Assembly (NCBI GenBank): GCA_937991945.1
Contig: CALKLO010000028.1
Span: 1-64,000, forward strand
Direction: 5' to 3'
From: an uncultured Granulosicoccus sp.
Lineage (GTDB): Bacteria; Pseudomonadota; Gammaproteobacteria; Granulosicoccales; Granulosicoccaceae
Length of the DNA: 64,000 nucleotides
Shown: positions 1-64,000 of the stretch, piece after piece
How the letters are laid out: every line of letters begins with the position of its first letter
Numbering within the stretch: the first letter of the stretch is position 1
Program-made: the position numbers and the translations under genes
The notes under the pieces: generated by a model
Database searches by the model: none
Seen by the model: only the letters and a program-made list of their open reading frames with translations
Told to the model about the DNA's origin: nothing

Positions 1-546
1 GGGTTGAAACCATGCTAACAGAGAACAAGTGAAACCGCCCATACAGCACACATTCTGTCCCGTTGGTGCCGAATTCACAGTATTAGCCACCAATCTAGTC
101 GACACAAACTACAGACTGAAGAGCACTGTCGATTTAGGGTAGGGCACCTGTATTAGCGATCTCCATTCAGAAAAATTGTGGATACCAAATTTAGTCATCG
201 GCGTCAAAACCTAATAAGTGCTGTCTTGTATACGACACTTCGTTAGCTACTCTGAAACAAAAATAAAATGCGAACATGTGTCACTGATTAGTAATTTACG
301 GAATATCCTAGTCGACGTGACAAGTTCATTAGATCGCGAAAAATCCTGTAGTAATCGGGATAAATCCATCGAGACTATGGCCACTACATCCATCTTTATT
401 CGGAATATAGTGGAGAAGAAATAAAAATCGGATGACGAGCGTAGAAAGAAAAAGAATCACCACCTAGACTGGCGAAACAAGAAGATGTAAAGAAATTGAA
501 GCCCATACTTCTATATTTGATTGTAATTGCCGAGATAGTGGGCTAG
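1..546. other. Non-coding, A+T-rich flank of the DUF262 gene
   Basis: No gene is supported here. A 68-codon open frame at 218-424 has no recognisable domain, begins inside the left direct repeat and shows no clear ribosome binding site. The stretch holds the left copy of a direct repeat (176-250). It is visibly richer in A and T than the housekeeping genes to the right, as expected for acquired DNA. Confidence 0.6.
176..250 (+). repeat. Left copy of island-bounding direct repeat
   Basis: The last 18 bases (233-250, CGACACTTCGTTAGCTAC) recur exactly at 2713-2730. Upstream of this core the two copies align without gaps, including GATACCA at 181-187 and TTGTA-like bases at 226-230. By hand count about 46 of 75 positions agree, and positions 201-220 are essentially unrelated. 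Similarity stops sharply after GCTAC. This suggests a recombination or cassette boundary; no integrase gene is present between the copies. Confidence 0.6.
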
Positions 547-579
547 GTGTACATGAGCTTTCAGAAAAAACTAATGCTT

Positions 580-585
580 AGGAGG
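580..585 (+). promoter_or_regulatory. Ribosome binding site for the DUF262 gene
   Basis: AGGAGG lies three bases before the ATG at 589, which is a short spacing. The upstream in-frame starts (GTG 547, ATG 553) have no comparable site. The DUF262 fold begins only a few residues after 589, so this start is preferred. Confidence 0.5.
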
Positions 586-588
586 CAA

Positions 589-2400
589 ATGGAAATTAAC
601 GCGGATGTTCACAGTATTGCAAAGTTAAAGGATTTTTTCTTCCTGGTTCCTGATTACCAGCGAGAATATGTTTGGAAAGTCGATGATCAGGTTGAGCAGT
701 TCTTGGAAGATATCGACAACGAGTATGATGTAGGTGCGGCCGATCAAAAAAGCTATTTTATTGGTTCAATCATCATTGTCAAAAATTCTGGAAAATATCA
801 TGTGATAGATGGCCAACAGCGACTTACAACTGCCGTAATCACACTATGTGCATTTAGAGATCTGCTTAAAGGCCTTACCCTAGATGACAAACAACAGAAC
901 TACTATAAAAGCATTGAAGAGTGGTTATCTGGTTTTGATATTGAAACTGATGAAACTCAGGTTCGTTTGGAGCTTCAATATGCAGAAAGCAAAGAATATT
1001 TAAGTAGCTTGATTTTAGGAAAACCATATAAAGACGAGGAAACGGCTTCTATAAAAAAAATGAGGGAAGCTTATGAACGTATTAAAGAGTACTTGGGTAG
1101 CTACCTTGAGCAGAGTATTGACAAGCTAGTATCGTTTGCCCGTTACTTTCTGACTAAAATCGATTTGGTGGTAATCGAATCAGAAAACCTTAGCAGTGCA
1201 TTAAAAATATTTGAGACGATCAATCAACGTGGGGTTGGTCTTAATGCGATGGATTTGGTTAAGAATTTGTTATTCAGCCAGGTCAAAGATGTCGAATTTC
1301 AGAAAATAAAAGAACACTGGAAGGAGATCAATCGGAATTTGCAATTTTGTGGCGAAGAGCAGAGCCCTTTGCGCTTTCTGCGTTATTTTCTAATGGCTCG
1401 GCATCATGATGGAATTTTACGGGAGGATGAAGTATACAAATGGGTTATATCAGCTGACGGTAAAAAAGCCACCCAATACGAAACCAAGCCGATGGAGCTT
1501 GCGTCCGAACTAGTAAAAATTTCGAAGCGTTACGCTGGGCTGGTTAAAGCCACAATGCACAAAAGTGACGGAGGGCAGTATTCTGCAGTTTCAAGGCTGG
1601 GGTTTATCAATAAATTCAAGTCTAGACAGCATTTGGTACTCCTTCTAGCGCTCAGCGAAAATTGTAGTGATGAAGTCATAGAAGCTCTAGCAAAAGAGTT
1701 GGAAAGTTTCTTCTTCTTTAGTAATACCATCGGCATTCAAGCCAAATACAACGAGCGTTTGTTCACACAATGGGCGGTCTCCCTACGGGCCGTGGAAGAC
1801 AAAATGCAGCTTGCAGAGGTTATCAGCGTTACTGTTGCTCCGTATATCAAAGACAAGTTTGGGCTATTCCGGCAATCGTTCATTAGCTTACAGCATCGCC
1901 AATATAATCCTCTTTATCGCCAGCGATATATATTAGGGCAACTTGAAAATACCATGCGACGTCTAGGAGGAATGCCTGAACTTGGGTTGTCCTTTTTTGA
2001 TAGCTTACAACTAGAACACATCCTTCCTCAGACACCAAAAGGTAGAAATCTTACTGATGAATTCGATGACCCAGACGACTACATCAACCACGTCGGCTTG
2101 TTAGGAAATGTCACATTACTTGAAAGCAATATTAATCAAGCTGTGAATAGCTGTAATGACTTGCTTGGTTCGTGGTTTGAAGAAAAACAATCAGAATATG
2201 CGAAGTCAGGCATTGAGTCGACCGCGCTATTAAACCATGACCATCGTATTGGTAAAAATACTATGCTTAATGCATTCAAAACTAACTATGGATACGAATT
2301 CAACATTTGGGATAAAAAGGCAATCCAGGATCGACAACATATTTTACTAACTTTGGCCCTAGAAACATGGCTCATTAATGGAAAGAGAGTAGACGTCTAA
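589..2400 (+). CDS. DUF262/DUF1524 protein, GmrSD-like restriction nuclease
   Basis: Single polypeptide of about 603 residues joining the two halves of GmrSD-type (type IV) modification-dependent restriction systems. The N-terminal DUF262 (ParB/Srx-like NTPase) domain shows PDYQREYVW at residues 21-29 and IDGQQRLTT at 73-81. The C-terminal DUF1524 His-Me-finger nuclease shows LEHILPQ at about 475-481, followed by a GLLGNVTLLE segment about 25 residues later. Known relatives (GmrSD, BrxU, SspE-like) cut DNA with modified bases or phosphorothioates; the target here is unknown. It stands alone, without a methylase or partner, between two direct repeats and in A+T-rich DNA. An in-frame GTG at 547 would add 14 residues. 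Family assignment is firm; an anti-phage role is inference. Confidence 0.85.
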   Translation: MEINADVHSIAKLKDFFFLVPDYQREYVWKVDDQVEQFLEDIDNEYDVGAADQKSYFIGSIIIVKNSGKYHVIDGQQRLTTAVITLCAFRDLLKGLTLDDKQQNYYKSIEEWLSGFDIETDETQVRLELQYAESKEYLSSLILGKPYKDEETASIKKMREAYERIKEYLGSYLEQSIDKLVSFARYFLTKIDLVVIESENLSSALKIFETINQRGVGLNAMDLVKNLLFSQVKDVEFQKIKEHWKEINRNLQFCGEEQSPLRFLRYFLMARHHDGILREDEVYKWVISADGKKATQYETKPMELASELVKISKRYAGLVKATMHKSDGGQYSAVSRLGFINKFKSRQHLVLLLALSENCSDEVIEALAKELESFFFFSNTIGIQAKYNERLFTQWAVSLRAVEDKMQLAEVISVTVAPYIKDKFGLFRQSFISLQHRQYNPLYRQRYILGQLENTMRRLGGMPELGLSFFDSLQLEHILPQTPKGRNLTDEFDDPDDYINHVGLLGNVTLLESNINQAVNSCNDLLGSWFEEKQSEYAKSGIESTALLNHDHRIGKNTMLNAFKTNYGYEFNIWDKKAIQDRQHILLTLALETWLINGKRVDV

Positions 2401-2643
2401 TCGGTAGACTTTGACTAATTACTCTATTAATAGATTGAAGTTCTGCCGGCTCGTACATGATCTCGTTTAGTGCAGACGGATACCTATGACAGCTCACACC
2501 ATCTGGATGTGCCCATGCACTAGTTTGTCGCTTACTATGGAAACTGTAGCCAAGCGAGTTGATTGACTACTCCGAATAGTTGCAGAGCCGATGGCGATAC
2601 CAGTGGTTTCAATCAAGATGTTTGATGCTCTCATCCGAACATC

Positions 2644-2667
2644 TTGGGGATACCGTTGGGGATACCA
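2644..2667 (+). repeat. Two-copy 12-bp tandem repeat beside the right boundary repeat
   Basis: TTGGGGATACCG is followed directly by TTGGGGATACCA. The second copy carries the GATACC that also opens the conserved part of both boundary repeats, 52 bases before the 18-base core in each case (181 to 233 and 2661 to 2713). Repeated short motifs at a fixed distance from a core resemble recombinase arm sites, but this is not proven. Confidence 0.5.
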
Positions 2668-2730
2668 GTGTGGGTGTTCGTGTCTCAGGGCCCGTGACCA
2701 GTGTTCTGTAAGCGACACTTCGTTAGCTAC
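2656..2730 (+). repeat. Right copy of island-bounding direct repeat
   Basis: The core CGACACTTCGTTAGCTAC at 2713-2730 is identical to 233-250, in the same orientation and 2,480 bases away. The unit 251-2730 would therefore carry the DUF262 gene plus one repeat copy, the arrangement expected of an inserted element or cassette. Confidence 0.6.
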
Positions 2731-2764
2731 CCCCGCTACCAACACTTAGTTCAAGTGAGTTTGA

Positions 2765-2796
2765 CCAAAAACTAGCCGCTTAAGTGCGGCTTTTTT
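2765..2796. terminator. Bidirectional intrinsic terminator
   Basis: AGCCGC (2774-2779) pairs with GCGGCT (2786-2791) around a six-base loop. It is followed by a T run on the plus strand (2791-2796) and preceded by an A run (2767-2771), which gives a T run on the minus strand. It can end transcripts leaving the island and transcripts of phoX. Confidence 0.75.
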
Positions 2797-2859
2797 GTGT
2801 CTGGAATTTGGTAAGGAGCCAGTACCTTGATCGGCACTGGCATCCCTTCTTGTCTTAAA

Positions 2860-2875
2860 GCAGCTTAGAAGCTGC
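2860..2875 (-). terminator. Hairpin at the 3' end of phoX
   Basis: GCAGCTT and AAGCTGC form a 7-bp inverted repeat just after the phoX stop codon. Only a short T run follows on the minus strand, so it may stabilise the 3' end more than terminate by itself. Confidence 0.4.
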
Positions 2876-2877
2876 CA

Positions 2878-4767
2878 TTAGCCTACTAGCCCTCCGTCAT
2901 CACGAGTCACCGCCAAAATGGATGAGCGTGGAGTAGAGGCTTCACCGCCATCAGGCCAATGACCGTCACCTCGCTCGCCAGGGTGCTGTACGCCGACAAA
3001 CATGGTGCGACGATCTGGGCTCCAGGTTAAGCCGGTTATTTCCGCTTGCTTCGGCCCTGTGAGAAAACGTCGAATTTCACCGGTAGCAGGATCTCCCAAG
3101 AGCATTTGGTTATTGCCTTGGCCAGCGAAGTCTTTTTCGTTGGAATAGTTTCCATCGGTTTGAATCCAAAGCATGCCGTTTGAATCAAACTTCAAACCGT
3201 CAGGGGAATTGAACATATTGCCTGCTGATATATTCGATGAGCCAGCTCGGTCGTCGGTATGCACTGCTGGGTTGCCTGCGAGTACATAGAGGTCCCAGGC
3301 AAACGCACGGCTGGTATGGTCAGCGGCATCGGGGCGCCAGCGTACTATCTGTCCATACTTATTAGCCTCTCGTGGGTTCGGCCCGCCGACAGGCGTTTCA
3401 TCGCCTCCTGAGTTAGTTTTTACACCACGGTTAGAGTTGTTTGTTAAGCAGCAATACACTTCCGCAGCCATGGGGTTTGCGCTTACCCACTCTGGTCGAT
3501 CCATGGTGGTTGCTCCAACCATGGAAGCGGCTTGTCGTGTGTGTATGCAAATTTCTGCCATGCTTTCCATGCCGGTGGCCTCTGGAGATAGCTCAAGCCA
3601 TTCGCCGGTGCCGTCATCGTTAAATTTGGCGGCGTATAGTTTGCCTTCTTCTAACAGAGAGTCAGTTTCACCGCCGGGTGCGTAGACGCCATCAGAGACA
3701 TAGCGGTATAAAAATTCCCCGCGTTCATCGTCTCCCATGTAAACAACAATATGCCCATCGCCGTTAACCACGACTTCGGCGTTCTCATGCTTAAAGCGTC
3801 CAAGTGCCGTACGTTTTTTAGGGCGGCTGTTAGGGTCGGTTGCATCCACCTCAGTGACATAGCCATGACGATTGTATTCGTTAGATTCTTTCGCTAAGTC
3901 AAAACGGTCGTCTATGTCATGCCAGCCATAACCCCGTCCTTTCGGTGAGATGCCATAGCGTTTCATGTCAGCGGACACCGGATGCTCTTGATCCTCTGTT
4001 GCAAAGTAGCCGTTGAAGTTTTCTTCGCAGGCAAGGTAGGTGCCCCAAGGAGTGGAGCCATTGCCGCAGTTGTTAAAGGTTCCGCGCACTATTTTACCGT
4101 CTGGATCTGCGGCGGTTTTCATGAGAGCGTGACCGGCAGCAGGGCCGGTAATTTCCATTTCTACATCGGGGGTTAGGCGACGGTTGTAAGGGCTGTCTTT
4201 AACGATGGACCACACGCCGTCAGTTTGTTTAATCTCTGCGACGGTCAGGCCGTGTGCGTTCATGCCTTTTAATTTGTCATCGTCTGTCTCAGCTTCGCCT
4301 TCTGGGCGATTTCCCCAAATGATGCTTCTGTTGGTGTACTCGTTGTTTGCGATCAGTATGAATTTATCGCCGTGAGGGTAGACCTCCATACCGTCGTTAT
4401 TATCGCCAAAGGACGTTGCTTGGCTGGCGCCTGTACCGCGAGTTGCATGATCAAAATCGGGTGCGTCAGACCACAGCGGATCTCCCCACCTCGACATAAC
4501 CCGAGCGGTGTATCCAGCCGGTACGGTAACGCCGTCTGCGGTGCTAACCGCAATGGCATCAAATGCAAAACGATTGGGTGCGGCAAAGGCTGGCTGTGAC
4601 ATGAGCGTATTACCAAACGCTGCAACACCACCTAGCGCTACGACGCCTTTGAGTAAATCGCGCCGAGACATGGAGCGATCAAGAACACGATCAAACTCTG
4701 TTTCTTCTGGTCTGGGATTTATATATTCGTCGAATTCATCAAACGACAGATCATCTGGGTTTCTCAT
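2878..4767 (-). CDS. phoX: Tat-exported alkaline phosphatase, PhoX family (DUF839)
   Basis: Predicted to release phosphate from organic phosphoesters in the periplasm or outside the cell; PhoX enzymes use Ca2+ and Fe3+ cofactors. The 629-residue product has a twin-arginine signal: SRRDLLK at 34-40, then a hydrophobic stretch ending in AFA near residue 62. This fits cofactor-loaded export by Tat. The body is a PhoX/DUF839 beta-propeller type sequence with recurring blocks such as NNCGNGSTPWGTYLACEEN, found in this family. A good Shine-Dalgarno (AAGGAG) precedes the start. The gene stands alone and ends at a hairpin and bidirectional terminator. No clear Pho box was found upstream, so phosphate control is not shown. 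Confidence 0.9.
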   Translation of the reverse strand: MRNPDDLSFDEFDEYINPRPEETEFDRVLDRSMSRRDLLKGVVALGGVAAFGNTLMSQPAFAAPNRFAFDAIAVSTADGVTVPAGYTARVMSRWGDPLWSDAPDFDHATRGTGASQATSFGDNNDGMEVYPHGDKFILIANNEYTNRSIIWGNRPEGEAETDDDKLKGMNAHGLTVAEIKQTDGVWSIVKDSPYNRRLTPDVEMEITGPAAGHALMKTAADPDGKIVRGTFNNCGNGSTPWGTYLACEENFNGYFATEDQEHPVSADMKRYGISPKGRGYGWHDIDDRFDLAKESNEYNRHGYVTEVDATDPNSRPKKRTALGRFKHENAEVVVNGDGHIVVYMGDDERGEFLYRYVSDGVYAPGGETDSLLEEGKLYAAKFNDDGTGEWLELSPEATGMESMAEICIHTRQAASMVGATTMDRPEWVSANPMAAEVYCCLTNNSNRGVKTNSGGDETPVGGPNPREANKYGQIVRWRPDAADHTSRAFAWDLYVLAGNPAVHTDDRAGSSNISAGNMFNSPDGLKFDSNGMLWIQTDGNYSNEKDFAGQGNNQMLLGDPATGEIRRFLTGPKQAEITGLTWSPDRRTMFVGVQHPGERGDGHWPDGGEASTPRSSILAVTRDDGGLVG

Positions 4768-5260
4768 TGTGCTATCTCCTTAACTTGTTGAATAAGTGAA
4801 GACGCGCTGCGAAATTAAGCTGAAGGTGTATACGCAGCAGTTTTCCCGAATAAATACAGTACCACTACTCACAACTGTGACCAATGGTCCCTTGGTGGTG
4901 CTTATGATTTCTAACGTTACAAATGGTGGTTGGATAGCAATAGGTATAGGTATTTCTATATGTGAACCAAAGCTATTAATTTTCCTTATAGATAACGACA
5001 GTCAAGTTCTTGTATCTTTGTAAAGCTGTTCTGTTGCTCAGCGGAATAATCTTATAATGCAAATATGACACTCGTAAGAAATGCTCATTTAAATTTTAAA
5101 GCAACAATTCGGGCGAGAATTTACGTTAATAGCCTGCCGATGTCCTATCCAATGTTGAACAAGCCAGGTTTTTTATGCGTATAAATGTGTGTCGCAATTG
5201 AGCTTGTCACTGCCTCCCAATTCGCAACATAATACGAAAACTAAACGGTACAACGTACGC
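4768..5260. other. Intergenic region between divergent phoX and dehydrogenase genes
   Basis: No gene is supported. A 75-codon plus frame at 4796-5023 is compositionally unlike a protein gene and has no domain. The region must hold promoters for both neighbours. A consensus -10 hexamer TATAAT at 5053-5058 points toward the dehydrogenase, without a convincing -35. Confidence 0.5.
5053..5058 (+). promoter_or_regulatory. Possible -10 element for the downstream dehydrogenase
   Basis: Perfect TATAAT hexamer. The best upstream partners are off spacing, so only the -10 is claimed. A transcript from here would have a leader of roughly 195 bases before the ATG at 5261. Confidence 0.35.
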
Positions 5261-6217
5261 ATGAATATTGGATTTATTGGTCTAGGTAATGTCGGTGGCA
5301 AACTAGCGGGCAGTTTGGTCCGAAACGGCTTCCAGGTGACGGTTCTAGATTTAGACAAGAACGCTGCCGATGAGCTTTTAAATCAAGGCGCAACATGGGG
5401 TGAGAGTGCTGCTCAATTGGCCACTAGTTGTGACATCGTAATTACTTGTTTGCCTTCACCTGCTGCGAGTGCCAGTGTTGTTGAAGGACCTAATGGTGTT
5501 CTAGAAGGCTTAACACCTGGCACTATCTGGGCTGAAATGAGCACGACTGATGAAGCCGAGGTGACACGCCTAGGCGCAAAAATTATTGAGAAAGGTGGGC
5601 ATGCGGTTGACTGCCCAGTATCGGGTGGCTGCCACCGAGCAGCAACAGGAAACATCGCAATTTTCGCCGGCTGCGACAGACCTGTTTTCGACACCTTGTT
5701 GCCTGTGCTCAAAGCCATGGGGCGACGCATATTGCACACCGGCGACTTGGGTAGTGCGTCTGTACTAAAGGTTGTCACCAATTACTTAGCAACTGCAAAC
5801 CTATTGAGCATCAGCGAAGCGTTAGTCACGTGTAAAGCTGCCGGTATGGACATGGCAACGGCCTATGAGGCTATTAAGGTATCGTCGGGAAATTCCTTCG
5901 TGCACGAAACTGAAAGCCAAGTCATTCTCAATGGCTCACGCGATATTAACTTCACCATGGATTTAGTACTAAAAGACATTGGCTTGTTTCAATCGGTGGC
6001 AGATCGCGCAGGCGTGCCATTAGAAATCAATCCTTTGCTTATAAGCATTATGCAAGATGGTGCTGAGCGATTCGGCATGCGCGAATGGTCGCCCAATATA
6101 ATCAAACGACTAGAAGAGGCTGCAGGCGTTCAAGTACTAGCAGACGGGTTCCCCGCTGAAATGACTGATGACGAGCCCGAAGAGGAAGGCTACGAAATTA
6201 TTCCTAAAGGTCGGTAA
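5261..6217 (+). CDS. NAD(P)-dependent beta-hydroxyacid dehydrogenase (3-hydroxyisobutyrate dehydrogenase family)
   Basis: Cytosolic oxidoreductase of about 318 residues. The Rossmann motif GLGNVGG is at 7-13, the substrate-binding segment CPVSGG at 118-123, and the expected catalytic lysine of the family at K170 in ASVLKVV. A C-terminal helical domain follows. The family interconverts 3-hydroxyacids and semialdehydes (3-hydroxyisobutyrate, tartronate semialdehyde, glyoxylate); the substrate cannot be told from sequence. The last ~30 residues form an acidic tail (DDEPEEEGYE) not usual in the family. The start at 5261 is chosen because the Rossmann fold begins at once; an upstream frame to 5189 adds 24 unlikely residues. 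Valine catabolism is possible but no valine genes adjoin it. Confidence 0.8.
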   Translation: MNIGFIGLGNVGGKLAGSLVRNGFQVTVLDLDKNAADELLNQGATWGESAAQLATSCDIVITCLPSPAASASVVEGPNGVLEGLTPGTIWAEMSTTDEAEVTRLGAKIIEKGGHAVDCPVSGGCHRAATGNIAIFAGCDRPVFDTLLPVLKAMGRRILHTGDLGSASVLKVVTNYLATANLLSISEALVTCKAAGMDMATAYEAIKVSSGNSFVHETESQVILNGSRDINFTMDLVLKDIGLFQSVADRAGVPLEINPLLISIMQDGAERFGMREWSPNIIKRLEEAAGVQVLADGFPAEMTDDEPEEEGYEIIPKGR

Positions 6218-6271
6218 TAATTTGCGAGTGTTTAGTGGGGTTGTGGAGCTATTGTGAGTTCCGCAATTCCA

Positions 6272-6727
6272 CTAGATGGGAAGCACGGTCGTGTTCTTGA
6301 TCTCGCTCATGGCAAAGGATGAGCTCATTTGTCCCACCGAGGGAAGACTTAGTAAATCGTTTTTCATCAGCTTTTCGTATTCCTTGATAGAGCCGGTTAC
6401 TACTCTGAGCATGTAGTCCTGATCGCCTGACATGGTGTAGCACTGCAAAATGTTCGGGTGTTCTCTGGCAGCCTGTTCAAAGGCTTCCATGCTGGGTTTG
6501 TCGTGCTGCCGCAGCCTGATGAAGCAAAACACCGTGATGTGTAGACCAAGCGCGTCTGCATCCAGCACGACATTGCGTTCAATTATTAGCCCGTCAGATT
6601 CCAATTTTTTCAAACGGCGCCAGCAAGGGGTGTGGCTCAAGCCAATGCGCTCTCCGAGTTCTGCCACACTGAGCTGTGGCTCTGCTTGAAGCGCTCTTAA
6701 TAGTTTTAAATCTGTCTTGTCAGGCAT
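6272..6727 (-). CDS. Lrp/AsnC family transcriptional regulator
   Basis: A 151-residue regulator starting MPDKTDLKLL. An N-terminal winged helix-turn-helix (LSVAELGERIGLSHTPCWRR) is followed by a RAM/ligand-sensing domain (from about residue 65, with GDQDYMLRVV). Such proteins form octamers that wrap DNA and respond to amino acids. It is divergent from the oxidoreductase/leucine operon with 141 bases between, so control of that operon by leucine or another amino acid is a strong inference. The start at 6727 fits the family; the open frame extends 53 codons further upstream but lacks homology. No strong ribosome binding site is seen. Confidence 0.88.
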   Translation of the reverse strand: MPDKTDLKLLRALQAEPQLSVAELGERIGLSHTPCWRRLKKLESDGLIIERNVVLDADALGLHITVFCFIRLRQHDKPSMEAFEQAAREHPNILQCYTMSGDQDYMLRVVTGSIKEYEKLMKNDLLSLPSVGQMSSSFAMSEIKNTTVLPI

Positions 6728-6731
6728 CAAA

Positions 6732-6822
6732 TTAGGATGTAATTTGTAAATAGTTATATATATTAGGATGAATGTCCTACGACGCGCAATCTGAACTCGC
6801 AAAAAGCGCAAACTTATCCTAA
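6732..6822. promoter_or_regulatory. Candidate Lrp-family operator array
   Basis: TTAGGAT occurs at 6732-6738 and 6763-6769, and inverted (ATCCTAA) at 6816-6822. The spacings are 31 and 53 bases, close to three and five helical turns, so all copies lie on one face of the DNA. The second copy is part of a dyad, TAGGA-6-TCCTA. This is the pattern expected for a wrapping Lrp-type protein. Motif identity is seen; binding is inference. Confidence 0.5.
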
Positions 6823-6868
6823 GAATTTCAGTGCAGACTATTGGTTGGCGAAACAAGGGGCAGGTTCT

Positions 6869-9800
6869 ATGGGTTCTTCCCATCATCTAGACGACAAATA
6901 CACAGCCCTAGAAGGCAGTGCGTTTATGACTGGCACGCAGGCCTTGGTGCGATTGCCCATGGTGCAGATGCGACGTGATAAAGCGGCAGGCTTAAACACC
7001 GCCGCGTTTGTCACAGGTTACCGAGGGTCGCCTCTGGGCTCTTACGACCAACAGCTACAGATGGCTAAGTCTCATCTAGATGCGCACGATGTCAGATTCC
7101 AACCCGGTGTTAACGAAGATCTAGCGGCAACCGCTATTTGGGGAACCCAGCAGGTACCGTTGTCGGAGCAAGCCAATCGTGAAGGTGTGGTGGGGTATTG
7201 GTACGGTAAGGGGCCAGGCGTTGATCGTTGCGGCGATGTCTTCAAGCATGGAAACGCTGCGGGCTCTTCATCGCAGGGTGGAGTGTTGTGCTTTGCAGGC
7301 GATGACCACACCGCAAAATCATCAACATTACCGCACCAATCTGACCATGCCTTTATGGCAGCTGTCATGCCGGTACTCTACCCATCTTCTATTCATGAAT
7401 TTATCGAGCTTGGCTTGTTTGGCATCGCCATGTCACGTTTTGCAGGTACCTGGGTTGGCTACAAAGTCATTTCAGATACTGTGGAAACCAGTGCGGTTGT
7501 GTCTCTAGGTGGAGAGCAAAGAACCTTCGTTCTTCCCGACGACTATGAGATGCCTAATGGCGGACTTAACTTACGATGGCCAGACCCACCGCTTGTTCAA
7601 GATGATCGCTTGCAAGAACATAAAGCGTACGCAGCGTTAGCCTTTGCACGTGCCAATAAAATAGATCAAGTCGTACTGGATTCGAAAGAAGCGCGTTTTG
7701 GCATTGTGGCCACGGGTAAAGCGTTTGAAGATGTTCGTCAGGCACTCGCTGAGCTAGATATTGACGAGCAAGTGGCTACCAGTATTGGTCTGCGTTTATA
7801 TAAGGTGCGAATGCCATGGCCGCTTGAGCCATCTGGCATACGATCGTTCTCCGAAGGATTGGATGAGGTGCTCATCATCGAGGAGCGTCGTGAAATCATT
7901 GAGCATCAAATTAAACAACAACTGTTCAATTGGCGCGCCGATGTAAGGCCGCGCATTATTGGTAAATTTGATGAAAACGATGAGCCCTTTTTGCCTTTAT
8001 CTGCAGCCTTAACGACATCGCGGGTAGCAAGAGCCATTGCAGTACGTATTTTAAAGCTTCCCCTAGAAGAATCCTTGAAGCGACGCATTGAAGAACGTCT
8101 TAACTATTTGCAGCGTCGTGCCGATGAGCGTGCATCGTTGGTTGCCCCTATCGAGAGGCAGCCGTGGTTTTGTTCCGGTTGCCCGCATAACTCATCAACG
8201 AAAGTGCCGGAAGGTTCTAAAGCCATGGCAGGTATTGGTTGTCACTACATGGTTCAGTGGATGGATAGAAGTACTGAGACCTTTACTCAAATGGGGGGTG
8301 AGGGTGTCTCGTGGACAAGCTTGAGTCATTACACCGATGAAAAGCATCGCTTCGTTAATATTGGTGATGGCACATACTTTCATTCAGGTTTATTAGCTAT
8401 TCGTGCATCGGTTGCTTCAGGTGTGAACATTACTTATAAAGTGCTATTTAATGATGCGGTTGCCATGACAGGTGGGCAACCTGTCGATGGTGACCTCAGT
8501 GCAACAGATATCGCCCATCAAATTCACGCTGAAGGCGTGTCACCTATCTATGTGGTGAGCGATGAGCCTGAAAATTTTGCACTCGGTGATTTACCCCAAG
8601 GCACCATCATTGAACACCGTGAAAACTTAGATTCTGTACAGCGCACCCTGCGCGAACTAACAGGGTGTAATGCCATCGTGTATGCGCAAACTTGTGCAGC
8701 TGAAAAACGTCGTCGTCGCAAGCGCGGACTTATGCCGGACCCGGCAAAGCGCGTCATCATAAACAGTGATGTGTGTGAGGGCTGTGGTGATTGTTCTATT
8801 CAATCAAACTGTGTGTCTATTGAACCGCTAGATACGCCTATGGGGCGTAAGCGACAAATCAATCAATCGAGTTGCAATAAAGATTTCTCCTGTGTGCAAG
8901 GTTTTTGTCCTTCGTTCGTAACGGTTGAAGGTGGCTCACTAAAGCAATTGGCAAAGCCAACAGTTGATGTGTTGCAAGAAGTATTGGAAATGCCTGTTGT
9001 TCCTGTGCTAACCGATACGCCTTGGAATATCGCAATAACCGGTGTGGGTGGTACCGGTGTGCTAACCATAGGCGCGCTGATGGGCATGGCTGCGCACGTC
9101 GATGGGCATGCCTCTATGATTTTGGATATGGCAGGTTTAGCGCAAAAAGGTGGGGCTGTAGTGAGTCATGTGCGTCTCGCTAAAACACCCTCAATGGTGA
9201 CCAGTCCTCATATTGTTGTGGGCAGAGCAGATTTATTAATAGCAGCAGATGCCGTCGTGGCAGCATCTGCCGATGGGTCAGTGTTGTGCGATGCCAATAG
9301 AACAGAAGCTATTGTTAATACAACAACGGCACCTGTTGCTAGTTTTGTTCATCATCGAGATGTCGATTTTAAGTACAGTGCTGTGGAAGCTCGCATTGGG
9401 CAGGTGTCTAAAAGCCATGTGCATTTTCAGCCGTTTGGGAAAATCGCCAAAGAAAAAGTAGGCGATACAATTGCAACCAATATTATGATGCTCGGCTACG
9501 CGTGGCAAAGTGGTTTAGTGCCTTTAAGTTTTGACGCGCTTATGGCGGCAATAGAGCTTAACGGTGTGGCGGTTAATGCCAACAAGCAGGCTTTTCACTG
9601 GGGGCGCAAGTTGAGGCTTCAACCGGTGTTGCTCAAAAAGCACACGGTGTCTACAGTGAATTTTGAAACGACCGCGAACATGGCATCGAGTACGAAAATG
9701 CCAGGTACGCTCGATTCTCTGATTGATCATCGTAGTAATCATTTAAGTGCTTATCAAAATAAACGACTAGCAAGCCGTTACCGGCGTGTTGTGCAACAGG

Positions 9801-10366
9801 TTAGAGACGCTAGTGCTAACGCGCAGCTTGATGACACACTGGCGCGAGTGGTTGCGAACCAATACGCTCGTTTGCTGGCGTACAAAGATGAATACGAAGT
9901 AGCTAGGCTTTATTCCCTGCCTGCATTTCGCCAACAATTAGAAGATACCTTCACGGGTGACTTCAGTATCAATCTTCATTTGGCCCCACCGATGCTTAGC
10001 CGCCTAGGGTCAGATGGCCGGCCTAAAAAGCGGCAGTTTGGTTCCCGTATTCTCACGCTGTTTAGACTACTTCAGCATGGGCGCAAACTTAGGGGTACTC
10101 CGTTTGACCCATTCTCCTATACCGCTGAGAGACGTCGAGAGCGAGATTGGATAAGTCGCTATGAAGAAGACATTGAACGGGTCATCGGTACCCTAACGAG
10201 TGAAAATGCGCCACAGGCTATAGCGTTGCTCAGCATTCCCTCAGAGATTCGCGGTTTTGGAGTCGTAAAAGAGGCTGCCATGACACAGGCTGACGAAAAT
10301 CGTAAGGCTGCGCTAGAATCAATGAGCAATAGTGATAACGCAGTCGCCCCACTAGAGGCGGCCTGA
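6869..10366 (+). CDS. Fused indolepyruvate/2-oxoacid:ferredoxin oxidoreductase (IorA-IorB fusion)
   Basis: About 1,165 residues joining both subunits of an archaeal-type indolepyruvate:ferredoxin oxidoreductase. It oxidatively decarboxylates a 2-oxoacid to an acyl-CoA using thiamine diphosphate and iron-sulfur clusters. In order: pyrimidine-binding part with TGYRGSPLGS near residue 50; CSGCPHNSS at 435; TPP-binding core; ferredoxin-like cluster segment CEGCGDC at about 636 and a further cysteine set; then the gamma-type domain with GVGGTGVLT at about 725 and GLAQKGGAVVSH. It leads an operon with isovaleryl-CoA dehydrogenase 21 bases downstream. This suggests it makes isovaleryl-CoA from 4-methyl-2-oxopentanoate, or handles aromatic 2-oxoacids as in other proteobacteria. 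An in-frame TTG lies at 6845; ATG 6869 is preferred. Confidence 0.88.
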   Translation: MGSSHHLDDKYTALEGSAFMTGTQALVRLPMVQMRRDKAAGLNTAAFVTGYRGSPLGSYDQQLQMAKSHLDAHDVRFQPGVNEDLAATAIWGTQQVPLSEQANREGVVGYWYGKGPGVDRCGDVFKHGNAAGSSSQGGVLCFAGDDHTAKSSTLPHQSDHAFMAAVMPVLYPSSIHEFIELGLFGIAMSRFAGTWVGYKVISDTVETSAVVSLGGEQRTFVLPDDYEMPNGGLNLRWPDPPLVQDDRLQEHKAYAALAFARANKIDQVVLDSKEARFGIVATGKAFEDVRQALAELDIDEQVATSIGLRLYKVRMPWPLEPSGIRSFSEGLDEVLIIEERREIIEHQIKQQLFNWRADVRPRIIGKFDENDEPFLPLSAALTTSRVARAIAVRILKLPLEESLKRRIEERLNYLQRRADERASLVAPIERQPWFCSGCPHNSSTKVPEGSKAMAGIGCHYMVQWMDRSTETFTQMGGEGVSWTSLSHYTDEKHRFVNIGDGTYFHSGLLAIRASVASGVNITYKVLFNDAVAMTGGQPVDGDLSATDIAHQIHAEGVSPIYVVSDEPENFALGDLPQGTIIEHRENLDSVQRTLRELTGCNAIVYAQTCAAEKRRRRKRGLMPDPAKRVIINSDVCEGCGDCSIQSNCVSIEPLDTPMGRKRQINQSSCNKDFSCVQGFCPSFVTVEGGSLKQLAKPTVDVLQEVLEMPVVPVLTDTPWNIAITGVGGTGVLTIGALMGMAAHVDGHASMILDMAGLAQKGGAVVSHVRLAKTPSMVTSPHIVVGRADLLIAADAVVAASADGSVLCDANRTEAIVNTTTAPVASFVHHRDVDFKYSAVEARIGQVSKSHVHFQPFGKIAKEKVGDTIATNIMMLGYAWQSGLVPLSFDALMAAIELNGVAVNANKQAFHWGRKLRLQPVLLKKHTVSTVNFETTANMASSTKMPGTLDSLIDHRSNHLSAYQNKRLASRYRRVVQQVRDASANAQLDDTLARVVANQYARLLAYKDEYEVARLYSLPAFRQQLEDTFTGDFSINLHLAPPMLSRLGSDGRPKKRQFGSRILTLFRLLQHGRKLRGTPFDPFSYTAERRRERDWISRYEEDIERVIGTLTSENAPQAIALLSIPSEIRGFGVVKEAAMTQADENRKAALESMSNSDNAVAPLEAA

Positions 10367-10387
10367 TAGCCATTACATAAAGGTCTT

Positions 10388-11557
10388 GTGCGTATGTTTA
10401 ACTCTGGAATGCAATTTTCGTTGGGCGAGGATATCGAAGCCTTGCGAGATTCCGTTGCCCGATTTGCAAAAGATGAAATCGCACCGCGAGCCGCAGAAAT
10501 TGACCGTACCAACGAATTTCCTATGGATTTGTGGAAATCGATGGGCGATTTGGGGCTCCACGGCATCACAGTTCCAGAAGAAGACGGTGGGCTGGGCTTA
10601 GGTTACCTTGCGCATTGCGTTGCTATTGAAGAAATTAGCCGAGCAAGTGCGTCGGTGGGCTTGTCGTACGGTGCACACTCAAATTTATGTGTGAACCAAA
10701 TTCGACGTAACGGCAACGACTCTCAGAAAGCTAAGTATCTTCCAGGGCTCATTGCCGGCACGCACGTTGGTGCTCTGGCTATGTCAGAGCCCGGCTCAGG
10801 TTCAGATGTCGTATCTATGAAGCTAGCGGCTAAGAAAGAGGGTGATGATTACCTGCTTACAGGTAACAAAATGTGGATCACTAATGGTCCTGATGCAGAC
10901 ACGTTGGTTGTTTATGCAAAGACGGACCCCAGTGCAGGCTCTAGAGGCATTACCGCTTTTATCATTGAGCGTGGCATGGCAGGTTTCAGTACCTCACCCA
11001 AATTGGACAAATTAGGCATGCGTGGATCAAACACATGCGAACTGGTATTTGATAATTGTCGAGTACCAGCGGCTAATGTATTGGGTATGGAAGGAAAGGG
11101 CGTTAACGTTTTAATGTCTGGCCTAGATTACGAAAGAGTGGTGCTTGCGGGTGGGCCTGTAGGGATCATGGCGGCTTGTCTGGATGTGGTTATGCCTTAT
11201 GTGCATGAGCGTAAGCAGTTTGGTCAGGCCATTGGAGAATTTCAGCTTATACAAGGCAAGTTAGCGGATATGTATTCGACCACTAGCGCCTGTCGAGCCT
11301 ATGTGTACGCTGTAGCGGCTGCCTGTGATCGAGCTGAGACAACGAGAAAAGATGCAGCGGGTTGTATTTTATACTCAGCTGAGAAAGCCACATGGTGTGC
11401 GCTAGAGGCTATTCAGATACTCGGTGGTAACGGCTACATCAACGACTATTCAACGGGTCGTCTACTTCGCGATGCGAAGCTATATGAAATTGGAGCAGGC
11501 ACTAGTGAAATACGCCGCATGCTTATTGGTCGAGAACTGTTTGCTGAAACCTCGTGA
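10388..11557 (+). CDS. liuA: Isovaleryl-CoA dehydrogenase
   Basis: FAD-dependent acyl-CoA dehydrogenase (389 residues from GTG 10388, 387 from ATG 10394; both share the AAAGG site at 10379). It oxidises isovaleryl-CoA to 3-methylcrotonyl-CoA and passes electrons to ETF. The sequence follows the isovaleryl type closely: [16 protein letters not shown] near the N-terminus, [16 protein letters not shown] in the flavin region, [14 protein letters not shown] carrying the isovaleryl-type catalytic glutamate, and [12 protein letters not shown] near the end. It is followed by carboxylase genes acting on its product, with a GTGA overlap, which supports the specific name. Confidence 0.92.
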
Positions 11558-13158
11558 AACTCACATCAACAATCAGTCGCAACAGCGACGACTATTCGCT
11601 TAATCGATCAGCATTACTTGCCAGTATTGATGAGCTTGGTTCAGTAGCGTCTCTGGTATCCCTGGGTGGAAATGAGCGCACGCGTGAGCGGCATTTATCA
11701 CGGGGAAAACTATTGCCCCGTGAGCGTATTGCTCGACTTATAGATCCAAACACGGCTTTCCTAGAAATCGGTTTGTTTGCCGCTTGGGATCACTACGATA
11801 ACGAAGTGCCTAGTGCGGGGGTCATAGCGGGTGTGGGTTCTGTGTGCGGTATCGATTGCATGATTCTTTGCAACGATGCCACCGTAAAAGGCGGCACATA
11901 TTTCCCGCTAACCGTCAAAAAGCATTTACGAGCGCAGGCGATCGCTGAACAAAATGAGCTGCCGTGCGTATACCTGGTTGATAGTGGTGGTGCAAATTTA
12001 CCCAACCAAGATGAAGTATTCCCAGACCGTGAACACTTTGGGCGTATATTTTTCAACCAAGCCTCTATGTCCGCAAAAGGGATTGCGCAAATTGCGGTGG
12101 TGATGGGCTCCTGTACGGCCGGTGGTGCATACGTGCCGGCCATGTCCGATCAAACTATTATCGTGCGTGAGCAAGGGACAATTTTTTTAGCGGGTCCACC
12201 GTTGGTTAAGGCTGCAACCGGTGAAGAGGTCTCTGCTGAGGTGTTAGGCGGTGGTGATACGCATACACGATTGTCAGGTGTTGCTGATCATTTAGCCGAT
12301 GACGATGTGCATGCAATATCGTTAGCGCGAGATTGTATTGCCTCATTAAACAAATGCAAGCCTGACACTGTTCAATTGCGAGAACCTATAGAGCCAGCCT
12401 TCGATGCGGAAGAGCTTCTCGGGATTATCCCTGCAGATGCTAGAAAGTCGTTTGATGTTCGAGATGTTATCGCTCGAGTGGTTGATGGTTCAGAATTCGA
12501 TGAGTTCAAACCGCTCTATGGCTCTAGTTTGGTCACCGGTTTTGCACACCTTATGGGTATGCCTGTTGGCATTATTGCTAACAACGGTGTTCTGTTTGCT
12601 GAGAGCGCTATTAAAGGTGCACATTTTGTAGAGCTGTGTTGTCAGCGAAAAATCCCGCTAATATTTTTACAAAACATTACAGGCTTTATGGTCGGGCAGG
12701 CTGCCGAGGCCGGTGGCATTGCAAAGCATGGTGCCAAGCTTGTCATGGCGGTAAGTAACGCTGCTGTGCCCAAAATAACCGTGATCATTGGTGGTTCGTA
12801 CGGTGCGGGTAACTACGGTATGTGTGGCCGTGCTTACGACCCACGATTTCTCTGGATGTGGCCTAATGCGCGAATCTCAGTCATGGGAGGAGAGCAAGCC
12901 GCTGATGTATTAGCGTCGGTTCGAGAAGCTGGCATCAAACGCTCTGGCAAGCCATTCGGTGAGGCTGAGCGAGAAGCATTTCGCCAACCTTACGTAGAGC
13001 AGTTTGATGCTCAGTCACGAGCCCTGTACGCATCGTCGCGTTTGTGGGACGACGGTATCATTGATCCTAGAAAAACGCGGGAAGTATTGGCGCTGAGCCT
13101 GTCTGCAAGTCTAAATGCACCAATACCGGATACACGCTTTGGCGTGTTCAGGATGTAA
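11554..13158 (+). CDS. liuB: 3-methylcrotonyl-CoA carboxylase beta (carboxyltransferase) subunit
   Basis: Carboxyltransferase of 534 residues that moves CO2 from biotin to 3-methylcrotonyl-CoA, giving 3-methylglutaconyl-CoA. It shows the crotonase-like fold typical of MCC beta: [29 protein letters not shown], the oxyanion-forming [15 protein letters not shown], and [16 protein letters not shown] toward the C-terminus. The start is GTG in a four-base GTGA overlap with liuA, indicating coupled translation. It lies seven bases before the biotin-carrying subunit gene. In many liu operons an enoyl-CoA hydratase (liuC) lies between the two; it is absent here. Confidence 0.93.
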
Positions 13159-13165
13159 TGCGATC

Positions 13166-15166
13166 ATGAGATCATTATTAGTCGCCAATCGAGGCGAGAT
13201 TGCCTGTCGTGTTATGCGCAGTGCTAAACAGCAAGGGATAAAAACCATTGCTGTCTACTCAACCGCTGATGAGCATGCTCAACATGTATTGCAGGCTGAT
13301 ACCGCTGTTTGTATTGGGCCTGCTCTAGCGTCTGAAAGTTATTTGTCCATTGATGCTTTGATTGATGCAGCTTTGCGTACCGGTGCCGATGCTATTCACC
13401 CTGGCTACGGATTCTTATCTGAAAACCCTGAGTTTGTAGAAGCCTGCGTTGCCAACAACATTCAATTTGTTGGACCCTCTGCGGCTGCTATGCGTGCAAT
13501 GGGTCTGAAAGATGCGGCCAAGGTGCTTATGGAAAAAGCTGGGGTGCCTGTTGTACCTGGGTACCATGGCGATAATCAAGATGCAGCCTTCCTAGAGGCA
13601 CAAGCGCTAAGCATTGGCTATCCCGTGCTTATAAAAGCCCGTGCTGGCGGTGGTGGCAAAGGTATGCGGCGTGTTGATGAGCCGACTGAATTCTCTGCAT
13701 CATTGATGTCTGCCCAACGTGAAGCTTCCGCTAGCTTTGGCGACGCGCATGTCCTCATTGAAAAGTTTATTTCGCATCCTCGGCATATCGAGGTTCAAGT
13801 ATTTGGTGATTCGCACGGCAACGTTGTGCATTTGTTTGAGCGTGATTGTTCGCTACAGAGACGTCATCAAAAAGTGATAGAGGAGGCGCCAGCACCAGGT
13901 ATGAGTGCACAGGTGCGAGATGCAATGACGCAAGCGGCGGTTACGGCTGCGCGTGCAATCAACTACGAGGGTGCCGGCACCATCGAATTTATCGTCGATG
14001 GCAGTGATGGTTTGCAAGTTGATGGTTTTTGGTTCATGGAAATGAACACCCGATTGCAAGTTGAGCACCCTGTCACTGAGGCAATAACGGGGGTTGATCT
14101 TGTCGAGTGGCAGCTTCGGGTAGCCGCGGGTGAACCCTTGCCGTTATCGCAAGATGAATTGAGTATTCAAGGGCACTCGGTTGAGGCACGTATTTATGCT
14201 GAAGACCCTGAGGCCGGTTTTTTACCTGCGACGGGTCGTTTGCAGCGACTTGATTTCTCCGATATCGGGAGAGTCGATAGTGGCGTGGTGCAAGGGGATG
14301 AAGTCTTGCCATTCTACGATCCGCTTCTGGCTAAGCTAATTACCCATGCACCTGATAGGATTTCTGCGTTTAATTTGTTGGCTCAGCAATTGGCTGCCTC
14401 TACAGTGTTGGGGACTCAAACCAATCGTGAGTTCCTATGGCGGCTGGTGAGTGATGAGCAGGTCCAAGCAGGTTTTTTTGATACGGCGTTCATAGATCAA
14501 CATTTGCAGGCTCTAGTAGCTAAAGATTGCCAACCGCAGTTAGTGGCTTTAGCGTGTTTGGCGTTGATCGAGCCTGCGGTGGCGACTGCAACCACTCTTT
14601 CAGTTAACTCTGCTGTTTCTACACAATTGGGGGCTTGGCAGTTATGGGGGCCATGTCATCGCACTGCGACGCTGATGGTTGGTGATTCAGTGCACACATT
14701 GAGTGCGGTGCAGGTGGGTGTGACTTCAACATCGTCAGTTTGGAGAATGTGTGCTGAATCTCTTGAGGGTTTTCCCGAAGCAGGAATTGAGGTGGCCAGA
14801 TTATCGGCAACTAGATGCCAGATAGATGGCGTTGATCAAGCCGGTAGCGTTGTGGCGGACGAGTCTCTTGTGCATGTTCAATTAGGAGCTTGGTCTGATA
14901 AGTTCGGTCGGGTTATTGCGGGGGCTGCCTCACTAGGCGGTGTTGCGGACGATGCCATTGCTGCACCCATGCCGGGTCGTATTGTCGCGGTGCACTGTGC
15001 AGTTGGCGATGTTGTCGCGGCGGGGCAGGCTCTGTTGAGCATGGAGGCAATGAAAATGGAACAGGACCTGTGCTGTACCCGAGATGGAGTCGTTGAGGCG
15101 CTGAATGTTGCAACAGGGGATCAGGTTGCGCAGGGCTTAGAACTGCTTCGTCTGGCGGCCGATTAA
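13166..15166 (+). CDS. liuD: 3-methylcrotonyl-CoA carboxylase alpha (biotin carboxylase/carrier) subunit
   Basis: About 666 residues. The N-terminal biotin carboxylase domain (LLVANRGEIACRVMR; ATP-grasp loop ARAGGGGKGMR; EMNTRLQVEHPVTE) is followed by a linker and a C-terminal biotinyl domain with the biotinylation motif EAMKMEQ, lysine 630. It carboxylates its own biotin with ATP and bicarbonate for use by LiuB. The ATG at 13166 places the biotin carboxylase motif immediately after the start; the longer frame from 13115 overlaps liuB and is unlikely. It is the last gene of the operon; no clear terminator follows directly. liuC and liuE (hydratase and HMG-CoA lyase) are not in the window. Confidence 0.93.
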   Translation: MRSLLVANRGEIACRVMRSAKQQGIKTIAVYSTADEHAQHVLQADTAVCIGPALASESYLSIDALIDAALRTGADAIHPGYGFLSENPEFVEACVANNIQFVGPSAAAMRAMGLKDAAKVLMEKAGVPVVPGYHGDNQDAAFLEAQALSIGYPVLIKARAGGGGKGMRRVDEPTEFSASLMSAQREASASFGDAHVLIEKFISHPRHIEVQVFGDSHGNVVHLFERDCSLQRRHQKVIEEAPAPGMSAQVRDAMTQAAVTAARAINYEGAGTIEFIVDGSDGLQVDGFWFMEMNTRLQVEHPVTEAITGVDLVEWQLRVAAGEPLPLSQDELSIQGHSVEARIYAEDPEAGFLPATGRLQRLDFSDIGRVDSGVVQGDEVLPFYDPLLAKLITHAPDRISAFNLLAQQLAASTVLGTQTNREFLWRLVSDEQVQAGFFDTAFIDQHLQALVAKDCQPQLVALACLALIEPAVATATTLSVNSAVSTQLGAWQLWGPCHRTATLMVGDSVHTLSAVQVGVTSTSSVWRMCAESLEGFPEAGIEVARLSATRCQIDGVDQAGSVVADESLVHVQLGAWSDKFGRVIAGAASLGGVADDAIAAPMPGRIVAVHCAVGDVVAAGQALLSMEAMKMEQDLCCTRDGVVEALNVATGDQVAQGLELLRLAAD

Positions 15167-15295
15167 GCTTATCGACGCTGAAAATAGGGTGACAAAATAC
15201 TGACTTCAAAGCACATCGGCATTGCTATTGCAGCGATGTACCCCATAGTCTGAATCATGGGTGTTACAAGACTGGCGGCTCGCTCGTCAGACTGT

Positions 15296-15301
15296 TATAC
15301 T
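15296..15301 (+). promoter_or_regulatory. Possible -10 element of the rimP leader
   Basis: TATACT hexamer. No good -35 sits at 17 bases upstream, so this is weak evidence. Its position before three successive hairpins makes it the best candidate start for the leader transcript. Confidence 0.35.
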
Positions 15302-15414
15302 CTGCGAATTAGATGGCAGCGAACTCCCTTTGTACGTGTTCAACACGTACGGATAGTAGCGGTGCTTACGCTGACAAATTGATCTTGTCGGCAGAGTCAG
15401 TCATAAGATTTTTT

Positions 15415-15439
15415 AAAAGGCTCCCCTCGGAGCCTTTTT
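15415..15439 (+). terminator. Intrinsic terminator or attenuator before rimP
   Basis: AAAGGCTCC pairs with GGAGCCTTT around a CCTC loop, followed by a T run. It ends about 54 bases before the rimP ATG. It would stop the leader transcript or read-through from the leucine operon. Confidence 0.8.
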
Positions 15440-15492
15440 CTTTGGTCGTTCGAATTATTTGTTTTAGTCGTTAATTTTTAAGGTTTTTGTCT

Positions 15493-15951
15493 ATGCAACG
15501 AGCTAGTGCTCCAGTCTTACAAGTCATCGAACCGGTAGTCACCGGGCTCGGATATGAGCTTGTGGGCGCTGAATTTGGTCAGGCAGAAAACGGCGTCACT
15601 TTGCGGGTCTACATCGACAAGCCTGAAGGCATATTGATGGAGGATTGTGCAGCTGTCAGTCGGCAGTTAAATGCAGTTCTAGACGTAGAAGACACGATTA
15701 AAACTGCATATTTGCTAGAAGTATCGTCTCCAGGCGTTGATCGCCCTCTGTTTACAGAGGCGCATTTTGCCGAACAAATCGGTGAAGAGATCAGGGTCAG
15801 AATGACAGACGGCGTCAATGGACGACGCAACTTTAAAGGCAAGCTGCTTGCCGTTGGGGATGGAAAGGCGACCGTCGAAGTTGACGGATTAGACTATGAA
15901 TTACCGGTAATTGATGTCGAACAAGCGCACGTTAAGGGACGTTTACCCTAG
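15493..15951 (+). CDS. rimP: Ribosome maturation factor RimP
   Basis: Cytosolic 30S assembly factor of about 152 residues. The family motifs are visible: an N-terminal alpha/beta domain with LRVYIDKPEG and CAAVSRQL, then LEVSSPGVDRPL, and a C-terminal Sm-like barrel. The ATG at 15493 has AAGG nine bases upstream; a TTG two codons earlier is possible. It is the first protein gene of the rimP-nusA-infB-rbfA-truB-rpsO-pnp operon and follows an attenuator-like terminator. Confidence 0.95.
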   Translation: MQRASAPVLQVIEPVVTGLGYELVGAEFGQAENGVTLRVYIDKPEGILMEDCAAVSRQLNAVLDVEDTIKTAYLLEVSSPGVDRPLFTEAHFAEQIGEEIRVRMTDGVNGRRNFKGKLLAVGDGKATVEVDGLDYELPVIDVEQAHVKGRLP

Positions 15952-16025
15952 GTGCTAGCGAAACGAATTAATTGTTTATCAAGTGGGAGTGCATCTATGT
16001 ACTTGCGAATTGAGGCTCACGGACA

Positions 16026-17546
16026 ATGAGTAAAGATATACTGCTGGTCGTGGACGCAGTGTCCAACGAAAAAGGCGTTGATGAAGGCATCATCTTTGAG
16101 GCTTTGGAAGCGGCGCTAGCGTCGGCTACCAGAAAGCGTCATGGTGGCGACATCGAAGTGCGCGTCAAAATTGACCGTACTACGGGCGACTACAATACGT
16201 ATCGCTGTTGGGAAGCCGTTGCAGATGATGCAGAAATGGAATTCCCACTTCGACAAATTACAATTTCTGCGGCTCAGTATGACGATCCTACTTTTGAGCT
16301 CGGCGGTTTCGTCGAGGAAGAGATCGAGTCAGTAGATTTTGGTCGAATCGCGGCTCAAACAGCCAAGCAAGTGATTGTTCAGAAGGTTAGAGAAGCTGAG
16401 CGAGAGCGTGTTGTCGATGCTTATAGAGAGCGGGTCGGCGAGCTGGTCATGGGAATCGTCAAGCGCTTAGAGCGTGGTGGCGTTTATCTTGATCTGGGCA
16501 GCAACGCAGAAGCTTATATTTCTCGCGAAGACATGATTCCTCGTGAGGCAGTACGTCCGGGCGATCGTTTACGCGGTTATTTACGCGAAGTACGTAGTGA
16601 GCCTCGTGGACCACAGTTGTTTGTTACACGAACGGCCCCAGAATTCCTAATCGAACTGTTCAAACTCGAAGTGCCAGAGGTTGGACAAGGCGTAATCGTG
16701 ATTAACGGTGCAGCTCGAGACCCAAGCGCACGCGCCAAAATCGCTGTGTCCTCGTTGGATCCGCGCTTAGATCCTGTTGGAGCTTGTGTGGGTATGCGCG
16801 GTTCTCGCGTACAAACCGTTTCCAATGAGTTAGCAGGCGAGCGTATCGATATTATTCTGCACAACGATAACGCTGCTCAATATGTCATTAACGCAATGGC
16901 CCCTGCAGAAGTAAAAGGGATTGTTGTTGACGAAGATAAGCACAGCATGGATATCGCTGTAGAGAACGACAAACTGTCATTAGCCATCGGTCGTGGTGGG
17001 CAAAATGTACGGCTTGCGTCTGAATTAACCGGTTGGACGCTGAACGTCATGGACGAATCAGCTGCCGAAGAAAAGAGTGAAGAAGAATCCAAGGTCACGT
17101 TGCACGCCTTCATCGAGCAACTCGATGTAGACGAAGAAGTTGCCTTGATTCTGGTCCAAGAAGGTTTTACAACCGTTGAAGAGGTGGCATACGTGCCTCG
17201 CGACGAGCTTCTGGATATCGACGAATTTGAAGAAGAAATTGTTGACGAGCTTCGTAGTCGTGCGCAGGATGCATTGCTGACGAAAGCGATTGCGACAGAG
17301 GAAAAGCTAGGTGGCAATACGCCAACGGCTGAACTCATCGCAATGGAAGGCATGAGTGAAGAATTAGCATTAGAAATGGCAGGCCACGAAATTGTGACTG
17401 TCGACGACCTTGCCGATCAATCAGTAGATGACCTGATGATTGTGCAGGGTATGAACGAAGAATTAGCAGCGACACTGATAATGAAGGCGAGAGAAAGCTG
17501 GTTCGCCGAGGCAGAAGCTGAAGAAGCGGCCGCCGCTGCAAAGTAG
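16026..17546 (+). CDS. nusA: Transcription termination/antitermination factor NusA
   Basis: RNA polymerase-binding elongation factor, 506 residues. Domains in order: N-terminal polymerase-binding domain (1 to about 125), S1 domain ([16 protein letters not shown], about 140-200), two KH domains (KH1 with [12 protein letters not shown]2 with [13 protein letters not shown]), and two C-terminal acidic repeats with [15 protein letters not shown] and [11 protein letters not shown]. The double acidic repeat is the gammaproteobacterial form that contacts the polymerase alpha C-terminal domain and lambda N-like proteins. Length matches E. coli NusA (495). It lies 74 bases after rimP and 68 before infB. 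Confidence 0.97.
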
Positions 17547-17614
17547 TTCTTCGCTGGAAAGTAGATGTAGTACCTTCCGGGTAACCGGTTGTACGGGATA
17601 AGACAAGAGAAGCT

Positions 17615-20518
17615 ATGGCTGAAGTAACAGTAAAACAGCTCGCACAGGTTGTTGGTACGCCTATCGACAAGCTGCTAGAGCAGCTTTCCGATGCTGGCAT
17701 TGCCAAGGCAGGCGAGAGCGACATGATCTCCGATTCGGAGAAGCTGACATTGCTAACGCACCTTCGCGAGTCGCGAGGGCAAGCGGGTGCAGGTGGCCCT
17801 GCGAAAAAAATTACGCTCAAGCGTAAGCGGGTCAGTGAGCTCAAAACTGATGCGTCAGGTCGTCGCAAGGTCAACGTAGAAGTGCGCAGCAAGCGTACCT
17901 ACGTGCGACCTGGTGAGGAAGCTGCCGAAGAAAGTGCCGAAGCACCTACTGCTCCAGTCGCTGAAGCGCCAATATCGAACGATGCTGATACTCCAGTAGT
18001 TGAAGCGCCGTCGGTTGAATCTGCAGCTCCAGTAGAGCCGCAAGCCAATTCAGATGTTGCTGACCAGGTAGCCGCACAGGCTGCTAAGCAAGCGTCAGAT
18101 GCCGCTGCTGCTGCGGTTGCCGCTCAAGTTGAAGCTGCTGCGAGTGCTGCAGCCAGCGAAAGCGCTGCACCAGCAGAGGTTGCGCCAGTTGCTGCCGCTC
18201 CAACTGCTGCTGTCGATCCAGCACAAGAAGCAATGCGTCAAGCAGAGGCACAGGCTGCAGCTGCAGTGGTTGCTGCACAAGTTGAACAGGCAGCGCCGCC
18301 TGCGGCTCCAGCTGTACCTGTGTCACCTGAAGTAAAAGCTCGCCAAATTCGTGATGCCGAGCGTCGCCTTGAAGTCGAGCAGCAAGCACGTGCCGCTGCA
18401 GAGCGCATGGCGGAAAAGCAGGTAGCTGCTGAGAAACGGAAAGAGTCTGACGAGAACGCTAAGCGTGATCGTGAAAGACGTGAACAAGAACGTGTTGCTT
18501 CAGAACTGCAACGACGTGCTGCAATGGAAGCTCAACAAGCTGCCAGTACTAACGATCGCGGTGCTTCTCGCAGTGACAAGCCTAAGGGCAAGAGTCGTGG
18601 GAAAGGCGGCGGCGGTGGCGGCGGTGGCGGTGATACACGCTACGGTCGTAACCAGTTGCACGTGGCTAAAGGTAAGTCGGGTCGTCGTAAAGGTAAGGCG
18701 AAGCGAGCTCTACCGGCAAATTTCGAAGCCAAGCATGGGTTTGAAAGACCAACAGCACCTGTCATACGTGAAGTCGATGTGCCAGAGACCATCACGGTAG
18801 CCGAGTTGGCTAACAAGATGGCTGTTAAGGCCGCTGAAGTCATTAAAGCGATGATGGCCATGGGCGTTATGGCAACGATTAACCAGATCCTTGACCAAGA
18901 TACTGCCATTCTTGTCGTCGAAGAGATGGGCCATAAAGCCAATCCGATGAGTGCTGACGATGTTGAAGCTGCATTGGCGGCATTGGTTGCAGGTGCACGA
19001 GAAGGTGATGCTCAAGCGCGACCACCGGTCGTCGCTATCATGGGCCACGTTGACCACGGTAAAACATCATTACTCGATTACATTCGAGCCTCTAGAGTTG
19101 CCTCAGGTGAGGCTGGTGGAATCACTCAGCATATCGGTGCCTACCAGACTGAAACTGAAAACGGCGTTATCACGTTCCTAGATACACCGGGTCACGCAGC
19201 ATTTTCATCAATGCGTGCTCGTGGTGCTCAAGCAACAGATATCGTAGTGCTAGTGGTCGCTGCTGACGATGGCGTCATGCCTCAGACTATTGAGGGTATT
19301 AAGCACGCCCGATCGGCTAACGTTCCTTTGATCATCGCAGTTAACAAGATGGACAAAGAAAACGCTGATCTAGAGCGAGTGCGTAACGAGTTGTCACAGC
19401 ACGAAGTCATCTCTGAAGAGTGGGGTGGAGACGTCCAATTTGTACCATTGTCAGCATTAACGGGTGATGGTGTCGAACAACTACTAGAAGCGCTGATTCT
19501 TCAATCAGAAGTATTAGAGCTGTCTGCAGTGCCTGAAGGCAATGCGGCTGGTGTTGTTATCGAAGCATCTCTTGATAAGGGTAAGGGGCCTGTGGCTACT
19601 ATCTTGGTTCAAGAAGGTACGCTCAAGCGTGGCGATAGTTTCATATGCGGTCAGGTCACGGGTCGTGTACGTGCCATGTTTGACGAAAATGGCCTAGCAG
19701 TACTAGAGGCTGGACCTTCCACACCTGTACAGGTACTCGGATTATCGTCAACACCTAATGCGGGTGACGAGATGCTAGTAGCTGCAGATGAGAAGAGTGC
19801 TCGTGAGCTTGCAGAGCTTCGTTACGGTAAGCAGCGTGATGCTCGACTAGCAGAGCGTCGTCCGGCTCGATTCGAAGACGTGTTCTCGAACATCAAAGGC
19901 AGCACGCCTGTTGTGAACTTCGTCGTTAAGGCGGATGTGAAAGGTAGTTACGAAGCAATTCGCGACTCACTAGAAAAATTGTCAACTGACGAAGTGCAGG
20001 TTCGCATTGTCGGTGGTGGTGTTGGTGGTATCAACGAATCTGACGCAAACATGGCTGCAACATCCGGTGCCATATTAGTCGGCTTTAACGTTCGTGCTGA
20101 CGGCGCTGCGCGTCGCTTGGTTCAAGAGCAAGAAACAGATCTTCGTTATTACAGCGTTATCTACGAACTTATCGACTTAGCTAAGCAGCTAGCCGGTGGT
20201 CTCCTAGCTCCTGAAGTTCGCGAACGCATCATCGGTAATGCTGAAGTGGGTGAAGTCTTTACCTCGCCTAAGTTTGGTCTTATCGCTGGTTGTATGGTGG
20301 TTGACGGGGTTGTGCGTAAGGATGAACCTATCCGCGTACTTCGTGACAACGTTGTTATCTACGAAGGCGAGCTGGAATCACTCAGACGCTTCAAAGATGA
20401 CGTCAAAGACGTTCGTATGGGAACCGAGTGCGGTATCGGCGTGAAGAACTACACCGATGTTAAGCCTGGCGATGTTATCGAAGTCTTTGAACGAACTGAA
20501 GTGGCCCGAACGCTATAG
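17615..20518 (+). CDS. infB: Translation initiation factor IF-2
   Basis: GTPase that positions fMet-tRNA on the 30S subunit; 967 residues. The N-terminal IF2-N helix domain ([19 protein letters not shown]) is followed by a long low-complexity Ala/Glu/Arg-rich linker with a run of glycines (coded near 18604-18630), then a second IF2-N domain and the GTPase core: GHVDHGKTS at 477-485, DTPGH at 523-527 and NKMD at 577-580. Domains II to IV complete the protein. The linker is repetitive and variable between species; several open frames on both strands overlap it and are artefacts of its composition. Confidence 0.97.
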
Positions 20519-20580
20519 TGCGGGTCCGTTGTTTGTTTATTACATTTAATCCGAAGTTCACGTTGGGGCAGTAAACGCAA

Positions 20581-21021
20581 GTGCCGAATGATTATCCGCG
20601 AAGTCACCGAGTAGCTGACTTCATCCAGCGTGAGCTGTCTGGTTTGATCCGGACCGAACTCAAGGATCCAAGAATTTCCCCGATGCTGACTATCGCATCG
20701 GTGGAAGTTACAAGAGACTTGTCGGTCGCGAAAGTATACTTTTCTCTGTTTGATCCCGAAGAGAGAAAAGAGACTCAAGATGCATTAGCTAGAGCATCCG
20801 GTTTTCTCCGGCGGCAACTCGCTCGCCAAATGAATACCCGCTCAGTGCCCCAGTTGCGATTTCATTATGATGACTCGGCAGAGCGTGGCGCTCATATGTC
20901 TGCACTCATTGCAGATGCAGTTGCCACTAATACGACTAGTGACGAAGAACCTAGCGATGATGCTGCCGATGACTCTTCATCTGATGGCAACGTTGCTGGC
21001 GATCGCAACAGCGACGCATAG
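20581..21021 (+). CDS. rbfA: Ribosome-binding factor A
   Basis: Small KH-like 30S maturation factor, 146 residues from a GTG start. Family features: SHRVADFIQRELSGLI at the N-terminus, DPRISPMLTIASVEVTRDL and VPQLRFHYDDSAERG. The last ~35 residues form an Asp/Ser-rich acidic tail (SDEEPSDDAADDSS) longer than in E. coli. It ends five bases before the truB start, so translation is probably coupled. Confidence 0.95.
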   Translation: MPNDYPRSHRVADFIQRELSGLIRTELKDPRISPMLTIASVEVTRDLSVAKVYFSLFDPEERKETQDALARASGFLRRQLARQMNTRSVPQLRFHYDDSAERGAHMSALIADAVATNTTSDEEPSDDAADDSSSDGNVAGDRNSDA

Positions 21022-21026
21022 TCGGT

Positions 21027-21962
21027 TTGGCTCGTAGACGTCGGGGTCGCCCGGTTCACGGAATTCTGCTTCTGGATAAACCTTCAGGTGGCAGTTCTAA
21101 TCACGCCTTGCAAAGAACCAAGCGCTTGTTTGATGCTCAGAAAGCAGGGCATACAGGCAGCTTAGATCCCTTGGCTACAGGTATGCTGCCCATCTGTTTC
21201 GGCGAAGCCACTAAATTGAGTGCCTTCTTGCTCGACGCCGATAAAGGCTACGAAACCACCATGCAGCTTGGGGTGACCACTAATTCTGCGGACGCAGATG
21301 GTGAGGTCTTGGAAACCAGAGAGGTTCCCAGCGATTTGTCGGAGGAGCAATTCAAAGCAATTTGCCAGAAATTTAAGGGTCCATTGCAGCAGATTCCACC
21401 CATGGTGTCGGCTATCAAGATTGATGGTCAGCGGCTCTACAAATTAGCCCGAGAAGGCATAGAGGTAGATCGTCCAGCGCGTTCCATCGTTATTCACGAT
21501 TTACAGGTTTTATCGTTTTCAGGCACAACTGCCCGATTGTCGGTGAAATGTTCCAAAGGCACTTATATACGCTCTCTGGTGACAGACATAGGAGAAGCGA
21601 TTGGGTGTGGTGCGCATGTGGCTGAGCTGCGGCGTACATTTGTGTCGCCTTTTGAGCAGCACGCCATGCTGCCAATAGATTCTTTAGAGGCAATGGCGAC
21701 TCCTACTTTTGAGTCTCTAGATGAGCTTTTGCTGCCATTAGATGCCGGACTAGCCCACTTAGCCGCCGTATCCATATCCACAGAAGGTCTTGCTACGTTT
21801 CAGCGTGGTCAATCACCTAATTGCACGTTGTTGTCTGCCGCTAAAGCTGCAGGCGAGGGTTTGTGTCGGGTTTATGGCGAGCAGGGCGAGCTGGTTGGTC
21901 TTGGTGAGCTGGCTGAATCTGGCGAACAAGTCGCACCCCGGCGGGTGCTACAAATGGGCTGA
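21027..21962 (+). CDS. truB: tRNA pseudouridine(55) synthase TruB
   Basis: Converts uridine 55 in the T-loop of tRNAs to pseudouridine. The 311-residue product has the catalytic segment HTGSLDPLATG with aspartate 47, the N-terminal GRPVHGILLLDKP motif and a C-terminal PUA-like domain. The start is taken as TTG at 21027, since no ATG or GTG is available before conserved sequence; this is a rare start that may limit output. It lies five bases after rbfA. Confidence 0.95.
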   Translation: MARRRRGRPVHGILLLDKPSGGSSNHALQRTKRLFDAQKAGHTGSLDPLATGMLPICFGEATKLSAFLLDADKGYETTMQLGVTTNSADADGEVLETREVPSDLSEEQFKAICQKFKGPLQQIPPMVSAIKIDGQRLYKLAREGIEVDRPARSIVIHDLQVLSFSGTTARLSVKCSKGTYIRSLVTDIGEAIGCGAHVAELRRTFVSPFEQHAMLPIDSLEAMATPTFESLDELLLPLDAGLAHLAAVSISTEGLATFQRGQSPNCTLLSAAKAAGEGLCRVYGEQGELVGLGELAESGEQVAPRRVLQMG

Positions 21963-22058
21963 GCTGGTACAATTCTCGGTTATCTGCGCTGCAAGCGTGG
22001 ATATTTTCAAATTTATCGTATAAATCACTTAATTTAGAATTTCGGAGTATTACTTTTA

Positions 22059-22331
22059 ATGTCTTGCTTAAGCGCAGAACGAAAGGCGGAAATCGTCAAA
22101 GAACACCAAATCGACTCCACAGACACGGGGTCACCGGAAGTACAAGTTGCACTGTTGTCTGCGAGAATTTCACATCTGACAGAACACTTTAAAGAACACA
22201 AGCATGACCACCACTCACGTCGTGGTTTGCTAAGAATGGTAAATCAGCGTCGTAAACTGCTTGATTATTTGCACAGAAAAGAAGCCTCACGCTATCAGAG
22301 CCTGATCAAGCGCCTTGGTCTGCGCCGCTAA
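22059..22331 (+). CDS. rpsO: Ribosomal protein S15
   Basis: 90-residue 30S protein binding 16S rRNA helices 20 to 22. The family sequence is clear: [36 protein letters not shown] and [20 protein letters not shown]. Ninety-six bases separate it from truB. In enterobacteria S15 represses its own synthesis via a leader pseudoknot; whether one forms here was not resolved. It is followed 54 bases later by pnp, as usual. Confidence 0.98.
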
Positions 22332-22385
22332 CGCGAGCGCGACAAACTTCATCGAAGCTTTCGCCCTTTTTCTCAGGAATCATCT

Positions 22386-24491
22386 GTGACCATACATTCA
22401 AAAACATTTCAGTTTGGTAGCGAGACCGTAACGCTGCAGACGGGCGAAATCGCCCGTCAAGCCAGTTGCGCCATCGTTGCCAGCATGGGGGACACTGTTG
22501 TCCTCGTAACGGCTGTTGGCCGTAAGCAAGCTAAGCCTGGTCAGAACTTCTTTCCTCTGACTATCAACTACCAGGAAAAGACTTACGCTGCTGGCAAAAT
22601 CCCCGGTGGATTTTTCAAGCGTGAAGGTCGTCCTTCAGAGTCTGAAACTCTGATTTCGCGTCTTATCGATCGTCCGCTTCGTCCATTGTTCCCTAAAGGG
22701 TTCATGAACGAAGTGCAGGTTATCGCAACTGTTATGTCTTTGGATCCGGAAATCAGTGCTGATATCCCGGCTCTAATCGGTGCATCAGCGGCGTTAGCTT
22801 GTTCTGGAATGCCATTCGCAGGTCCTATTGGTGCTGCGAAGGTTGGCTACATTGACGGCGAATACGTACTGAACCCGTCTGTATCTCAGATGGCTGAGTC
22901 TCAGCTTGACTTAGTCGTTGCTGGTACTGACACAGCTGTACTGATGGTTGAGTCAGAAGCTGACCAACTTTCAGAAGAGACCATGCTTGATGCGGTCATG
23001 TTTGGACATGAGCAACTGCAAACAGCAGTTACTGCAATCAAAGCGTTGGCAGCAGATGTTAACGCGACTTCTTGGGATTGGTCTGCGCCAGAAGTAGACG
23101 CATCGTTAACTGAACAGGTTGATGCAGCTTCACGTGCTGATCTAACAGCGGCTTACCAAATTGCTGACAAGATGGCTCGTCAGGATGCGGTCGGTGCAGC
23201 TAAAGACAAACTGGTTGATGCATTAGTTGCTGCAGAGGGCGAAGAAGGCTTCTCTAAAGATGACGTCAAAGGCGCTTTCAGCAAGCTAGAGAAATCAATC
23301 GTACGTACTCGCATCATTGCTGGTGAGCCGCGTATCGATGGTCGTACAACAGATACCGTTCGTCCTATCTCTGTACACACGGGCATTTTGCCACGAACTC
23401 ACGGTTCTGCTGTGTTCACTCGTGGTGAGACTCAGGCTATTGTTGCTGCCACATTAGGTACCACTCGCGATGCTCAAATCATTGATGCATTGAGCGGTGA
23501 GACTCGCATGGCGTTTATGCTGCATTACAACTTTCCTCCGTATTCTGTTGGTGAGACGGGCTTTGTTGGCTCTCCAAAGCGACGTGAAATCGGACACGGT
23601 AAGTTGGCTAAGCGTGGCGTTCAGGCAGTTATGCCTAACGAAGAAGACTTTCCTTACACGATTCGTGTTGTGTCTGAAATCACTGAATCCAACGGTTCAA
23701 GCTCTATGGCCTCTGTTTGTGGCACCAGCTTGGCATTGATGGATGCAGGTGTTCCTTTGAAAGCGCCGGTTGCTGGTATCGCAATGGGTTTGATCAAAGA
23801 AGACAACGGCTATGCAGTTCTGTCTGACATCCTCGGCGACGAAGATCACTTAGGCGACATGGATTTCAAGGTGGCTGGTTCTGCTGACGGCGTTACAGCG
23901 CTTCAAATGGACATCAAGATTCAGGGCATTACCCGTGAAATCATGGAGAAAGCGCTAGAGCAGGCGAAAGGCGGTCGTTTATGGATCCTCGGTGAAATGG
24001 CTAAGGTTCTTGCTGAGCCTCGTGGCGATTTGTCTGAGCATGCACCTCGTTTCATCACTATCAAGATCAATCCTGAAAAGATTGCAGCTGTTATCGGTAA
24101 AGGCGGAGCGGTTATCCGTGCATTGACTGAAGAGACAGGCGCCACTATCGATATCGGTGACGACGGCCTCATCAAGATTGCATCAAGTGATCGTACAGCG
24201 GGCGAAGAAGCTCGTCGTCGCATCGAACTGATCACGGCAGACATCGAAGTGGGCACTATCTACGAAGGCAAAGTTCAGAAAATCATGGATTTCGGTGCTT
24301 TTGTTAACATCTTGCCTGGCAAAGATGGTTTGGTTCACATCTCGCAAATCTCTGAGCAGCGTGTTCAGAACGTTGCTGATGAGCTGTCTGAAGGTCAAAT
24401 CGTCAAGGTTAAAGTACTTGAAGTTGACAAGCAGGGCCGCATTCGCCTCAGCATGAAAGCTGTAGAAGAAGGTGAGGCAGTATCTGGTTAA
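22386..24491 (+). CDS. pnp: Polyribonucleotide nucleotidyltransferase (PNPase)
   Basis: Phosphorolytic 3'-5' exoribonuclease of the RNA degradosome, 701 residues from a GTG start with AGGA upstream. Two RNase PH domains (first with [19 protein letters not shown]; second with the [14 protein letters not shown] and [10 protein letters not shown] phosphate-site segments), then a KH domain ([14 protein letters not shown]) and an S1 domain ([18 protein letters not shown]). Length matches E. coli (711). The operon ends at a clear terminator after it. PNPase usually limits its own mRNA after RNase III cleavage of the rpsO-pnp spacer; no strong hairpin was confirmed there. Confidence 0.97.
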
Positions 24492-24518
24492 TCTGAAGCA
24501 CACACTGCTTTAGTTTAG

Positions 24519-24543
24519 AAAGGGAGCTTCGGCTCCCTTTTTT
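24519..24543 (+). terminator. Intrinsic terminator after pnp
   Basis: GGGAGC (24522-24527), a stable TTCG tetraloop and GCTCCC (24532-24537), with an A tract before and a T run after. It closes the rimP-pnp operon. Confidence 0.9.
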
Positions 24544-24574
24544 ATGGTGCGCTGGTAAGGCTGAGAATGGATCT

Positions 24575-25042
24575 ATGGTGTCACCTAATCAACAAGAGCT
24601 TGACAGGCAGTACATGCTTAGCGCGTTGAGACTCGCACAGCAGGCGGCTGATGACGGGGAGGTTCCGGTTGGCTCCGTGGTGGTGCTTAACGGGGCTGTT
24701 ATAGGGCAAGGGCGAAATCGTTGCGTCAACGATTGTGATCCGTCCGCACATGCCGAAATATTGGCGCTGAAGTCTGCCGCTCAATCTATTAAAAATTACC
24801 GTCTGGACGGCGCGACCTTGTATGTAACCTTAGAGCCCTGTCTGATGTGCTGCGGTGCTTTATTGCAGGCTCGTGTCGCAAGGCTTGTCTTCGGCGCTCG
24901 GGAGTCTCGTACCGGCGGAGTCGTCAGTGTTCATGATTCGCTACGAATTGCGGGCGTAGAACCGCATGTGGCGGTCAGTGAGGGGGTCTGTGCCGAGGAG
25001 TCGACAGAGCTCTTGCAACGGTTTTTCAAGGAACGCAGATAG
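24575..25042 (+). CDS. tadA: tRNA-specific adenosine deaminase (A34 to inosine)
   Basis: Zinc deaminase that makes the wobble inosine in tRNA-Arg(ACG), allowing CGC and CGA reading. The 155-residue product carries the HAE motif at 59-61 (zinc His and proton-shuttle Glu) and PCLMC at 88-92 (two zinc cysteines), plus the EVPVGSVVV and TGGVVSVHDSL segments typical of TadA. It is a single gene after the pnp terminator, with no sign of an operon. Confidence 0.95.
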   Translation: MVSPNQQELDRQYMLSALRLAQQAADDGEVPVGSVVVLNGAVIGQGRNRCVNDCDPSAHAEILALKSAAQSIKNYRLDGATLYVTLEPCLMCCGALLQARVARLVFGARESRTGGVVSVHDSLRIAGVEPHVAVSEGVCAEESTELLQRFFKERR

Positions 25043-25283
25043 TTCAATTGTTACCACTTGATGACGCAGATCCGGATAGGATTATGTCCTACAAACATCG
25101 AATACCTCTAAATTTCATCATTTACTAACAAAATGTGACGTATTTTGGCTGTGATGGCGAAATACGTGCAAAAAAAGCATAGAAATGTACCTGTATAGTA
25201 TTGGCAGAACATTTGTTCTTGACGTACATTAATGTTGTTGCGATTTCAGCAGCAATCCTGAATCTCTCGGAGGAGTACTTTAT
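25043..25283 (+). promoter_or_regulatory. Promoter/operator region of the polyol transport operon
   Basis: No gene. A -10 like TATAGT (25194-25199) is followed by the perfect dyad AGAACA-TT-TGTTCT (25206-25219), which would overlap the transcription start, and TTGACG at 25219-25224. A strong CGGAGGAG ribosome binding site (25268-25275) lies eight bases before the ATG. The dyad is a candidate operator. Confidence 0.45.
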
Positions 25284-26594
25284 ATGCGTATGCAGAAAAA
25301 TGCGATCGCACTCACCATAGCCGCAGTCTGCGGTGGTGCATCGTTGGCAGCAAGTGCCGACACACTAACAATTGCTACCGTTAACAACGGCGACATGATT
25401 CGTATGCAAGGTCTTACTGAAGACTTTACTGCGAAAACAGGTCACACGGTAGAGTGGGTTACATTGGAAGAGAACGTTCTTCGCCAGCGTGTAACTACTG
25501 ACATCACTACTAAAGGTGGTGCATTCGATATCATGACTATCGGTATGTACGAAACACCAATCTGGGGCAAGAACGAGTGGTTGGTTCCACTTGACGACAT
25601 GTCTGCAGAATACAACGTAGATGACATCCTGCCTGCTATGAGCGGTGGTCTGTCTTACGACGGTACTATGTACGCTGCACCTTTCTACGGTGAGTCTTCA
25701 ATGATCATGTACCGTGCTGACCTCATGGAAGCTGCTGGCTTAGAAATGCCTGCTGCACCTTCTTGGGCGTTCATCGCTAAAGCTGCACGTTCAATGACTG
25801 ATCGTGACGCTGAAATCAACGGTATTTGCCTACGTGGTAAAGCTGGTTGGGGTGAGGGCGGTGCTTTCATTACAGCTATGTCTAACTCTTTCGGCGCTCG
25901 TTGGTTTGACGAAAACTGGGATGCTCAGTTTGATTCTCGTGAATGGTCAGATACTCTGAACTTCTACAAGAACATGATGGACGATGCTGGACCTCCAGGA
26001 TATGCAACTAACGGTTTTAACGAAAACCTTTCGTTGTTCCAACAGGGCAAATGTGGCATGTGGATCGACGCTACTGTTGCTGCTTCATTCGTAACAAACC
26101 CAGACGACTCTACAGTTGCTGACAAGGTTGACTTCGCACTAGCTCCAGACAACGGCATGGGCGTTCGCTCTAACTGGTTGTGGGCTTGGGCATTGGCAAT
26201 TCCTGCTGGAACTGAGAAAGTTGCTGCAGCTAAGCAGTTCATCGAATGGGCTACTTCAACTGACTACATCGAGCTGGTTGCTGAGAAAGAAGGTTGGGCT
26301 AACGTACCACCAGGTGCTCGTATCTCACTTTATGAAAACGAAAACTACAAGGACATCCCTTTCGCTAAGATGACTTTGGAGTCAATCCTTTCAGCTGACC
26401 CTAGCAACTCTACTGTTGATCCAACTCCTTATGTTGGTGTTCAATTTGCAGCAATTCCTGAGTTCGCAGGTATCGCTACAGAAGTGAGCCAAGAGTTCTC
26501 AGCTGCATACGCAGGTCAGCAAACTATTGCTGAAGCATTAGAAAAAGCACAAGCATTGACTAACGATGCTATGGAAGCAGCTGGCTACAAGTAA
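25284..26594 (+). CDS. Polyol/sugar ABC transporter, periplasmic substrate-binding protein
   Basis: 436-residue family 1 solute-binding protein with a Sec signal peptide (cleavage near residue 25, after ASA). Body features such as YGESSMIMYRADL and FQQGKCGMWIDATVA resemble the sorbitol/mannitol-binding proteins SmoE/MtlE. It delivers substrate to the two permeases encoded next. Its strong ribosome binding site and the terminator-like hairpin that follows suggest it is made in excess over the membrane subunits. The mannitol dehydrogenase in the same operon supports a polyol substrate, but the exact ligand is not known. Confidence 0.85.
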   Translation: MRMQKNAIALTIAAVCGGASLAASADTLTIATVNNGDMIRMQGLTEDFTAKTGHTVEWVTLEENVLRQRVTTDITTKGGAFDIMTIGMYETPIWGKNEWLVPLDDMSAEYNVDDILPAMSGGLSYDGTMYAAPFYGESSMIMYRADLMEAAGLEMPAAPSWAFIAKAARSMTDRDAEINGICLRGKAGWGEGGAFITAMSNSFGARWFDENWDAQFDSREWSDTLNFYKNMMDDAGPPGYATNGFNENLSLFQQGKCGMWIDATVAASFVTNPDDSTVADKVDFALAPDNGMGVRSNWLWAWALAIPAGTEKVAAAKQFIEWATSTDYIELVAEKEGWANVPPGARISLYENENYKDIPFAKMTLESILSADPSNSTVDPTPYVGVQFAAIPEFAGIATEVSQEFSAAYAGQQTIAEALEKAQALTNDAMEAAGYK

Positions 26595-26612
26595 GCCATT
26601 AAGCTGTAAGAG

Positions 26613-26644
26613 AGTGGGTCGGCTTTATTGCCGACTCACTTTTC
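26613..26644 (+). terminator. Partial terminator between binding-protein and permease genes
   Basis: AGTGGGTCGGC (26613-26623) pairs with GCCGACTCACT (26630-26640) over 11 bp with one G-U pair; TTTATT is the loop and a T run follows. Such hairpins commonly reduce read-through and protect the upstream mRNA, raising binding protein over permease. Confidence 0.8.
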
Positions 26645-26774
26645 GTCCTAATTTGCTATGTGTTGGTTCTGTTGTCCTTTTTTTGCTGGAATATCTTTAG
26701 TCAAGATAATTCCAAGACACGGGCCGCTTTCATCCTTTTTCTAGACTTCGGGTCTGACATCCCAAGAGCTAACT

Positions 26775-27641
26775 ATGGCAACTCAACATTCTAGAAGTGC
26801 TGCGCGCATGATGATGGCGCCGGCTGTAATTCTTCTGCTCGGTTGGATGCTCGTCCCTCTAACGATGACTCTATGGTTCTCGTTCAGAAAATACCTACCT
26901 CTGCGCGGCGGAGACATGGGTTGGGTCGGCTTCGACAATTACGTCAGCTTTTTCAATTCCAGCTCATTTTGGCCCAGCATACAAACTACTCTTCTGATTG
27001 TGGGTGGTGTGCTTATCATCACCGTTGTGTTTGGTGTGTTGCTAGCACTCTTGCTAGACCAGCCAATGTGGGGGCAAGGCATCGTAAGGATCCTTGTGAT
27101 AGCACCTTTTTTCGTTATGCCAACTGTTTCCGCGTTGGTGTGGAAAAACATATTCATGGATCCGGTGAATGGCTTGTTTGCCCATCTCTGGAAATTCTTC
27201 GGAGCCACGCCAGTCGTCTGGATGTCTCAGGCTTCGATGGAATCCATTATCTTGATCGTCAGCTGGCAGTGGCTTCCATTTGCCACTCTAATATTACTGA
27301 CGGCTACTCAATCGTTAGACAGTGAACAACTCGAAGCATCAGAAATTGATGGTGCACGTCCCTTGCAGCGTTTCTTCTACATTATTCTGCCGCACCTCGG
27401 ACGGGCGCTTACTATCGTTATCCTGATCCAAACGATTTTCCTACTCGCTATATTTGCTGAAATATTTGTAACTACTGGCGGGGCATTTGGAACCAAAACA
27501 CTGTCTTATCTAGTGTTCCAGCGGGTGTTAGAGAGTCAAAACATCGGACTGGGTTCTGCAGGCGGAATATACGCTGTCATCCTTGCCAACATTGTCGCTA
27601 TCTTCTTGATGCGCATTGTCGGAAAGAATCTGGACACTTGA
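26775..27641 (+). CDS. Polyol ABC transporter permease (SmoF-like)
   Basis: 288-residue inner-membrane subunit with about six membrane segments (for example VILLLGWMLVPLTMTLWFSF near the N-terminus). The EAA-type coupling loop that contacts the ATPase is present as EASEIDGARPLQRF. It pairs with the next permease to form the channel. It lies 180 bases after the binding-protein gene, beyond the internal hairpin, and 13 bases before the second permease. Confidence 0.88.
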   Translation: MATQHSRSAARMMMAPAVILLLGWMLVPLTMTLWFSFRKYLPLRGGDMGWVGFDNYVSFFNSSSFWPSIQTTLLIVGGVLIITVVFGVLLALLLDQPMWGQGIVRILVIAPFFVMPTVSALVWKNIFMDPVNGLFAHLWKFFGATPVVWMSQASMESIILIVSWQWLPFATLILLTATQSLDSEQLEASEIDGARPLQRFFYIILPHLGRALTIVILIQTIFLLAIFAEIFVTTGGAFGTKTLSYLVFQRVLESQNIGLGSAGGIYAVILANIVAIFLMRIVGKNLDT

Positions 27642-27654
27642 GGGGAATCTGATA

Positions 27655-28485
27655 ATGGCTCGCGCAATTACAAATAACCGCAAGATCATCAATACAACCG
27701 CAGCATGGTTGATTGGTCTTCTGATTTTCTTCCCCATCTTGTGGACGATATTAACGAGTTTCAAAACAGAGGCGCAAGCAATCGCTAGCCCTCCGTTGTT
27801 TGTAGGCTTTGATTGGACTCTTGAGAATTACCAGGTCGTTTTAGAGCGCTCTAACTACGCACGCTTCTTATGGAACTCAATATTCATAGCGGGCGGTTCA
27901 ACGCTGTTGGGTATTCTTATAGCGGTGCCGGCGGCTTGGTCTATGGCCTTTGTACCATCTAAGAAAACCAAAGACATTCTTTTATGGATGCTCTCTACGA
28001 AAATGCTACCGGCAGTCGGAGTGCTTTATCCGATTTATCTGTTGTTTATAAAAATGGGATTGTTAGACAGCATTTTAGGTCTGACCATCGTATTGATGCT
28101 GATCAACTTGCCTATTATCGTCTGGATGCTCTACACGTATTTTAAAGAGATTCCAGTCGATATCTTGGAAGCGGCAAGAATGGATGGAGCTTCTTTAAGA
28201 TCAGAAATACTGTATGTCCTAACACCGATGGCGCTACCGGGTATTGCATCAACGATGTTGCTGAACTTTATCCTTGCGTGGAACGAAGCATTCTGGACAT
28301 TAAATCTTACAGCTGCAAAGGCTGCGCCTTTGACAGCGTTCATCGCTAGTTATTCAAGTCCAGAAGGGCTCTTCTACGCGAAGTTGTCCGCCGCATCGAC
28401 AATGGCGATTGCACCTATTTTGGTTCTAGGTTGGTTCAGCCAGAAGCAATTAGTGCGTGGACTCACATTTGGAGCGGTTAAATGA
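27655..28485 (+). CDS. Polyol ABC transporter permease (SmoG-like)
   Basis: About 276 residues. The start MARAITNNRK at 27655 is set by AGGGGA at 27641-27646; the frame extends upstream into the previous gene but that is unlikely to be used. It has six membrane segments and the EAA loop EAARMDGASLRSEI. It forms the heterodimeric channel with the preceding permease. Confidence 0.88.
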   Translation: MARAITNNRKIINTTAAWLIGLLIFFPILWTILTSFKTEAQAIASPPLFVGFDWTLENYQVVLERSNYARFLWNSIFIAGGSTLLGILIAVPAAWSMAFVPSKKTKDILLWMLSTKMLPAVGVLYPIYLLFIKMGLLDSILGLTIVLMLINLPIIVWMLYTYFKEIPVDILEAARMDGASLRSEILYVLTPMALPGIASTMLLNFILAWNEAFWTLNLTAAKAAPLTAFIASYSSPEGLFYAKLSAASTMAIAPILVLGWFSQKQLVRGLTFGAVK

Positions 28486-28520
28486 TTGTAGAAAATACTG
28501 CAGAGGCTAAGGTGATTTAA

Positions 28521-29525
28521 ATGGGCAGCATAACTCTAAAAAAAGTAACCAAAAGCTTCGATAAAACCGAAGTCATTCGTCCTCTTGATCTTCAGATCGA
28601 TGATGGTGAATTCGTGGTGTTTGTTGGGCCATCGGGTTGTGGTAAGTCGACACTGCTACGTTTAATAGCTGGCCTGGAAGATATCACCAGCGGCAGCATT
28701 GAAATCAACGGTACAGATGCGACCTCGGTACCGCCTGCGAAACGTGGCCTAGCCATGGTTTTCCAGTCATATGCACTCTACCCACACATGTCTGTGCGCA
28801 AGAACATTGCCTTTCCATTGAAAATGGCTGGCTTAGATAAGAAAGAACGTGAAAAGAAAGTAACGGACGCAGCTGCGGTTCTGAACCTCACTGATTACTT
28901 GGACAGAAGACCTGGTCAACTCTCTGGTGGTCAGCGACAACGTGTTGCTATCGGGCGAGCAATTGTTCGTGAGCCAGACGCTTTCTTATTCGATGAGCCT
29001 CTATCTAATTTGGATGCAGCCTTGCGCGGAAATATGCGTTTAGAAATTGCTGAACTACATCAGACATTGGCCACAACAATGATCTACGTTACGCACGATC
29101 AAGTTGAGGCCATGACTATGGCTGATAAAATCGTCGTGCTTCAAGCCGGTGTAATCGAGCAAGTAGGTTCTCCAATGGACTTATATCGTGAACCTGCAAA
29201 TGTTTTTGTTGCAGGCTTTATTGGAAGTCCTGCGATGAACTTAATCGAAGGTCCCGAAGCCAAAAGTAGAGGCGCCAAAACCATTGGTGTACGACCAGAG
29301 CATTTCGACCTGTCTATGGACGGCGGTGAATGGCGCGGTGTGGTTGGTGTTTCGGAGCACTTGGGTTCAGATACATTTTTGCGTGTTGAGGTAGAAGGTA
29401 TTGGTACCTTAACGGCACGAGCTGATGGTGAGTTCCCTGCTAGACATGGAGACACAGTTGGATTGACACCAGATCCAGAGCGCATTCATCGTTTTGATGA
29501 AGCTGGGTTGCGCATCTCGTCTTAA
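28521..29525 (+). CDS. Polyol ABC transporter ATP-binding protein (SmoK/MalK-like)
   Basis: 334-residue ATPase of the MalK/UgpC group. Walker [10 protein letters not shown] at 36-44, signature LSGGQ at 134-138, Walker B LFDEP with aspartate 158, and a switch histidine in [17 protein letters not shown]-terminal TOBE-type domain (about 240-334) may bind regulators. It lies 35 bases after the permease gene and 26 before the dehydrogenase, in one operon. Confidence 0.93.
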
Positions 29526-29551
29526 CGGATCTATAGAGAACTAACAAAGCA

Positions 29552-31054
29552 ATGGATACTTGCACTGGATCAGGTGCTGCGGCGACATTAAATTTGGAAA
29601 ACCTGGAGGGTTTACCAAGTAATGTGGCTCGGCCGAAGTACTCTCGAGAGGATCTCTCTCCAGGAATATTGCATTTCGGTCCGGGCAATTTTCACAAGGC
29701 TCATCAGGCGGTTTATCTTGATCGACTCATGAACGAGGGGTTAGATCAAGATTGGAGCATCATTGGTGCGAGCGTCATGCCTGGCGACTCAAAGCTGCGT
29801 GAAATAACACTCAAGCAAGACTTACTGTCCACGGTAGTCACTCAGTCTTCCACGGTCAGCGAAGCGCAAGTCATTGCCCCAATGATCGATTACTTGCCCA
29901 TAGGGGACGGTGAAGCGATTTTGGCTACTATGGCGAATCCCACCATACGTATCGTGTCATTGACAGTTACCGAAGGTGGTTATTTCGTTGACGCGGCAAC
30001 CGGGAAATTCGATAAGCAACACCCCGCAATACAGGCAGACGTAGCGGGCTACGATAATCCTCAAACGGTGTTCGGCCTAATAGTTAAAGGCTTAGAGCAG
30101 CGACGTGCAGCCGGCGCTGTTCCGTTCACAGTAATGTCATGCGACAACTTGCCGCACAACGGTCGAGCTGCTCGAGAAGCGGTTGTAGGCTTCGCTGAGT
30201 TAGTTGATGAGTCGCTTGCAGCATGGATTAGTGAGAATTCCAGTTTTCCTAATGGCATGGTTGATCGCATTACGCCTGCCACCGGTGAGCTAGAGCGAGA
30301 ACGTGTACAAACATTATTTGGTGTTAATGATCAAGCACCGGTATTCTGCGAAGATTATATCCAATGGGTACTTGAGGATAACTTCGTCGCAGGTAGGCCT
30401 GCCTTTGAACGCGCGGGTGTGCAAATCGTTAAAGATGTTGCGCCGTACGAAATGATGAAAATTCGTATTTTGAACGGTGGGCATGCGGTACTAGCTTATC
30501 CAGCAGCGTTGCTGGGTATTGAGTTCGCACACGAGTCCTTACAAGACGATCGCATCAGGAATTTTTTGAAGGCGATCGAATATCGTGAAATCATTCCGGT
30601 TGTGCCAGAAGTGCCCGGTGTGAATCTCAGCGAGTATTGCGAAAGTGTATTAAGTCGATTTGCCAATCCAGCTATCGCTGACACAATCGGACGTTTATGT
30701 TTCGATGGTTCCAATCGGCAGCCTAAGTTCATTGTTCCTACTATCGCAGATAGGCTCGAACGCGATGAGGACATTAGTGGGCTTGCACTGGCCTCGGCTT
30801 TTTGGTGCCGGTACTGCGAGGGTATTGATGAATCGGGTAAGGTTATTGAATCTAACGATCCATCTTGGGATCACCTGCAAGAAAAAGCTGCAGAGTCTTT
30901 GAAAGATTCTAATGCATGGATCCGAATGAGCGATGTCTATGGAAATCTTGGAGAAGATCCTCGTTTTCAAAAGAGTTTTGCCAGCGCTATTCAAGGTGTT
31001 AGATCAAAAGGTGTTGCACAAATGTTGCGTGAGTACTGCGAACAAGCATCGTAA
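29552..31054 (+). CDS. Mannitol dehydrogenase family oxidoreductase
   Basis: 500-residue polyol-specific long-chain dehydrogenase, probably NAD-dependent mannitol 2-dehydrogenase (mannitol to fructose). The N-terminal Rossmann region begins ILHFGPGNFHKAHQA, and the family catalytic signature KIRILNGGH has Lys303, Asn308 and His311. Fructuronate, tagaturonate and arabinitol enzymes share this fold, so substrate is inferred from the adjacent SmoEFGK-type transporter. The linked sorbitol dehydrogenase and fructokinase genes often found in such operons are absent here. Confidence 0.85.
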   Translation: MDTCTGSGAAATLNLENLEGLPSNVARPKYSREDLSPGILHFGPGNFHKAHQAVYLDRLMNEGLDQDWSIIGASVMPGDSKLREITLKQDLLSTVVTQSSTVSEAQVIAPMIDYLPIGDGEAILATMANPTIRIVSLTVTEGGYFVDAATGKFDKQHPAIQADVAGYDNPQTVFGLIVKGLEQRRAAGAVPFTVMSCDNLPHNGRAAREAVVGFAELVDESLAAWISENSSFPNGMVDRITPATGELERERVQTLFGVNDQAPVFCEDYIQWVLEDNFVAGRPAFERAGVQIVKDVAPYEMMKIRILNGGHAVLAYPAALLGIEFAHESLQDDRIRNFLKAIEYREIIPVVPEVPGVNLSEYCESVLSRFANPAIADTIGRLCFDGSNRQPKFIVPTIADRLERDEDISGLALASAFWCRYCEGIDESGKVIESNDPSWDHLQEKAAESLKDSNAWIRMSDVYGNLGEDPRFQKSFASAIQGVRSKGVAQMLREYCEQAS

Positions 31055-31087
31055 TGCTGTTTGCAGTTCTGCTTGCTCATAGGGTCT

Positions 31088-31094
31088 AGGAGGG
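31088..31094 (+). promoter_or_regulatory. Ribosome binding site setting the AraC-type regulator start
   Basis: AGGAGGG lies eight bases before ATG 31103. The longer frame from 31061 has no such site, so 31103 is taken as the start. Confidence 0.7.
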
Positions 31095-31102
31095 CCGTAC
31101 CC

Positions 31103-32014
31103 ATGTCGGTAGCGTTACGTCCTACATCAAGTAGTGCTCCTGAATTTGAGTTCACCGACGGTACTGAGCGGTCGGTGCACTACATTGAGCATGGCTTCCC
31201 AAACGCATTAGTGCGTTGGCATTATCACGACGATTACGAACTCCATTTAATAATCGAAAGCACTGGCAAAGTGTTTGTAGGTGATCATGTGGGCAGGTTT
31301 TCGCCTGGGCATTTGGTTCTCACCGGGCCAAGGCTGCCACACAATTGGATCAGTCAAACTGAGCCAGGTGAAGAGATAAAACTTCGAGATTTAGTGGTTC
31401 AATTTCGCATGGATTTACTGCCAAAAATGGCAGGTATGGCGCCTGAGCTCTTGTCTATTCTACCGTTGCTTGAAAGAGCTCGCCATGGTGTTGAGTTCTT
31501 ATCTGTGGACACTCAGTGGGCCGAGTCTATGTTTCAAGCGATACGTGATTCGTCAGGGCCAATGCGAATATCATCGTTGATAGAGCTATTGAGTCATCTA
31601 TCGGGCGAGGAAGACTATGCGTTGTTGTCAACGCTTGCCATTCGATCTCGTGCTGACCAAGCTTCGCAAGATAAAATTGAAGAAGTGACTCAGTATATTA
31701 GTGAGAATTTTGCCCAAGAAATTACGTTAGGCGAAATGGCGAAGCGGGTTGGAATGAACGACAGCGCGTTCTCACGTTTTTTCGCAAAAGCCACGGGTAA
31801 CAGTTTTAATCGTTTTGTTAACCGTGTGCGTATAAGCAAAGCCTGCGAATTACTGTCTGATACTGACACTCCTATTACAACCATTTGCTACGAAACAGGT
31901 TTTAATAACATCGCTAATTTCAATCGGCGATTTCGAGAGTTAAAAGAGAACACGCCGAGAGAGTATCGCCGCCAATCGAGAATGCGTCACGGCGCGAGTA
32001 GTGTGACTGATTAA
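31103..32014 (+). CDS. AraC family transcriptional regulator of polyol uptake
   Basis: About 303 residues. The N-terminal cupin-like sensor domain (RWHYHDDYELHLIIES, then GDHVGRFSPGHLVLTGP) is followed by two C-terminal helix-turn-helices (LGEMAKRVGMNDSAFSRFF and ICYETGFNNIANFNRRF). It lies 48 bases after the mannitol dehydrogenase gene and probably activates the transporter operon in response to a polyol or its product. Its stop is two bases from that of the convergent pdeM gene. Confidence 0.88.
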   Translation: MSVALRPTSSSAPEFEFTDGTERSVHYIEHGFPNALVRWHYHDDYELHLIIESTGKVFVGDHVGRFSPGHLVLTGPRLPHNWISQTEPGEEIKLRDLVVQFRMDLLPKMAGMAPELLSILPLLERARHGVEFLSVDTQWAESMFQAIRDSSGPMRISSLIELLSHLSGEEDYALLSTLAIRSRADQASQDKIEEVTQYISENFAQEITLGEMAKRVGMNDSAFSRFFAKATGNSFNRFVNRVRISKACELLSDTDTPITTICYETGFNNIANFNRRFRELKENTPREYRRQSRMRHGASSVTD

Positions 32015-32016
32015 GC

Positions 32017-32712
32017 TTAAGGTTTTTTTGTGGTTTTGCTCAACGGTATGTTAACCACGCAGTCCTGACCGATCATGTAAATCGAGTCTGTTTTAGAATG
32101 TGCGTCAACAACAACTCCGCCCGTAAATTCCCCAAATGCAGGCAGCACCGCGTACGTCGGTGTAAACCAAAAAGCGGGTGCCTTCAAAGAGGTGCGGCGT
32201 GATTTTTTTAATCGCCACGCAGGGTGTAAATGGCCAGCAAGCACAAACCCTCTCTCATCAAAGCCTGGCTCGTGCTTCAGTATATAAGGTGGAATGAGTA
32301 GGGCTCTCTGATGCCACAGCACCCGATCGTCTATTAACGTTTGACCCTGTGGTTTGTCATGATTGCCTACAATGATTTCCAAGGTTATTGCTGGGTACGA
32401 ATCGAGCAGCTGGCTTAAAGAGCTAAGCCAAGATTCATCAGGCAAAGGTGCGCTGTGCATAAAGTCACCCAGCACCATCAGGCGAGTTGACCCTGCGGCG
32501 AGGGCCAACGCAAATAAACTACTTAACGTGGCTTCGCTAATGCCACCGGGTATAGCTATGCCGGCGCGCCCAAAGCAATGCTCCTTACCGACATGGATAT
32601 CGGCTGCAAAAAGTATGTTCTGAGCAGGCCAGTAGATAACCCCTTGCGGGTGTAGTAAGAGTGTTTCGCCTTGGCACTGCATGCTTACGCAATGTTGTTC
32701 AAATCTGTTCAT
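32017..32712 (-). CDS. pdeM: Ligase-associated DNA damage response endonuclease PdeM
   Basis: 231-residue calcineurin-like metallophosphoesterase. Metal-binding motifs are visible in order: ADIHVGKE, LGDFMHS, VGNHD and AGHLHP. PdeM homologues lie with a DEXH helicase, a beta-CASP exonuclease and an ATP-dependent DNA ligase in a repair operon. Here only the helicase gene accompanies it, 19 bases upstream. A role in end or gap processing is known for the family only by association. Confidence 0.88.
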   Translation of the reverse strand: MNRFEQHCVSMQCQGETLLLHPQGVIYWPAQNILFAADIHVGKEHCFGRAGIAIPGGISEATLSSLFALALAAGSTRLMVLGDFMHSAPLPDESWLSSLSQLLDSYPAITLEIIVGNHDKPQGQTLIDDRVLWHQRALLIPPYILKHEPGFDERGFVLAGHLHPAWRLKKSRRTSLKAPAFWFTPTYAVLPAFGEFTGGVVVDAHSKTDSIYMIGQDCVVNIPLSKTTKKP

Positions 32713-32731
32713 TCGTGATTTTTTTTCACAC

Positions 32732-35188
32732 TCAATGCTCTAGAGTCTGAAGGGCAGCATGTTCAAGACTCCCCAGCATGCTTTGAATCCTTTCTTGAAA
32801 TGACATCGTTGAGAGTGTTTGAGTGCTAAGGCTCTCAGCCCAAAGAGGGAACGACAATGGGGTGAGTCGCTCAGGATATTCTAAACGCCAATGACGGGTG
32901 CTTAATTTCTCAAGCGTGTCTGCTAAGCGCTGATATTCCAATTGTTGTTCAAGCACTTCACGATGAGCAAGATCTAAAAGAAGGTTTTGTGCATCGTGAT
33001 TTTTTAATACTTCGAATATGAGGCCGCTTGACGTTTGTAATTGTTTGGCACTTTTTGCACGGCCTGGATATCCGTCAAATACTAAACCTGCAATACGGGC
33101 GATATCTCTGAACCGTCTTTTTGCAATTTCACCTGCGTTTATGGCACTGAGGATGTCGTCGAGTAATCCATCGACACTGAAAACGCGTTTAAGTTGATCT
33201 ATGTTAACGGTTATCGGTTCAGGGCTGAGGAGTTCGAACCCATAATCATTAATTTGTAGGGTAAACGTAGAGGGTGTTTGCGCTGCTAGTCGTGAAGCTA
33301 CCACCATTGCTAATCCTTCGTGGGCGAGCCTGCCTGCGAAAGGGAAGAAGAATAAGCTATGGCCTTCATGAGTTTCTATAGATTCGATAAGAAAATCGCA
33401 AGGACCAGGAAGATGTGACCAAGCTTGTTGCAACGTTAATACGTCGTTCATGCAATTCAATTCTGGCGAGCTGGCTTCCTTATTTTTCCAAAGTTCGAGC
33501 GATTCCTGTACAGCATCGGCAAGTTCACCGGTTATGGGCAACTGGGTTCCCCACCATCGGGGAACAACCTTGCTGCGTTTAGTAGATTTACGCACGTATG
33601 CGGTCATGTCCTTAACGCTTATGAGTTCGAGTTGTCGCCCAGAGAATTGGAAAGTATTGCCAGGCTTGAGGCGAGCGATAAAACTTTCCTCGGTTGAACC
33701 GAGTCGCTTACCGCCTCGAAAAACAATATTCATCTGGGCATCGCTAGAAATAGTGCCGATACCTAGGCGATGTCGCTGCTGCACTTCTTTGTTCATGACT
33801 CTATGAGTGCCTGCTACTTTCAATACCTTGTGATACTGAGGGTAGCCTTGCAGTGCTTGACCTCCACGACAAATGAAGTCCATCACCCATTGCCACTCGG
33901 TATCACTTAACTCGTGAAAACAATGAGTCGTTCGAATTTCTGCGAGCATTGCAGCTTCATCAAACCCCGTGCCCATTGCAATAGTGACCAGATGTTGGCT
34001 CAGGACATCTAATGAGCGGGTTGGAGCGGTTCGCCCTTCAATACGCCCTTTTTCTAGGGCGCGACGCACGGCATCGATTTCTATCATTTCCAATGCATTA
34101 GTAGGCACGCATAAAATACGCGAGGTGCTGCCAGGTCGGTGGCCGCTTCGGCCTGCGCGTTGTACTAAGCGAGCAACACCTTTGGGGCTGCCTACTTGGA
34201 GTACTTGATCGACGGGGCTGAAGTCGACGCCTAGATCTAACGATGAGGTGCACACAACGCAGCTAAGTTCACCGCTACGTAATTGGTTTTCTATGTCAGT
34301 GCGAAGGTCTCGATCCAAAGAGCCGTGATGAAGCGCTAGGGTATGAAGCCATGCTGGTTTTGCGTTGAGTAATGCTTGGAACCAAAGCTCTGCCTGGGAT
34401 CGAGTATTAGTAAACAATAGGGACGTGCCTGCATTATCGATAGCCTCTATGACTGGCTGTAAAAGTTGCAGGCCTAAATGACCTGACCACTTGAAGGCGG
34501 TTTTGTCGGTAGGAATAACACTGTGTACCTCAATGGCACGAGGCACGACGCCTTTGATGATAACGCCGGGTTGATTGGGTCCGAGTAGCACTTGCATTGC
34601 TTCATCTAAATTTGCAAGTGTGGCGGACACACCCCAAACGCGAATGGGTTCGCACAAGCTCCTCAACCTAGCGATACACAGCTGTAATTGAACGCCTCGT
34701 TTACTGCCCATGAGTTCATGCCATTCATCCACAATAATAGTGTGAATGCCAGATAAGCCAATATCTGAACCTGGGTAACTGAGCATGATGGACAAGCTTT
34801 CTGGCGTAGTGACTAGAGCAAACGGTGGCTTATCGCGTTGTTTGTTACGCACAGAGGTACTGGTATCACCTGTGCGAATTTGTACGCTAGCGTCGACACC
34901 TAAAGCGACAAGGGCGTCTTCCAGGTTCGAACAGGTGTCGTTGGCTAATGCTCGTAATGGGGTGATCCACAAGACCTTCAACCGTTCGTCTGGCAATGGT
35001 GTTGCACTGTGTGCCTGCACAGGCCCTAACCAAGCTGCCAGAGTTTTGCCGCTACCTGTGGGTGAATGGATCAATCCTGATTGGCCTTCGTGCCAAGCAT
35101 CCCAAGCTTGTCGTTGAAAGTCGAATACGGTCCACTGGTTTTGCTCGAACCAATCTTCAGTTCGTGATATCGCCTGTTGTAACTCCAT
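32732..35188 (-). CDS. Ligase-associated DNA damage response DEXH-box helicase (Lhr-like core)
   Basis: 818-residue superfamily 2 helicase. Walker A SPTGSGKT at 42-49, DEWH box at 154-157, helicase motif VI in QRAGRSGHRPGS, then a winged-helix and Lhr-core C-terminal region. Length matches the ligase-associated subgroup rather than the 1,500-residue full-length Lhr. It probably unwinds or remodels DNA or DNA:RNA during repair. It is flanked by pdeM and an alpha/beta hydrolase gene that ends three bases before it. The ligase and exonuclease partners are not in the window. Confidence 0.9.
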   Translation of the reverse strand: MELQQAISRTEDWFEQNQWTVFDFQRQAWDAWHEGQSGLIHSPTGSGKTLAAWLGPVQAHSATPLPDERLKVLWITPLRALANDTCSNLEDALVALGVDASVQIRTGDTSTSVRNKQRDKPPFALVTTPESLSIMLSYPGSDIGLSGIHTIIVDEWHELMGSKRGVQLQLCIARLRSLCEPIRVWGVSATLANLDEAMQVLLGPNQPGVIIKGVVPRAIEVHSVIPTDKTAFKWSGHLGLQLLQPVIEAIDNAGTSLLFTNTRSQAELWFQALLNAKPAWLHTLALHHGSLDRDLRTDIENQLRSGELSCVVCTSSLDLGVDFSPVDQVLQVGSPKGVARLVQRAGRSGHRPGSTSRILCVPTNALEMIEIDAVRRALEKGRIEGRTAPTRSLDVLSQHLVTIAMGTGFDEAAMLAEIRTTHCFHELSDTEWQWVMDFICRGGQALQGYPQYHKVLKVAGTHRVMNKEVQQRHRLGIGTISSDAQMNIVFRGGKRLGSTEESFIARLKPGNTFQFSGRQLELISVKDMTAYVRKSTKRSKVVPRWWGTQLPITGELADAVQESLELWKNKEASSPELNCMNDVLTLQQAWSHLPGPCDFLIESIETHEGHSLFFFPFAGRLAHEGLAMVVASRLAAQTPSTFTLQINDYGFELLSPEPITVNIDQLKRVFSVDGLLDDILSAINAGEIAKRRFRDIARIAGLVFDGYPGRAKSAKQLQTSSGLIFEVLKNHDAQNLLLDLAHREVLEQQLEYQRLADTLEKLSTRHWRLEYPERLTPLSFPLWAESLSTQTLSTMSFQERIQSMLGSLEHAALQTLEH

Positions 35189-35191
35189 CAG

Positions 35192-36013
35192 CTATTGATT
35201 TGAGATGTTGACTAAATCTATGAGTGTTTTATTGATGTGCTCTAAGCAGCGTTCGTCCGATAGACGATGATCAGCCCCCTGCATAAGCGTTAGCTGTGCC
35301 TCAGCGTTGTCAAAGCGGCTCATAAGCCTAACGGATAACTCATAGGGTACGTCGGTGTCGGCTGTTCCGTGTACCAGACGAATAGGGCAGGTGATGCTCG
35401 CCACGGTATTTGATGAGCCGGCAGGTGTCGGATTAAATAGCGATAGCTCGACACCGCTGTCTAGTAAAGATTGAGTCAGCGGGTAGGGTGCAGCGTGAGC
35501 GTTGGGCAAAGAGAGCGTCTGGCCTTGTTGTAAGTCCCAGATGTCAGATTGACTGAGTCGTGGTTGTACGAGCTCTTGCAAAAAATCTGGAGCAGCTGCG
35601 ATCAGCAAAAGGCCCTGCAGTGTGTTTGGTTTTTGAAGCGCGGCAAGCGTTGCCAGCCATCCCCCCATGGAGGAGCCCACTAAAATGATGGGGCCGGTGA
35701 TATCGTTTAGCACGCATAGTGTGTCTTCGAGCCAGTGCGCAAGGGTGAAGGAGGCCGGCTCACCTTCGGATTCCCCATGACCACGATAGTCGAAGCGGGT
35801 GTAAGACAAACCCAGAGTCATGCAGGTCTGTTCTAAGGCTGCGGCTTTGGTGCCGAGCATGCTGGAGTGAAACCCCCCACAAAAGACCACGTGAGGCCTC
35901 TGAGGCGTGTCCGCCTGTTTCTGCGAGGTATCGGTATGCCTAGAGCGGTAAGCTAGTTGTAGCCCGTTTGAGCTTTTGTACGCGGGTGCATCTATTATTG
36001 AGTCATCATCCAT
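35192..36013 (-). CDS. Alpha/beta hydrolase (serine hydrolase)
   Basis: About 273 residues with a canonical fold: oxyanion region CGGFHSSMLG, FDYRGHGESEG, nucleophile elbow GSSMGGW (Ser115), acid in HGTADTDVP and histidine in QGADHRLSDE. It resembles ABHD10-like thioesterases/esterases; the substrate is unknown. The start at 36013 is preferred because the longer frame to 36091 would overlap the divergent phosphatase gene. It leads the minus operon with the helicase and pdeM, but a repair role is not implied. Confidence 0.8.
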   Translation of the reverse strand: MDDDSIIDAPAYKSSNGLQLAYRSRHTDTSQKQADTPQRPHVVFCGGFHSSMLGTKAAALEQTCMTLGLSYTRFDYRGHGESEGEPASFTLAHWLEDTLCVLNDITGPIILVGSSMGGWLATLAALQKPNTLQGLLLIAAAPDFLQELVQPRLSQSDIWDLQQGQTLSLPNAHAAPYPLTQSLLDSGVELSLFNPTPAGSSNTVASITCPIRLVHGTADTDVPYELSVRLMSRFDNAEAQLTLMQGADHRLSDERCLEHINKTLIDLVNISNQ

Positions 36014-36056
36014 CGGCACAGTATAGTGCTCCCCCAACCCGAATGAGGAGCCTTGA

Positions 36057-36770
36057 ATGTCCCTAGAACGATCAACCGCTATGCTTTCCAAAATTCAGGC
36101 TATATCGTTTGATTTGGACGATACGCTCTGGGATTGTGCTCCCGCCATTGCGAATGCCGAGAAGGCGTTGTTCAGTTGGCATGATCAGGTCACGCCGAAT
36201 ATAACTAAAGTACATAGTCCGAAGTCTCTGCAAGCGTATCGCGCACAGGTTCGTGAAGAAAATCCTGAGCTTAAAAGATGCGTTACAGCCATGCGAATGC
36301 AGGGTTTAAAAAAGCTCCTGCTTGAATTTGGATATCCTCAGGAGCTCGCAGCAGAAGGGTTTTCCGTGTTTTATCAAGCACGTAGCGAGGTTGTATTATA
36401 TGACGGCGTATTCGATATGCTTGAGCGCTTACGTCGTTCCTTTCGCCTTGCTGCGATCACTAATGGCAACGCCGATTTACAAAGTATTGGCATTGAGAGC
36501 TATTTTGAGCGAGTATATGCCGCTAATTTGACACTCTTAGAGAAACCAGCCCCCGATATGTTTAACCGGTGTCTGGCGGACATGGAAATTTCACCTGAAG
36601 CTTTGCTCCACATAGGTGATAATCCCTTAACGGATGTGCACGGAGCTCAGGCGGTGGGTGTACAGACTTTATGGTTCAACCCGTATAATTATGATTGGCC
36701 TGAACACCTAGAGCCTGCAAATTTTGAGGCGCAGAAACTATCTGATGTTGTTGCTCTATTTCATGCTTGA
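36057..36770 (+). CDS. yigB: HAD-family phosphatase, YigB-like
   Basis: 237-residue haloacid dehalogenase hydrolase. Motif I DLDDT near residue 19-23, motif II in ITNGNADL, motif III lysine in LLEKPAPDMF and motif IV GDNPLTDVHGA. The overall pattern follows E. coli YigB, which removes phosphate from the riboflavin precursor ARPP and from FMN. The start has GAGGAG six bases upstream (36045-36050). Substrate assignment is by resemblance only. Confidence 0.75.
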   Translation: MSLERSTAMLSKIQAISFDLDDTLWDCAPAIANAEKALFSWHDQVTPNITKVHSPKSLQAYRAQVREENPELKRCVTAMRMQGLKKLLLEFGYPQELAAEGFSVFYQARSEVVLYDGVFDMLERLRRSFRLAAITNGNADLQSIGIESYFERVYAANLTLLEKPAPDMFNRCLADMEISPEALLHIGDNPLTDVHGAQAVGVQTLWFNPYNYDWPEHLEPANFEAQKLSDVVALFHA

Positions 36771-36835
36771 TATAGACAGCACTTTTTTAAATTAGCGCGC
36801 AGACAACGCTGCGGCAATTTTAGGATTACCCAATA

Positions 36836-37693
36836 ATGAGTCGAACGTTTTACGTAAATGGTGAGTTTGTAGCTGAAGAGAACGCGAAAATTTCGGTTCT
36901 TGATCGGGGTTTTTTATTTGGGGACGCTGTCTACGAAGTATCCACAATATTAAAAGGTCGACTAATAGACAATACGGCACATTTAAAAAGACTAGCGCGG
37001 TCGCTTGCCGAGTTGGCAATGGCACCGCCTTGTTCCGATGAGGAAATAGTCGCAGCCCAATTAAAATTAGTAGAGATGAATAACCTGGATGAAGGGTTGT
37101 TGTACTTACAAGTCTCTCGTGGCGTCGCTGATCGTGATTTTGCCTACCCTGCAAATGCAAAATCTTCTTTGGTGATGTTCACTCAAGCTAAAAACCTCCT
37201 TGATTCACCTATGGCGACTCAGGGCATGCACATTATTTCTATTCCTGATCAACGTTGGAAACGAAGAGACATAAAAACTGTCGGACTTCTAGCGCCCTGT
37301 ATGGGGAAGCAGGCAGCTGTTGATGCTGGCGTTCATGATGCGTGGATGCTTGAAGACGGTTTGGTAACGGAAGGCACATCGAATAATGCTTATATCGTGA
37401 CTCATGATAAGAAAATTCAGACTCGCCACCTTGGTCATGAAATACTCAGTGGTATCACTCGCCAGGCAGTTTTGAAGTTCGCGAAACAAGCGGGCTACAC
37501 AGTTGTCGAAGAACCCTTTACTATTGACGAAGCGCGCGAGGCAAGTGAAGCATTCATAACCAGCGCGTCAACCTTCGTTATGCCGGTAGTAAACATCGAC
37601 GGTGTGGTCCTCGGGGATGGAAAACCAGGGCCTGTCAGTACAGAACTTCGTAAAATATACATTCAAACTGCTTTAGAACATCAAGACTTGTAG
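36836..37693 (+). CDS. dat: D-amino-acid transaminase (class IV aminotransferase)
   Basis: 285-residue PLP enzyme. FYVNGEFV and DRGFLFGDAVYEV at the N-terminus, the PLP lysine K147 in RWKRRDIKT, and TEGTSNNAYIV and ITSASTFVMPV toward the C-terminus. The RDIK context fits D-alanine transaminase better than BCAT or aminodeoxychorismate lyase. It would supply D-glutamate or D-alanine for peptidoglycan, or act in D-amino acid use. The start lies 65 bases after the phosphatase gene. Confidence 0.85.
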   Translation: MSRTFYVNGEFVAEENAKISVLDRGFLFGDAVYEVSTILKGRLIDNTAHLKRLARSLAELAMAPPCSDEEIVAAQLKLVEMNNLDEGLLYLQVSRGVADRDFAYPANAKSSLVMFTQAKNLLDSPMATQGMHIISIPDQRWKRRDIKTVGLLAPCMGKQAAVDAGVHDAWMLEDGLVTEGTSNNAYIVTHDKKIQTRHLGHEILSGITRQAVLKFAKQAGYTVVEEPFTIDEAREASEAFITSASTFVMPVVNIDGVVLGDGKPGPVSTELRKIYIQTALEHQDL

Positions 37694-37722
37694 CCGCTAA
37701 TTGCTACTCAGTCTGAGGTGAC

Positions 37723-39774
37723 ATGAAAGGAATACTTCACCAATTTAATTGCTCTACGCGCGCTGCCATCATGGTGGTGGGATGTTTGGTGCTATCGGCC
37801 TGTAGTTCAAGCGACAGCACGGTAACCCCACCCATAGATGACTCTACTGGTGTGGGGCAAGCCATTCAGACATCAATCCCTATCTTTAACGAAAGTGGGC
37901 CGGCGCTTCAGCGTTTCACTCTCGATGAAGATACGTTATTACGGGGGCGATTTTATACCGCCACTCTCCCGTCTGAGGGTGCTGCGACTATTCGATCGTT
38001 ACCTGCGGAAGGGCTTCTGACGCTTCAATCTGACGGGGAAATATTTCTCTACACCGTTAATGAAAATTATTTCGGCACAGATTCGTTTAGTTACTTCACT
38101 TACGATGGTCAGGAAGTATTAGTCGAGTTTACTATCAACTCGATCAATGACGCGCCGTCGCTATCAGCAGATGTGCCACGAGTTGCAGAGCAAGGGCGAC
38201 GCTTCGTTGCATCGCTGGATGCCACTGATGTCGACGATTCTGACCTACGATACAGTGCGAATGGAATACCAGCCTGGTTGAATCTGGATCCTAATTCAGG
38301 TGTTTTGAGTGGACAGCCAGATCAAACTGAAATTGGGTTTAGCTCTGATGTGACTTTTCGTGTGACTGACCCTAGTGGTTCGTTTACTGAAGTCACGGGT
38401 GTCAGGTTCGAAGTCATCGATGTCAATGATGCGCCGACACTGAACTTATCTCAGCTGCCAGCCGAATTAGGTGCTCGAGAGAGTGTGTCAGCACAAGTGT
38501 TCCCAGATGATCTCGACGGGGACTCGGTAACGCTTACCATCGAAAGCAATGCGTTCATTGACAGCGAAATAAGAGGCGGTTCAATAACACTCACTGCGGC
38601 TGACGTGAATGACGTAACCGAGGTTAATGTCGTAATTACAGCAATCGATAGAACAGGTACACCGAACCGCGAAATCCTACCGTTAACAATATATCCTCGC
38701 ACAGCGTCAGGAGCCCTAACGTTGCTTGGTAGTAAGCAGGGACGCGGAGTACATTTGGTATTGCTGGGAGATGGCTATGCAGATGACCAAACAGTCCTGT
38801 TCAGAGAGCATGCTGACAGCGCGATAGAGAGCATACGTTCCGATGAGGGTATCGGGGAACATATGGGCGCATTTAACATCCACATGATTAACACCGTATC
38901 AGTGGACACAGGTGCGGATGACAACGAACAGGTCGACAGCAGAAATACTGCGTTTGATAGCGCCTATAACTGCGGTGGTGTCATACGATTGATTTGTGCT
39001 GATACGCTAAGCATGTTTGAAGCGGCGCTCAGTGAATATCCATCGGTGGATCAAATTGTTTTGTTGGTCAACGACACCCGCTATGGCGGTAGTGGTAACA
39101 GCGGCGGCAGTGTAGCGATTACATCCGCTTATTTTCCTGAGATTGCTGTTCATGAAATGGGTCACAGCCTAGTTGATTTAGCCGATGAATATGTCGACAC
39201 TCTGATAGAAGAATCTTCAGGCTTATTACTCTTCCAGGAAGGGCGCTATGACAACGTGACGGCATTGAGTGACCCTACATTGGTCCCTTGGGCGCATTGG
39301 ATTGACCCTGCTGTGTCGTTACCACAAAATTTTGGACAACCTGGTGTGGGCGTATTTGAAGGCGGCTTGTACCGTTCCACCGGAATTTTCAGAGCTACCT
39401 TCAACAGTCGCATGCGACTCTTTGATGAGCCGTTTGGTTCTGTAAACAGTGAGCGCTGGATACTGCGTCTTTATTCGTTAACAGAAGGAATAAGAGGTTT
39501 TTCACCAAATAGTGAAAACGTCAATCTAGCTGCTGGTGAGTCGCAGGAATTCATAGTCAGCCCCATTTTCGATGATGGCGTCCAAGCGGTAGAATGGATG
39601 TTAGACGGAGTAGTGCAAACAACGGAAGAGGGCCAACCTAATAGGCTGACGTTGTCGCTTCCAGTCGGAACCCACACAGTGTCACTTAAAGTCAGCGATG
39701 TAACCGGAAAAATTAGACTACCTCCGCCGCATGCTGGTATTTTCAATTGGAGCTGGGAAGTGGTTGTCGAATGA
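37723..39774 (+). CDS. Lipoprotein with cadherin-like domains and an M64 metallopeptidase domain
   Basis: 683-residue secreted protein. A lipobox (LVLSAC, cysteine near 27) predicts outer-membrane anchoring. Then come a tandem-95/cadherin-type repeat (DSFSYFTYDG, NDAPSL), a dystroglycan-type cadherin-like domain (WLNLDPNSGVLSGQP) and another (NDAPTLNLSQLP). An M64 (IgA peptidase-like) domain begins VHLVLLGDGYADDQ with zinc site HEMGHSLVDLADEY (His477, His481). A C-terminal Ig-like segment (EWMLDGVVQTT) ends it. It probably cleaves extracellular protein or matrix; its substrate is unknown. It overlaps the next gene by ATGA. Confidence 0.85.
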   Translation: MKGILHQFNCSTRAAIMVVGCLVLSACSSSDSTVTPPIDDSTGVGQAIQTSIPIFNESGPALQRFTLDEDTLLRGRFYTATLPSEGAATIRSLPAEGLLTLQSDGEIFLYTVNENYFGTDSFSYFTYDGQEVLVEFTINSINDAPSLSADVPRVAEQGRRFVASLDATDVDDSDLRYSANGIPAWLNLDPNSGVLSGQPDQTEIGFSSDVTFRVTDPSGSFTEVTGVRFEVIDVNDAPTLNLSQLPAELGARESVSAQVFPDDLDGDSVTLTIESNAFIDSEIRGGSITLTAADVNDVTEVNVVITAIDRTGTPNREILPLTIYPRTASGALTLLGSKQGRGVHLVLLGDGYADDQTVLFREHADSAIESIRSDEGIGEHMGAFNIHMINTVSVDTGADDNEQVDSRNTAFDSAYNCGGVIRLICADTLSMFEAALSEYPSVDQIVLLVNDTRYGGSGNSGGSVAITSAYFPEIAVHEMGHSLVDLADEYVDTLIEESSGLLLFQEGRYDNVTALSDPTLVPWAHWIDPAVSLPQNFGQPGVGVFEGGLYRSTGIFRATFNSRMRLFDEPFGSVNSERWILRLYSLTEGIRGFSPNSENVNLAAGESQEFIVSPIFDDGVQAVEWMLDGVVQTTEEGQPNRLTLSLPVGTHTVSLKVSDVTGKIRLPPPHAGIFNWSWEVVVE

Positions 39775-40295
39775 TTAAAGGGCTATTGCTAGTCAGTGCA
39801 TTGCTGATGTCAAATCTGGCATCAGCCGATGTACGCGTGCTAATAAGATTCGATTCATCAGGTCACTACACGCATCGTATTTTTGATATGGCTTCAAGTG
39901 GCCAGTTTGAGATAGGGCAAAAAACAGCAAAGCAATCGGATTTGAAGTCGACACCCATATATTCAGCGAGTCCAATAAGTCGTGGGCGTTCAGTTGCAGG
40001 GGCGAGTTCATTACCTAGAGCTGCAAAAGGTAGTGCCGATATAAACGGGTTTATTCGATTGGTTTGGAAGCAAGCGGATGGCGTGCAACTGGCACAAACT
40101 CAAATACCTGACCCTCGCATAGTTCATTCGCCAGCTCACGTTCAAGGCTTTCAAGCCTCTAGAGCTGCTTTAGAATCAGGGGCTTGGCTGGCAACAGGGC
40201 CATCCGATGCTACGTCAGTCGTTATATATATGCCTGAATCAGTCTCATTAGGGCTTATGCAAGAGACCTGGACGCTGGCATTGAATGTGAAATAG
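39771..40295 (+). CDS. Secreted protein of unknown function, coupled to the M64 peptidase
   Basis: 174 residues with a clear signal peptide (MIKGLLLVSALLMSNLASA). The start ATG overlaps the peptidase stop (ATGA), so the two are translated together. The mature part has no domain I recognise; it is rich in beta-forming segments (ADVRVLIRFDSSGHYTHRI near the start, VVIYMPESV near the end). It may be a partner, inhibitor or chaperone of the peptidase; that is inference. Confidence 0.75.
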   Translation: MIKGLLLVSALLMSNLASADVRVLIRFDSSGHYTHRIFDMASSGQFEIGQKTAKQSDLKSTPIYSASPISRGRSVAGASSLPRAAKGSADINGFIRLVWKQADGVQLAQTQIPDPRIVHSPAHVQGFQASRAALESGAWLATGPSDATSVVIYMPESVSLGLMQETWTLALNVK

Positions 40296-40461
40296 TGAGT
40301 CTCTTTCTAATTTGTTGATTACCAAATCGGAAATATTGCACTAATACCCTGTAGCTTCACATTATTACCGGTTTTCGGTGCTTGCAGATCGTTTATGATG
40401 ATTGCAAGTTCATTTTCAATATTGTGTTCTACGTTATCTAAGATCACATTGCGCCCAGCCT

Positions 40462-42432
40462 ATGTCGAAAACAGAATTCGATCGCGACAAACCGGACCAA
40501 GAGTCCATGTTCGACTTCTTATCAGAAGACGACGAGCAGCGCAGTGCACGTAAAAAAGTAGCCAGAAAGGGTAAGCGCAAGTCGATGCCGGCTATGCCGA
40601 CCATACGTAAGCCTGTACCCATCTCTAAGTCGGGGCCGCTATTAGCGCCAAAGCCAGGCGATCCAGTAGAGCCTCCACCTCCATTGACTACGGGTAAAGT
40701 CCCAGCAGTTTCGGATGATCTTGCATTTCTTGATGAGACGCGAGCAGAATCGCCCGATTTAAGCCCGGTTTCTAAAAAGGGCGCTGAAAAGCATTCTGAG
40801 ACAATACGCCCTGGCAACGTACAACAAGCCAATCAGAATTCGGCCAATGACGAGGATTCAGACTTAGCTCGCGAGTTCAGCTCTTTTGGGCGCGACAAAG
40901 TAGATAACATCGATTTCGATAAAAACTGGGGAGAAGGGCATCTCAACTATGAGAGCCAAGAAGACAATCCGAAAGAACGTCTAATTCGCTGGATAGCGTT
41001 CGGTGGCGCTGCGATTCTTCTCATCGGTGGTGGTTCTTACCTTTTCATGTCAGGTAAGGCTGATCACCTATTGTCAGGGCAAAGTGATCAAACAACGTCA
41101 TTAGAAAGTGCGGTTACAGGTACAACTGTATCGGATGCTACGGCATCGGCTATTGAGACCACGGCTCTAGAAACTGCACAAGTTCCTTCAACGATGCAAC
41201 GATTTCTTGATCAGCAAAGTGCTATCGAAGCATTGATTGGCCAAGGATCATTAGACGAAGCTAAGTTAGCATTAAGTTCTATGGATCGCACCCTGTACGG
41301 TTATGGTGCATCTGAATTTCAGTTACTGGAGTCGCGTATCGAATCGTTGCAAAGCGAGTCAGGTACACCGTCTGAGTCTGCTACCAATGAAGCTGAGGCT
41401 TTGCGACTGGAAGAGCTTAAACGTTTAGAGCAGCTTGCTCTAGAATCACAGGCAGAAGCACAAGCAGAAGAAGCCGCTCGTTTAGCCAATGTTGAGCTGG
41501 CGGAAAAGAATGCGGCTGAGACTGTACGCTTAGAGCAAGAGCGACTAGCAAAGCAAGCGGCTGAAGTTGAGGCTGACCGTATAGTTCAACGTCGTTTTGC
41601 AGAAGAGCAAGCCGAGGCGCTTCGGATCGAACAAGCAGCGGCGCGCTTAGCGGCACAGCGTGAGCAAGATGCGGTAAGGCTTCAAGCGCAAAAAGAAGCT
41701 GATGCTGCGGACTCGCAATCAATAGCTGACGCGAGCGAGGCTGCTAGGCAAGAACAATTAGTACAAGCTCGATTGGCATCAGAAACTGCTGCTGCCAGAG
41801 CCGATAAAATTCGCTTAGACGCCTTAGAAGAAACAGCTAGAGACGAAGCAAGGCGTCAAATAGCAGAAGCTGACCGACTGGCCACTGACAGACGCATAGC
41901 CGAAGATCGAATTGCGGCAGAACGAAGAGCAGCACTTGAGCAACGTTTGAAGCGGACGCGAGAAATAGAAGCGGCAAATGCTGCTGAAACAGCACGCCAA
42001 GCAGATGCTCAATCCAATTCACGAAACACAGTTGCATCTACAACACAAGATCAACGCCAGTCTAATAACGCAAGTGCTACCCAGTCTGCTGGTCGTCCGA
42101 TTACGGATGCCGAGTTGCAAACTGTTTACCGACAGTTTTCTGAGTTGCAAGAAGCTATTGCTGAGCGTGACATAGGTCAGGTAGTCAACTTGACAGAACG
42201 CTCTGGCCTTCGGGTTCAGCAGTTTATGCAGGTGTTTGAAAATAGCGTCAACATCAATGTGAGAATCCGAAACGTTTCCACCAGTAACGCTACAGGTGAA
42301 ATAAACGGAACGCTTCAAATTCAATCTATAGAGCGGGCGGACGGTAGTCGTGCCGTGCCTCCTGAAAATCTCGAATCCATTCGCATTTCAACCCGTCGCG
42401 ACGGCAACGGTTGGTCACCCATCAGTTGGTAA
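40462..42432 (+). CDS. TolA-like single-pass membrane protein with long charged helix
   Basis: About 656 residues. An N-terminal cytoplasmic part of about 170 residues (charged, proline-rich, with MFDFLSEDDEQ) is followed by one membrane segment (WIAFGGAAILLIGGGSYLF, about 175-197). An Ala/Glu/Arg-rich coiled coil spans about 310-515, and a C-terminal domain (about 547-656, from ITDAELQTVYRQF) resembles NTF2-like folds. The layout recalls TolA, spanning the periplasm, but no TolA domain III signature was seen and no tolQR genes adjoin it. It is followed 35 bases later by the Ig-like membrane protein. Function unknown. Confidence 0.75.
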   Translation: MSKTEFDRDKPDQESMFDFLSEDDEQRSARKKVARKGKRKSMPAMPTIRKPVPISKSGPLLAPKPGDPVEPPPPLTTGKVPAVSDDLAFLDETRAESPDLSPVSKKGAEKHSETIRPGNVQQANQNSANDEDSDLAREFSSFGRDKVDNIDFDKNWGEGHLNYESQEDNPKERLIRWIAFGGAAILLIGGGSYLFMSGKADHLLSGQSDQTTSLESAVTGTTVSDATASAIETTALETAQVPSTMQRFLDQQSAIEALIGQGSLDEAKLALSSMDRTLYGYGASEFQLLESRIESLQSESGTPSESATNEAEALRLEELKRLEQLALESQAEAQAEEAARLANVELAEKNAAETVRLEQERLAKQAAEVEADRIVQRRFAEEQAEALRIEQAAARLAAQREQDAVRLQAQKEADAADSQSIADASEAARQEQLVQARLASETAAARADKIRLDALEETARDEARRQIAEADRLATDRRIAEDRIAAERRAALEQRLKRTREIEAANAAETARQADAQSNSRNTVASTTQDQRQSNNASATQSAGRPITDAELQTVYRQFSELQEAIAERDIGQVVNLTERSGLRVQQFMQVFENSVNINVRIRNVSTSNATGEINGTLQIQSIERADGSRAVPPENLESIRISTRRDGNGWSPISW

Positions 42433-42467
42433 ACGAGTCGTTTAACTAACTAGGTACCCCGAATTAT

Positions 42468-43070
42468 ATGCAAGACTTTATCAACACGCGGTTACTGGCG
42501 GTGCTAATTAGCGTCGTGCAACTTTTCTCTTTGCCGGGTATGGCCTGGGCTCAACAGGCGGATATTGATCCTCCAGTTATTGAGTTTGAAGCGGTATCGT
42601 CTGGCAATGCGGGTGACAGTCAGGTGTTTGCTGCAACCGTGGCTGACAATGCTGTTGTGCAATCGGTGTCATTGTATTATCGGTTTGCCGAGTCAACTGC
42701 TTTCGATAAGCGTTCGATGACAATGCTTGGCACGAGCGGTATTTATACGGTGAGTATCACTGGTGAAGAACAACCTACCGATTCAACCTTTATTCAATAT
42801 TATATTGAGGCTTTTGATGAGGCTGGAAATCGTGCGTTGCAAGGGTTCGCATTTGATCCTATCGAACGCCAACTGGTTACACCTGTGGCAACGGCAGGTT
42901 CACAGGTTCCAGTCGAGCCTATAGAGAGTACAGGGATGTCGTTAAATCGTAAGATTTTATACGGCGCAGTAGGGCTACTGGTCATTGGAGTTCTTGCCTC
43001 AGCAGCAGGCGGCGGTGGAAGTTCAAGTGCAGGAGTGCCCGTTACGGTTGTAGTGGGGCAGATACCATGA
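42468..43070 (+). CDS. Membrane-anchored periplasmic protein with one Ig-like domain
   Basis: 200 residues: signal peptide ending in AWA near residue 28, an extracellular-type beta domain (IDPPVIEFEAVSSGN, SLYYRFAEST, QYYIEAFDEAGN) of the Ig/FN3-like kind, then a C-terminal membrane segment (YGAVGLLVIGVLASAAG) and a short glycine-rich tail. The stop overlaps the start of the thrombospondin-repeat gene by ATGA, which couples their translation. No known family name. Confidence 0.75.
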   Translation: MQDFINTRLLAVLISVVQLFSLPGMAWAQQADIDPPVIEFEAVSSGNAGDSQVFAATVADNAVVQSVSLYYRFAESTAFDKRSMTMLGTSGIYTVSITGEEQPTDSTFIQYYIEAFDEAGNRALQGFAFDPIERQLVTPVATAGSQVPVEPIESTGMSLNRKILYGAVGLLVIGVLASAAGGGGSSSAGVPVTVVVGQIP

Positions 43071-45475
43071 ATGACAAAGGAGTTATCAGTCGCGTGTTAA
43101 AACGACTGTTCAAAGGAATTGTGTTTTCGAGCGTATTGGTTGCGCTATCTGCCTGCAATCAACAAGACGAAAACGACACCGTAGGTAGTGCTGGTGGTAC
43201 AGCCAACATGGCGTTTTCTGCACCTGATATTTTGCTGCAAGCTAGGGCTATTGTTCGTCAAAATCTGATTTTGAGAGTGACGATTAATGGACAAGTCGTG
43301 CAAGTCACACCAGATGCTGACGGACAATATATCTTTGAAACTAGCCTTCCTCCGTTGTCTTCAACGGTCGTTTCGATTGAGTGGGTGGAGTTGATCGATG
43401 GCGCTGAGTTACCGTTGGCACGAGCTAGCAAGCCGCTGAATGTCGGGTCGGTATCCAGTCCGGTCGTACTGAGGTTTACAGAGTTTGATACATCCATCGA
43501 TTCTGATAACGATGGATTCTCCAACCTCCAAGAGCGTCGAGAAGGGTCTTTATTCAATGATTCAACATCACCGATAGCTCCTCCGGTACTAGTGAATTTC
43601 GAGGTGCAATTAAAATTACCTGTCGAGCTTGTCGAAGCCTCTGAAGAGAGGCGGGCGGCAGTCGATGCAACAGCCGCTGTTAATGGCGTGCAAATTGTAC
43701 TGACGCGTGAAGGTAATGATTGGCGTGGATCGGTCACCGTGACTGAAAACTCTGACCCGTTGGTTGATGCTAATTTCTACTCTGATGCGGAGCAGACCTT
43801 ACTTATCGCCAATGCGTCGCGTAATCAAAACGCTGGTGGTGGAACCACTGTTGTTATTGGTGAAAATGACTATGAAACAGACAGTTTTGACAATGATGGC
43901 GATGAGTTAAGCAATATCGAGGAAACAGCATTAGGTACGGACCCATTAGATCTAGAAGATCCGCCTGCTGATGAAGACAATGATGGTGTTCCAGACGAGT
44001 CTGACAACTGTCCGATCAATCCTAATGCTGATCAGGCTGATATAGATAATGATGGAGCCGGCGACGTTTGCGATCTAATTAACGATGACGATACAGATGG
44101 CGACGGTGTTAATAACGATGTTGACAACTGTCCTGCTCGAGCAAACTCTGATCAAGCGGACCGCGATGATGATGGTCTGGGCGATTTGTGCGACCTGTCT
44201 GATGACACTGATACAGACGGAGACGGTTTTAGAGACGCTATAGATAATTGCCCTGCTATCGCAAACGTCGATCAAAGCGATGTCGATGGCGATTCTGTGG
44301 GTGATGTGTGTGATTTGATCAATGGCATTGATCCCGACGGCGATAGCGTCAACGACCCCAACGATAATTGCCCGGTAGATGCCAATACAGACCAAGCAGA
44401 TATCGATGCTGACGGCATTGGTGATGTATGTGATTTAACTAACGGCCTAGATCCTGACGGTGATGGTGTGAATGACCCCTTAGACAATTGCCCCACTGAC
44501 TCTAATAGCGATCAGGCGGATATCGACGGTGACAATATCGGAGATGTATGTGATCTGACGAATGGTCTTGACCCTGACGGCGACGGAGTAAACAACCCAA
44601 CTGATAATTGTCCTGCCATCCCTAATGCTGATCAGGCAGATACCGATGGAGACGAAATTGGTGATGTTTGCGACTCCACCAACGGATTAGATCTAGACGG
44701 TGACGGTGTCAATAATGATGTGGATAACTGCCCATCAGATAGCAATGCAGATCAAGCTGACTCTGATGGCGACGGTATAGGAAACGTGTGTGACACCACC
44801 AATGATTTGGACCCTGATGGGGACAACGTTGACGATCCATTGGATAACTGTCCAGTCGATGCAAATGCTGACCAAGCAGATATTGATAGTGATGGCGTAG
44901 GCGATGTCTGCGACACCACAAACGGTCTTGACCCTGATGGGGACAATGTTAACGATCCGTTGGACAACTGCCCAGTCGATGCAAACACAGACCAAGCTAA
45001 CAATCACGGCACAGCGTTGGGTGACGTTTGTGAAGATACCGATTCAGATACGATTTTTGATAACCTCGATAACTGTCCAGTGGATGCCAATACGAATCAA
45101 GCGGATGCTGATGGTGACGACATCGGAGACGTATGCGATACGAGTAGCGGCTTAGATACTGATCTCGACACAATACTCGATGCCGTAGATAACTGCCCAA
45201 CTGATGCTAATACTGATCAAGCGAATAATTTCGGCACCGCATTGGGTGATGCCTGTGAAGACACCGACTTAGACACAATAGTAGATCTCGCTGATAACTG
45301 CCCAATAGATGCCAATCTAAGTCAGGCTGATAACCACGGCACGACATTAGGCGATGCGTGCGAAGACACCGATCTCGATACGATATTAGATGACGTCGAT
45401 AACTGCCCAGTCGTAGTTAACCTGGCTCAGCTCGATACTGATAGCGATGGTGTAGGAGATGCCTGCACGGTTTAA
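43067..45475 (+). CDS. Lipoprotein with 13 thrombospondin type 3 repeats
   Basis: 802-residue calcium-binding surface lipoprotein. The lipobox is ALSAC near residue 30. Residues up to about 300 form Ig-like beta domains and a first EF-hand-like segment (DSDNDGFSNLQE). From 313 to the end there are 13 units starting DNCP. Ten are canonical, most about 40 residues (DxDGDGVGDVCD); three are 35-residue variants lacking the acidic loop (ANNHGTALGDVCED). Asp-rich loops of this kind bind Ca2+ and give stiff rods. No OmpA-type or autotransporter domain follows. A surface adhesin or spacer role is likely but not shown. Confidence 0.88.
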   Translation: MNDKGVISRVLKRLFKGIVFSSVLVALSACNQQDENDTVGSAGGTANMAFSAPDILLQARAIVRQNLILRVTINGQVVQVTPDADGQYIFETSLPPLSSTVVSIEWVELIDGAELPLARASKPLNVGSVSSPVVLRFTEFDTSIDSDNDGFSNLQERREGSLFNDSTSPIAPPVLVNFEVQLKLPVELVEASEERRAAVDATAAVNGVQIVLTREGNDWRGSVTVTENSDPLVDANFYSDAEQTLLIANASRNQNAGGGTTVVIGENDYETDSFDNDGDELSNIEETALGTDPLDLEDPPADEDNDGVPDESDNCPINPNADQADIDNDGAGDVCDLINDDDTDGDGVNNDVDNCPARANSDQADRDDDGLGDLCDLSDDTDTDGDGFRDAIDNCPAIANVDQSDVDGDSVGDVCDLINGIDPDGDSVNDPNDNCPVDANTDQADIDADGIGDVCDLTNGLDPDGDGVNDPLDNCPTDSNSDQADIDGDNIGDVCDLTNGLDPDGDGVNNPTDNCPAIPNADQADTDGDEIGDVCDSTNGLDLDGDGVNNDVDNCPSDSNADQADSDGDGIGNVCDTTNDLDPDGDNVDDPLDNCPVDANADQADIDSDGVGDVCDTTNGLDPDGDNVNDPLDNCPVDANTDQANNHGTALGDVCEDTDSDTIFDNLDNCPVDANTNQADADGDDIGDVCDTSSGLDTDLDTILDAVDNCPTDANTDQANNFGTALGDACEDTDLDTIVDLADNCPIDANLSQADNHGTTLGDACEDTDLDTILDDVDNCPVVVNLAQLDTDSDGVGDACTV
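44003..45475 (+). repeat. Coding tandem repeat, 120- and 105-base units
   Basis: Thirteen DNCP-type units, encoded mainly as 120-base blocks with three 105-base variants (starting near 44963, 45188 and 45293). DNA copies are diverged in sequence but keep period and frame. The 105-base forms cluster in the last five units, where canonical and variant units mix. Confidence 0.8.
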
Positions 45476-45594
45476 CTGTATTTGAGAACTGGTTAAAATT
45501 TAGCTGCACGCGTTAGGTCGTTGGCGGTGGCGATTTAACGATTCTGAGTTATCGCTCTCGGAATATAAGGAGGGCACTTGGCATCCTAAGCGGT

Positions 45595-46203
45595 ATGAGA
45601 CTTGTACTCCTCCTACCGCTAGTTCTAGGTTTTTGCACCGCCGCATTGGTGACAATGACGTCGTTCCCTGCAAGAACTGTGTTGGCAAAGGATAATCCCC
45701 TAGAAATCCCACAAACCACCGATTTGTTGTTGGATATCGAGTACTACGAAGATGACGACTACGGATTTAGCGTCGCGATACCCGCAGGTTGGCAAAAAGT
45801 GGTTGCCGTTCAGTCAGAAGAAAATTTTGGAATTCTAGAGCCTGGTTACACCGTCGGTTTTGAAGCCCCAAAATACGGCGAGATGGATCTATTCGCCGAC
45901 TACATCATGATCGAAATATTGCCAGGCAATGACTCTGGTGCCTTCGAAACCGATGGTAGCAACCGGATAGAGGTGTCGATAGATGGCAGCCCTGGCTGGA
46001 TTGATATGCTCGATATCAAAGCCACTGAGACAGGCCTAAAAGACGTCGAACTGACTATCTATCAAGCTCAAATTAGCGGCCTGGGTTACACCGTCGGGCT
46101 CTACGCTATTGGAGAGCCCGATCGGGGAGAGCTTATGTCGACAGCTTTTAAACTACTCGTGAGAACATTCGGTTTCTTGGTAGAACCTTACTCAACTGCT
46201 TGA
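45595..46203 (+). CDS. Secreted protein of unknown function
   Basis: 202 residues. A hydrophobic N-terminus (LVLLLPLVLGFCTAALVT) predicts export; a signal-peptidase site near residue 31 is likely. The rest is soluble, with DDYGFSVAIPAGWQKVV, which resembles the opening of PsbP/MOG1-like folds, and no catalytic motif. It is convergent with the first GH16 gene, with five bases between stops. Identity unknown. Confidence 0.7.
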   Translation: MRLVLLLPLVLGFCTAALVTMTSFPARTVLAKDNPLEIPQTTDLLLDIEYYEDDDYGFSVAIPAGWQKVVAVQSEENFGILEPGYTVGFEAPKYGEMDLFADYIMIEILPGNDSGAFETDGSNRIEVSIDGSPGWIDMLDIKATETGLKDVELTIYQAQISGLGYTVGLYAIGEPDRGELMSTAFKLLVRTFGFLVEPYSTA

Positions 46204-46208
46204 TCGAA

Positions 46209-47987
46209 CTATAAGCCGTCTGGGTAGCCTTCTGGCCACTCTTCAATGGTTGGACGATGACTCGGTGATGAGTTACCGAAGATACCGTCTGAGTAAGGAA
46301 CTTGCGTCTCGCCATCACTAAACAGTACATCGTCGTAGGGTTCGGTGCTTTGATAAACCCTGATGTAGTCAATCGTATATTCCCCTGGGAATGGAGTGCT
46401 TTCATCGGGTGAGCCTGCCCACCAACCACCTAAAGCGGTATTCGCAATAACGTACATTTCCTGCTGCGATACTTTCGGGTCAGTAACTCGATGAACCTCT
46501 ACGTTGTTAACGTAGAAAATGATGGTGCCTGGTTTCCATTCCACTGCATACGTATGAAAGTCAGAGGTGTAGTCGACGCCTGGAGTAGGCTGAGAAGACG
46601 TTGATCGTAGCTGTCCTTCAGAATCGAAGTAGTGGTATGTGTGATAAACCACATCTTGGTCGTGCCCAATAAACTCCATGATATCTATTTCGGGTTTGTC
46701 GTCCACGTAGTAGGCGTTTAGCAGCCAAAACGCAGGCCAGTAACCTCTACCAAATGTTACTTTCGCACGTGTTTCAACATAACCGTAAGTAAACTTGAAC
46801 GCGTCGTAGCTGGTTATAACGCCAGATAGATAAGGTTGGTTCAACGATTTGCTCAACAGCTCATCAGGTGTTTTGATTGAATTGATAGTTAGGTGTTCAC
46901 CATCAAAACTAAACGGGTCATAACCGAAATCGGGATCGTTCATCGTATCAACATAGAACTGTTCTTCACTGTTGATGATGATGTCTGTACCCCACAGATA
47001 AGAGGTATTCCACTTAGTGGGATCTAACTCGGTACCGGTGAATTCTTCTGAGAAAACTAGTTCATAGTTATCTAAAAGATCCGTTCTAGGCACAGGTGCA
47101 TCTGGATCAATTCGGCCAAAGGTACGAGCCTTAACAGTCAAACCAGTCGCGACGTAATACAAAGTGTCGTCATTGTCGAACGCTTGAATTTCGTAGTAGT
47201 AATCGCGATCAAAAACGTCTTCGTCAATGTACTCTTCGGTAAACACGGACGTAACAAATTGAGCCTGACGATAGACGTTGTAGCCACGCGCATCTGGATC
47301 TACTGGCCACGTCACTCGTATGGAATCATCGAGCACTTCTCCGTTGAATCCAGGTGTGGTCGCAGAGAAAAACTCTGTAGTCGTGTTGGTTTGAGTTTCA
47401 GTTGTTGACCCTGTTGTGTTAGTAGAACCACCTGATTCCTCGGGAGGCGTAGGCTCTTCTTCAGGTGCTTGTATTGCGCTGTTATCAGTTTCCTCTTCAG
47501 GTTGCTGCAATGCGTCAACAGGTGCCTCTTCAGTAAGCGCCGGATCTGGAGCACTCTCTTCAGCCGCAGCCTGTTCAGGCTCTGATGGTTCGGAGGCTGA
47601 ATCAGTCGTGCTGTTTTCTTCAGTGTTTTGATCAGTGCTGCTAGTGGAGTTCACCAACGTGGAGCTTCCAGAATTGGCTGTTGGCACTGAACTATCTGGC
47701 GTCGCAGCGCCCAGATCAGGGCTTGCTGATACTGATATATCAGGCGCAGCGATATCACCTGCGGCCACTGCTTGGGCAAATGTGACTGAATAGTTTGCAT
47801 CATTAGACAGCTGTGCCGCACTAATAGACGGGCCTGACACAGCGGCTTCACTGGTGTCGCTAGATGTCGCATCAGAGGTTGGTGTACCTGCACCACACGC
47901 GCTCAGAACACCTAGGAGAGCTAATGAGGCCGCGGTTGAGCACGAACGTTTAGTTTGACCGCTAAGTGTTAAGTGTCGTCGATTCAT
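46209..47987 (-). CDS. GH16 family glycoside hydrolase lipoprotein with FN3 domain
   Basis: About 592 residues, probably an endo-beta-1,3-glucanase (laminarinase) or agarase/carrageenase-like enzyme. Lipobox VLSAC near residue 35, a Ser/Thr/Glu-rich linker of about 150 residues, a fibronectin type III domain (IRVTWPVDPDARGYNVYR), then the GH16 fold from YELVFSEEF. The catalytic motif EIDIME is intact: nucleophile Glu433, Asp435 and acid/base Glu438. Many tryptophans line the cleft, including GGWWAGSPDES. Start ATG 47987 is preferred over TTG 47999. It is a paralogue of the GH16 at 50031. Confidence 0.9.
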   Translation of the reverse strand: MNRRHLTLSGQTKRSCSTAASLALLGVLSACGAGTPTSDATSSDTSEAAVSGPSISAAQLSNDANYSVTFAQAVAAGDIAAPDISVSASPDLGAATPDSSVPTANSGSSTLVNSTSSTDQNTEENSTTDSASEPSEPEQAAAEESAPDPALTEEAPVDALQQPEEETDNSAIQAPEEEPTPPEESGGSTNTTGSTTETQTNTTTEFFSATTPGFNGEVLDDSIRVTWPVDPDARGYNVYRQAQFVTSVFTEEYIDEDVFDRDYYYEIQAFDNDDTLYYVATGLTVKARTFGRIDPDAPVPRTDLLDNYELVFSEEFTGTELDPTKWNTSYLWGTDIIINSEEQFYVDTMNDPDFGYDPFSFDGEHLTINSIKTPDELLSKSLNQPYLSGVITSYDAFKFTYGYVETRAKVTFGRGYWPAFWLLNAYYVDDKPEIDIMEFIGHDQDVVYHTYHYFDSEGQLRSTSSQPTPGVDYTSDFHTYAVEWKPGTIIFYVNNVEVHRVTDPKVSQQEMYVIANTALGGWWAGSPDESTPFPGEYTIDYIRVYQSTEPYDDVLFSDGETQVPYSDGIFGNSSPSHRPTIEEWPEGYPDGL

Positions 47988-48213
47988 TTTCGGTACCAAG
48001 GGCGTTCCGTTTTGTGAGCTAACTCACGTGAAATGAGGTTACTCGCACTGTGTTTAGAGCTAAAAGGCCTTAATTAAAACGCTCTGTTAGGGGTATCGGA
48101 CTCTGAGCCAAAGCCTTGATAAATAAACCTCAGAATTGGAAACAAGTCTTAGTTGGCCTGCTGGCATGCTTTCTGTTGGGCTTTACCAAGAACCTAAGTC
48201 TTTGGAATCGCAA
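47988..48213. promoter_or_regulatory. Divergent promoter region between GH16 lipoprotein and barrel protein genes
   Basis: 226 bases without a gene, between two divergent starts, so it should hold both promoters. No clear -35/-10 pair or dyad was resolved. Confidence 0.4.
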
Positions 48214-50016
48214 ATGCGGCCGCATATTATTAAAACCTCGGTAGCGTTGTTTATTAGCACGCAGTTTTTATCGTCTCCTACATTAGCCTCCGAATGGAAT
48301 GGCAGCTACTCAGCAGAAGGTCAGTGCTACTGTGTGGGTGTCGTCGATGAAGGAGTAAAGAACACCATTGTGCCGACGCCGATAGGGGGGCAAACAGTCT
48401 CACAAGTGTGTCAGCGAATCGGCGCAGGGCCGGGTCTTTCTTTTGACAGCGGTCAATATAACCACCCAGTGTACGAAGACGCGCAGTGCGGGCATGGACC
48501 CCCAGCTGCACAAGTAACCTCAAGTTCGGCTGCAGCTAACACACAGTGTGCAGGTTCACTGGATGGTCTAGGTCAAGACTCAGCCTCTTGCCAAGCGATT
48601 GGTCCTGAATGGGATGTCAAGGCAGCGTTTGCCAAGCCATCTGCAGCACCGACAACAAGTCCTAAGGCAGAGGCAGCGAAGCCTGGCGTAACAGTGGTCT
48701 CTACTAAGAGCGCTAAGGAGGACGCGGAGGCAGTCGCGGACGCAGTCGCGGACGCAGATGCAGATGCGGCCGCACCTCAGTCAACTAGCTTGATAAATAA
48801 ACCCGTAGTTACCTCCGTGACTGTGGAACAACCTGCAGACGGAGAAATTGCCGGCAAAACGCTTAAAGCTACCGTTATAAGTTCAGCGTCTACTGCTGGG
48901 CGAAAACTGCCTAAGCGTGAGAAGCTAGAACCGTTTACCGGGAAAGTCATAACGATTGATGGTCGTCGTTATATGCAGGCACGAGAGAATATTCCGACAA
49001 AAGGCGGGGAGCCTGGTACGAGAATCATAGTAGATGGTTCTGTGTACCTTTTAGATAATGGCAATATTGAGCCTGCCGACTTGTACCGAAAGCAAGCAGG
49101 TAAGGCTAAGAAGCCTGCGAAAAAATCAGCATCGAATTCGAGTAAAAAACCGGTTTCGCAATCTGTAGCGAAGCTACCAACACAACCTGTTTCAAAAGCC
49201 AACACTGCTCGTGAAAAAATACCGTTAGCACAAGTAAAGCCGCGTATTCCGAGTACGAATGGGCGCAATGAGATACCCGTTGAAACGAAAACAGCGGCTG
49301 TAGTAAAACCTATCGTTGAGCCAGTGAGTGACATAGAGACGACCAGAAATCCTATCGTTATTGTTGCAGCTCCGAAGGCGTCTACACCCATTGTTAAGAA
49401 ACCTGAGACTACGGAATCACAAGTTGCAGCGACTAATATTGAATTAAAAAATGGTGCGGATACTAGTAACGATACGCAGGTTGGTTTTTTGTCTGCGTTA
49501 AAGCTACCAGCAAGCGTTGAACAGCGCGTTGACAGTTTCTCGTACGTTGAAGCTATGCCTGTTAACTATGATGTTGGCGGAAATGGATTTGCATTTAAGG
49601 GCAGCACTGAAAGTCATTCTCGCTTTCATTATGTGGGACGTGCTGCAGTCACGAATAGCTACCAAGAAATGATGCTAGGCGGTGGTCTATACGTAACGCC
49701 GTATGCGGCTAATCGTGTAACGATGGTTCTGCAAGCTGGTGTTGAACACGGGTCATTTCAATTTGATGATGATCAAGATGCCAGCATCTCCGCTGACTAC
49801 AGTGACACAGGTTTATACGTGAGTGCGGCGACTCGTCTGGTCCTTAATCATCGTATGGAACTAAGAGGTGGTTTTGGCTACAGCACCTTTTTTAAAGGCG
49901 ATGTAAGTGCCTTCGGAGGGGCCTACTGGCATATCACCCGACATCTCGATTTCGTCACCAGTTTTGAATTAGGTGACAATGATCTACTCGGTCTTGGCGT
50001 TCGATATTACTATTAA
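48214..50016 (+). CDS. Outer-membrane barrel protein with Cys-rich N-terminal domain
   Basis: About 600 residues. The signal peptide ends in LAS near residue 26. A cysteine-rich domain of about 100 residues follows (GQCYCVG, VSQVCQRIG, EDAQCGHGP, TQCAG, SCQAIG), then a repetitive Ala/Asp segment, a VITIDGRRYMQAREN-type domain, a Lys/Pro-rich linker, and a C-terminal region of alternating strands ending GLGVRYYY, as in small outer-membrane beta-barrels. The final aromatic residue fits Bam recognition. No named family. It sits between two GH16 genes, so a surface glycan-binding role is possible. Confidence 0.7.
   Translation: MRPHIIKTSVALFISTQFLSSPTLASEWNGSYSAEGQCYCVGVVDEGVKNTIVPTPIGGQTVSQVCQRIGAGPGLSFDSGQYNHPVYEDAQCGHGPPAAQVTSSSAAANTQCAGSLDGLGQDSASCQAIGPEWDVKAAFAKPSAAPTTSPKAEAAKPGVTVVSTKSAKEDAEAVADAVADADADAAAPQSTSLINKPVVTSVTVEQPADGEIAGKTLKATVISSASTAGRKLPKREKLEPFTGKVITIDGRRYMQARENIPTKGGEPGTRIIVDGSVYLLDNGNIEPADLYRKQAGKAKKPAKKSASNSSKKPVSQSVAKLPTQPVSKANTAREKIPLAQVKPRIPSTNGRNEIPVETKTAAVVKPIVEPVSDIETTRNPIVIVAAPKASTPIVKKPETTESQVAATNIELKNGADTSNDTQVGFLSALKLPASVEQRVDSFSYVEAMPVNYDVGGNGFAFKGSTESHSRFHYVGRAAVTNSYQEMMLGGGLYVTPYAANRVTMVLQAGVEHGSFQFDDDQDASISADYSDTGLYVSAATRLVLNHRMELRGGFGYSTFFKGDVSAFGGAYWHITRHLDFVTSFELGDNDLLGLGVRYYY
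48730..48765 (+). repeat. In-frame tandem repeats in the barrel protein gene
   Basis: GCAGTCGCGGAC occurs twice (48730-48741, 48742-48753), followed by GCAGAT twice (48754-48765). They encode an Ala/Val/Asp-rich spacer. Units are multiples of three, so copy-number change would alter length without shifting frame. Confidence 0.6.
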
Positions 50017-50021
50017 GGAGG
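50015..50021 (+). promoter_or_regulatory. Ribosome binding site setting the second GH16 start
   Basis: AAGGAGG ends directly at the ATG 50022, too close for use, but lies nine bases before ATG 50031. The start is therefore taken as 50031. Confidence 0.6.
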
Positions 50022-50030
50022 ATGCGTAAA

Positions 50031-50969
50031 ATGAATATGAAACTATCAAATAAGGTACGCATTGCAGCACTCATCGGTGCAACTTTGTCGCTTAGTGCTT
50101 GCGGTGAAAGTGATTTAGTTGAGCTCGAAGAGCGGCAACTTGCAGTCGCAAGGTTTGCTGCCGCAGCCGCTGCTACGCCAGCGCCAGGAGGTGAAGATGC
50201 GGATACAGAAACACCCAGTACGGGTGTAGATTTAACTCAATACAATTTAGTATTTAGTGATGAGTTTAGATCAGGATCCCTAGATTCAAGCAAATGGAAT
50301 ACCGCGCTAACGTGGGGGCCTGACTTAGTCGTCTACAACCAATTGCAGTATTACGTTGATATACAAAATGACACTGATTTTGGCTATGACCCCTTTACCT
50401 TTGATGGTGAAGTGTTGACCATTAGTGCAACAGAAACTCCCGATGCACTTCGCAGCGCTGCCAATGAGCAGCCTTGGTTATCTGGTACGCTGACGACAGC
50501 TGGGAAATTTGATTTCACTTACGGTTACGCTGAAGCATCCATCGACTTGCAAGAAGGTAGAGGACTATGGCCAGCCTTCTGGATGTTAAGTTCTGAATTT
50601 GATAATTTGAAGCCAGAGCTTTTCATTATGGAATACGACGGGGCTAAGCCTAACAGTCTATTTCATAACTACAACTACACTGATGCTGACGACTTGCTTC
50701 GTTCGCCAGGTCAATGGGAAGTATCGTCAGAATCATTTTCTGATGGCTTTCAAAAAGTCGGCGTTGCATGGTCGCCACAAGAATTATTGTTTTATATAAA
50801 TGACGTACCACGATATCGTATCGTCGGAGAAAACGTTAGCAGTCAAGATATGTACTTGATACTTAGTTTGGCGGTCGGGGGTATTTGGCCAGGTGCTCCA
50901 GATGGTACGACTCCGGTGCCGTCGACTACACGAATCGATTACGTACGGGTTTATCAACTAAACGAATAA
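50031..50969 (+). CDS. GH16-fold lipoprotein with altered catalytic motif
   Basis: About 312 residues. Lipobox LSAC near residue 24, a short linker, then a GH16 domain from YNLVFSDEF. It shares long segments with the GH16 at 46209 (NDTDFGYDPFTFDGE here; NDPDFGYDPFSFDGE there). The active-site motif reads ELFIME (196-201): both glutamates remain, but the central aspartate is phenylalanine (Phe198). This Asp normally supports the nucleophile, so activity may be lost or changed, leaving a glucan-binding protein. The open frame is intact. It begins 14 bases after the barrel gene, probably in one operon, and its stop is three bases from acpS. Confidence 0.88.
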   Translation: MNMKLSNKVRIAALIGATLSLSACGESDLVELEERQLAVARFAAAAAATPAPGGEDADTETPSTGVDLTQYNLVFSDEFRSGSLDSSKWNTALTWGPDLVVYNQLQYYVDIQNDTDFGYDPFTFDGEVLTISATETPDALRSAANEQPWLSGTLTTAGKFDFTYGYAEASIDLQEGRGLWPAFWMLSSEFDNLKPELFIMEYDGAKPNSLFHNYNYTDADDLLRSPGQWEVSSESFSDGFQKVGVAWSPQELLFYINDVPRYRIVGENVSSQDMYLILSLAVGGIWPGAPDGTTPVPSTTRIDYVRVYQLNE

Positions 50970-50972
50970 GTG

Positions 50973-51353
50973 CTAGCGATGTTCTAACACCACGAAGGCG
51001 GCCACTGTGTCGCCTTCGTCAGTTATGCTTACCCAGAAATGTTCTATTCCACGTTGCTCACAGCGCTTCAACGCCTCGCCTGATACATGGAGTAACGGTT
51101 TACCTAGGGCATCGTGCTTTAGATAGAAATCTCGGAGTAGTACGCCCGTTCTCTCGCCGGTACCCAGTGCTTTGACGGCAGCTTCTTTCACAGCAAAACG
51201 TTTTGTCAGAAACCTTACTGGGGCGTGATGAGTTTTGTAACTATCCCATTCTTCCTGGTTGAGAATTCGCTTCGCGAACCTGTCTCCAAAGCGATTATAG
51301 GCTTGCTCTATTCGACTGATAGTTGCTAAGTCAATGCCTATTCCAGCAATCAT
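50973..51353 (-). CDS. acpS: Holo-[acyl-carrier-protein] synthase
   Basis: 126-residue phosphopantetheinyl transferase that converts apo-ACP to holo-ACP with CoA for fatty acid synthesis. Family motifs GIGIDLATISRIE at the N-terminus (Mg-binding Asp8) and RFAVKEAAVKALGTG (Mg-binding Glu). It follows pdxJ by 42 bases, the classical pairing. A perfect 9-bp inverted repeat (50992-51019) lies within its 3' end but has no T run. Confidence 0.95.
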   Translation of the reverse strand: MIAGIGIDLATISRIEQAYNRFGDRFAKRILNQEEWDSYKTHHAPVRFLTKRFAVKEAAVKALGTGERTGVLLRDFYLKHDALGKPLLHVSGEALKRCEQRGIEHFWVSITDEGDTVAAFVVLEHR

Positions 51354-51395
51354 GTGGCGATGTCCCAGTTAGAAATACGTAAAGATATTTGGCGA

Positions 51396-52136
51396 CTATT
51401 GTCTGTGTCGGGCTTCTACCATGAGTCGTTTCATCTTGCTGGTGGCAGTTGGAAGACCCCAGTAAAGTGCTCGGGTAATGAGGCTATGACCCACGCGCAG
51501 TTCATTGATAGTTTCAATTTCCGCAATAGATTGCACATTGTCATAATGCAAACCATGGCCCGCGTTAACGGTTAACCCTAGGCTGAATGCATAGTCGCTT
51601 GATGACATGATACGGGCCAATTCAGTGCTGAGTTCGGCGTGTGTGACAGCTTCTGAGTAGCTGCCGGTATGCAGTTGAACACACGGTGCGCCAATACGCG
51701 CTGCTGCCTCAACGTGTGCTTCATCAGGGTCAATGAAAATAGACGATTGAATACCTGCGGACTGAAGAGCGCTAATGAAGTCTGTCAGTTCGTCTCGGTT
51801 GGCTTCAACATCGACGCCACGAATCGCTGTGATTTCTTGTCGATTCTCTGGAACGACACACACGTGGTGTGGTTTGATACGCAGTGCAATTTCTAGCATT
51901 TCAGGAGTCGCGGCCATTTCAATATTGAGCTTGGTCTGCCGGCTAGCAGCAAACCGTTCAACGTCATGATCTTGGATATGGCGTCTATCGGCACGCAGGT
52001 GCATGGTAATGCTGTCGGCGCCTGCAAGTTCTGCTTGCAATGCCGCATGTACAGGATCTGGGTAGCTCAGGCCACGAGCCTGCCTGACGGCTGCTACGTG
52101 ATCAACATTCACACCTAGATAAATCGCTTGCTTCAC
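51396..52136 (-). CDS. pdxJ: Pyridoxine 5'-phosphate synthase
   Basis: About 246 residues, TIM-barrel enzyme condensing 3-amino-2-oxopropyl phosphate with deoxyxylulose 5-phosphate to form vitamin B6. Motifs GVNVDHVAAVRQARG, TMHLRADRRHIQD and GHGLHYDN are all present. The GTG at 52136 has AAGGA eight bases upstream and gives the usual length; another GTG seven codons earlier is possible. It is between ygfX and acpS in the minus operon. Confidence 0.95.
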   Translation of the reverse strand: MKQAIYLGVNVDHVAAVRQARGLSYPDPVHAALQAELAGADSITMHLRADRRHIQDHDVERFAASRQTKLNIEMAATPEMLEIALRIKPHHVCVVPENRQEITAIRGVDVEANRDELTDFISALQSAGIQSSIFIDPDEAHVEAAARIGAPCVQLHTGSYSEAVTHAELSTELARIMSSSDYAFSLGLTVNAGHGLHYDNVQSIAEIETINELRVGHSLITRALYWGLPTATSKMKRLMVEARHRQ

Positions 52137-52209
52137 CTGTCTCTTCCTTTTGAACACATCGCAACAGTTTACCTGTAATGAGGATGATTAGAATCAGCAC
52201 GTTGTCTAT

Positions 52210-52716
52210 TCAAGCGTTTTGCCAAACTTTGAAATAGGTTTTTAAGGATCGTCTGGCAGGAGGCGAGGTGTTAAACAGCAGCTGGTGCTGCAAATAGCTG
52301 AATTCACTTGGAGTAACTTGATCGCGCCAAATAGCGATTCTGTGAATGGCAGTATCGTCCGTTTGTATGCAGACAACGACCAAGTAGCCGCTCCGATAGC
52401 CCTGTGAAATTAATTTGCCTGCAAAAGTCGGCGTACCGTTACGGGCTACGCGCCAGGTTTCGTCTTCGCCAATATGCTCAATGAGGTAGTGCCGGCCAGA
52501 GGCTTTCACTTGACAATACAGCGACACGACAATGCATGCAGCTGCTCCCAAATGAATAACCACATTCATGGGTGAAGAGGTGGTGGCTATTACTGATAAG
52601 GCTGCCAACCCGGCTAGGAGCGCCGTATAGATCTTGCTGCGCTTAGGTTCGGCTCGCCATAGTGGCCGACATTTTGTCGAGAATGTTCTGATACTGGGCC
52701 TCCTTGGCCTTTCCAC
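52210..52716 (-). CDS. YgfX/CptA-like membrane protein
   Basis: 168 residues with two membrane segments (YTALLAGLAALSVIA and NVVIHLGAAACIVVSLY) and a soluble C-terminal half, as in E. coli YgfX (CptA), the partner encoded after sdhE. YgfX was described as a toxin affecting FtsZ and MreB; that role is debated. The GTG start lies inside sdhE (74-base overlap) because no later ATG or GTG occurs before the membrane region. Assignment rests mainly on topology and position. Confidence 0.65.
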   Translation of the reverse strand: MERPRRPSIRTFSTKCRPLWRAEPKRSKIYTALLAGLAALSVIATTSSPMNVVIHLGAAACIVVSLYCQVKASGRHYLIEHIGEDETWRVARNGTPTFAGKLISQGYRSGYLVVVCIQTDDTAIHRIAIWRDQVTPSEFSYLQHQLLFNTSPPARRSLKTYFKVWQNA

Positions 52717-52897
52717 TTACGAGCTGGTACAGCTCAGGGTCTTGCATATCCTGCAAATTTTCAAACCGGGTGCGCTCATCCTCTGAGGCACTTTCATAAT
52801 GATTATCCAGATAAGCACGCATGGCTTCGTCTAGCTCGCGCATACCGCGCCGGCAACGCCAGCGCAGTTTGGCCATGTGGGCTGTATTTGTACTCAT
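52643..52897 (-). CDS. sdhE: FAD assembly factor SdhE (SdhAF2)
   Basis: 84-residue factor that promotes covalent flavin attachment to SdhA. The RGMRE motif (RGxxE, 17-21), required in the family, is in LRWRCRRGMRELDEAM. The C-terminal helix bundle includes FENLQDMQDPELYQLV. It lies 16 bases after sdhB and overlaps ygfX. Linking it directly to the sdh genes makes its target clear. Confidence 0.93.
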   Translation of the reverse strand: MSTNTAHMAKLRWRCRRGMRELDEAMRAYLDNHYESASEDERTRFENLQDMQDPELYQLVSGKAKEAQYQNILDKMSATMASRT

Positions 52898-52913
52898 CTG
52901 GATAACCCTACGA

Positions 52914-53699
52914 CTATAGTCGCCGTTTGACCAGCATCTTTTTAGTCTCTGCTATCGCTTTTGCCGGATTGAGTCCCTTCGGGCAAACCTGCGCGCAGTT
53001 CATGATGGTGTGGCAACGGTAGAGCTTGAAAGGATCTTCCAAGTCATCCAGACGTTCGCCTGTAGCATCATCACGGCTATCGACTAACCAACGATAAGAC
53101 GCTAATAGTGCTGCAGGTCCTAGGTAGCGTTCTGGGTTCCACCAGTAGCTTGGGCAACTGGTTGAGCAGCACGCGCAAAGAATGCATTCATAAGCGCCAT
53201 CAATCTTTTCCCGATCTTCAGGGGATTGCAAACGCTCGCTATCAGGTGGCGCTTTCGTATCGGATTTTAACCAAGGCTCAATCGATGCGTATTGTGCATA
53301 GAAGTTGGTTAAATCTGATACCAAATCCTTGATGATGGGCTGGTGTGGAAGAGGGTAGATAGTGATATCGCCTTCGATATCATCAATGGCGGTGGTGCAA
53401 GCTAAGCCATTCGTTCCGCCAATGTTCATGGCGCAAGAGCCACAGATACCTTCTCTGCACGAACGTCGAAACGTCAGTGTGGAGTCCATGTCGCTTTTGA
53501 TCTTGATGATGGCATCAAGAATCATCGGGCCACAGTTCTCAACATCGACGTCAAACGTGTCGACGCGTGGGTTCTCACCGCTGTCAGGGTCATATCGGTA
53601 GACCTTGAAGCGGCGTGTATTTTGTGCACCTTCAGGTGCTGCAAACTGCTTACCGTTTTTCTTAACGATGGAATTTGCGGGGAGCTTAAATTCTGCCAT
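52914..53699 (-). CDS. sdhB: Succinate dehydrogenase iron-sulfur subunit
   Basis: 261 residues carrying the [2Fe-2S] cluster ([13 protein letters not shown] plus a later Cys in GLACTTAI), the [4Fe-4S] ([11 protein letters not shown]) and [3Fe-4S] clusters ([14 protein letters not shown]). It passes electrons from SdhA flavin to ubiquinone in the inner membrane. It lies 52 bases after sdhA and 16 before sdhE. Confidence 0.97.
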
Positions 53700-53751
53700 T
53701 GTCTTAGTTCGTTTCCGTTGCTGTCCGTTTTACCTTGTTGATCGAATGTGC

Positions 53752-55539
53752 TTAGTAAACCCGCTTTTTAGGCGGTATCACTTCACATTCGTCCGTTAAG
53801 GTGTACATATGAACGGGACGGTAATCGATGGTGACGTTGTTCCGATCATCGGTCCAAGTCAGTGTGTGTTTCATCCAGTTTTCATCATCGCGATCTTCAA
53901 AGTCATCACGCGCATGTGCGCCACGACTCTCAGGACGATTATGAGCACCATGAATAATGGTTTGTGCTTGCGCTAGGAGATTTTCAAGCTCCAATGTTTC
54001 AACCAAATCTGTGTTCCAAATGAGGTTCTTGTCGTCAACTTTGACATCGTCAAATTCATCAACAATACCGCGCATTTTATCAATACCTTCTTTCAGGCTA
54101 TCGCCTGTTCGGAATACCGCTGCATGCTTTTGCATAGTGCGTTGCATGCGATCACGGACATCAGCAGTACCGGTACTGCCTTTGTTGAATCGGACTTTAT
54201 CTAGGTGATCAAGCGCTGGGGCTGTTGCTTCTTCACTGAGAGGCTTGTGCGCCGTTCCTGGCTTGACTAGCTCTGCGGCACGAAGTGCAGCAGCTCGGCC
54301 AAATACCACGATGTCGAGTAGTGAGTTACTGCCTAAACGATTCGCGCCGTGTACAGATACACAAGCCGCTTCGCCAATGGCCATAAGCCCGGGTACAACG
54401 GAGTCCGGATTGCCGTCTTTTAGTGTGACCACTTCGCCGTGATAGTTGGTTGGAATACCGCCCATGTTGTAGTGAACGGTTGGAATAACGGGGATTGGGC
54501 TCTTGTTGACATCAACGCCTGCAAAGATTCGCGCTGACTCAGAGATGCCTGGTAGACGTTTTTCGATAACATCACTACCCAAGTGTTGCAGATTGAGGAA
54601 GATGTGATCGTTGTCAGTACCCACGCCACGGCCTGCGTTAATTTCCATTGTCATGGAACGACTAACAACATCGCGAGAGGCAAGATCTTTGGCGTTGGGT
54701 GCATAGCGTTCCATAAAACGCTCGCCTTCGTTGTTAGTTAAATAGCCGCCTTCGCCACGAACACCTTCTGTGATTAACACGCCAGCTCCGTAGATGCCGG
54801 TAGGGTGGAATTGAACAAATTCCATGTCCTGCAGAGGAAGTCCTGCGCGAAGCGCCATGGCATTGCCATCGCCTGTACAGGTGTGTGCTGAGGTTGCTGA
54901 AAAGTACGTTCTACCGCAACCACCTGTTGCCAAGACAACTTGATGTGCGCGGAATCGGTGCAGTTCGCCGGTTGCCAGATCCAAAGAGATAACGCCTCTG
55001 CAGACACCGTCATCCATGATGAGGTCGGTGGCGAAGTGCTCAATATAGAATTCAGCATTGTGCTTTAGCGACTGCTGATACAGCGTGTGAAGAATGGCAT
55101 GTCCAGTTCTATCGGCCGCTGCACACGTTCTCTGTGCTGTTCCTTCGCCGAAGTGTGTGGTCATACCGCCAAACGGACGTTGATAAATCTTGCCTTCGTC
55201 AGTTCGGGAAAACGGTACGCCGAAATGTTCCAGTTCAATGACAGCTGGCATGGCCTCGCGACACATGTACTCGATGGAGTCTTGGTCGCCTAACCAGTCA
55301 GAGCCTTTGATGGTGTCGTACATGTGCCACGTCCAGTGGTCTTCTCCCATGTTACCTAAGGCGGCACTCATGCCCCCCTGAGCCGCCACGGTGTGCGAGC
55401 GAGTAGGGAATACCTTGGTTACACAGGCAGTCGATAAACCCTGTGCAGCCATGCCCAATGTGGCTCGCAGTCCTGCGCCGCCAGCACCAACAACAATTAC
55501 GTCGTAGGTATGGTCAATAATTTTATATGCGTTCGTCAT
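53752..55539 (-). CDS. sdhA: Succinate dehydrogenase flavoprotein subunit
   Basis: 595 residues. The Rossmann motif [11 protein letters not shown], the covalent FAD histidine in SHTVAAQGG (His49), and [21 protein letters not shown] near the active site, plus the C-terminal [18 protein letters not shown], identify it. It oxidises succinate to fumarate. Covalent flavin attachment is helped by SdhE and SdhAF4, both encoded in this operon. Confidence 0.97.
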
Positions 55540-55577
55540 AGTCGATGTTCAGTCTTGTCGTCAATAAGGGATACGAG

Positions 55578-55961
55578 TCAGCCTGCGAATGCGATTCGCA
55601 AAACTGAAAACACACCCGTTACCCCGAGTGCAGCGGCAATGAATGTCACGGCAATAATTGCAGCAGTACGAGGACCGTGAGATCCGATGTAGTCTTCAAT
55701 GACTACCTGTAGCCCCAAACGCGCGTGGTAAAAACCCGCGATGAGAAATAAAATCATGACAATGGCATTGAAAGGTTGTGATAACCATTCTCGAATAGCC
55801 AGGTAGTCCATGTTGGGTAATGCGGCCACTGAGAAAGCGAGCCAGAAAACCATGGGTACCAGTGCAATGGCTGTAAGCCGTTGAGACCAAAAATGGCTGG
55901 TGCCTTCTTTGGCAGAACCTAAGCCTTTGACCTTTTTTAACGGGGTTCTGTAGTTGCTCAT
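55578..55961 (-). CDS. sdhD: Succinate dehydrogenase membrane anchor subunit
   Basis: About 127 residues with three membrane segments. The heme-ligand histidine is in FYHARLGLQVVIEDY. It binds heme b and ubiquinone with SdhC. The start at 55961 (MSNYRTPL) overlaps the sdhC stop by ATGA. The longer frame to 56015 lies within sdhC and is unlikely to be used. Confidence 0.92.
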   Translation of the reverse strand: MSNYRTPLKKVKGLGSAKEGTSHFWSQRLTAIALVPMVFWLAFSVAALPNMDYLAIREWLSQPFNAIVMILFLIAGFYHARLGLQVVIEDYIGSHGPRTAAIIAVTFIAAALGVTGVFSVLRIAFAG

Positions 55962-56341
55962 GCTGCTGCCACCAACCAAGTAATAACGGAAAGGACTCCA
56001 GCTGCAATAAGGCAAACGTTGCCTGATTTCTTAGCTGTTTCGACATCAAAGCCTAAGCCGACGTCCCAGAATAAATGGCGAATACCGTTGGCCATGTGGT
56101 AGTACAACGTGAGAGTAAAACCAAACAGCGCAAGCTTGCCGAACCACGAATTGGCGATACCGGACATGAACGCGTAGCTCTCAGGCGAACCGGACGCACT
56201 GGCAATTAACAGCACAAGCAACACAATGGCGGCGCTATTAACAATTCCGCTTGCGCGATGAGCGACAGACAGGTAAGCGGTCAGAGGTAATTTGTAATGC
56301 TGAAGGTGCGGCGATAGGGGACGCTTGTCATTCCAGGCCAT
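55958..56341 (-). CDS. sdhC: Succinate dehydrogenase cytochrome b556 subunit
   Basis: 127 residues and three membrane segments. RPLSPHLQHYKLPLTAYLSV and the quinone-site segment SVAHRASG (25-32) match the family, and the heme-ligand histidine is in YYHMANGIRH (82). Translation is coupled to sdhD by a four-base overlap. It starts 93 bases after the sdhAF4 gene. Confidence 0.94.
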   Translation of the reverse strand: MAWNDKRPLSPHLQHYKLPLTAYLSVAHRASGIVNSAAIVLLVLLIASASGSPESYAFMSGIANSWFGKLALFGFTLTLYYHMANGIRHLFWDVGLGFDVETAKKSGNVCLIAAGVLSVITWLVAAA

Positions 56342-56434
56342 GATTATCAGTTTTTCCGAATTAGTTGCCCGACGGTTACCTGTCGAGTAGATGAGTAAGG
56401 GGTATTTTCGAGATAGAAATAGAGTTATACAAAA

Positions 56435-56659
56435 CTAAAAATCTGTACACCTGCCTTTTTTCTCCCAATCTCCGTATCGTGTCGGATCAAGGCCAGCTTG
56501 ACCGCCACTTTCAGTAGGTTTGGTTGAGGGTAGGTCGTGATTCGGAGCGATAGCGTTTTGCGCAACATGCTTCGGTAGATTATTAGATGCAGCAGACGTT
56601 CCGTCGGTTACAGTCGAACTAGACTTCGATGACGAAGTCTCAGATGTTTTTGTATTCAT
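56435..56659 (-). CDS. sdhAF4: Succinate dehydrogenase assembly factor 4 homologue (DUF1674)
   Basis: 74-residue protein ending DPTRYGDWEKKGRCTDF (58-74), the DUF1674 signature that defines SdhAF4. The rest is disordered Ser/Thr-rich sequence. In mitochondria and proteobacteria SdhAF4 binds flavinated SdhA and helps join it to SdhB. Here it is the first gene of the sdh operon. Confidence 0.9.
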   Translation of the reverse strand: MNTKTSETSSSKSSSTVTDGTSAASNNLPKHVAQNAIAPNHDLPSTKPTESGGQAGLDPTRYGDWEKKGRCTDF

Positions 56660-56789
56660 AAAGTAAGGTCTAAATCCTTCAATTATGATGCTAGTACGAG
56701 AATAGTAGCAATTGGGTACAGTTCATATTCTAAAGAGTGCGAAGAATGTGCCGGATTATTGATGATTTATTGGATAAGGACCCCGTCTT

Positions 56790-57860
56790 ATGAGTAACGA
56801 ATGGGCAGAAATGCTCAACACATTTGAAATAAACGCCAGTGGTTCTGCGGATTCGGGGGTTTCTCGGGCTAATGCAGTGGCTGCTGAATCGGTGCAATTG
56901 GTTGATCTGTCCGAGTTGGCCGTCATAGAAATAACGGGCAAAGATGCGCCGAGTTTTCTTCAAGGTCAGTTTTGCAACGATTTTCAGCAAGTCTCTTCAA
57001 CGCATGCACAGATTACTGGCTATTGTACGCCTAAGGGAAGGCTGCTGGCGCTGCCGACTATTGTCGGTTTTGATGGTGGCTACAAGCTACTTGTGTTGCC
57101 ATCTGTTAAAGAGGCCTTTATCAAGCGGCTTAGCATGTTCATCATGCGCTCCGATGTAACCCTTCAAGAGCGAGATGAGTATGTATGCACTGGGGTTATA
57201 GCGAATACACAAGGTTCGATAGGAACCGTTGAACAGGCGTTAGGCACTCTGCCATTGGCGCACATGGACAGTGTTAGCAGCGAGGCCATGCAGGTTATTC
57301 GCTGGCACGACGATTACGCCGATTCGCAGCGGGCTCGCTATTTAGTCATTGCTGAAAAAGCGACTTTGCTGGGTGTGTGGAACTCAAGTCCAGATGTTGT
57401 TAAGCAATCTCAGGCGGCATGGCGTCTTGCAGATATCAGTGCTGGAGTGCCGTCTATCGGTGCAGGCGTGCAAGAGGCTTTTGTACCTCAGATGCTTAAC
57501 CTGCAATTGATTGATGCGCTAAGTTTTACGAAGGGGTGTTATCCGGGGCAGGAAATCGTGGCTCGAATGCAATACCTCGGTAAATTAAAGCGGCACATGC
57601 GATTGTTCAAGATGCCATTAAACGAGGCGACATCGGTGAGCGAACTGGTAGCAGGTTCGAAGCTTCAAGCGGGTGAAGATGCTGAAGCTGGAGTAGTGGT
57701 TGATGTTGCAGCAACAGGCACGGCTGAGGCTGGGGGTTGGATTATGCTGTTGGCGGTCGTTAAGGTGTCGGCTGCGCAGGAGGCATTCCAATTCGATGAT
57801 CATTCTCTACAGGTGCTGCCGTTACCTTACGCATTGCCTTCGCTAGAGGCCGCCGAATAA
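56790..57860 (+). CDS. ygfZ: Folate-binding protein YgfZ (iron-sulfur cluster repair/assembly)
   Basis: 356-residue GcvT-like tetrahydrofolate-binding protein. The family signature KGCYPGQE is at 248-255, within TKGCYPGQEIVARMQYLG, with the functional cysteine 250. It supports assembly or repair of certain [Fe-S] enzymes, so its place next to the sdh operon (divergent, 130 bases away) is meaningful. A GcvT beta-barrel domain ends the protein. It is followed five bases later by the DUF2007 gene. Confidence 0.92.
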   Translation: MSNEWAEMLNTFEINASGSADSGVSRANAVAAESVQLVDLSELAVIEITGKDAPSFLQGQFCNDFQQVSSTHAQITGYCTPKGRLLALPTIVGFDGGYKLLVLPSVKEAFIKRLSMFIMRSDVTLQERDEYVCTGVIANTQGSIGTVEQALGTLPLAHMDSVSSEAMQVIRWHDDYADSQRARYLVIAEKATLLGVWNSSPDVVKQSQAAWRLADISAGVPSIGAGVQEAFVPQMLNLQLIDALSFTKGCYPGQEIVARMQYLGKLKRHMRLFKMPLNEATSVSELVAGSKLQAGEDAEAGVVVDVAATGTAEAGGWIMLLAVVKVSAAQEAFQFDDHSLQVLPLPYALPSLEAAE

Positions 57861-57865
57861 CCGCA

Positions 57866-58195
57866 ATGCCGCTTATCTATAGAGCCGCTAACGTTGTTGA
57901 AGCCCAACTTATTGTTGACGAATTACAAGCCGGTGGCATGCAAGCTCATGTCACCGGCTCCTACCTAAGTGGCGCTATTGGCGAGTTGCCACCGTCTGAG
58001 GTCATCGGTGTTTGGCTGCTACAGGCGCAGCATGAGGATCGAGCCCGACACATTATTGATGCGTTTGAAGCCAGTCGCAAACGAGTTGAAAAAGAATGGC
58101 GCTGCACCGGTTGTGATGAGTGGCTAGGTCGTGAATTTGGGGCCTGCTGGCAATGCGGACAGACCCGTCTAGTCAGTCGCCCAGATGGCGACTGA
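57866..58195 (+). CDS. DUF2007 protein with C-terminal zinc ribbon
   Basis: 109 residues. The N-terminal signal-transducing DUF2007 domain (YRAANVVEAQLIVDELQAGG) is followed by a short zinc-ribbon with two CxxC pairs (CTGCDEWLG and CWQCGQ). This arrangement is typical of small bacterial DUF2007 proteins of unknown function. It probably shares a transcript with ygfZ. Confidence 0.85.
   Translation: MPLIYRAANVVEAQLIVDELQAGGMQAHVTGSYLSGAIGELPPSEVIGVWLLQAQHEDRARHIIDAFEASRKRVEKEWRCTGCDEWLGREFGACWQCGQTRLVSRPDGD
58174..58194. other. Hairpin at the convergent DUF2007/ybbN ends
   Basis: CAGTCGCC (58174-58181) and GGCGACTG (58187-58194) form a perfect 8-bp stem with a five-base loop, overlapping the DUF2007 stop. 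No T run follows on either strand, so it may act as a 3' stability element rather than a terminator. Confidence 0.4.
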
Positions 58196-58214
58196 CGTTC
58201 GACCAATTGACGCT

Positions 58215-59108
58215 CTAGTGGAGGGCGGCAAATAGTTTTCGGCGATATTGCCCGACCAACGGGTCGTCGCCCAAAACGTTAAACAACGCCAACAATTTTT
58301 CTCTTGGTGCGCCATCGTTATAGCCCGCGTCGGTTTGTACCAGCTTAAGCAGATGATCCATACCGGTCTGAACGTTGCCAGCTAATGCTTCTGCTATGGC
58401 CAATTTGTAGCGAATTTCACTACTAGCAGGCTCCTTGTCCAACTTCGCTTGAAGCTCTTGTGGGCTGTCGTTTGAATCGCTCTCGCGGGCCAACTCTAGT
58501 GTGCCAGCTAGTCGCATGCCTTGCGGACCGTCGCGATCGGTCTCAGGTAGTGCTTTCAGACAACTTTCAGCGGTATCAAGATCTCCGCTGCTGATACAAA
58601 TTTGTCCCAGTGAGAGCAATATTTCAGGGTTAGTAGGGTCGTCCGCTTGCGCGGCTTGTAGCATTTCGCGAGCTTCATCCGTGCGGCCTTCGGAAAACAG
58701 AGCCATGGCGGTCGAAATGCGCTTGTCGCCAGTGTCCTCTTCCTCCGGCTCCTCCGTGACCAGTGCCGGTCCAACATGAGTTTCCAAGAAGGTGCGTACT
58801 TCGCTTTCGGGCAGAGCGCCCATGAATTCATTGACGAGCTGACGATCTTTGAACAACTTAACCGTCGGCAAGCTTTTGATTCCCAGTTGCTGGGCAATAC
58901 CTGGATGAGCCTCGGTATCCAACTTTGCCAAAATAAACGCACCGTTGAATTCAACGGCAAGTTTTTCAAGAATGGGCATCAGATTTTTGCACGGAGCGCA
59001 CCAATCGGCCCAAAAATCAACGAGTACAGGAGTGTTGTCGGAGCCTTCAACCACCACTTCCATGAAGTTTTGGTCGTCGAGTTGAACAATAAAAGGTGAG
59101 TCGGTCAT
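58215..59108 (-). CDS. cnoX: Thioredoxin-like chaperone YbbN/CnoX
   Basis: 297 residues. An N-terminal thioredoxin domain with active site WCAPC (Cys37, Cys40) is followed by C-terminal TPR-like helices (about 120-297). CnoX protects and hands on substrates to GroEL under oxidative stress. Unlike E. coli YbbN, which has SQHC and lacks activity, the CAPC pair here should be redox active. It is convergent with DUF2007 and divergent from parE. Confidence 0.88.
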   Translation of the reverse strand: MTDSPFIVQLDDQNFMEVVVEGSDNTPVLVDFWADWCAPCKNLMPILEKLAVEFNGAFILAKLDTEAHPGIAQQLGIKSLPTVKLFKDRQLVNEFMGALPESEVRTFLETHVGPALVTEEPEEEDTGDKRISTAMALFSEGRTDEAREMLQAAQADDPTNPEILLSLGQICISSGDLDTAESCLKALPETDRDGPQGMRLAGTLELARESDSNDSPQELQAKLDKEPASSEIRYKLAIAEALAGNVQTGMDHLLKLVQTDAGYNDGAPREKLLALFNVLGDDPLVGQYRRKLFAALH

Positions 59109-59304
59109 GAAATATGCAAAAAATGGGTAGTCAGAAGATGAGACAAGTGTGTCGTCTGCTCAGGTTTAATTCAAGAGCGGCGGCATACGCTACACTCCAC
59201 GCGTTCGGCGTGCGACGTTATTCGCCCGCTTTTTTTGGTGCTGTCACTGTTTTTTTGACGTTATTTGTTTGCACCACAAGCTTCAACGACCAGATATAAA
59301 CATC

Positions 59305-61197
59305 GTGAGTGATCAATACAACGCCTCGTCCATTGAAGTACTGAGTGGGCTGGACCCTGTGCGAAAACGGCCGGGAATGTACACCGATACGCAGCGTCCT
59401 AACCATTTGGCGCAAGAAGTCATCGATAACAGCGTGGATGAGGCGTTAGCGGGCCATGCCTCCGATATACGAGTCACGCTTTTCAAAGATGGTTCACTTG
59501 AAGTCATAGACGATGGTCGAGGCATGCCCGTCGATAAACACCCGAAGCTAAAAAAGCCGGGTGTTGAAGTCATCATGACGACCCTGCACGCTGGGGGGAA
59601 ATTTTCTAACGATAACTATCGCTTCTCTGGTGGTTTGCACGGTGTGGGTGTTTCGGTCGTAAACGCGCTATCAAAGAAGCTGGAAGTGTCCATTCGTCGT
59701 AATGGTCACGAATATTTAGCCTCGTTCAAAGGCGGTAACGTCGACGATAAGCTCAAAAAAATTGGCACGGTTGGGCAGCGAAACACGGGAACTCGTATTC
59801 GTTTTTGGCCGGACAAAAAATACTTTGATACGGATAAAATATCCCTGACCCGCTTGCAGCATTTGCTCAGAGCTAAAGCGGTTCTGTGCCCGCGCCTGCG
59901 CGTTCGGCTACTGGACGAGGCATCGGGTGAAAAATTTGAATGGTTCTACGAGGATGGCTTGGTCGATTACCTGATCAGTGCCGTTGAAGGTTTTGACAGA
60001 CTGCCCGAAACTCCGTTGTCAGCCAGTATGGCATCGAGTACTGAAATGGCAGATTGGGCCGTTGTATGGCTGCCTGAAGGCGGTGAGGGTGTGCACGAAA
60101 GCTATGTAAATTTGGTGCCTACAGCTCAGGGTGGAACGCATGTCAACGGGCTTCGCACTGGGCTTACCGATGCAATTCGTGACTTTGCCGATTTGCGAAA
60201 CTTGTTGCCAAGAGGCGTCAAGATTGCGCCTGAAGATGTCTGGGATAAGGTTAATTACGTTTTGTCAGTAAAGCTTGAGGATCCACAATTTTCAGGGCAA
60301 ACCAAGGAGCGTTTGTCCTCGCGTGAATGTGTTGTGTTTATCGCAGGCGTGGTTAAGGATCACACCGCGCAGTGGTTAAATCAGCATCCAGAAACGGGCG
60401 ACCAAATAGCGGCCATCGCCATCGCCAGCGCTCAGGCGCGAGCGCGCTCGGGTAAAAAGGTTGTGCGAAAAAAATTGACTAGCGGGCCCGCATTGCCGGG
60501 TAAGTTGGCCGATTGCAGCTCAACTGATTTGAGTCTGACTGAATTATTTCTGGTCGAAGGTGACTCTGCTGGAGGCTCTGCAAAACAGGCTCGCGATAGA
60601 ACCTTCCAGGCAATCATGCCGCTGCGTGGAAAAATCCTGAATACATGGGAAGCGGACATAGACCAGATACTGGGGTCTCAGGAAGTTCATGATATTTCTG
60701 TGGCGATTGGTATTGACCCTGGCTCGACCAATTTGGACAAACTTCGCTACGGCAAGGTGTGCATCCTGGCTGATGCGGACTCGGATGGCGCGCATATCGC
60801 GACACTGATATGCGCACTGTTTGTCAGGCACTTTAGGGCTTTGGTACAAGCAGGTCATGTTTATGTGGCAATGCCGCCGCTGTATCGAATTGACGTGGGT
60901 AAAGCGGTATTTTATGCCGTTGACGATGCTGAACGTTCTGGAATCATGGCGCGAATTGAAGCTGAAAAGCTCAAAGGTAAAGTCAGCGTCACGCGATTTA
61001 AGGGCTTGGGTGAGATGAATCCACTGCAGTTGCGTGAAACTTCTGTTGCGCCTGACACTCGCCGTCTTATTCGATTGACGATCGCCGACGGTGACGATAC
61101 CAATAAGACTATGGATATGTTGTTGGCTAAAAAGCGCTCAGGTGATCGAAAGCGGTGGTTGGAAAGTAAGGGTGATCTCGCGGACGTCCAACTATGA
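59305..61197 (+). CDS. parE: DNA topoisomerase IV subunit B
   Basis: About 630 residues (E. coli ParE 630). GHKL ATPase domain with DNSVDEALAGHA, DDGRGMP and GGLHGVGVSVVNALS; TOPRIM domain with LFLVEGDSAGGSAKQARDR and ADADSDGAHI; C-terminal end YGKVCILAD to LRETSVAPDTRR. The start GTG 59305 matches the family N-terminus (YNASSIEVLSG follows); the frame extends to a TTG at 59269 with unrelated residues. With ParC (not in the window) it decatenates sister chromosomes and is a target of quinolone and aminocoumarin drugs. Confidence 0.95.
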   Translation: MSDQYNASSIEVLSGLDPVRKRPGMYTDTQRPNHLAQEVIDNSVDEALAGHASDIRVTLFKDGSLEVIDDGRGMPVDKHPKLKKPGVEVIMTTLHAGGKFSNDNYRFSGGLHGVGVSVVNALSKKLEVSIRRNGHEYLASFKGGNVDDKLKKIGTVGQRNTGTRIRFWPDKKYFDTDKISLTRLQHLLRAKAVLCPRLRVRLLDEASGEKFEWFYEDGLVDYLISAVEGFDRLPETPLSASMASSTEMADWAVVWLPEGGEGVHESYVNLVPTAQGGTHVNGLRTGLTDAIRDFADLRNLLPRGVKIAPEDVWDKVNYVLSVKLEDPQFSGQTKERLSSRECVVFIAGVVKDHTAQWLNQHPETGDQIAAIAIASAQARARSGKKVVRKKLTSGPALPGKLADCSSTDLSLTELFLVEGDSAGGSAKQARDRTFQAIMPLRGKILNTWEADIDQILGSQEVHDISVAIGIDPGSTNLDKLRYGKVCILADADSDGAHIATLICALFVRHFRALVQAGHVYVAMPPLYRIDVGKAVFYAVDDAERSGIMARIEAEKLKGKVSVTRFKGLGEMNPLQLRETSVAPDTRRLIRLTIADGDDTNKTMDMLLAKKRSGDRKRWLESKGDLADVQL

Positions 61198-62258
61198 GCG
61201 AATCCAGTGACAGGTATGCGGGTCTTACTTTTCCCTTTGGTTTGTCACGGGGTGTGGGGGAGGCCGATGGCAAAGCGGTCAAGGTAGCTGAATCCATCAT
61301 GGGGGTTAGGCATTCCCTACCTTTTGCGCTGGATCACGTCAATTGCTGGGTGTTGGGTGAGCCGGGTAATCAGGTGCTGATCGATACTGGTGCTGATACA
61401 CCGAATACCCGCAAACTTTGGCAAGATAACCTGCCGCATAGTTGCTCAGGCAGTGGTGCGCCTCGTCCAGCAGCGCTTTTGGTGACACATTTTCACCCTG
61501 ATCACATGGGTTTGGCGGGTTGGTTTGCTGAGCAAGGAGTAACACTACTAGGCAGCGCCATAGAGACCGACTTCTCTCGCCTCCTGTGGAATATTGAAGA
61601 TCAGACTTACGCAGATTTCTATGCGCAGTGGTACGCAAGCAATGGATTACCCGAAGCAACCATATCGGCAGTGCGGCAAAACGCGAATACGTACAAAAAA
61701 TTGGTCCATCAGCCTCCAGAAGCTAGCAGTTGGTCGCACCTGAAGGAGGGCGAGACAGTCAACTTGGGTGGTCATGACTATCAGGTCTTGGTGGGTCGGG
61801 GGCACGCACCAGATATGTTGATGTTGTATCGCGAATCTGATCATGTCCTTATCGCTGCAGACCAGGTTCTGCCTAGCATAACGCCCAATGTTAGTGTGAT
61901 GCCCAGAATCCAAGATGCTAATCCGCTGCTCAGTTTCTTGGATTCGCTCGCCAAATTGAGACAGCTACCAGAAGATACTTTGGTGCTGCCTTCGCACGGT
62001 GCGCCGTTTACGGGTCTATGGGCGAGGTTAGATGCGTTGAACCATCACCATGAGCAGCGCTTGGCTGAAGTGTTGGATGCCTGTAATGAACCTCGGTCAG
62101 CGTATGAACTGTTCGGTGTGCTCTTTCGTCGAGAGCTGGATGCACAGCAGACGTCATTCGCACTGGGGGAAAGTCTTGCCCATCTGCATTATTTGGAAGC
62201 CAATGGCGACTTATCCCGCATCGAGCGAAACGGGGTAGCCTCTTTTGTTAGAGCCTGA
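61194..62258 (+). CDS. Metallo-beta-lactamase-fold hydrolase
   Basis: 354 residues. The zinc motif HFHPDH is at 99-104, with further ligands in GRGHAPDMLMLY and AADQVLPS. The domain is followed by a C-terminal winged-helix-like tail (about 290-354) typical of glyoxalase II-like/LACTB2 proteins. A hydrolase of thioesters or lactones is likely; the substrate is unknown. Its ATG overlaps the parE stop by ATGA, so the two are translationally coupled. Confidence 0.82.
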   Translation: MSESSDRYAGLTFPFGLSRGVGEADGKAVKVAESIMGVRHSLPFALDHVNCWVLGEPGNQVLIDTGADTPNTRKLWQDNLPHSCSGSGAPRPAALLVTHFHPDHMGLAGWFAEQGVTLLGSAIETDFSRLLWNIEDQTYADFYAQWYASNGLPEATISAVRQNANTYKKLVHQPPEASSWSHLKEGETVNLGGHDYQVLVGRGHAPDMLMLYRESDHVLIAADQVLPSITPNVSVMPRIQDANPLLSFLDSLAKLRQLPEDTLVLPSHGAPFTGLWARLDALNHHHEQRLAEVLDACNEPRSAYELFGVLFRRELDAQQTSFALGESLAHLHYLEANGDLSRIERNGVASFVRA

Positions 62259-62307
62259 CATTCACGAAACTATCGCTAACAGAGGTGGAATTAGAGGCTA
62301 GACAAGG

Positions 62308-62337
62308 TGGACAAGATTGCCTCAGGCCTAGTATTAT
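62308..62337 (+). promoter_or_regulatory. Putative carA promoter
   Basis: TGGACA (62308-62313), an 18-base spacer and TATTAT (62332-62337) give a near-consensus sigma-70 promoter. Its transcript would begin near 62344, so the hairpin at 62353-62388 would be in the 5' leader. Confidence 0.5.
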
Positions 62338-62352
62338 TAACCAAATTTGGTG

Positions 62353-62392
62353 ACGGGGAAATTCGGCTAATTCAGCGACGTTCCCCGTTTTT
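62353..62392 (+). terminator. Attenuator-like hairpin in the carA leader
   Basis: ACGGGGAA (62353-62360) pairs with TTCCCCGT (62381-62388) over eight base pairs. The loop of 20 bases contains a smaller GCT/AGC pairing, and T residues follow. It lies between a putative promoter and carA, as in attenuators of biosynthetic operons. It may alternatively end the upstream transcript. Confidence 0.6.
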
Positions 62393-62422
62393 GTGTGTGC
62401 AACGCTGGAATCTCTCACGCCT

Positions 62423-63553
62423 GTGTCTCGACCTGCCATCCTAGTACTTGCCGACGGCACCTGTTTTGACGGAACCGCCATTGGAATCGATGGCATCTCC
62501 GTAGGTGAAGTGGTTTTCAATACCGCCATGACGGGCTATCAGGAGATCCTCACCGATCCCTCCTACGCTCAGCAAATAGTGACCCTCACTTACCCGCATA
62601 TCGGTAACACAGGCACTAATAGCGAAGACATGGAATCCTCTTCAGTGTATTGCACCGGTCTCGTTATCAGAGATCTACCGCGCCTACACAGTAACTTTCG
62701 AGCTGAACAGTCGTTAGACGAGTTCCTGGAAGCTAATCAGGTAGTGGCCATCGCCGATATCGACACGCGCGCATTAACACGTCATTTGCGAGAGCACGGT
62801 GCTCAGAACGGCTGCATTATGGCAGGCCCCGATGTCAATGTTGATGCAGGACTATCAGCCGCAAAGGCTTTTCCGGGCCTTGCGGGCATGGATTTAGCCA
62901 AAGAGGTCACGTGTTCAGAGCCTTACGAGTGGACTCGCGATAGTTGGTCGTTAACGCCCAAAGAGCCTAAGTCCGGCAAGCCTGCATCCGAGCAGCACAT
63001 CGTAGCCATGGATTTTGGCGTTAAACAGAACATATTGCGTCTTTTTGTCGATCGTGGATGCAAGGTTACTGTCGTGCCAGCCACGTACACGGCTGAACAA
63101 ATACTTGCACTCAAGCCAGATGGTTTGTTCTTATCGAACGGCCCTGGCGATCCGGAGCCTTGCGATTACGCAATCAAGACAATCACTGAGCTACTTGCTC
63201 ATCGCATACCCACTTTTGGAATTTGCCTAGGCCATCAATTGCTGGCGCTCGCTTCAGGTGCAAAAACCATGAAAATGAAGTTTGGGCACCATGGCGCTAA
63301 CCACCCGGTTCTCGATACAGCCAGTGGCAAAGTCATGATTAGCAGCCAAAACCACGGTTTCGCAGTGGATGCAGAGTCACTAAACGAGTCATTAGCCATT
63401 ACCCACGTGTCTTTGTTCGATCAGACATTGCAGGGATTGCGCAGACTGGACGTCCCAGCAATGGGGTTCCAAGGACATCCGGAAGCAAGCCCGGGCCCTC
63501 ATGATGTTGAGGAATTGTTTGACCAATTTATGGCACTTTTGCACGCCGCCTAA
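62423..63553 (+). CDS. carA: Carbamoyl-phosphate synthase small (glutaminase) subunit
   Basis: About 376 residues. N-terminal domain with [17 protein letters not shown], and class I glutamine amidotransferase with LSNGPGDP, catalytic Cys268 in [15 protein letters not shown] and His in [11 protein letters not shown]. It releases ammonia for carbamoyl phosphate, feeding pyrimidine and arginine synthesis. The GTG at 62423 gives the usual N-terminus; a GTG at 62393 would add ten residues just after the hairpin, and neither has a strong ribosome binding site. carB follows 32 bases later. Confidence 0.95.
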
Positions 63554-63585
63554 AATAACAGTTTGATAACCGGTGTTTTTCTAAC

Positions 63586-64000
63586 ATGCCAAAACGCGCT
63601 GACATAAAAAGCGTCCTCATTATCGGTGCAGGTCCCATAGTTATTGGACAGGCTTGTGAGTTTGATTATTCAGGCGCACAAGCGTGTAAAGCACTTCGCG
63701 AAGAAGGCTATCGAGTCATTTTGGTGAATTCCAATCCGGCTACGATCATGACGGATCCGGACATGGCCGATGCCATCTATATTGAACCTATAGATTGGCG
63801 GGTGGTTCGTAACATCATCGAACGCGAAAAGCCTGACGCCTTGCTCCCCACTATGGGCGGACAGACTGCACTGAACTGCGCTCTCGATTTGGCCAGAGAA
63901 GGAGTGCTAGAAGAATTTGGTGTCGAGATGATTGGTGCCCGTCCTGATGCTATCGATATGGCAGAAGATCGCGATAAATTCCGTAAGGCGATGACCGAAA
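63586..64000 (+). CDS. carB: Carbamoyl-phosphate synthase large subunit, partial (5' end)
   Basis: The first 138 residues of a gene cut by the window edge. The N-terminal ATP-grasp region is clear: [46 protein letters not shown] and [10 protein letters not shown]. It makes carbamoyl phosphate from bicarbonate, ATP and ammonia received from CarA. The start ATG 63586 matches the family. Confidence 0.96.

What the first reader, a model, noticed from the sequence alone, without database searches (positions are those of the whole stretch)
176..2730. Single-gene defence cassette bounded by matching direct repeats
The DUF262/DUF1524 gene lies between two same-orientation repeats whose last 18 bases are identical and whose similarity stops abruptly at GCTAC. 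A GATACC motif lies exactly 52 bases before the core at both ends. There is no integrase in between, so the unit 251-2730 looks like a small cassette mobilised in trans. Chance identity of 18 bases at this distance is very unlikely.
Basis: partly seen in the sequence, partly recalled or inferred. Interest (0 to 1): 0.65.

Follow-up and report, generated by a model that had tools for sequence, protein, structure and literature searches.

The report
Defence-gene unit inserted in tRNA gene
A single restriction-enzyme gene sits in a 2.5-kb stretch between two copies of an attachment-site-like sequence, and the right-hand copy joins the broken-off end of a tRNA gene, so this looks like a small passenger unit of a tRNA-targeted genomic island rather than a new kind of cassette.

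Summary
CGACACTTCGTTAGCTAC occurs at 233-250 and 2713-2730, each time as the end of a 74-bp repeat (45 of 74 identical) that stops abruptly on the right. The intact gene, with the same downstream flank (148 of 149 bases), lies at the end of another contig of the same assembly (C131). A related genome keeps the order tRNA-fMet to phoX. Repeat 2 is therefore the right junction (attR) of DNA inserted in tRNA-fMet, and C131 is best read as the empty site. Repeat 1 reads as an internal junction between tandem units. The GmrSD-type gene then lies in a 2.48-kb integrase-less unit, like the cis-mobilizable elements known from tandem tRNA or tmRNA islands. It is not an integron cassette: no attC structure is present, although relatives have real attC arrays. 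The exact core is in no other searched genome, so a widespread cassette family is not supported; one relative has a similar tRNA junction with other cargo. The contig starts at base 1, so the left end and any integrase are missing.

The parts
1..176 (.). Non-coding end of the neighbouring unit (unit A, inferred); the contig begins at base 1, so the rest is missing
   Evidence: G000:C28 starts here; apart from the core copy and chance-level hits no other place in the own genome matches 1-588
177..250 (+). Site 1: 74-bp repeat copy, read as internal junction P_A-core joined to the left end of the GmrSD unit
   Evidence: 45/74 identity to 2657-2730 with sharp edges; 0 of 500 shuffles reach the alignment score
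181..186 (+). GATACC, 52 bases before the core of site 1; putative recombinase arm motif
233..250 (+). 18-base core, copy 1
251..588 (.). Non-coding leader of the unit, with ribosome-binding-like AGGAGG at about 580
   Evidence: sequence; no long open frame
589..2400 (+). Single-chain GmrSD-type (DUF262 plus DUF1524) gene, 603 aa
   Evidence: PF03235 E 2.2e-39 and PF07510 E 1.2e-12; DGQQR and EHILP motifs present
2479..2666 (+). Cluster of four GATACC motifs (2479, 2596, 2649, 2661), putative arm sites
   Evidence: 4 of the 19 forward copies in the window lie here
2657..2730 (+). Site 2: 74-bp repeat copy, element side (P_B) of the right junction
2713..2730 (+). 18-base core, copy 2
2727..2741 (+). 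Orphan last 15 bases of tRNA-fMet (CTACCCCCGCTACCA)
   Evidence: identical to the 3' end of the intact tRNA-Met(cat) on C131
2774..2791 (+). Terminator-like stem behind the tRNA end
2878..4767 (-). phoX, chromosomal flank
   Evidence: PF05787 E 2.4e-171; in G015 it lies about 2.9 kb behind tRNA-fMet

Best explanation
Bases 1-2730 are the right-hand part of DNA inserted site-specifically in the T-arm of a tRNA-fMet gene. Site 2 plus the tRNA fragment is the right junction (attR). Site 1 is the same element-side half-site belonging to a neighbouring unit, joined to the left end of the GmrSD unit. So the 2.48-kb GmrSD unit was most likely added by recombination at CTAC into the right junction of a resident unit (tandem accretion). 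It has no integrase and depends on a recombinase encoded by the missing part of the island or elsewhere. The gene product probably cuts modified foreign DNA. Shown by sequence: the repeats, the tRNA 3' fragment, the intact tRNA with the same flank on another contig, and the intact gene. Inferred: the accretion order, a circular intermediate, GATACC as arm sites, the type of recombinase, and the defence function.
For: Window 2727-2875 is repeated at the end of own contig C131 with 148/149 identity, directly behind the T-arm of an intact tRNA-Met(cat). The own genome has one intact tRNA-fMet 3' end (C131) and one orphan 3' fragment (the window); ARAGORN finds no tRNA in window 1-8000. G015 has the same glycosyltransferase and tRNA-fMet order, with phoX about 2.9 kb further on, so C131 and phoX were probably neighbours ancestrally. 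The two repeats share the half left of CTAC and nothing right of it, as expected for P_A-core-P'_B and P_B-core-tRNA end. GATACC cluster. G014:C75 has another orphan tRNA-fMet 3' fragment joined at the same base to TAGCTAC, with a GGGGTGCCA motif at nearly the same distance (70 versus 71 bases from the CTAC end) and other upstream genes. No integrase among the ORFs of 251-2730. Contigs end within 711 bp behind tRNA-fMet in 6 of the 21 genus genomes that have it intact, which fits a variable site.
Against: The left junction and the restored tRNA are not in hand. The internal junction lacks a tRNA 3' end, unlike the published tandem islands in which each member carries one. The resemblance of the G014 arm to the window arms is not significant by plain alignment (77 of 500 shuffles reach it against P_B, 317 of 500 against P_A). 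The core resembles the tRNA site only moderately (10 of 18 bases). C131 could instead be one end of the same island carrying a copy of the flank. No matching integrase was identified.
Confidence: 0.64

Rival explanations
1. One larger island or prophage remnant lies in tRNA-fMet; the GmrSD gene is ordinary cargo at its right edge and site 1 is only a leftover or duplicated attachment arm, so the 2.48-kb unit never moved on its own.
For: The right junction in tRNA-fMet holds equally; no excised form or second copy of the unit was seen; the contig is truncated at base 1.
Against: Site 1 keeps the full 74-bp register including the GATACC spacing, and identity stops exactly at CTAC, which a random duplication need not do.
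Confidence: 0.25
2. The unit is an integron gene cassette and the repeats are attC sites.
For: The genome has an integron integrase (C128:58-999, 360.6 bits, over the cut-off), at a contig end; the core holds GTTAGC, close to an attC R' box (box consensus recalled); single-gene units with a shared right end fit cassettes.
Against: No complementary R'' box and no hairpin of the folded strand; my attC scan found 5 and 6 candidates in two loci of G002 but none at these sites; the right edge is a tRNA gene; the leader and trailer are about 300 bp each, long for a cassette (recalled).
Confidence: 0.04
3. Transposition by an unknown transposase, or a chimeric assembly, put unrelated DNA next to a tRNA fragment.
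For: No integrase is present in the kept part, and the assembly is a draft with contig ends here.
Against: The repeats are direct, not inverted; the overlap with the tRNA is only 4 bases, too short for an assembler join (general knowledge); G014 shows a junction at the same tRNA base.
Confidence: 0.05

Closest known systems
Cis-mobilizable elements (CIMEs) and tandem accretion of ICEs/IMEs at attR (PMC5704250, passages read)
   Same: Unit between att-like sites, without integration or transfer genes, next to other units at the 3' end of a tRNA gene
   Different: The neighbour that would mobilise it is not in hand; the internal junction has no end of the target gene; descent from an ICE or IME cannot be tested
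Tandem ssrA islands of Dehalococcoides, 15 of them without integration module (PMC3146451, passages read)
   Same: Tandem units behind an RNA gene, conserved motif before the repeat, some units without integrase
   Different: There the repeat is the 3' end of ssrA at every junction; here the shared 18 bases lie on the element side and only the last junction has the tRNA end
tRNA islands as mapped by Islander (PMC4383910, passages read)
   Same: Displaced 3' fragment of a tRNA gene, crossover in the T-stem region
   Different: No integrase in the retained part; restored tRNA not seen
GmrSD / RloF type IV restriction enzymes (PMC4619093, passages read)
   Same: Both domains in one chain, DGQQR motif
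   Different: Here alone; the homologues whose neighbourhoods I read lie in or near type I RM genes

Membership tests
tRNA-targeted genomic island | Displaced fragment of a tRNA gene at one end | tested here: met
   2727-2741 is the 3' end of tRNA-fMet; intact gene on C131
tRNA-targeted genomic island | Restored tRNA gene at the other end | not testable with these tools
   contig C28 starts at window base 1; the intact tRNA on C131 is followed by chromosomal flank
tRNA-targeted genomic island | Integrase gene inside | tested here: inconclusive
   none in 1-2730; the rest of the island is missing
Cis-mobilizable element (CIME) | att-like sites at both ends | tested here: met
   sites 1 and 2; function not tested
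Cis-mobilizable element (CIME) | No integration or transfer genes | tested here: met
   one real gene in 251-2730
Cis-mobilizable element (CIME) | Mobilised together with an adjacent integrative element | not testable with these tools
   the neighbour is cut off at the contig start
Integron gene cassette | attC with complementary R''/L'' and L'/R' boxes and a hairpin | tested here: not met
Integron gene cassette | Array next to an integron integrase | tested here: inconclusive
   the genome has one (C128), on another contig that also ends there
GmrSD type IV restriction enzyme | DUF262 with DGQQR and DUF1524 domain in one chain | tested here: met
GmrSD type IV restriction enzyme | Modification-dependent cleavage | not testable with these tools
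   needs an assay

The most novel reading that the evidence does not exclude
In this genus the tRNA-fMet gene may serve as a loading site for single-gene, integrase-less units that stack one behind another through a shared 74-bp half-site (GGATACC arm plus 18-base core). That would give an integron-like array without attC hairpins, in which internal junctions carry no tRNA end, used among other things to load defence genes. The G014 junction, with the same tRNA base and other cargo, would be a second member.
Probability: 0.17. Interest if true: 0.62.

Novelty: new member of a known kind. Interest (0 to 1): 0.38.

Why it matters
It turns an unexplained repeat pair into a precisely mapped insertion in a tRNA-fMet gene, with a probable empty site in the same assembly. 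It shows a lone GmrSD gene, whose nearest homologues with a known neighbourhood sit in or near type I RM loci, packaged as a 2.48-kb unit. If such units move by themselves, the locus would be a small, testable model of how defence genes are loaded onto tRNA hot spots without their own integrase.

Tried and rejected
attC hypothesis: folds and a self-written attC scan found no attC at the sites; the same scan found 5 and 6 candidate sites in two loci of G002 (L080, L088). It also gave 3 candidates in L086, 1 in L090 and 2 in the window (the one printed lies at 60 kb), which I read as chance.

Cassette family by exact core: 57 genomes including the own, 27 genomes of the genus with up to 3 mismatches (hits no more than the reversed-pattern control overall), genome contigs, viral contigs, bipartite pattern in 27 genomes (the two window sites are the only pair, the rest about at control level). 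state that the own or very near genomes may be left out.

phoX neighbourhoods in relatives: in 15 loci compared, DNA likeness to the window stopped at the phoX 3' end; uninformative until the tRNA was found. Rfam and ARAGORN: nothing at the repeats. P arms as decayed tRNA 5' parts: weak (53, 28 and 99 of 500 shuffles reach the score). The orphan-like hit in G022:C234 lies inside a coding frame and is taken as chance. Close homologues in viral contigs: none. Tyrosine recombinases seen through the integron model in the own genome: IntI on C128, Xer-like on C31 and C50 (named by eye), one phage-type on C65 near tRNA-Phe, one broken on C33; none assigned to these sites.

Papers: passages only of PMC5704250, PMC4383910, PMC3146451 and PMC4619093; the others were seen as search listings. 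Those five searches listed no paper on this locus; I claim no more than that.

Full report
What is there. The window begins at the first base of contig C28 of a draft genome with 158 contigs. An 18-base sequence occurs exactly at 233-250 and 2713-2730 and nowhere else in the window, even with three mismatches. In fixed register the likeness spans 74 bp, 177-250 versus 2657-2730 (45/74), with background identity on both sides (19/56 and 21/80). The ends of the 74-bp block are conserved (TGnGGATACCA at the left, the 18-base core at the right) and the middle varies. Without CTAC the two regions align better than any of 500 shuffles.

What the right edge is. Searching 2401-2880 in 95 genomes gave one strong second match, in the own genome: 2727-2875 equals C131:39259-39407 at 99%. 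C131 ends there. It holds an intact tRNA-Met(cat) gene (ARAGORN), preceded by a 341-aa gene that looks like a glycosyltransferase and by a nuo operon (both named by eye). The shared stretch starts with the last 15 bases of that tRNA gene and runs on through its terminator almost to the phoX stop; the one difference is at 2811. The window holds no tRNA gene in 1-8000, and a pattern for the tRNA 3' end finds just two places in the own genome, C131 intact and the window orphan. In G015 the same 341-aa gene and tRNA-fMet lie about 2.9 kb before phoX. The simplest reading is that C131 and phoX are natural neighbours and that the DNA left of 2727 was inserted in the tRNA gene. C131 would be the empty allele in a mixed population. 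A second reading, that C131 is one end of the island with a captured copy of the flank, is not excluded.

What the left repeat is. It carries the same element-side half-site but continues on the right with TCTGAAAC, not with the tRNA end. If a unit with ends P'_B and P_B recombines at CTAC into an existing junction P_A-CTAC-tRNA end, the product is P_A-CTAC-P'_B ... P_B-CTAC-tRNA end, which is the order seen. The GmrSD unit would then be 251-2730. This step is inference. Four GATACC motifs at 2479-2666 look like recombinase arm sites; the clustering is unusual (about 1e-4 by a Poisson count over the window) but was noticed after the fact, and 14 of 4092 six-mers reach such a density somewhere in the window.

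A second case. G014:C75 has an orphan tRNA-fMet 3' end whose left neighbour is TAGCTAC, diverging from the tRNA at the same base, with a GGGGTGCCA motif 70 bases before the end of CTAC, against 71 in the window copies. Upstream are other genes: a 113-aa frame without a Pfam match and a 251-aa frame with none over its cut-off. Plain alignment of its arm to the window arms is not significant (77 and 317 of 500 shuffles), so this is a lead, not a proof. In 6 of the 21 genus genomes with an intact tRNA-fMet 3' end the contig ends within 711 bp behind it (G000 134, G002 31, G007 69, G009 275, G018 711, G022 148; one locus per genome examined; the other 6 of the 27 genomes gave no intact match).

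The gene. 603 aa from ATG 589, both GmrSD domains, DGQQR at residue 74 and EHILP at 476, best PADLOC models HEC-06 and Orf5. Of 57 genomes five have a match including the own; the best in another genome is 28% identical. The nearest homologue found is 70% identical in a Pontiellaceae contig, between what look like type I RM genes (named by eye). A 55% one is on Klebsiella plasmids near an annotated type I restriction subunit R, and another 55% one is on an unannotated phage record. This fits the published neighbourhood of the family (PMC4619093, passages). In the window it stands alone.

Not an integron cassette. The genome has an integron integrase at a contig end (C128) and 24 of 57 genomes have one over the cut-off. 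But the sites here have no complementary R'' box and no hairpin, whereas two loci of G002 show 5 and 6 attC candidates of about 100 bp with the same scan.

Recombinase. None was identified. The short arm-like repeats favour a tyrosine recombinase (general knowledge). Large serine recombinases lie beside a tRNA-fMet 3' end with the same 24 bases in three of ten viral contigs, so a serine enzyme is not excluded.

How it compares. CIMEs keep att sites but lack integration and transfer genes, and other elements accrete with them at attR (PMC5704250). Tandem ssrA islands of Dehalococcoides include 15 without an integration module and have a conserved motif before the repeat (PMC3146451). The window unit fits that kind. 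It differs in that the shared bases lie on the element side and the internal junction lacks the tRNA end. The missing left part decides whether that is a real variant.

Noticed in passing
L433 (G005:C21) 44-280; L432 (G009:C157) 2705-2944; L434 (G021:C3, minus strand) near 2843-3060; L442 (G012:C56) 2524-2680: Behind tRNA-fMet of four relatives lie tandem units of about 106-112 bp that repeat the tRNA 3' end (altered in G012) and carry an inverted copy of a T-arm strand (GAACCTACGACC). Unexplained; perhaps emptied attachment sites.
   Followed up: partly
L425 (G014:C75) 1-1777: Orphan tRNA-fMet 3' end joined to TAGCTAC with other cargo upstream.
   Followed up: partly
L447, L448, L452 (viral contigs): Large serine recombinases (Resolvase, Recombinase, zinc ribbon domains) lie next to a tRNA-fMet 3' end with the same 24 bases (L448 read).
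   Followed up: partly
L023 (G000:C128) 46-1002: Integron integrase of the own genome starts 45 bases from the contig end, so its attI and array are not assembled; in several relatives the intI gene also lies within about 300 bases of a contig end.
   Followed up: partly
L080 and L088 (G002): Two integron arrays with attC candidates of about 100 bp beside two different intI genes.
   Followed up: partly
L015 (G000:C65) 923-2478: A phage-type integrase gene lies near tRNA-Phe, a sign of another tRNA island in this genome.
   Followed up: no
window 43980-45100: Repeated 16-17-mers (44021/44621, 44810/44930) and dense six-mer repeats, probably a repeat-rich gene.
   Followed up: no

Follow-up and report, generated by a model that had tools for sequence, protein, structure and literature searches.

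The three adjacent genes at 40462-45475 of the window (the whole 64,000-nucleotide stretch of the Granulosicoccus contig that was analysed) raise the question of whether their products form a single device across the cell envelope and, if so, what kind of device it is. The original prediction placed three adjacent genes here, the last two overlapping by ATGA, and proposed a TolA-like inner-membrane helix connected to a calcium-stiffened surface rod. The layout was confirmed, with genes A, B and C co-directional and head to tail, a spacing of 35 bp between A and B, and the ATGA at 43067-43070 forming the overlap of B and C:

40462..42432, + strand: gene A, 656 aa; homologues share an MSxPxFD start, which supports the ATG at 40462
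42468..43070, + strand: gene B, 200 aa
43067..45475, + strand: gene C, an 802-aa lipoprotein

Conservation of this order across genomes, which the original prediction had named as its own test, was borne out by A-B adjacency in 23/23 orthologous loci and by a C gene adjoining B in 20/23. These counts are far above chance, and a chance adjacency of the three genes is thereby ruled out. The usual order was aminotransferase, M64 peptidase, small gene, A, B, C, E, GH16, OMP and GH16. Near A, an M64 (IgA-type) peptidase lipoprotein with cadherin/Ig domains (37723-40295) is overlapped by the gene of a small secreted-type protein to which no family was assigned (39747-40295), and this pair keeps its place beside A in most genomes of the genus. 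Downstream of C, a conserved block (45595-50969) encodes a small secreted-type protein (45595-46203), a minus-strand GH16 lipoprotein, a protein (48136-50016) with a terminal OMP-like beta-barrel domain, and another GH16 protein; a short 12-bp tandem repeat within the OMP-like gene (48723-48757) encodes an Asp/Ala run.

Gene A encodes a cytoplasmic N-terminal tail, one membrane span, a long charged stalk, and a C-terminal NTF2-like domain, here called Act:

40507..40521, + strand: MFDFL motif in the cytoplasmic tail, kept in nearly all orthologues of the genus
40597..40692, + strand: Pro-rich cytoplasmic segment PTIRKPVPISKSGPLLAPKPGDPVEPPPPLTT, whose core P-I-I-R-x-P-V-P-[IV]-S-x-S-G-P is conserved among orthologues
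40993..41049, + strand: membrane span, residues 178-196, hydropathy 1.77 over 19 residues, N-in/C-out by charge
41362..42066, + strand: predicted helical stalk, residues 301-535, charged and composed of Ala/Glu/Arg/Gln with 1 Pro and 1 Gly
42091..42429, + strand: Act domain, residues 544-656, NTF2-like by AF2 and Foldseek, with HMM matches in kinases and caspases

The cytoplasmic tail is conserved over about 175 residues and carries a second motif, [D/A]FL, near residue 85. The stalk is a 235-residue stretch that is probably long, charged and helical. No 3.5-residue hydrophobic periodicity was detected in it (p 0.42-0.94 for the whole region and 0.97 for local windows), in simple global and local tests, which would still accommodate a lone charged helix or coiling over short stretches. 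The single hydrophobic span and the long charged stretch that had been proposed for A were thus retained, whereas the coiled coil was not. The C-terminal 113 residues were modelled by AF2 with a pLDDT of 96.6 and a pTM of 0.88, and Foldseek matched the model to the NTF2-like structures 3b8l and 3cnx (E 2e-4; TM 0.67 and 0.64) and more weakly to 3gwr (a CaMKII association-type domain, E 6.5e-3) and 7o21 (Bdellovibrio Bd1075). A sequence search against the PDB returned only noise, and the fold was revealed by the fold search. A had no Pfam match, including none to a Pkinase domain, and neither Act nor B is covered by a Pfam or NCBIfam model. The possibility that A is a degenerate kinase was considered and rejected, as its N-terminal part is of low complexity, with short conserved motifs and without a kinase signal; judged from its sequence, A is a kinase-less relative of the Act-bearing kinases described below and not itself a kinase.

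A resembles TolA in its inner-membrane anchor, its long charged helical region and its C-terminal periplasmic domain. However, it differs from TolA in its conserved cytoplasmic tail and in the NTF2-like nature of its C-terminal domain, which is shared with kinases. No TolA domain was found in A with Pfam or NCBIfam models, and its neighbours are M64, GH16 and OMP-like genes instead of tolQR-tolB-pal. The idea of a TolA-like device was consequently abandoned.

Gene B encodes a signal peptide, one Ig-like domain, a C-terminal hydrophobic helix, and a Gly/Ser tail:

42576..42878, + strand: Ig-like domain, residues 37-137, modelled as a sandwich with a pLDDT of about 97
42942..43007, + strand: C-terminal hydrophobic helix, residues 159-180, by hydrophobicity

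The nearest solved relative of the Ig-like domain was the IgLF domain of Porphyromonas gingivalis PPAD (profile hmmsearch E 3e-9; Foldseek E 1.6e-7, 28% identity), which in PPAD follows a deiminase domain, whereas in B it stands alone with a signal peptide and a C-terminal helix. A multi-domain Ig adhesin was rejected as a description of B, which itself has one Ig domain. Giant deltaproteobacterial or unassigned proteins with 10-17 tandem B-type Ig domains were also observed (L216, L223, L229, L235). The Gly/Ser-rich tail of B (43008-43067) ends in a short hydrophobic, beta-like stretch and a Pro, and a Pro lies within the last four residues of 78/102 B proteins. Lys or Arg occurred just before the helix in 97 of the 102 proteins, and any Lys or Arg after it in only 24. 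This charge pattern is the opposite of that expected under the positive-inside rule for an inner-membrane anchor that follows a cleaved signal, and argues against such a simple anchor. Of the earlier description of B, the Ig-like domain and the C-terminal hydrophobic helix stood; the helix is possibly inserted in or near the outer membrane.

Gene C encodes, after an LSAC lipobox, two domains here called Cn, followed by an array of thrombospondin type 3 (TSP3) repeats, in agreement with its description as a thrombospondin-repeat lipoprotein. The lipoprotein cysteine is Cys30 (LSAC-N).

43154..43576, + strand: Cn domain 1, residues 30-170, common to B-linked lipoproteins
43592..43966, + strand: Cn domain 2, residues 176-300, by sequence comparison
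43973..45466, + strand: TSP3 array, 13 repeats (Pfam PF02412, E 7e-85)

Cn domain 1 is a beta domain that ends in a DxDxDGxSNxxER calcium-loop-like motif, and a single DxDxDGxSN-type loop closes each of the two Cn domains. The number of TSP3 repeats in orthologous C proteins, estimated by counting DNC, ranged from 0 to 13. In at least four species (genomes G002, G008, G021 and G025), the orthologue is a protein of 265-275 aa that comprises the two Cn domains and no TSP3 repeat; the others carry 3-13 repeats or Gly/Thr/Asp runs. The array can thus be ruled out as the conserved core, and it is variable and dispensable among orthologues. In C-type lipoproteins in general, the outer extension is optional and consists of a TSP3 array, a CBM9 carbohydrate-binding domain, or beta-propeller-like repeats. 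Some calcium dependence of C may nevertheless persist through the loops of the Cn domains.

These results bear on a purely structural role, in which A, B and C would bridge the inner membrane and the outer membrane or surface, with the TSP3 repeats as a calcium-stiffened stalk and no signalling. The long helical stalk of A, the repeats of lipoprotein C, and the absence of an effector domain at this locus are in its favour, and the overlap of B and C would imply a complex. Yet the TSP3 repeats that would form its rod are missing from, or partly replaced by Gly/Thr/Asp runs in, the orthologues described above, the heptad test of the A stalk was negative, and conservation falls on Act, B and Cn, parts that in other genomes accompany kinases, a phosphatase, and an FHA regulator. 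A structural link is therefore considered unlikely, and the calcium-stiffened rod did not hold as the core function. What stood of the original prediction is the notion of one envelope-spanning set, from A in the inner membrane to lipoprotein C, that is not represented in Pfam or NCBIfam; the NTF2-like domain of A, the two N-terminal Cn domains of C, and the kinase/caspase family to which they lead go beyond it.

Gene B was present in 36/36 genomes of the family that were searched, with 2-4 copies in most. Nearly all of the extra copies whose surroundings were read were followed by a lipoprotein matching the first 150 residues of C, that is, a Cn domain. These paralogous Cn lipoproteins mostly end in a CBM9 domain on a variable linker (PF06452, E 1e-13 to 1e-18 in the four that were scanned). 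There were 2-3 further B-C pairs per genome without an adjoining Act gene, suggesting that B and C can work without Act. These pairs would also suit a display platform, in which B and C present carbohydrate-binding or adhesive lipoproteins (CBM9, TSP3) on the surface and A is an assembly or export factor. The copy in the window has GH16 enzymes and an M64 peptidase as neighbours, and the genus is an abundant bacterium of kelp surfaces (PMC9238374), both of which agree with this role. However, a display platform leaves unexplained why a kinase, caspase or channel is fused to Act and why PP2C and FHA-sigma-54 partners occur, and the smallest C proteins, at about 180 aa, have no binding module. 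We regard it as distinctly unlikely.

Comparison with other bacteria indicated what the conserved parts have in common. In Nitrospirota and some ten additional families of Gammaproteobacteria, transmembrane Hanks-type Ser/Thr kinases have Act as their extracytoplasmic C-terminal end; in these other genera and families, the Act-kinases adjoin B and a C-type lipoprotein. In a class-wide sample of 369 genomes, B was found in 24, Act in 18, and both in 16; outside the family, about 13/16 Act matches had a B gene no more than 3 kb away by coordinate comparison. In a phylum-wide sample, Act was detected in no other genome. Among 99 compact B loci, Act was encoded within 1.5 kb in 60, Cn in 71, either in 92, and both in 39, proportions that describe B loci and not all Act proteins because the locus sets were collected through B; the class-wide Act search provides an independent check on them.

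The protein in the position of A varied in its effector. The commonest form was a kinase, a membrane span, a helical or TPR stalk, and Act. The cultured Granulosicoccaceae strain I2M11, for instance, carries a kinase copy with B and two C genes (K-B-C-C). In an alternative form, seen in several lineages, a secreted caspase-like protease precedes Act (L094, L138, L161/L166, L153/L096, L249, L119); Pfam confirmed the caspase domain (PF00656) in L138 (E 5e-36) and L094 (E 6e-16), and it was recognized by motif in L161, L153, L249 and L119. In a third form, a TRIC-type channel and a span precede Act (L106:8608-10419 and L109:706-2379; TRIC/Gly_transporter PF03458, E 4e-29 in L106), with a Cn lipoprotein and B alongside. 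The A of the window and its orthologues represent a form with a span, a stalk and Act but without an effector domain. One locus (L236:762-2051) encodes a direct fusion of a caspase-like protease with B, and a Cn lipoprotein comes next. The clusters of Candidatus Manganitrophus and its relatives in the Nitrospirota have the order Act-kinase, FHA-sigma-54 activator, small protein, PP2C phosphatase, B, and Cn lipoprotein (L202:655-7403 and L205:120-6000, with the Cn lipoprotein in L202).

In a tree of Act (113 columns), the A proteins without an effector, from the genus and its neighbours, formed one group of 21 (SH-aLRT 94) among the kinase forms, which is consistent with a single loss of the kinase domain in this lineage, given a short alignment and moderate support. 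Many forks of the tree were unresolved. The effector changed at least 3 times, and about 8 times on the best tree, although strict support is compatible with fewer caspase origins.

That kinase and caspase have replaced each other repeatedly on one adaptor could suggest a module that is triggered by stress or attack and ends in cell damage, as in conflict systems, in which the caspase form would proteolyse and the kinase form would signal. The patchy distribution of Act (18/369 genomes) and the weak similarity of the caspase to the EACC1-associated type fit such a module. On the other hand, the caspase forms bear signal peptides, and they would thus act outside the cytoplasm; the module occupies stable chromosomal neighbourhoods, not islands; and the copy in the window has no effector. 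This explanation is considered very unlikely.

Taken together, the comparison of Act, B and their Cn partners points to a signalling receptor family rather than to a TolA-like device or a calcium rod. The locus in the window has Act at the C-terminus of A, B adjoining it, and a Cn lipoprotein beside B. Our preferred reading, to which we assign a probability of roughly 55%, is that A-B-C is one copy, lacking the kinase, of a three-part receptor module that recurs in Gram-negative envelopes and has exchangeable effectors. The Act-B-Cn module itself is well supported, and its signalling role and the role of A are inferred. The first part of the module would be the periplasmic NTF2-like Act, joined through a stalk to an exchangeable effector that is usually a cytoplasmic Hanks-type Ser/Thr kinase; the second, the exported Ig-like protein B with its hydrophobic C-terminal helix; and the third, the lipoprotein C with its Cn domains and optional outer extension. 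C, at the outer membrane or surface, would sense or grip a ligand, B would link C to Act and relay the state of C, and Act would control the effector. Gene order and one fusion suggest that Act, B and Cn interact. In the A of the window, the conserved MFDFL/Pro-rich tail that takes the place of the kinase may dock a cytoplasmic partner, and A would then be a co-receptor or scaffold. The genome of the window contains an Act-kinase elsewhere (G000:C53), one of its three protein-kinase matches, and one PP2C gene, and we would guess that this kinase is a natural candidate partner of the tail. Most genomes of the genus that were checked likewise have an Act-kinase elsewhere, unlinked to B-C. This lack of linkage and the absence of an effector domain in A count against the receptor reading, as do the B-C pairs that lack an adjoining Act gene and the charges around the helix of B. 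A broader proposal, which we put forward tentatively and at somewhat less than even odds, is that Act-B-Cn is a general envelope cassette of bacteria with unrelated outputs (Ser/Thr kinase, secreted caspase-like protease, TRIC-type channel or, in the simplest case, a cytoplasmic docking tail alone), and that in the lineage of the window the sensing half has been split from its kinase to become a co-receptor that works with the unlinked kinase.

By analogy, the nearest functional counterpart appears to be the TagQRST-PpkA-PppA-Fha threonine phosphorylation pathway, of which A-B-C is not a member, judged from the loci compared. In the H1-T6SS of Pseudomonas aeruginosa, the outer-membrane lipoprotein TagQ recruits the periplasmic TagR, which activates the kinase PpkA (PMC6657622). 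There, the lipoprotein and its periplasmic partner feed into a membrane Ser/Thr kinase, a PP2C phosphatase, and an FHA effector, and parts of the same kinds are found together in the Nitrospirota clusters. However, the lipoprotein and periplasmic proteins described here have no Pfam link to TagQ or TagR, and the Nitrospirota output is an FHA-sigma-54 activator instead of Fha1. The loci compared contained no TagS/TagT ABC pair, and a Pfam scan of neighbouring genes gave neither a VWA domain nor a T6SS gene. Ser/Thr kinases with NTF2-like extracytoplasmic sensor domains have precedent (DUF4878 and related; PMC3924330), and Act-kinases share with them the kinase, the membrane span and the extracytoplasmic NTF2-like domain. 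Act proteins differ from these in their long helical or TPR stalk, in their fixed neighbours B and C, and in the loss of the kinase or its replacement by a caspase or channel; the DUF4878, DUF3828 and DUF3887 models had no Pfam match in A or the Act-kinases. The association (hub) domain of CaMKII (PF08332) is likewise NTF2-like and forms the C-terminal end of a Ser/Thr kinase, but the likeness is one of fold only, with no sequence match, and Act is extracytoplasmic.

No description of the trio was found in the open-access literature that was searched, and A-B-C seems to belong to a receptor family that has yet to be described. How signals from the outer membrane reach the transmembrane Ser/Thr kinases of Gram-negative bacteria is understood mainly for TagQRST of the T6SS, and the trio, found beside kinases, a PP2C phosphatase and FHA-sigma-54 activators, provides a concrete candidate receptor. 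Furthermore, a single periplasmic adaptor on which kinase, caspase and channel replace one another would tie kinase signalling to secreted bacterial caspases.
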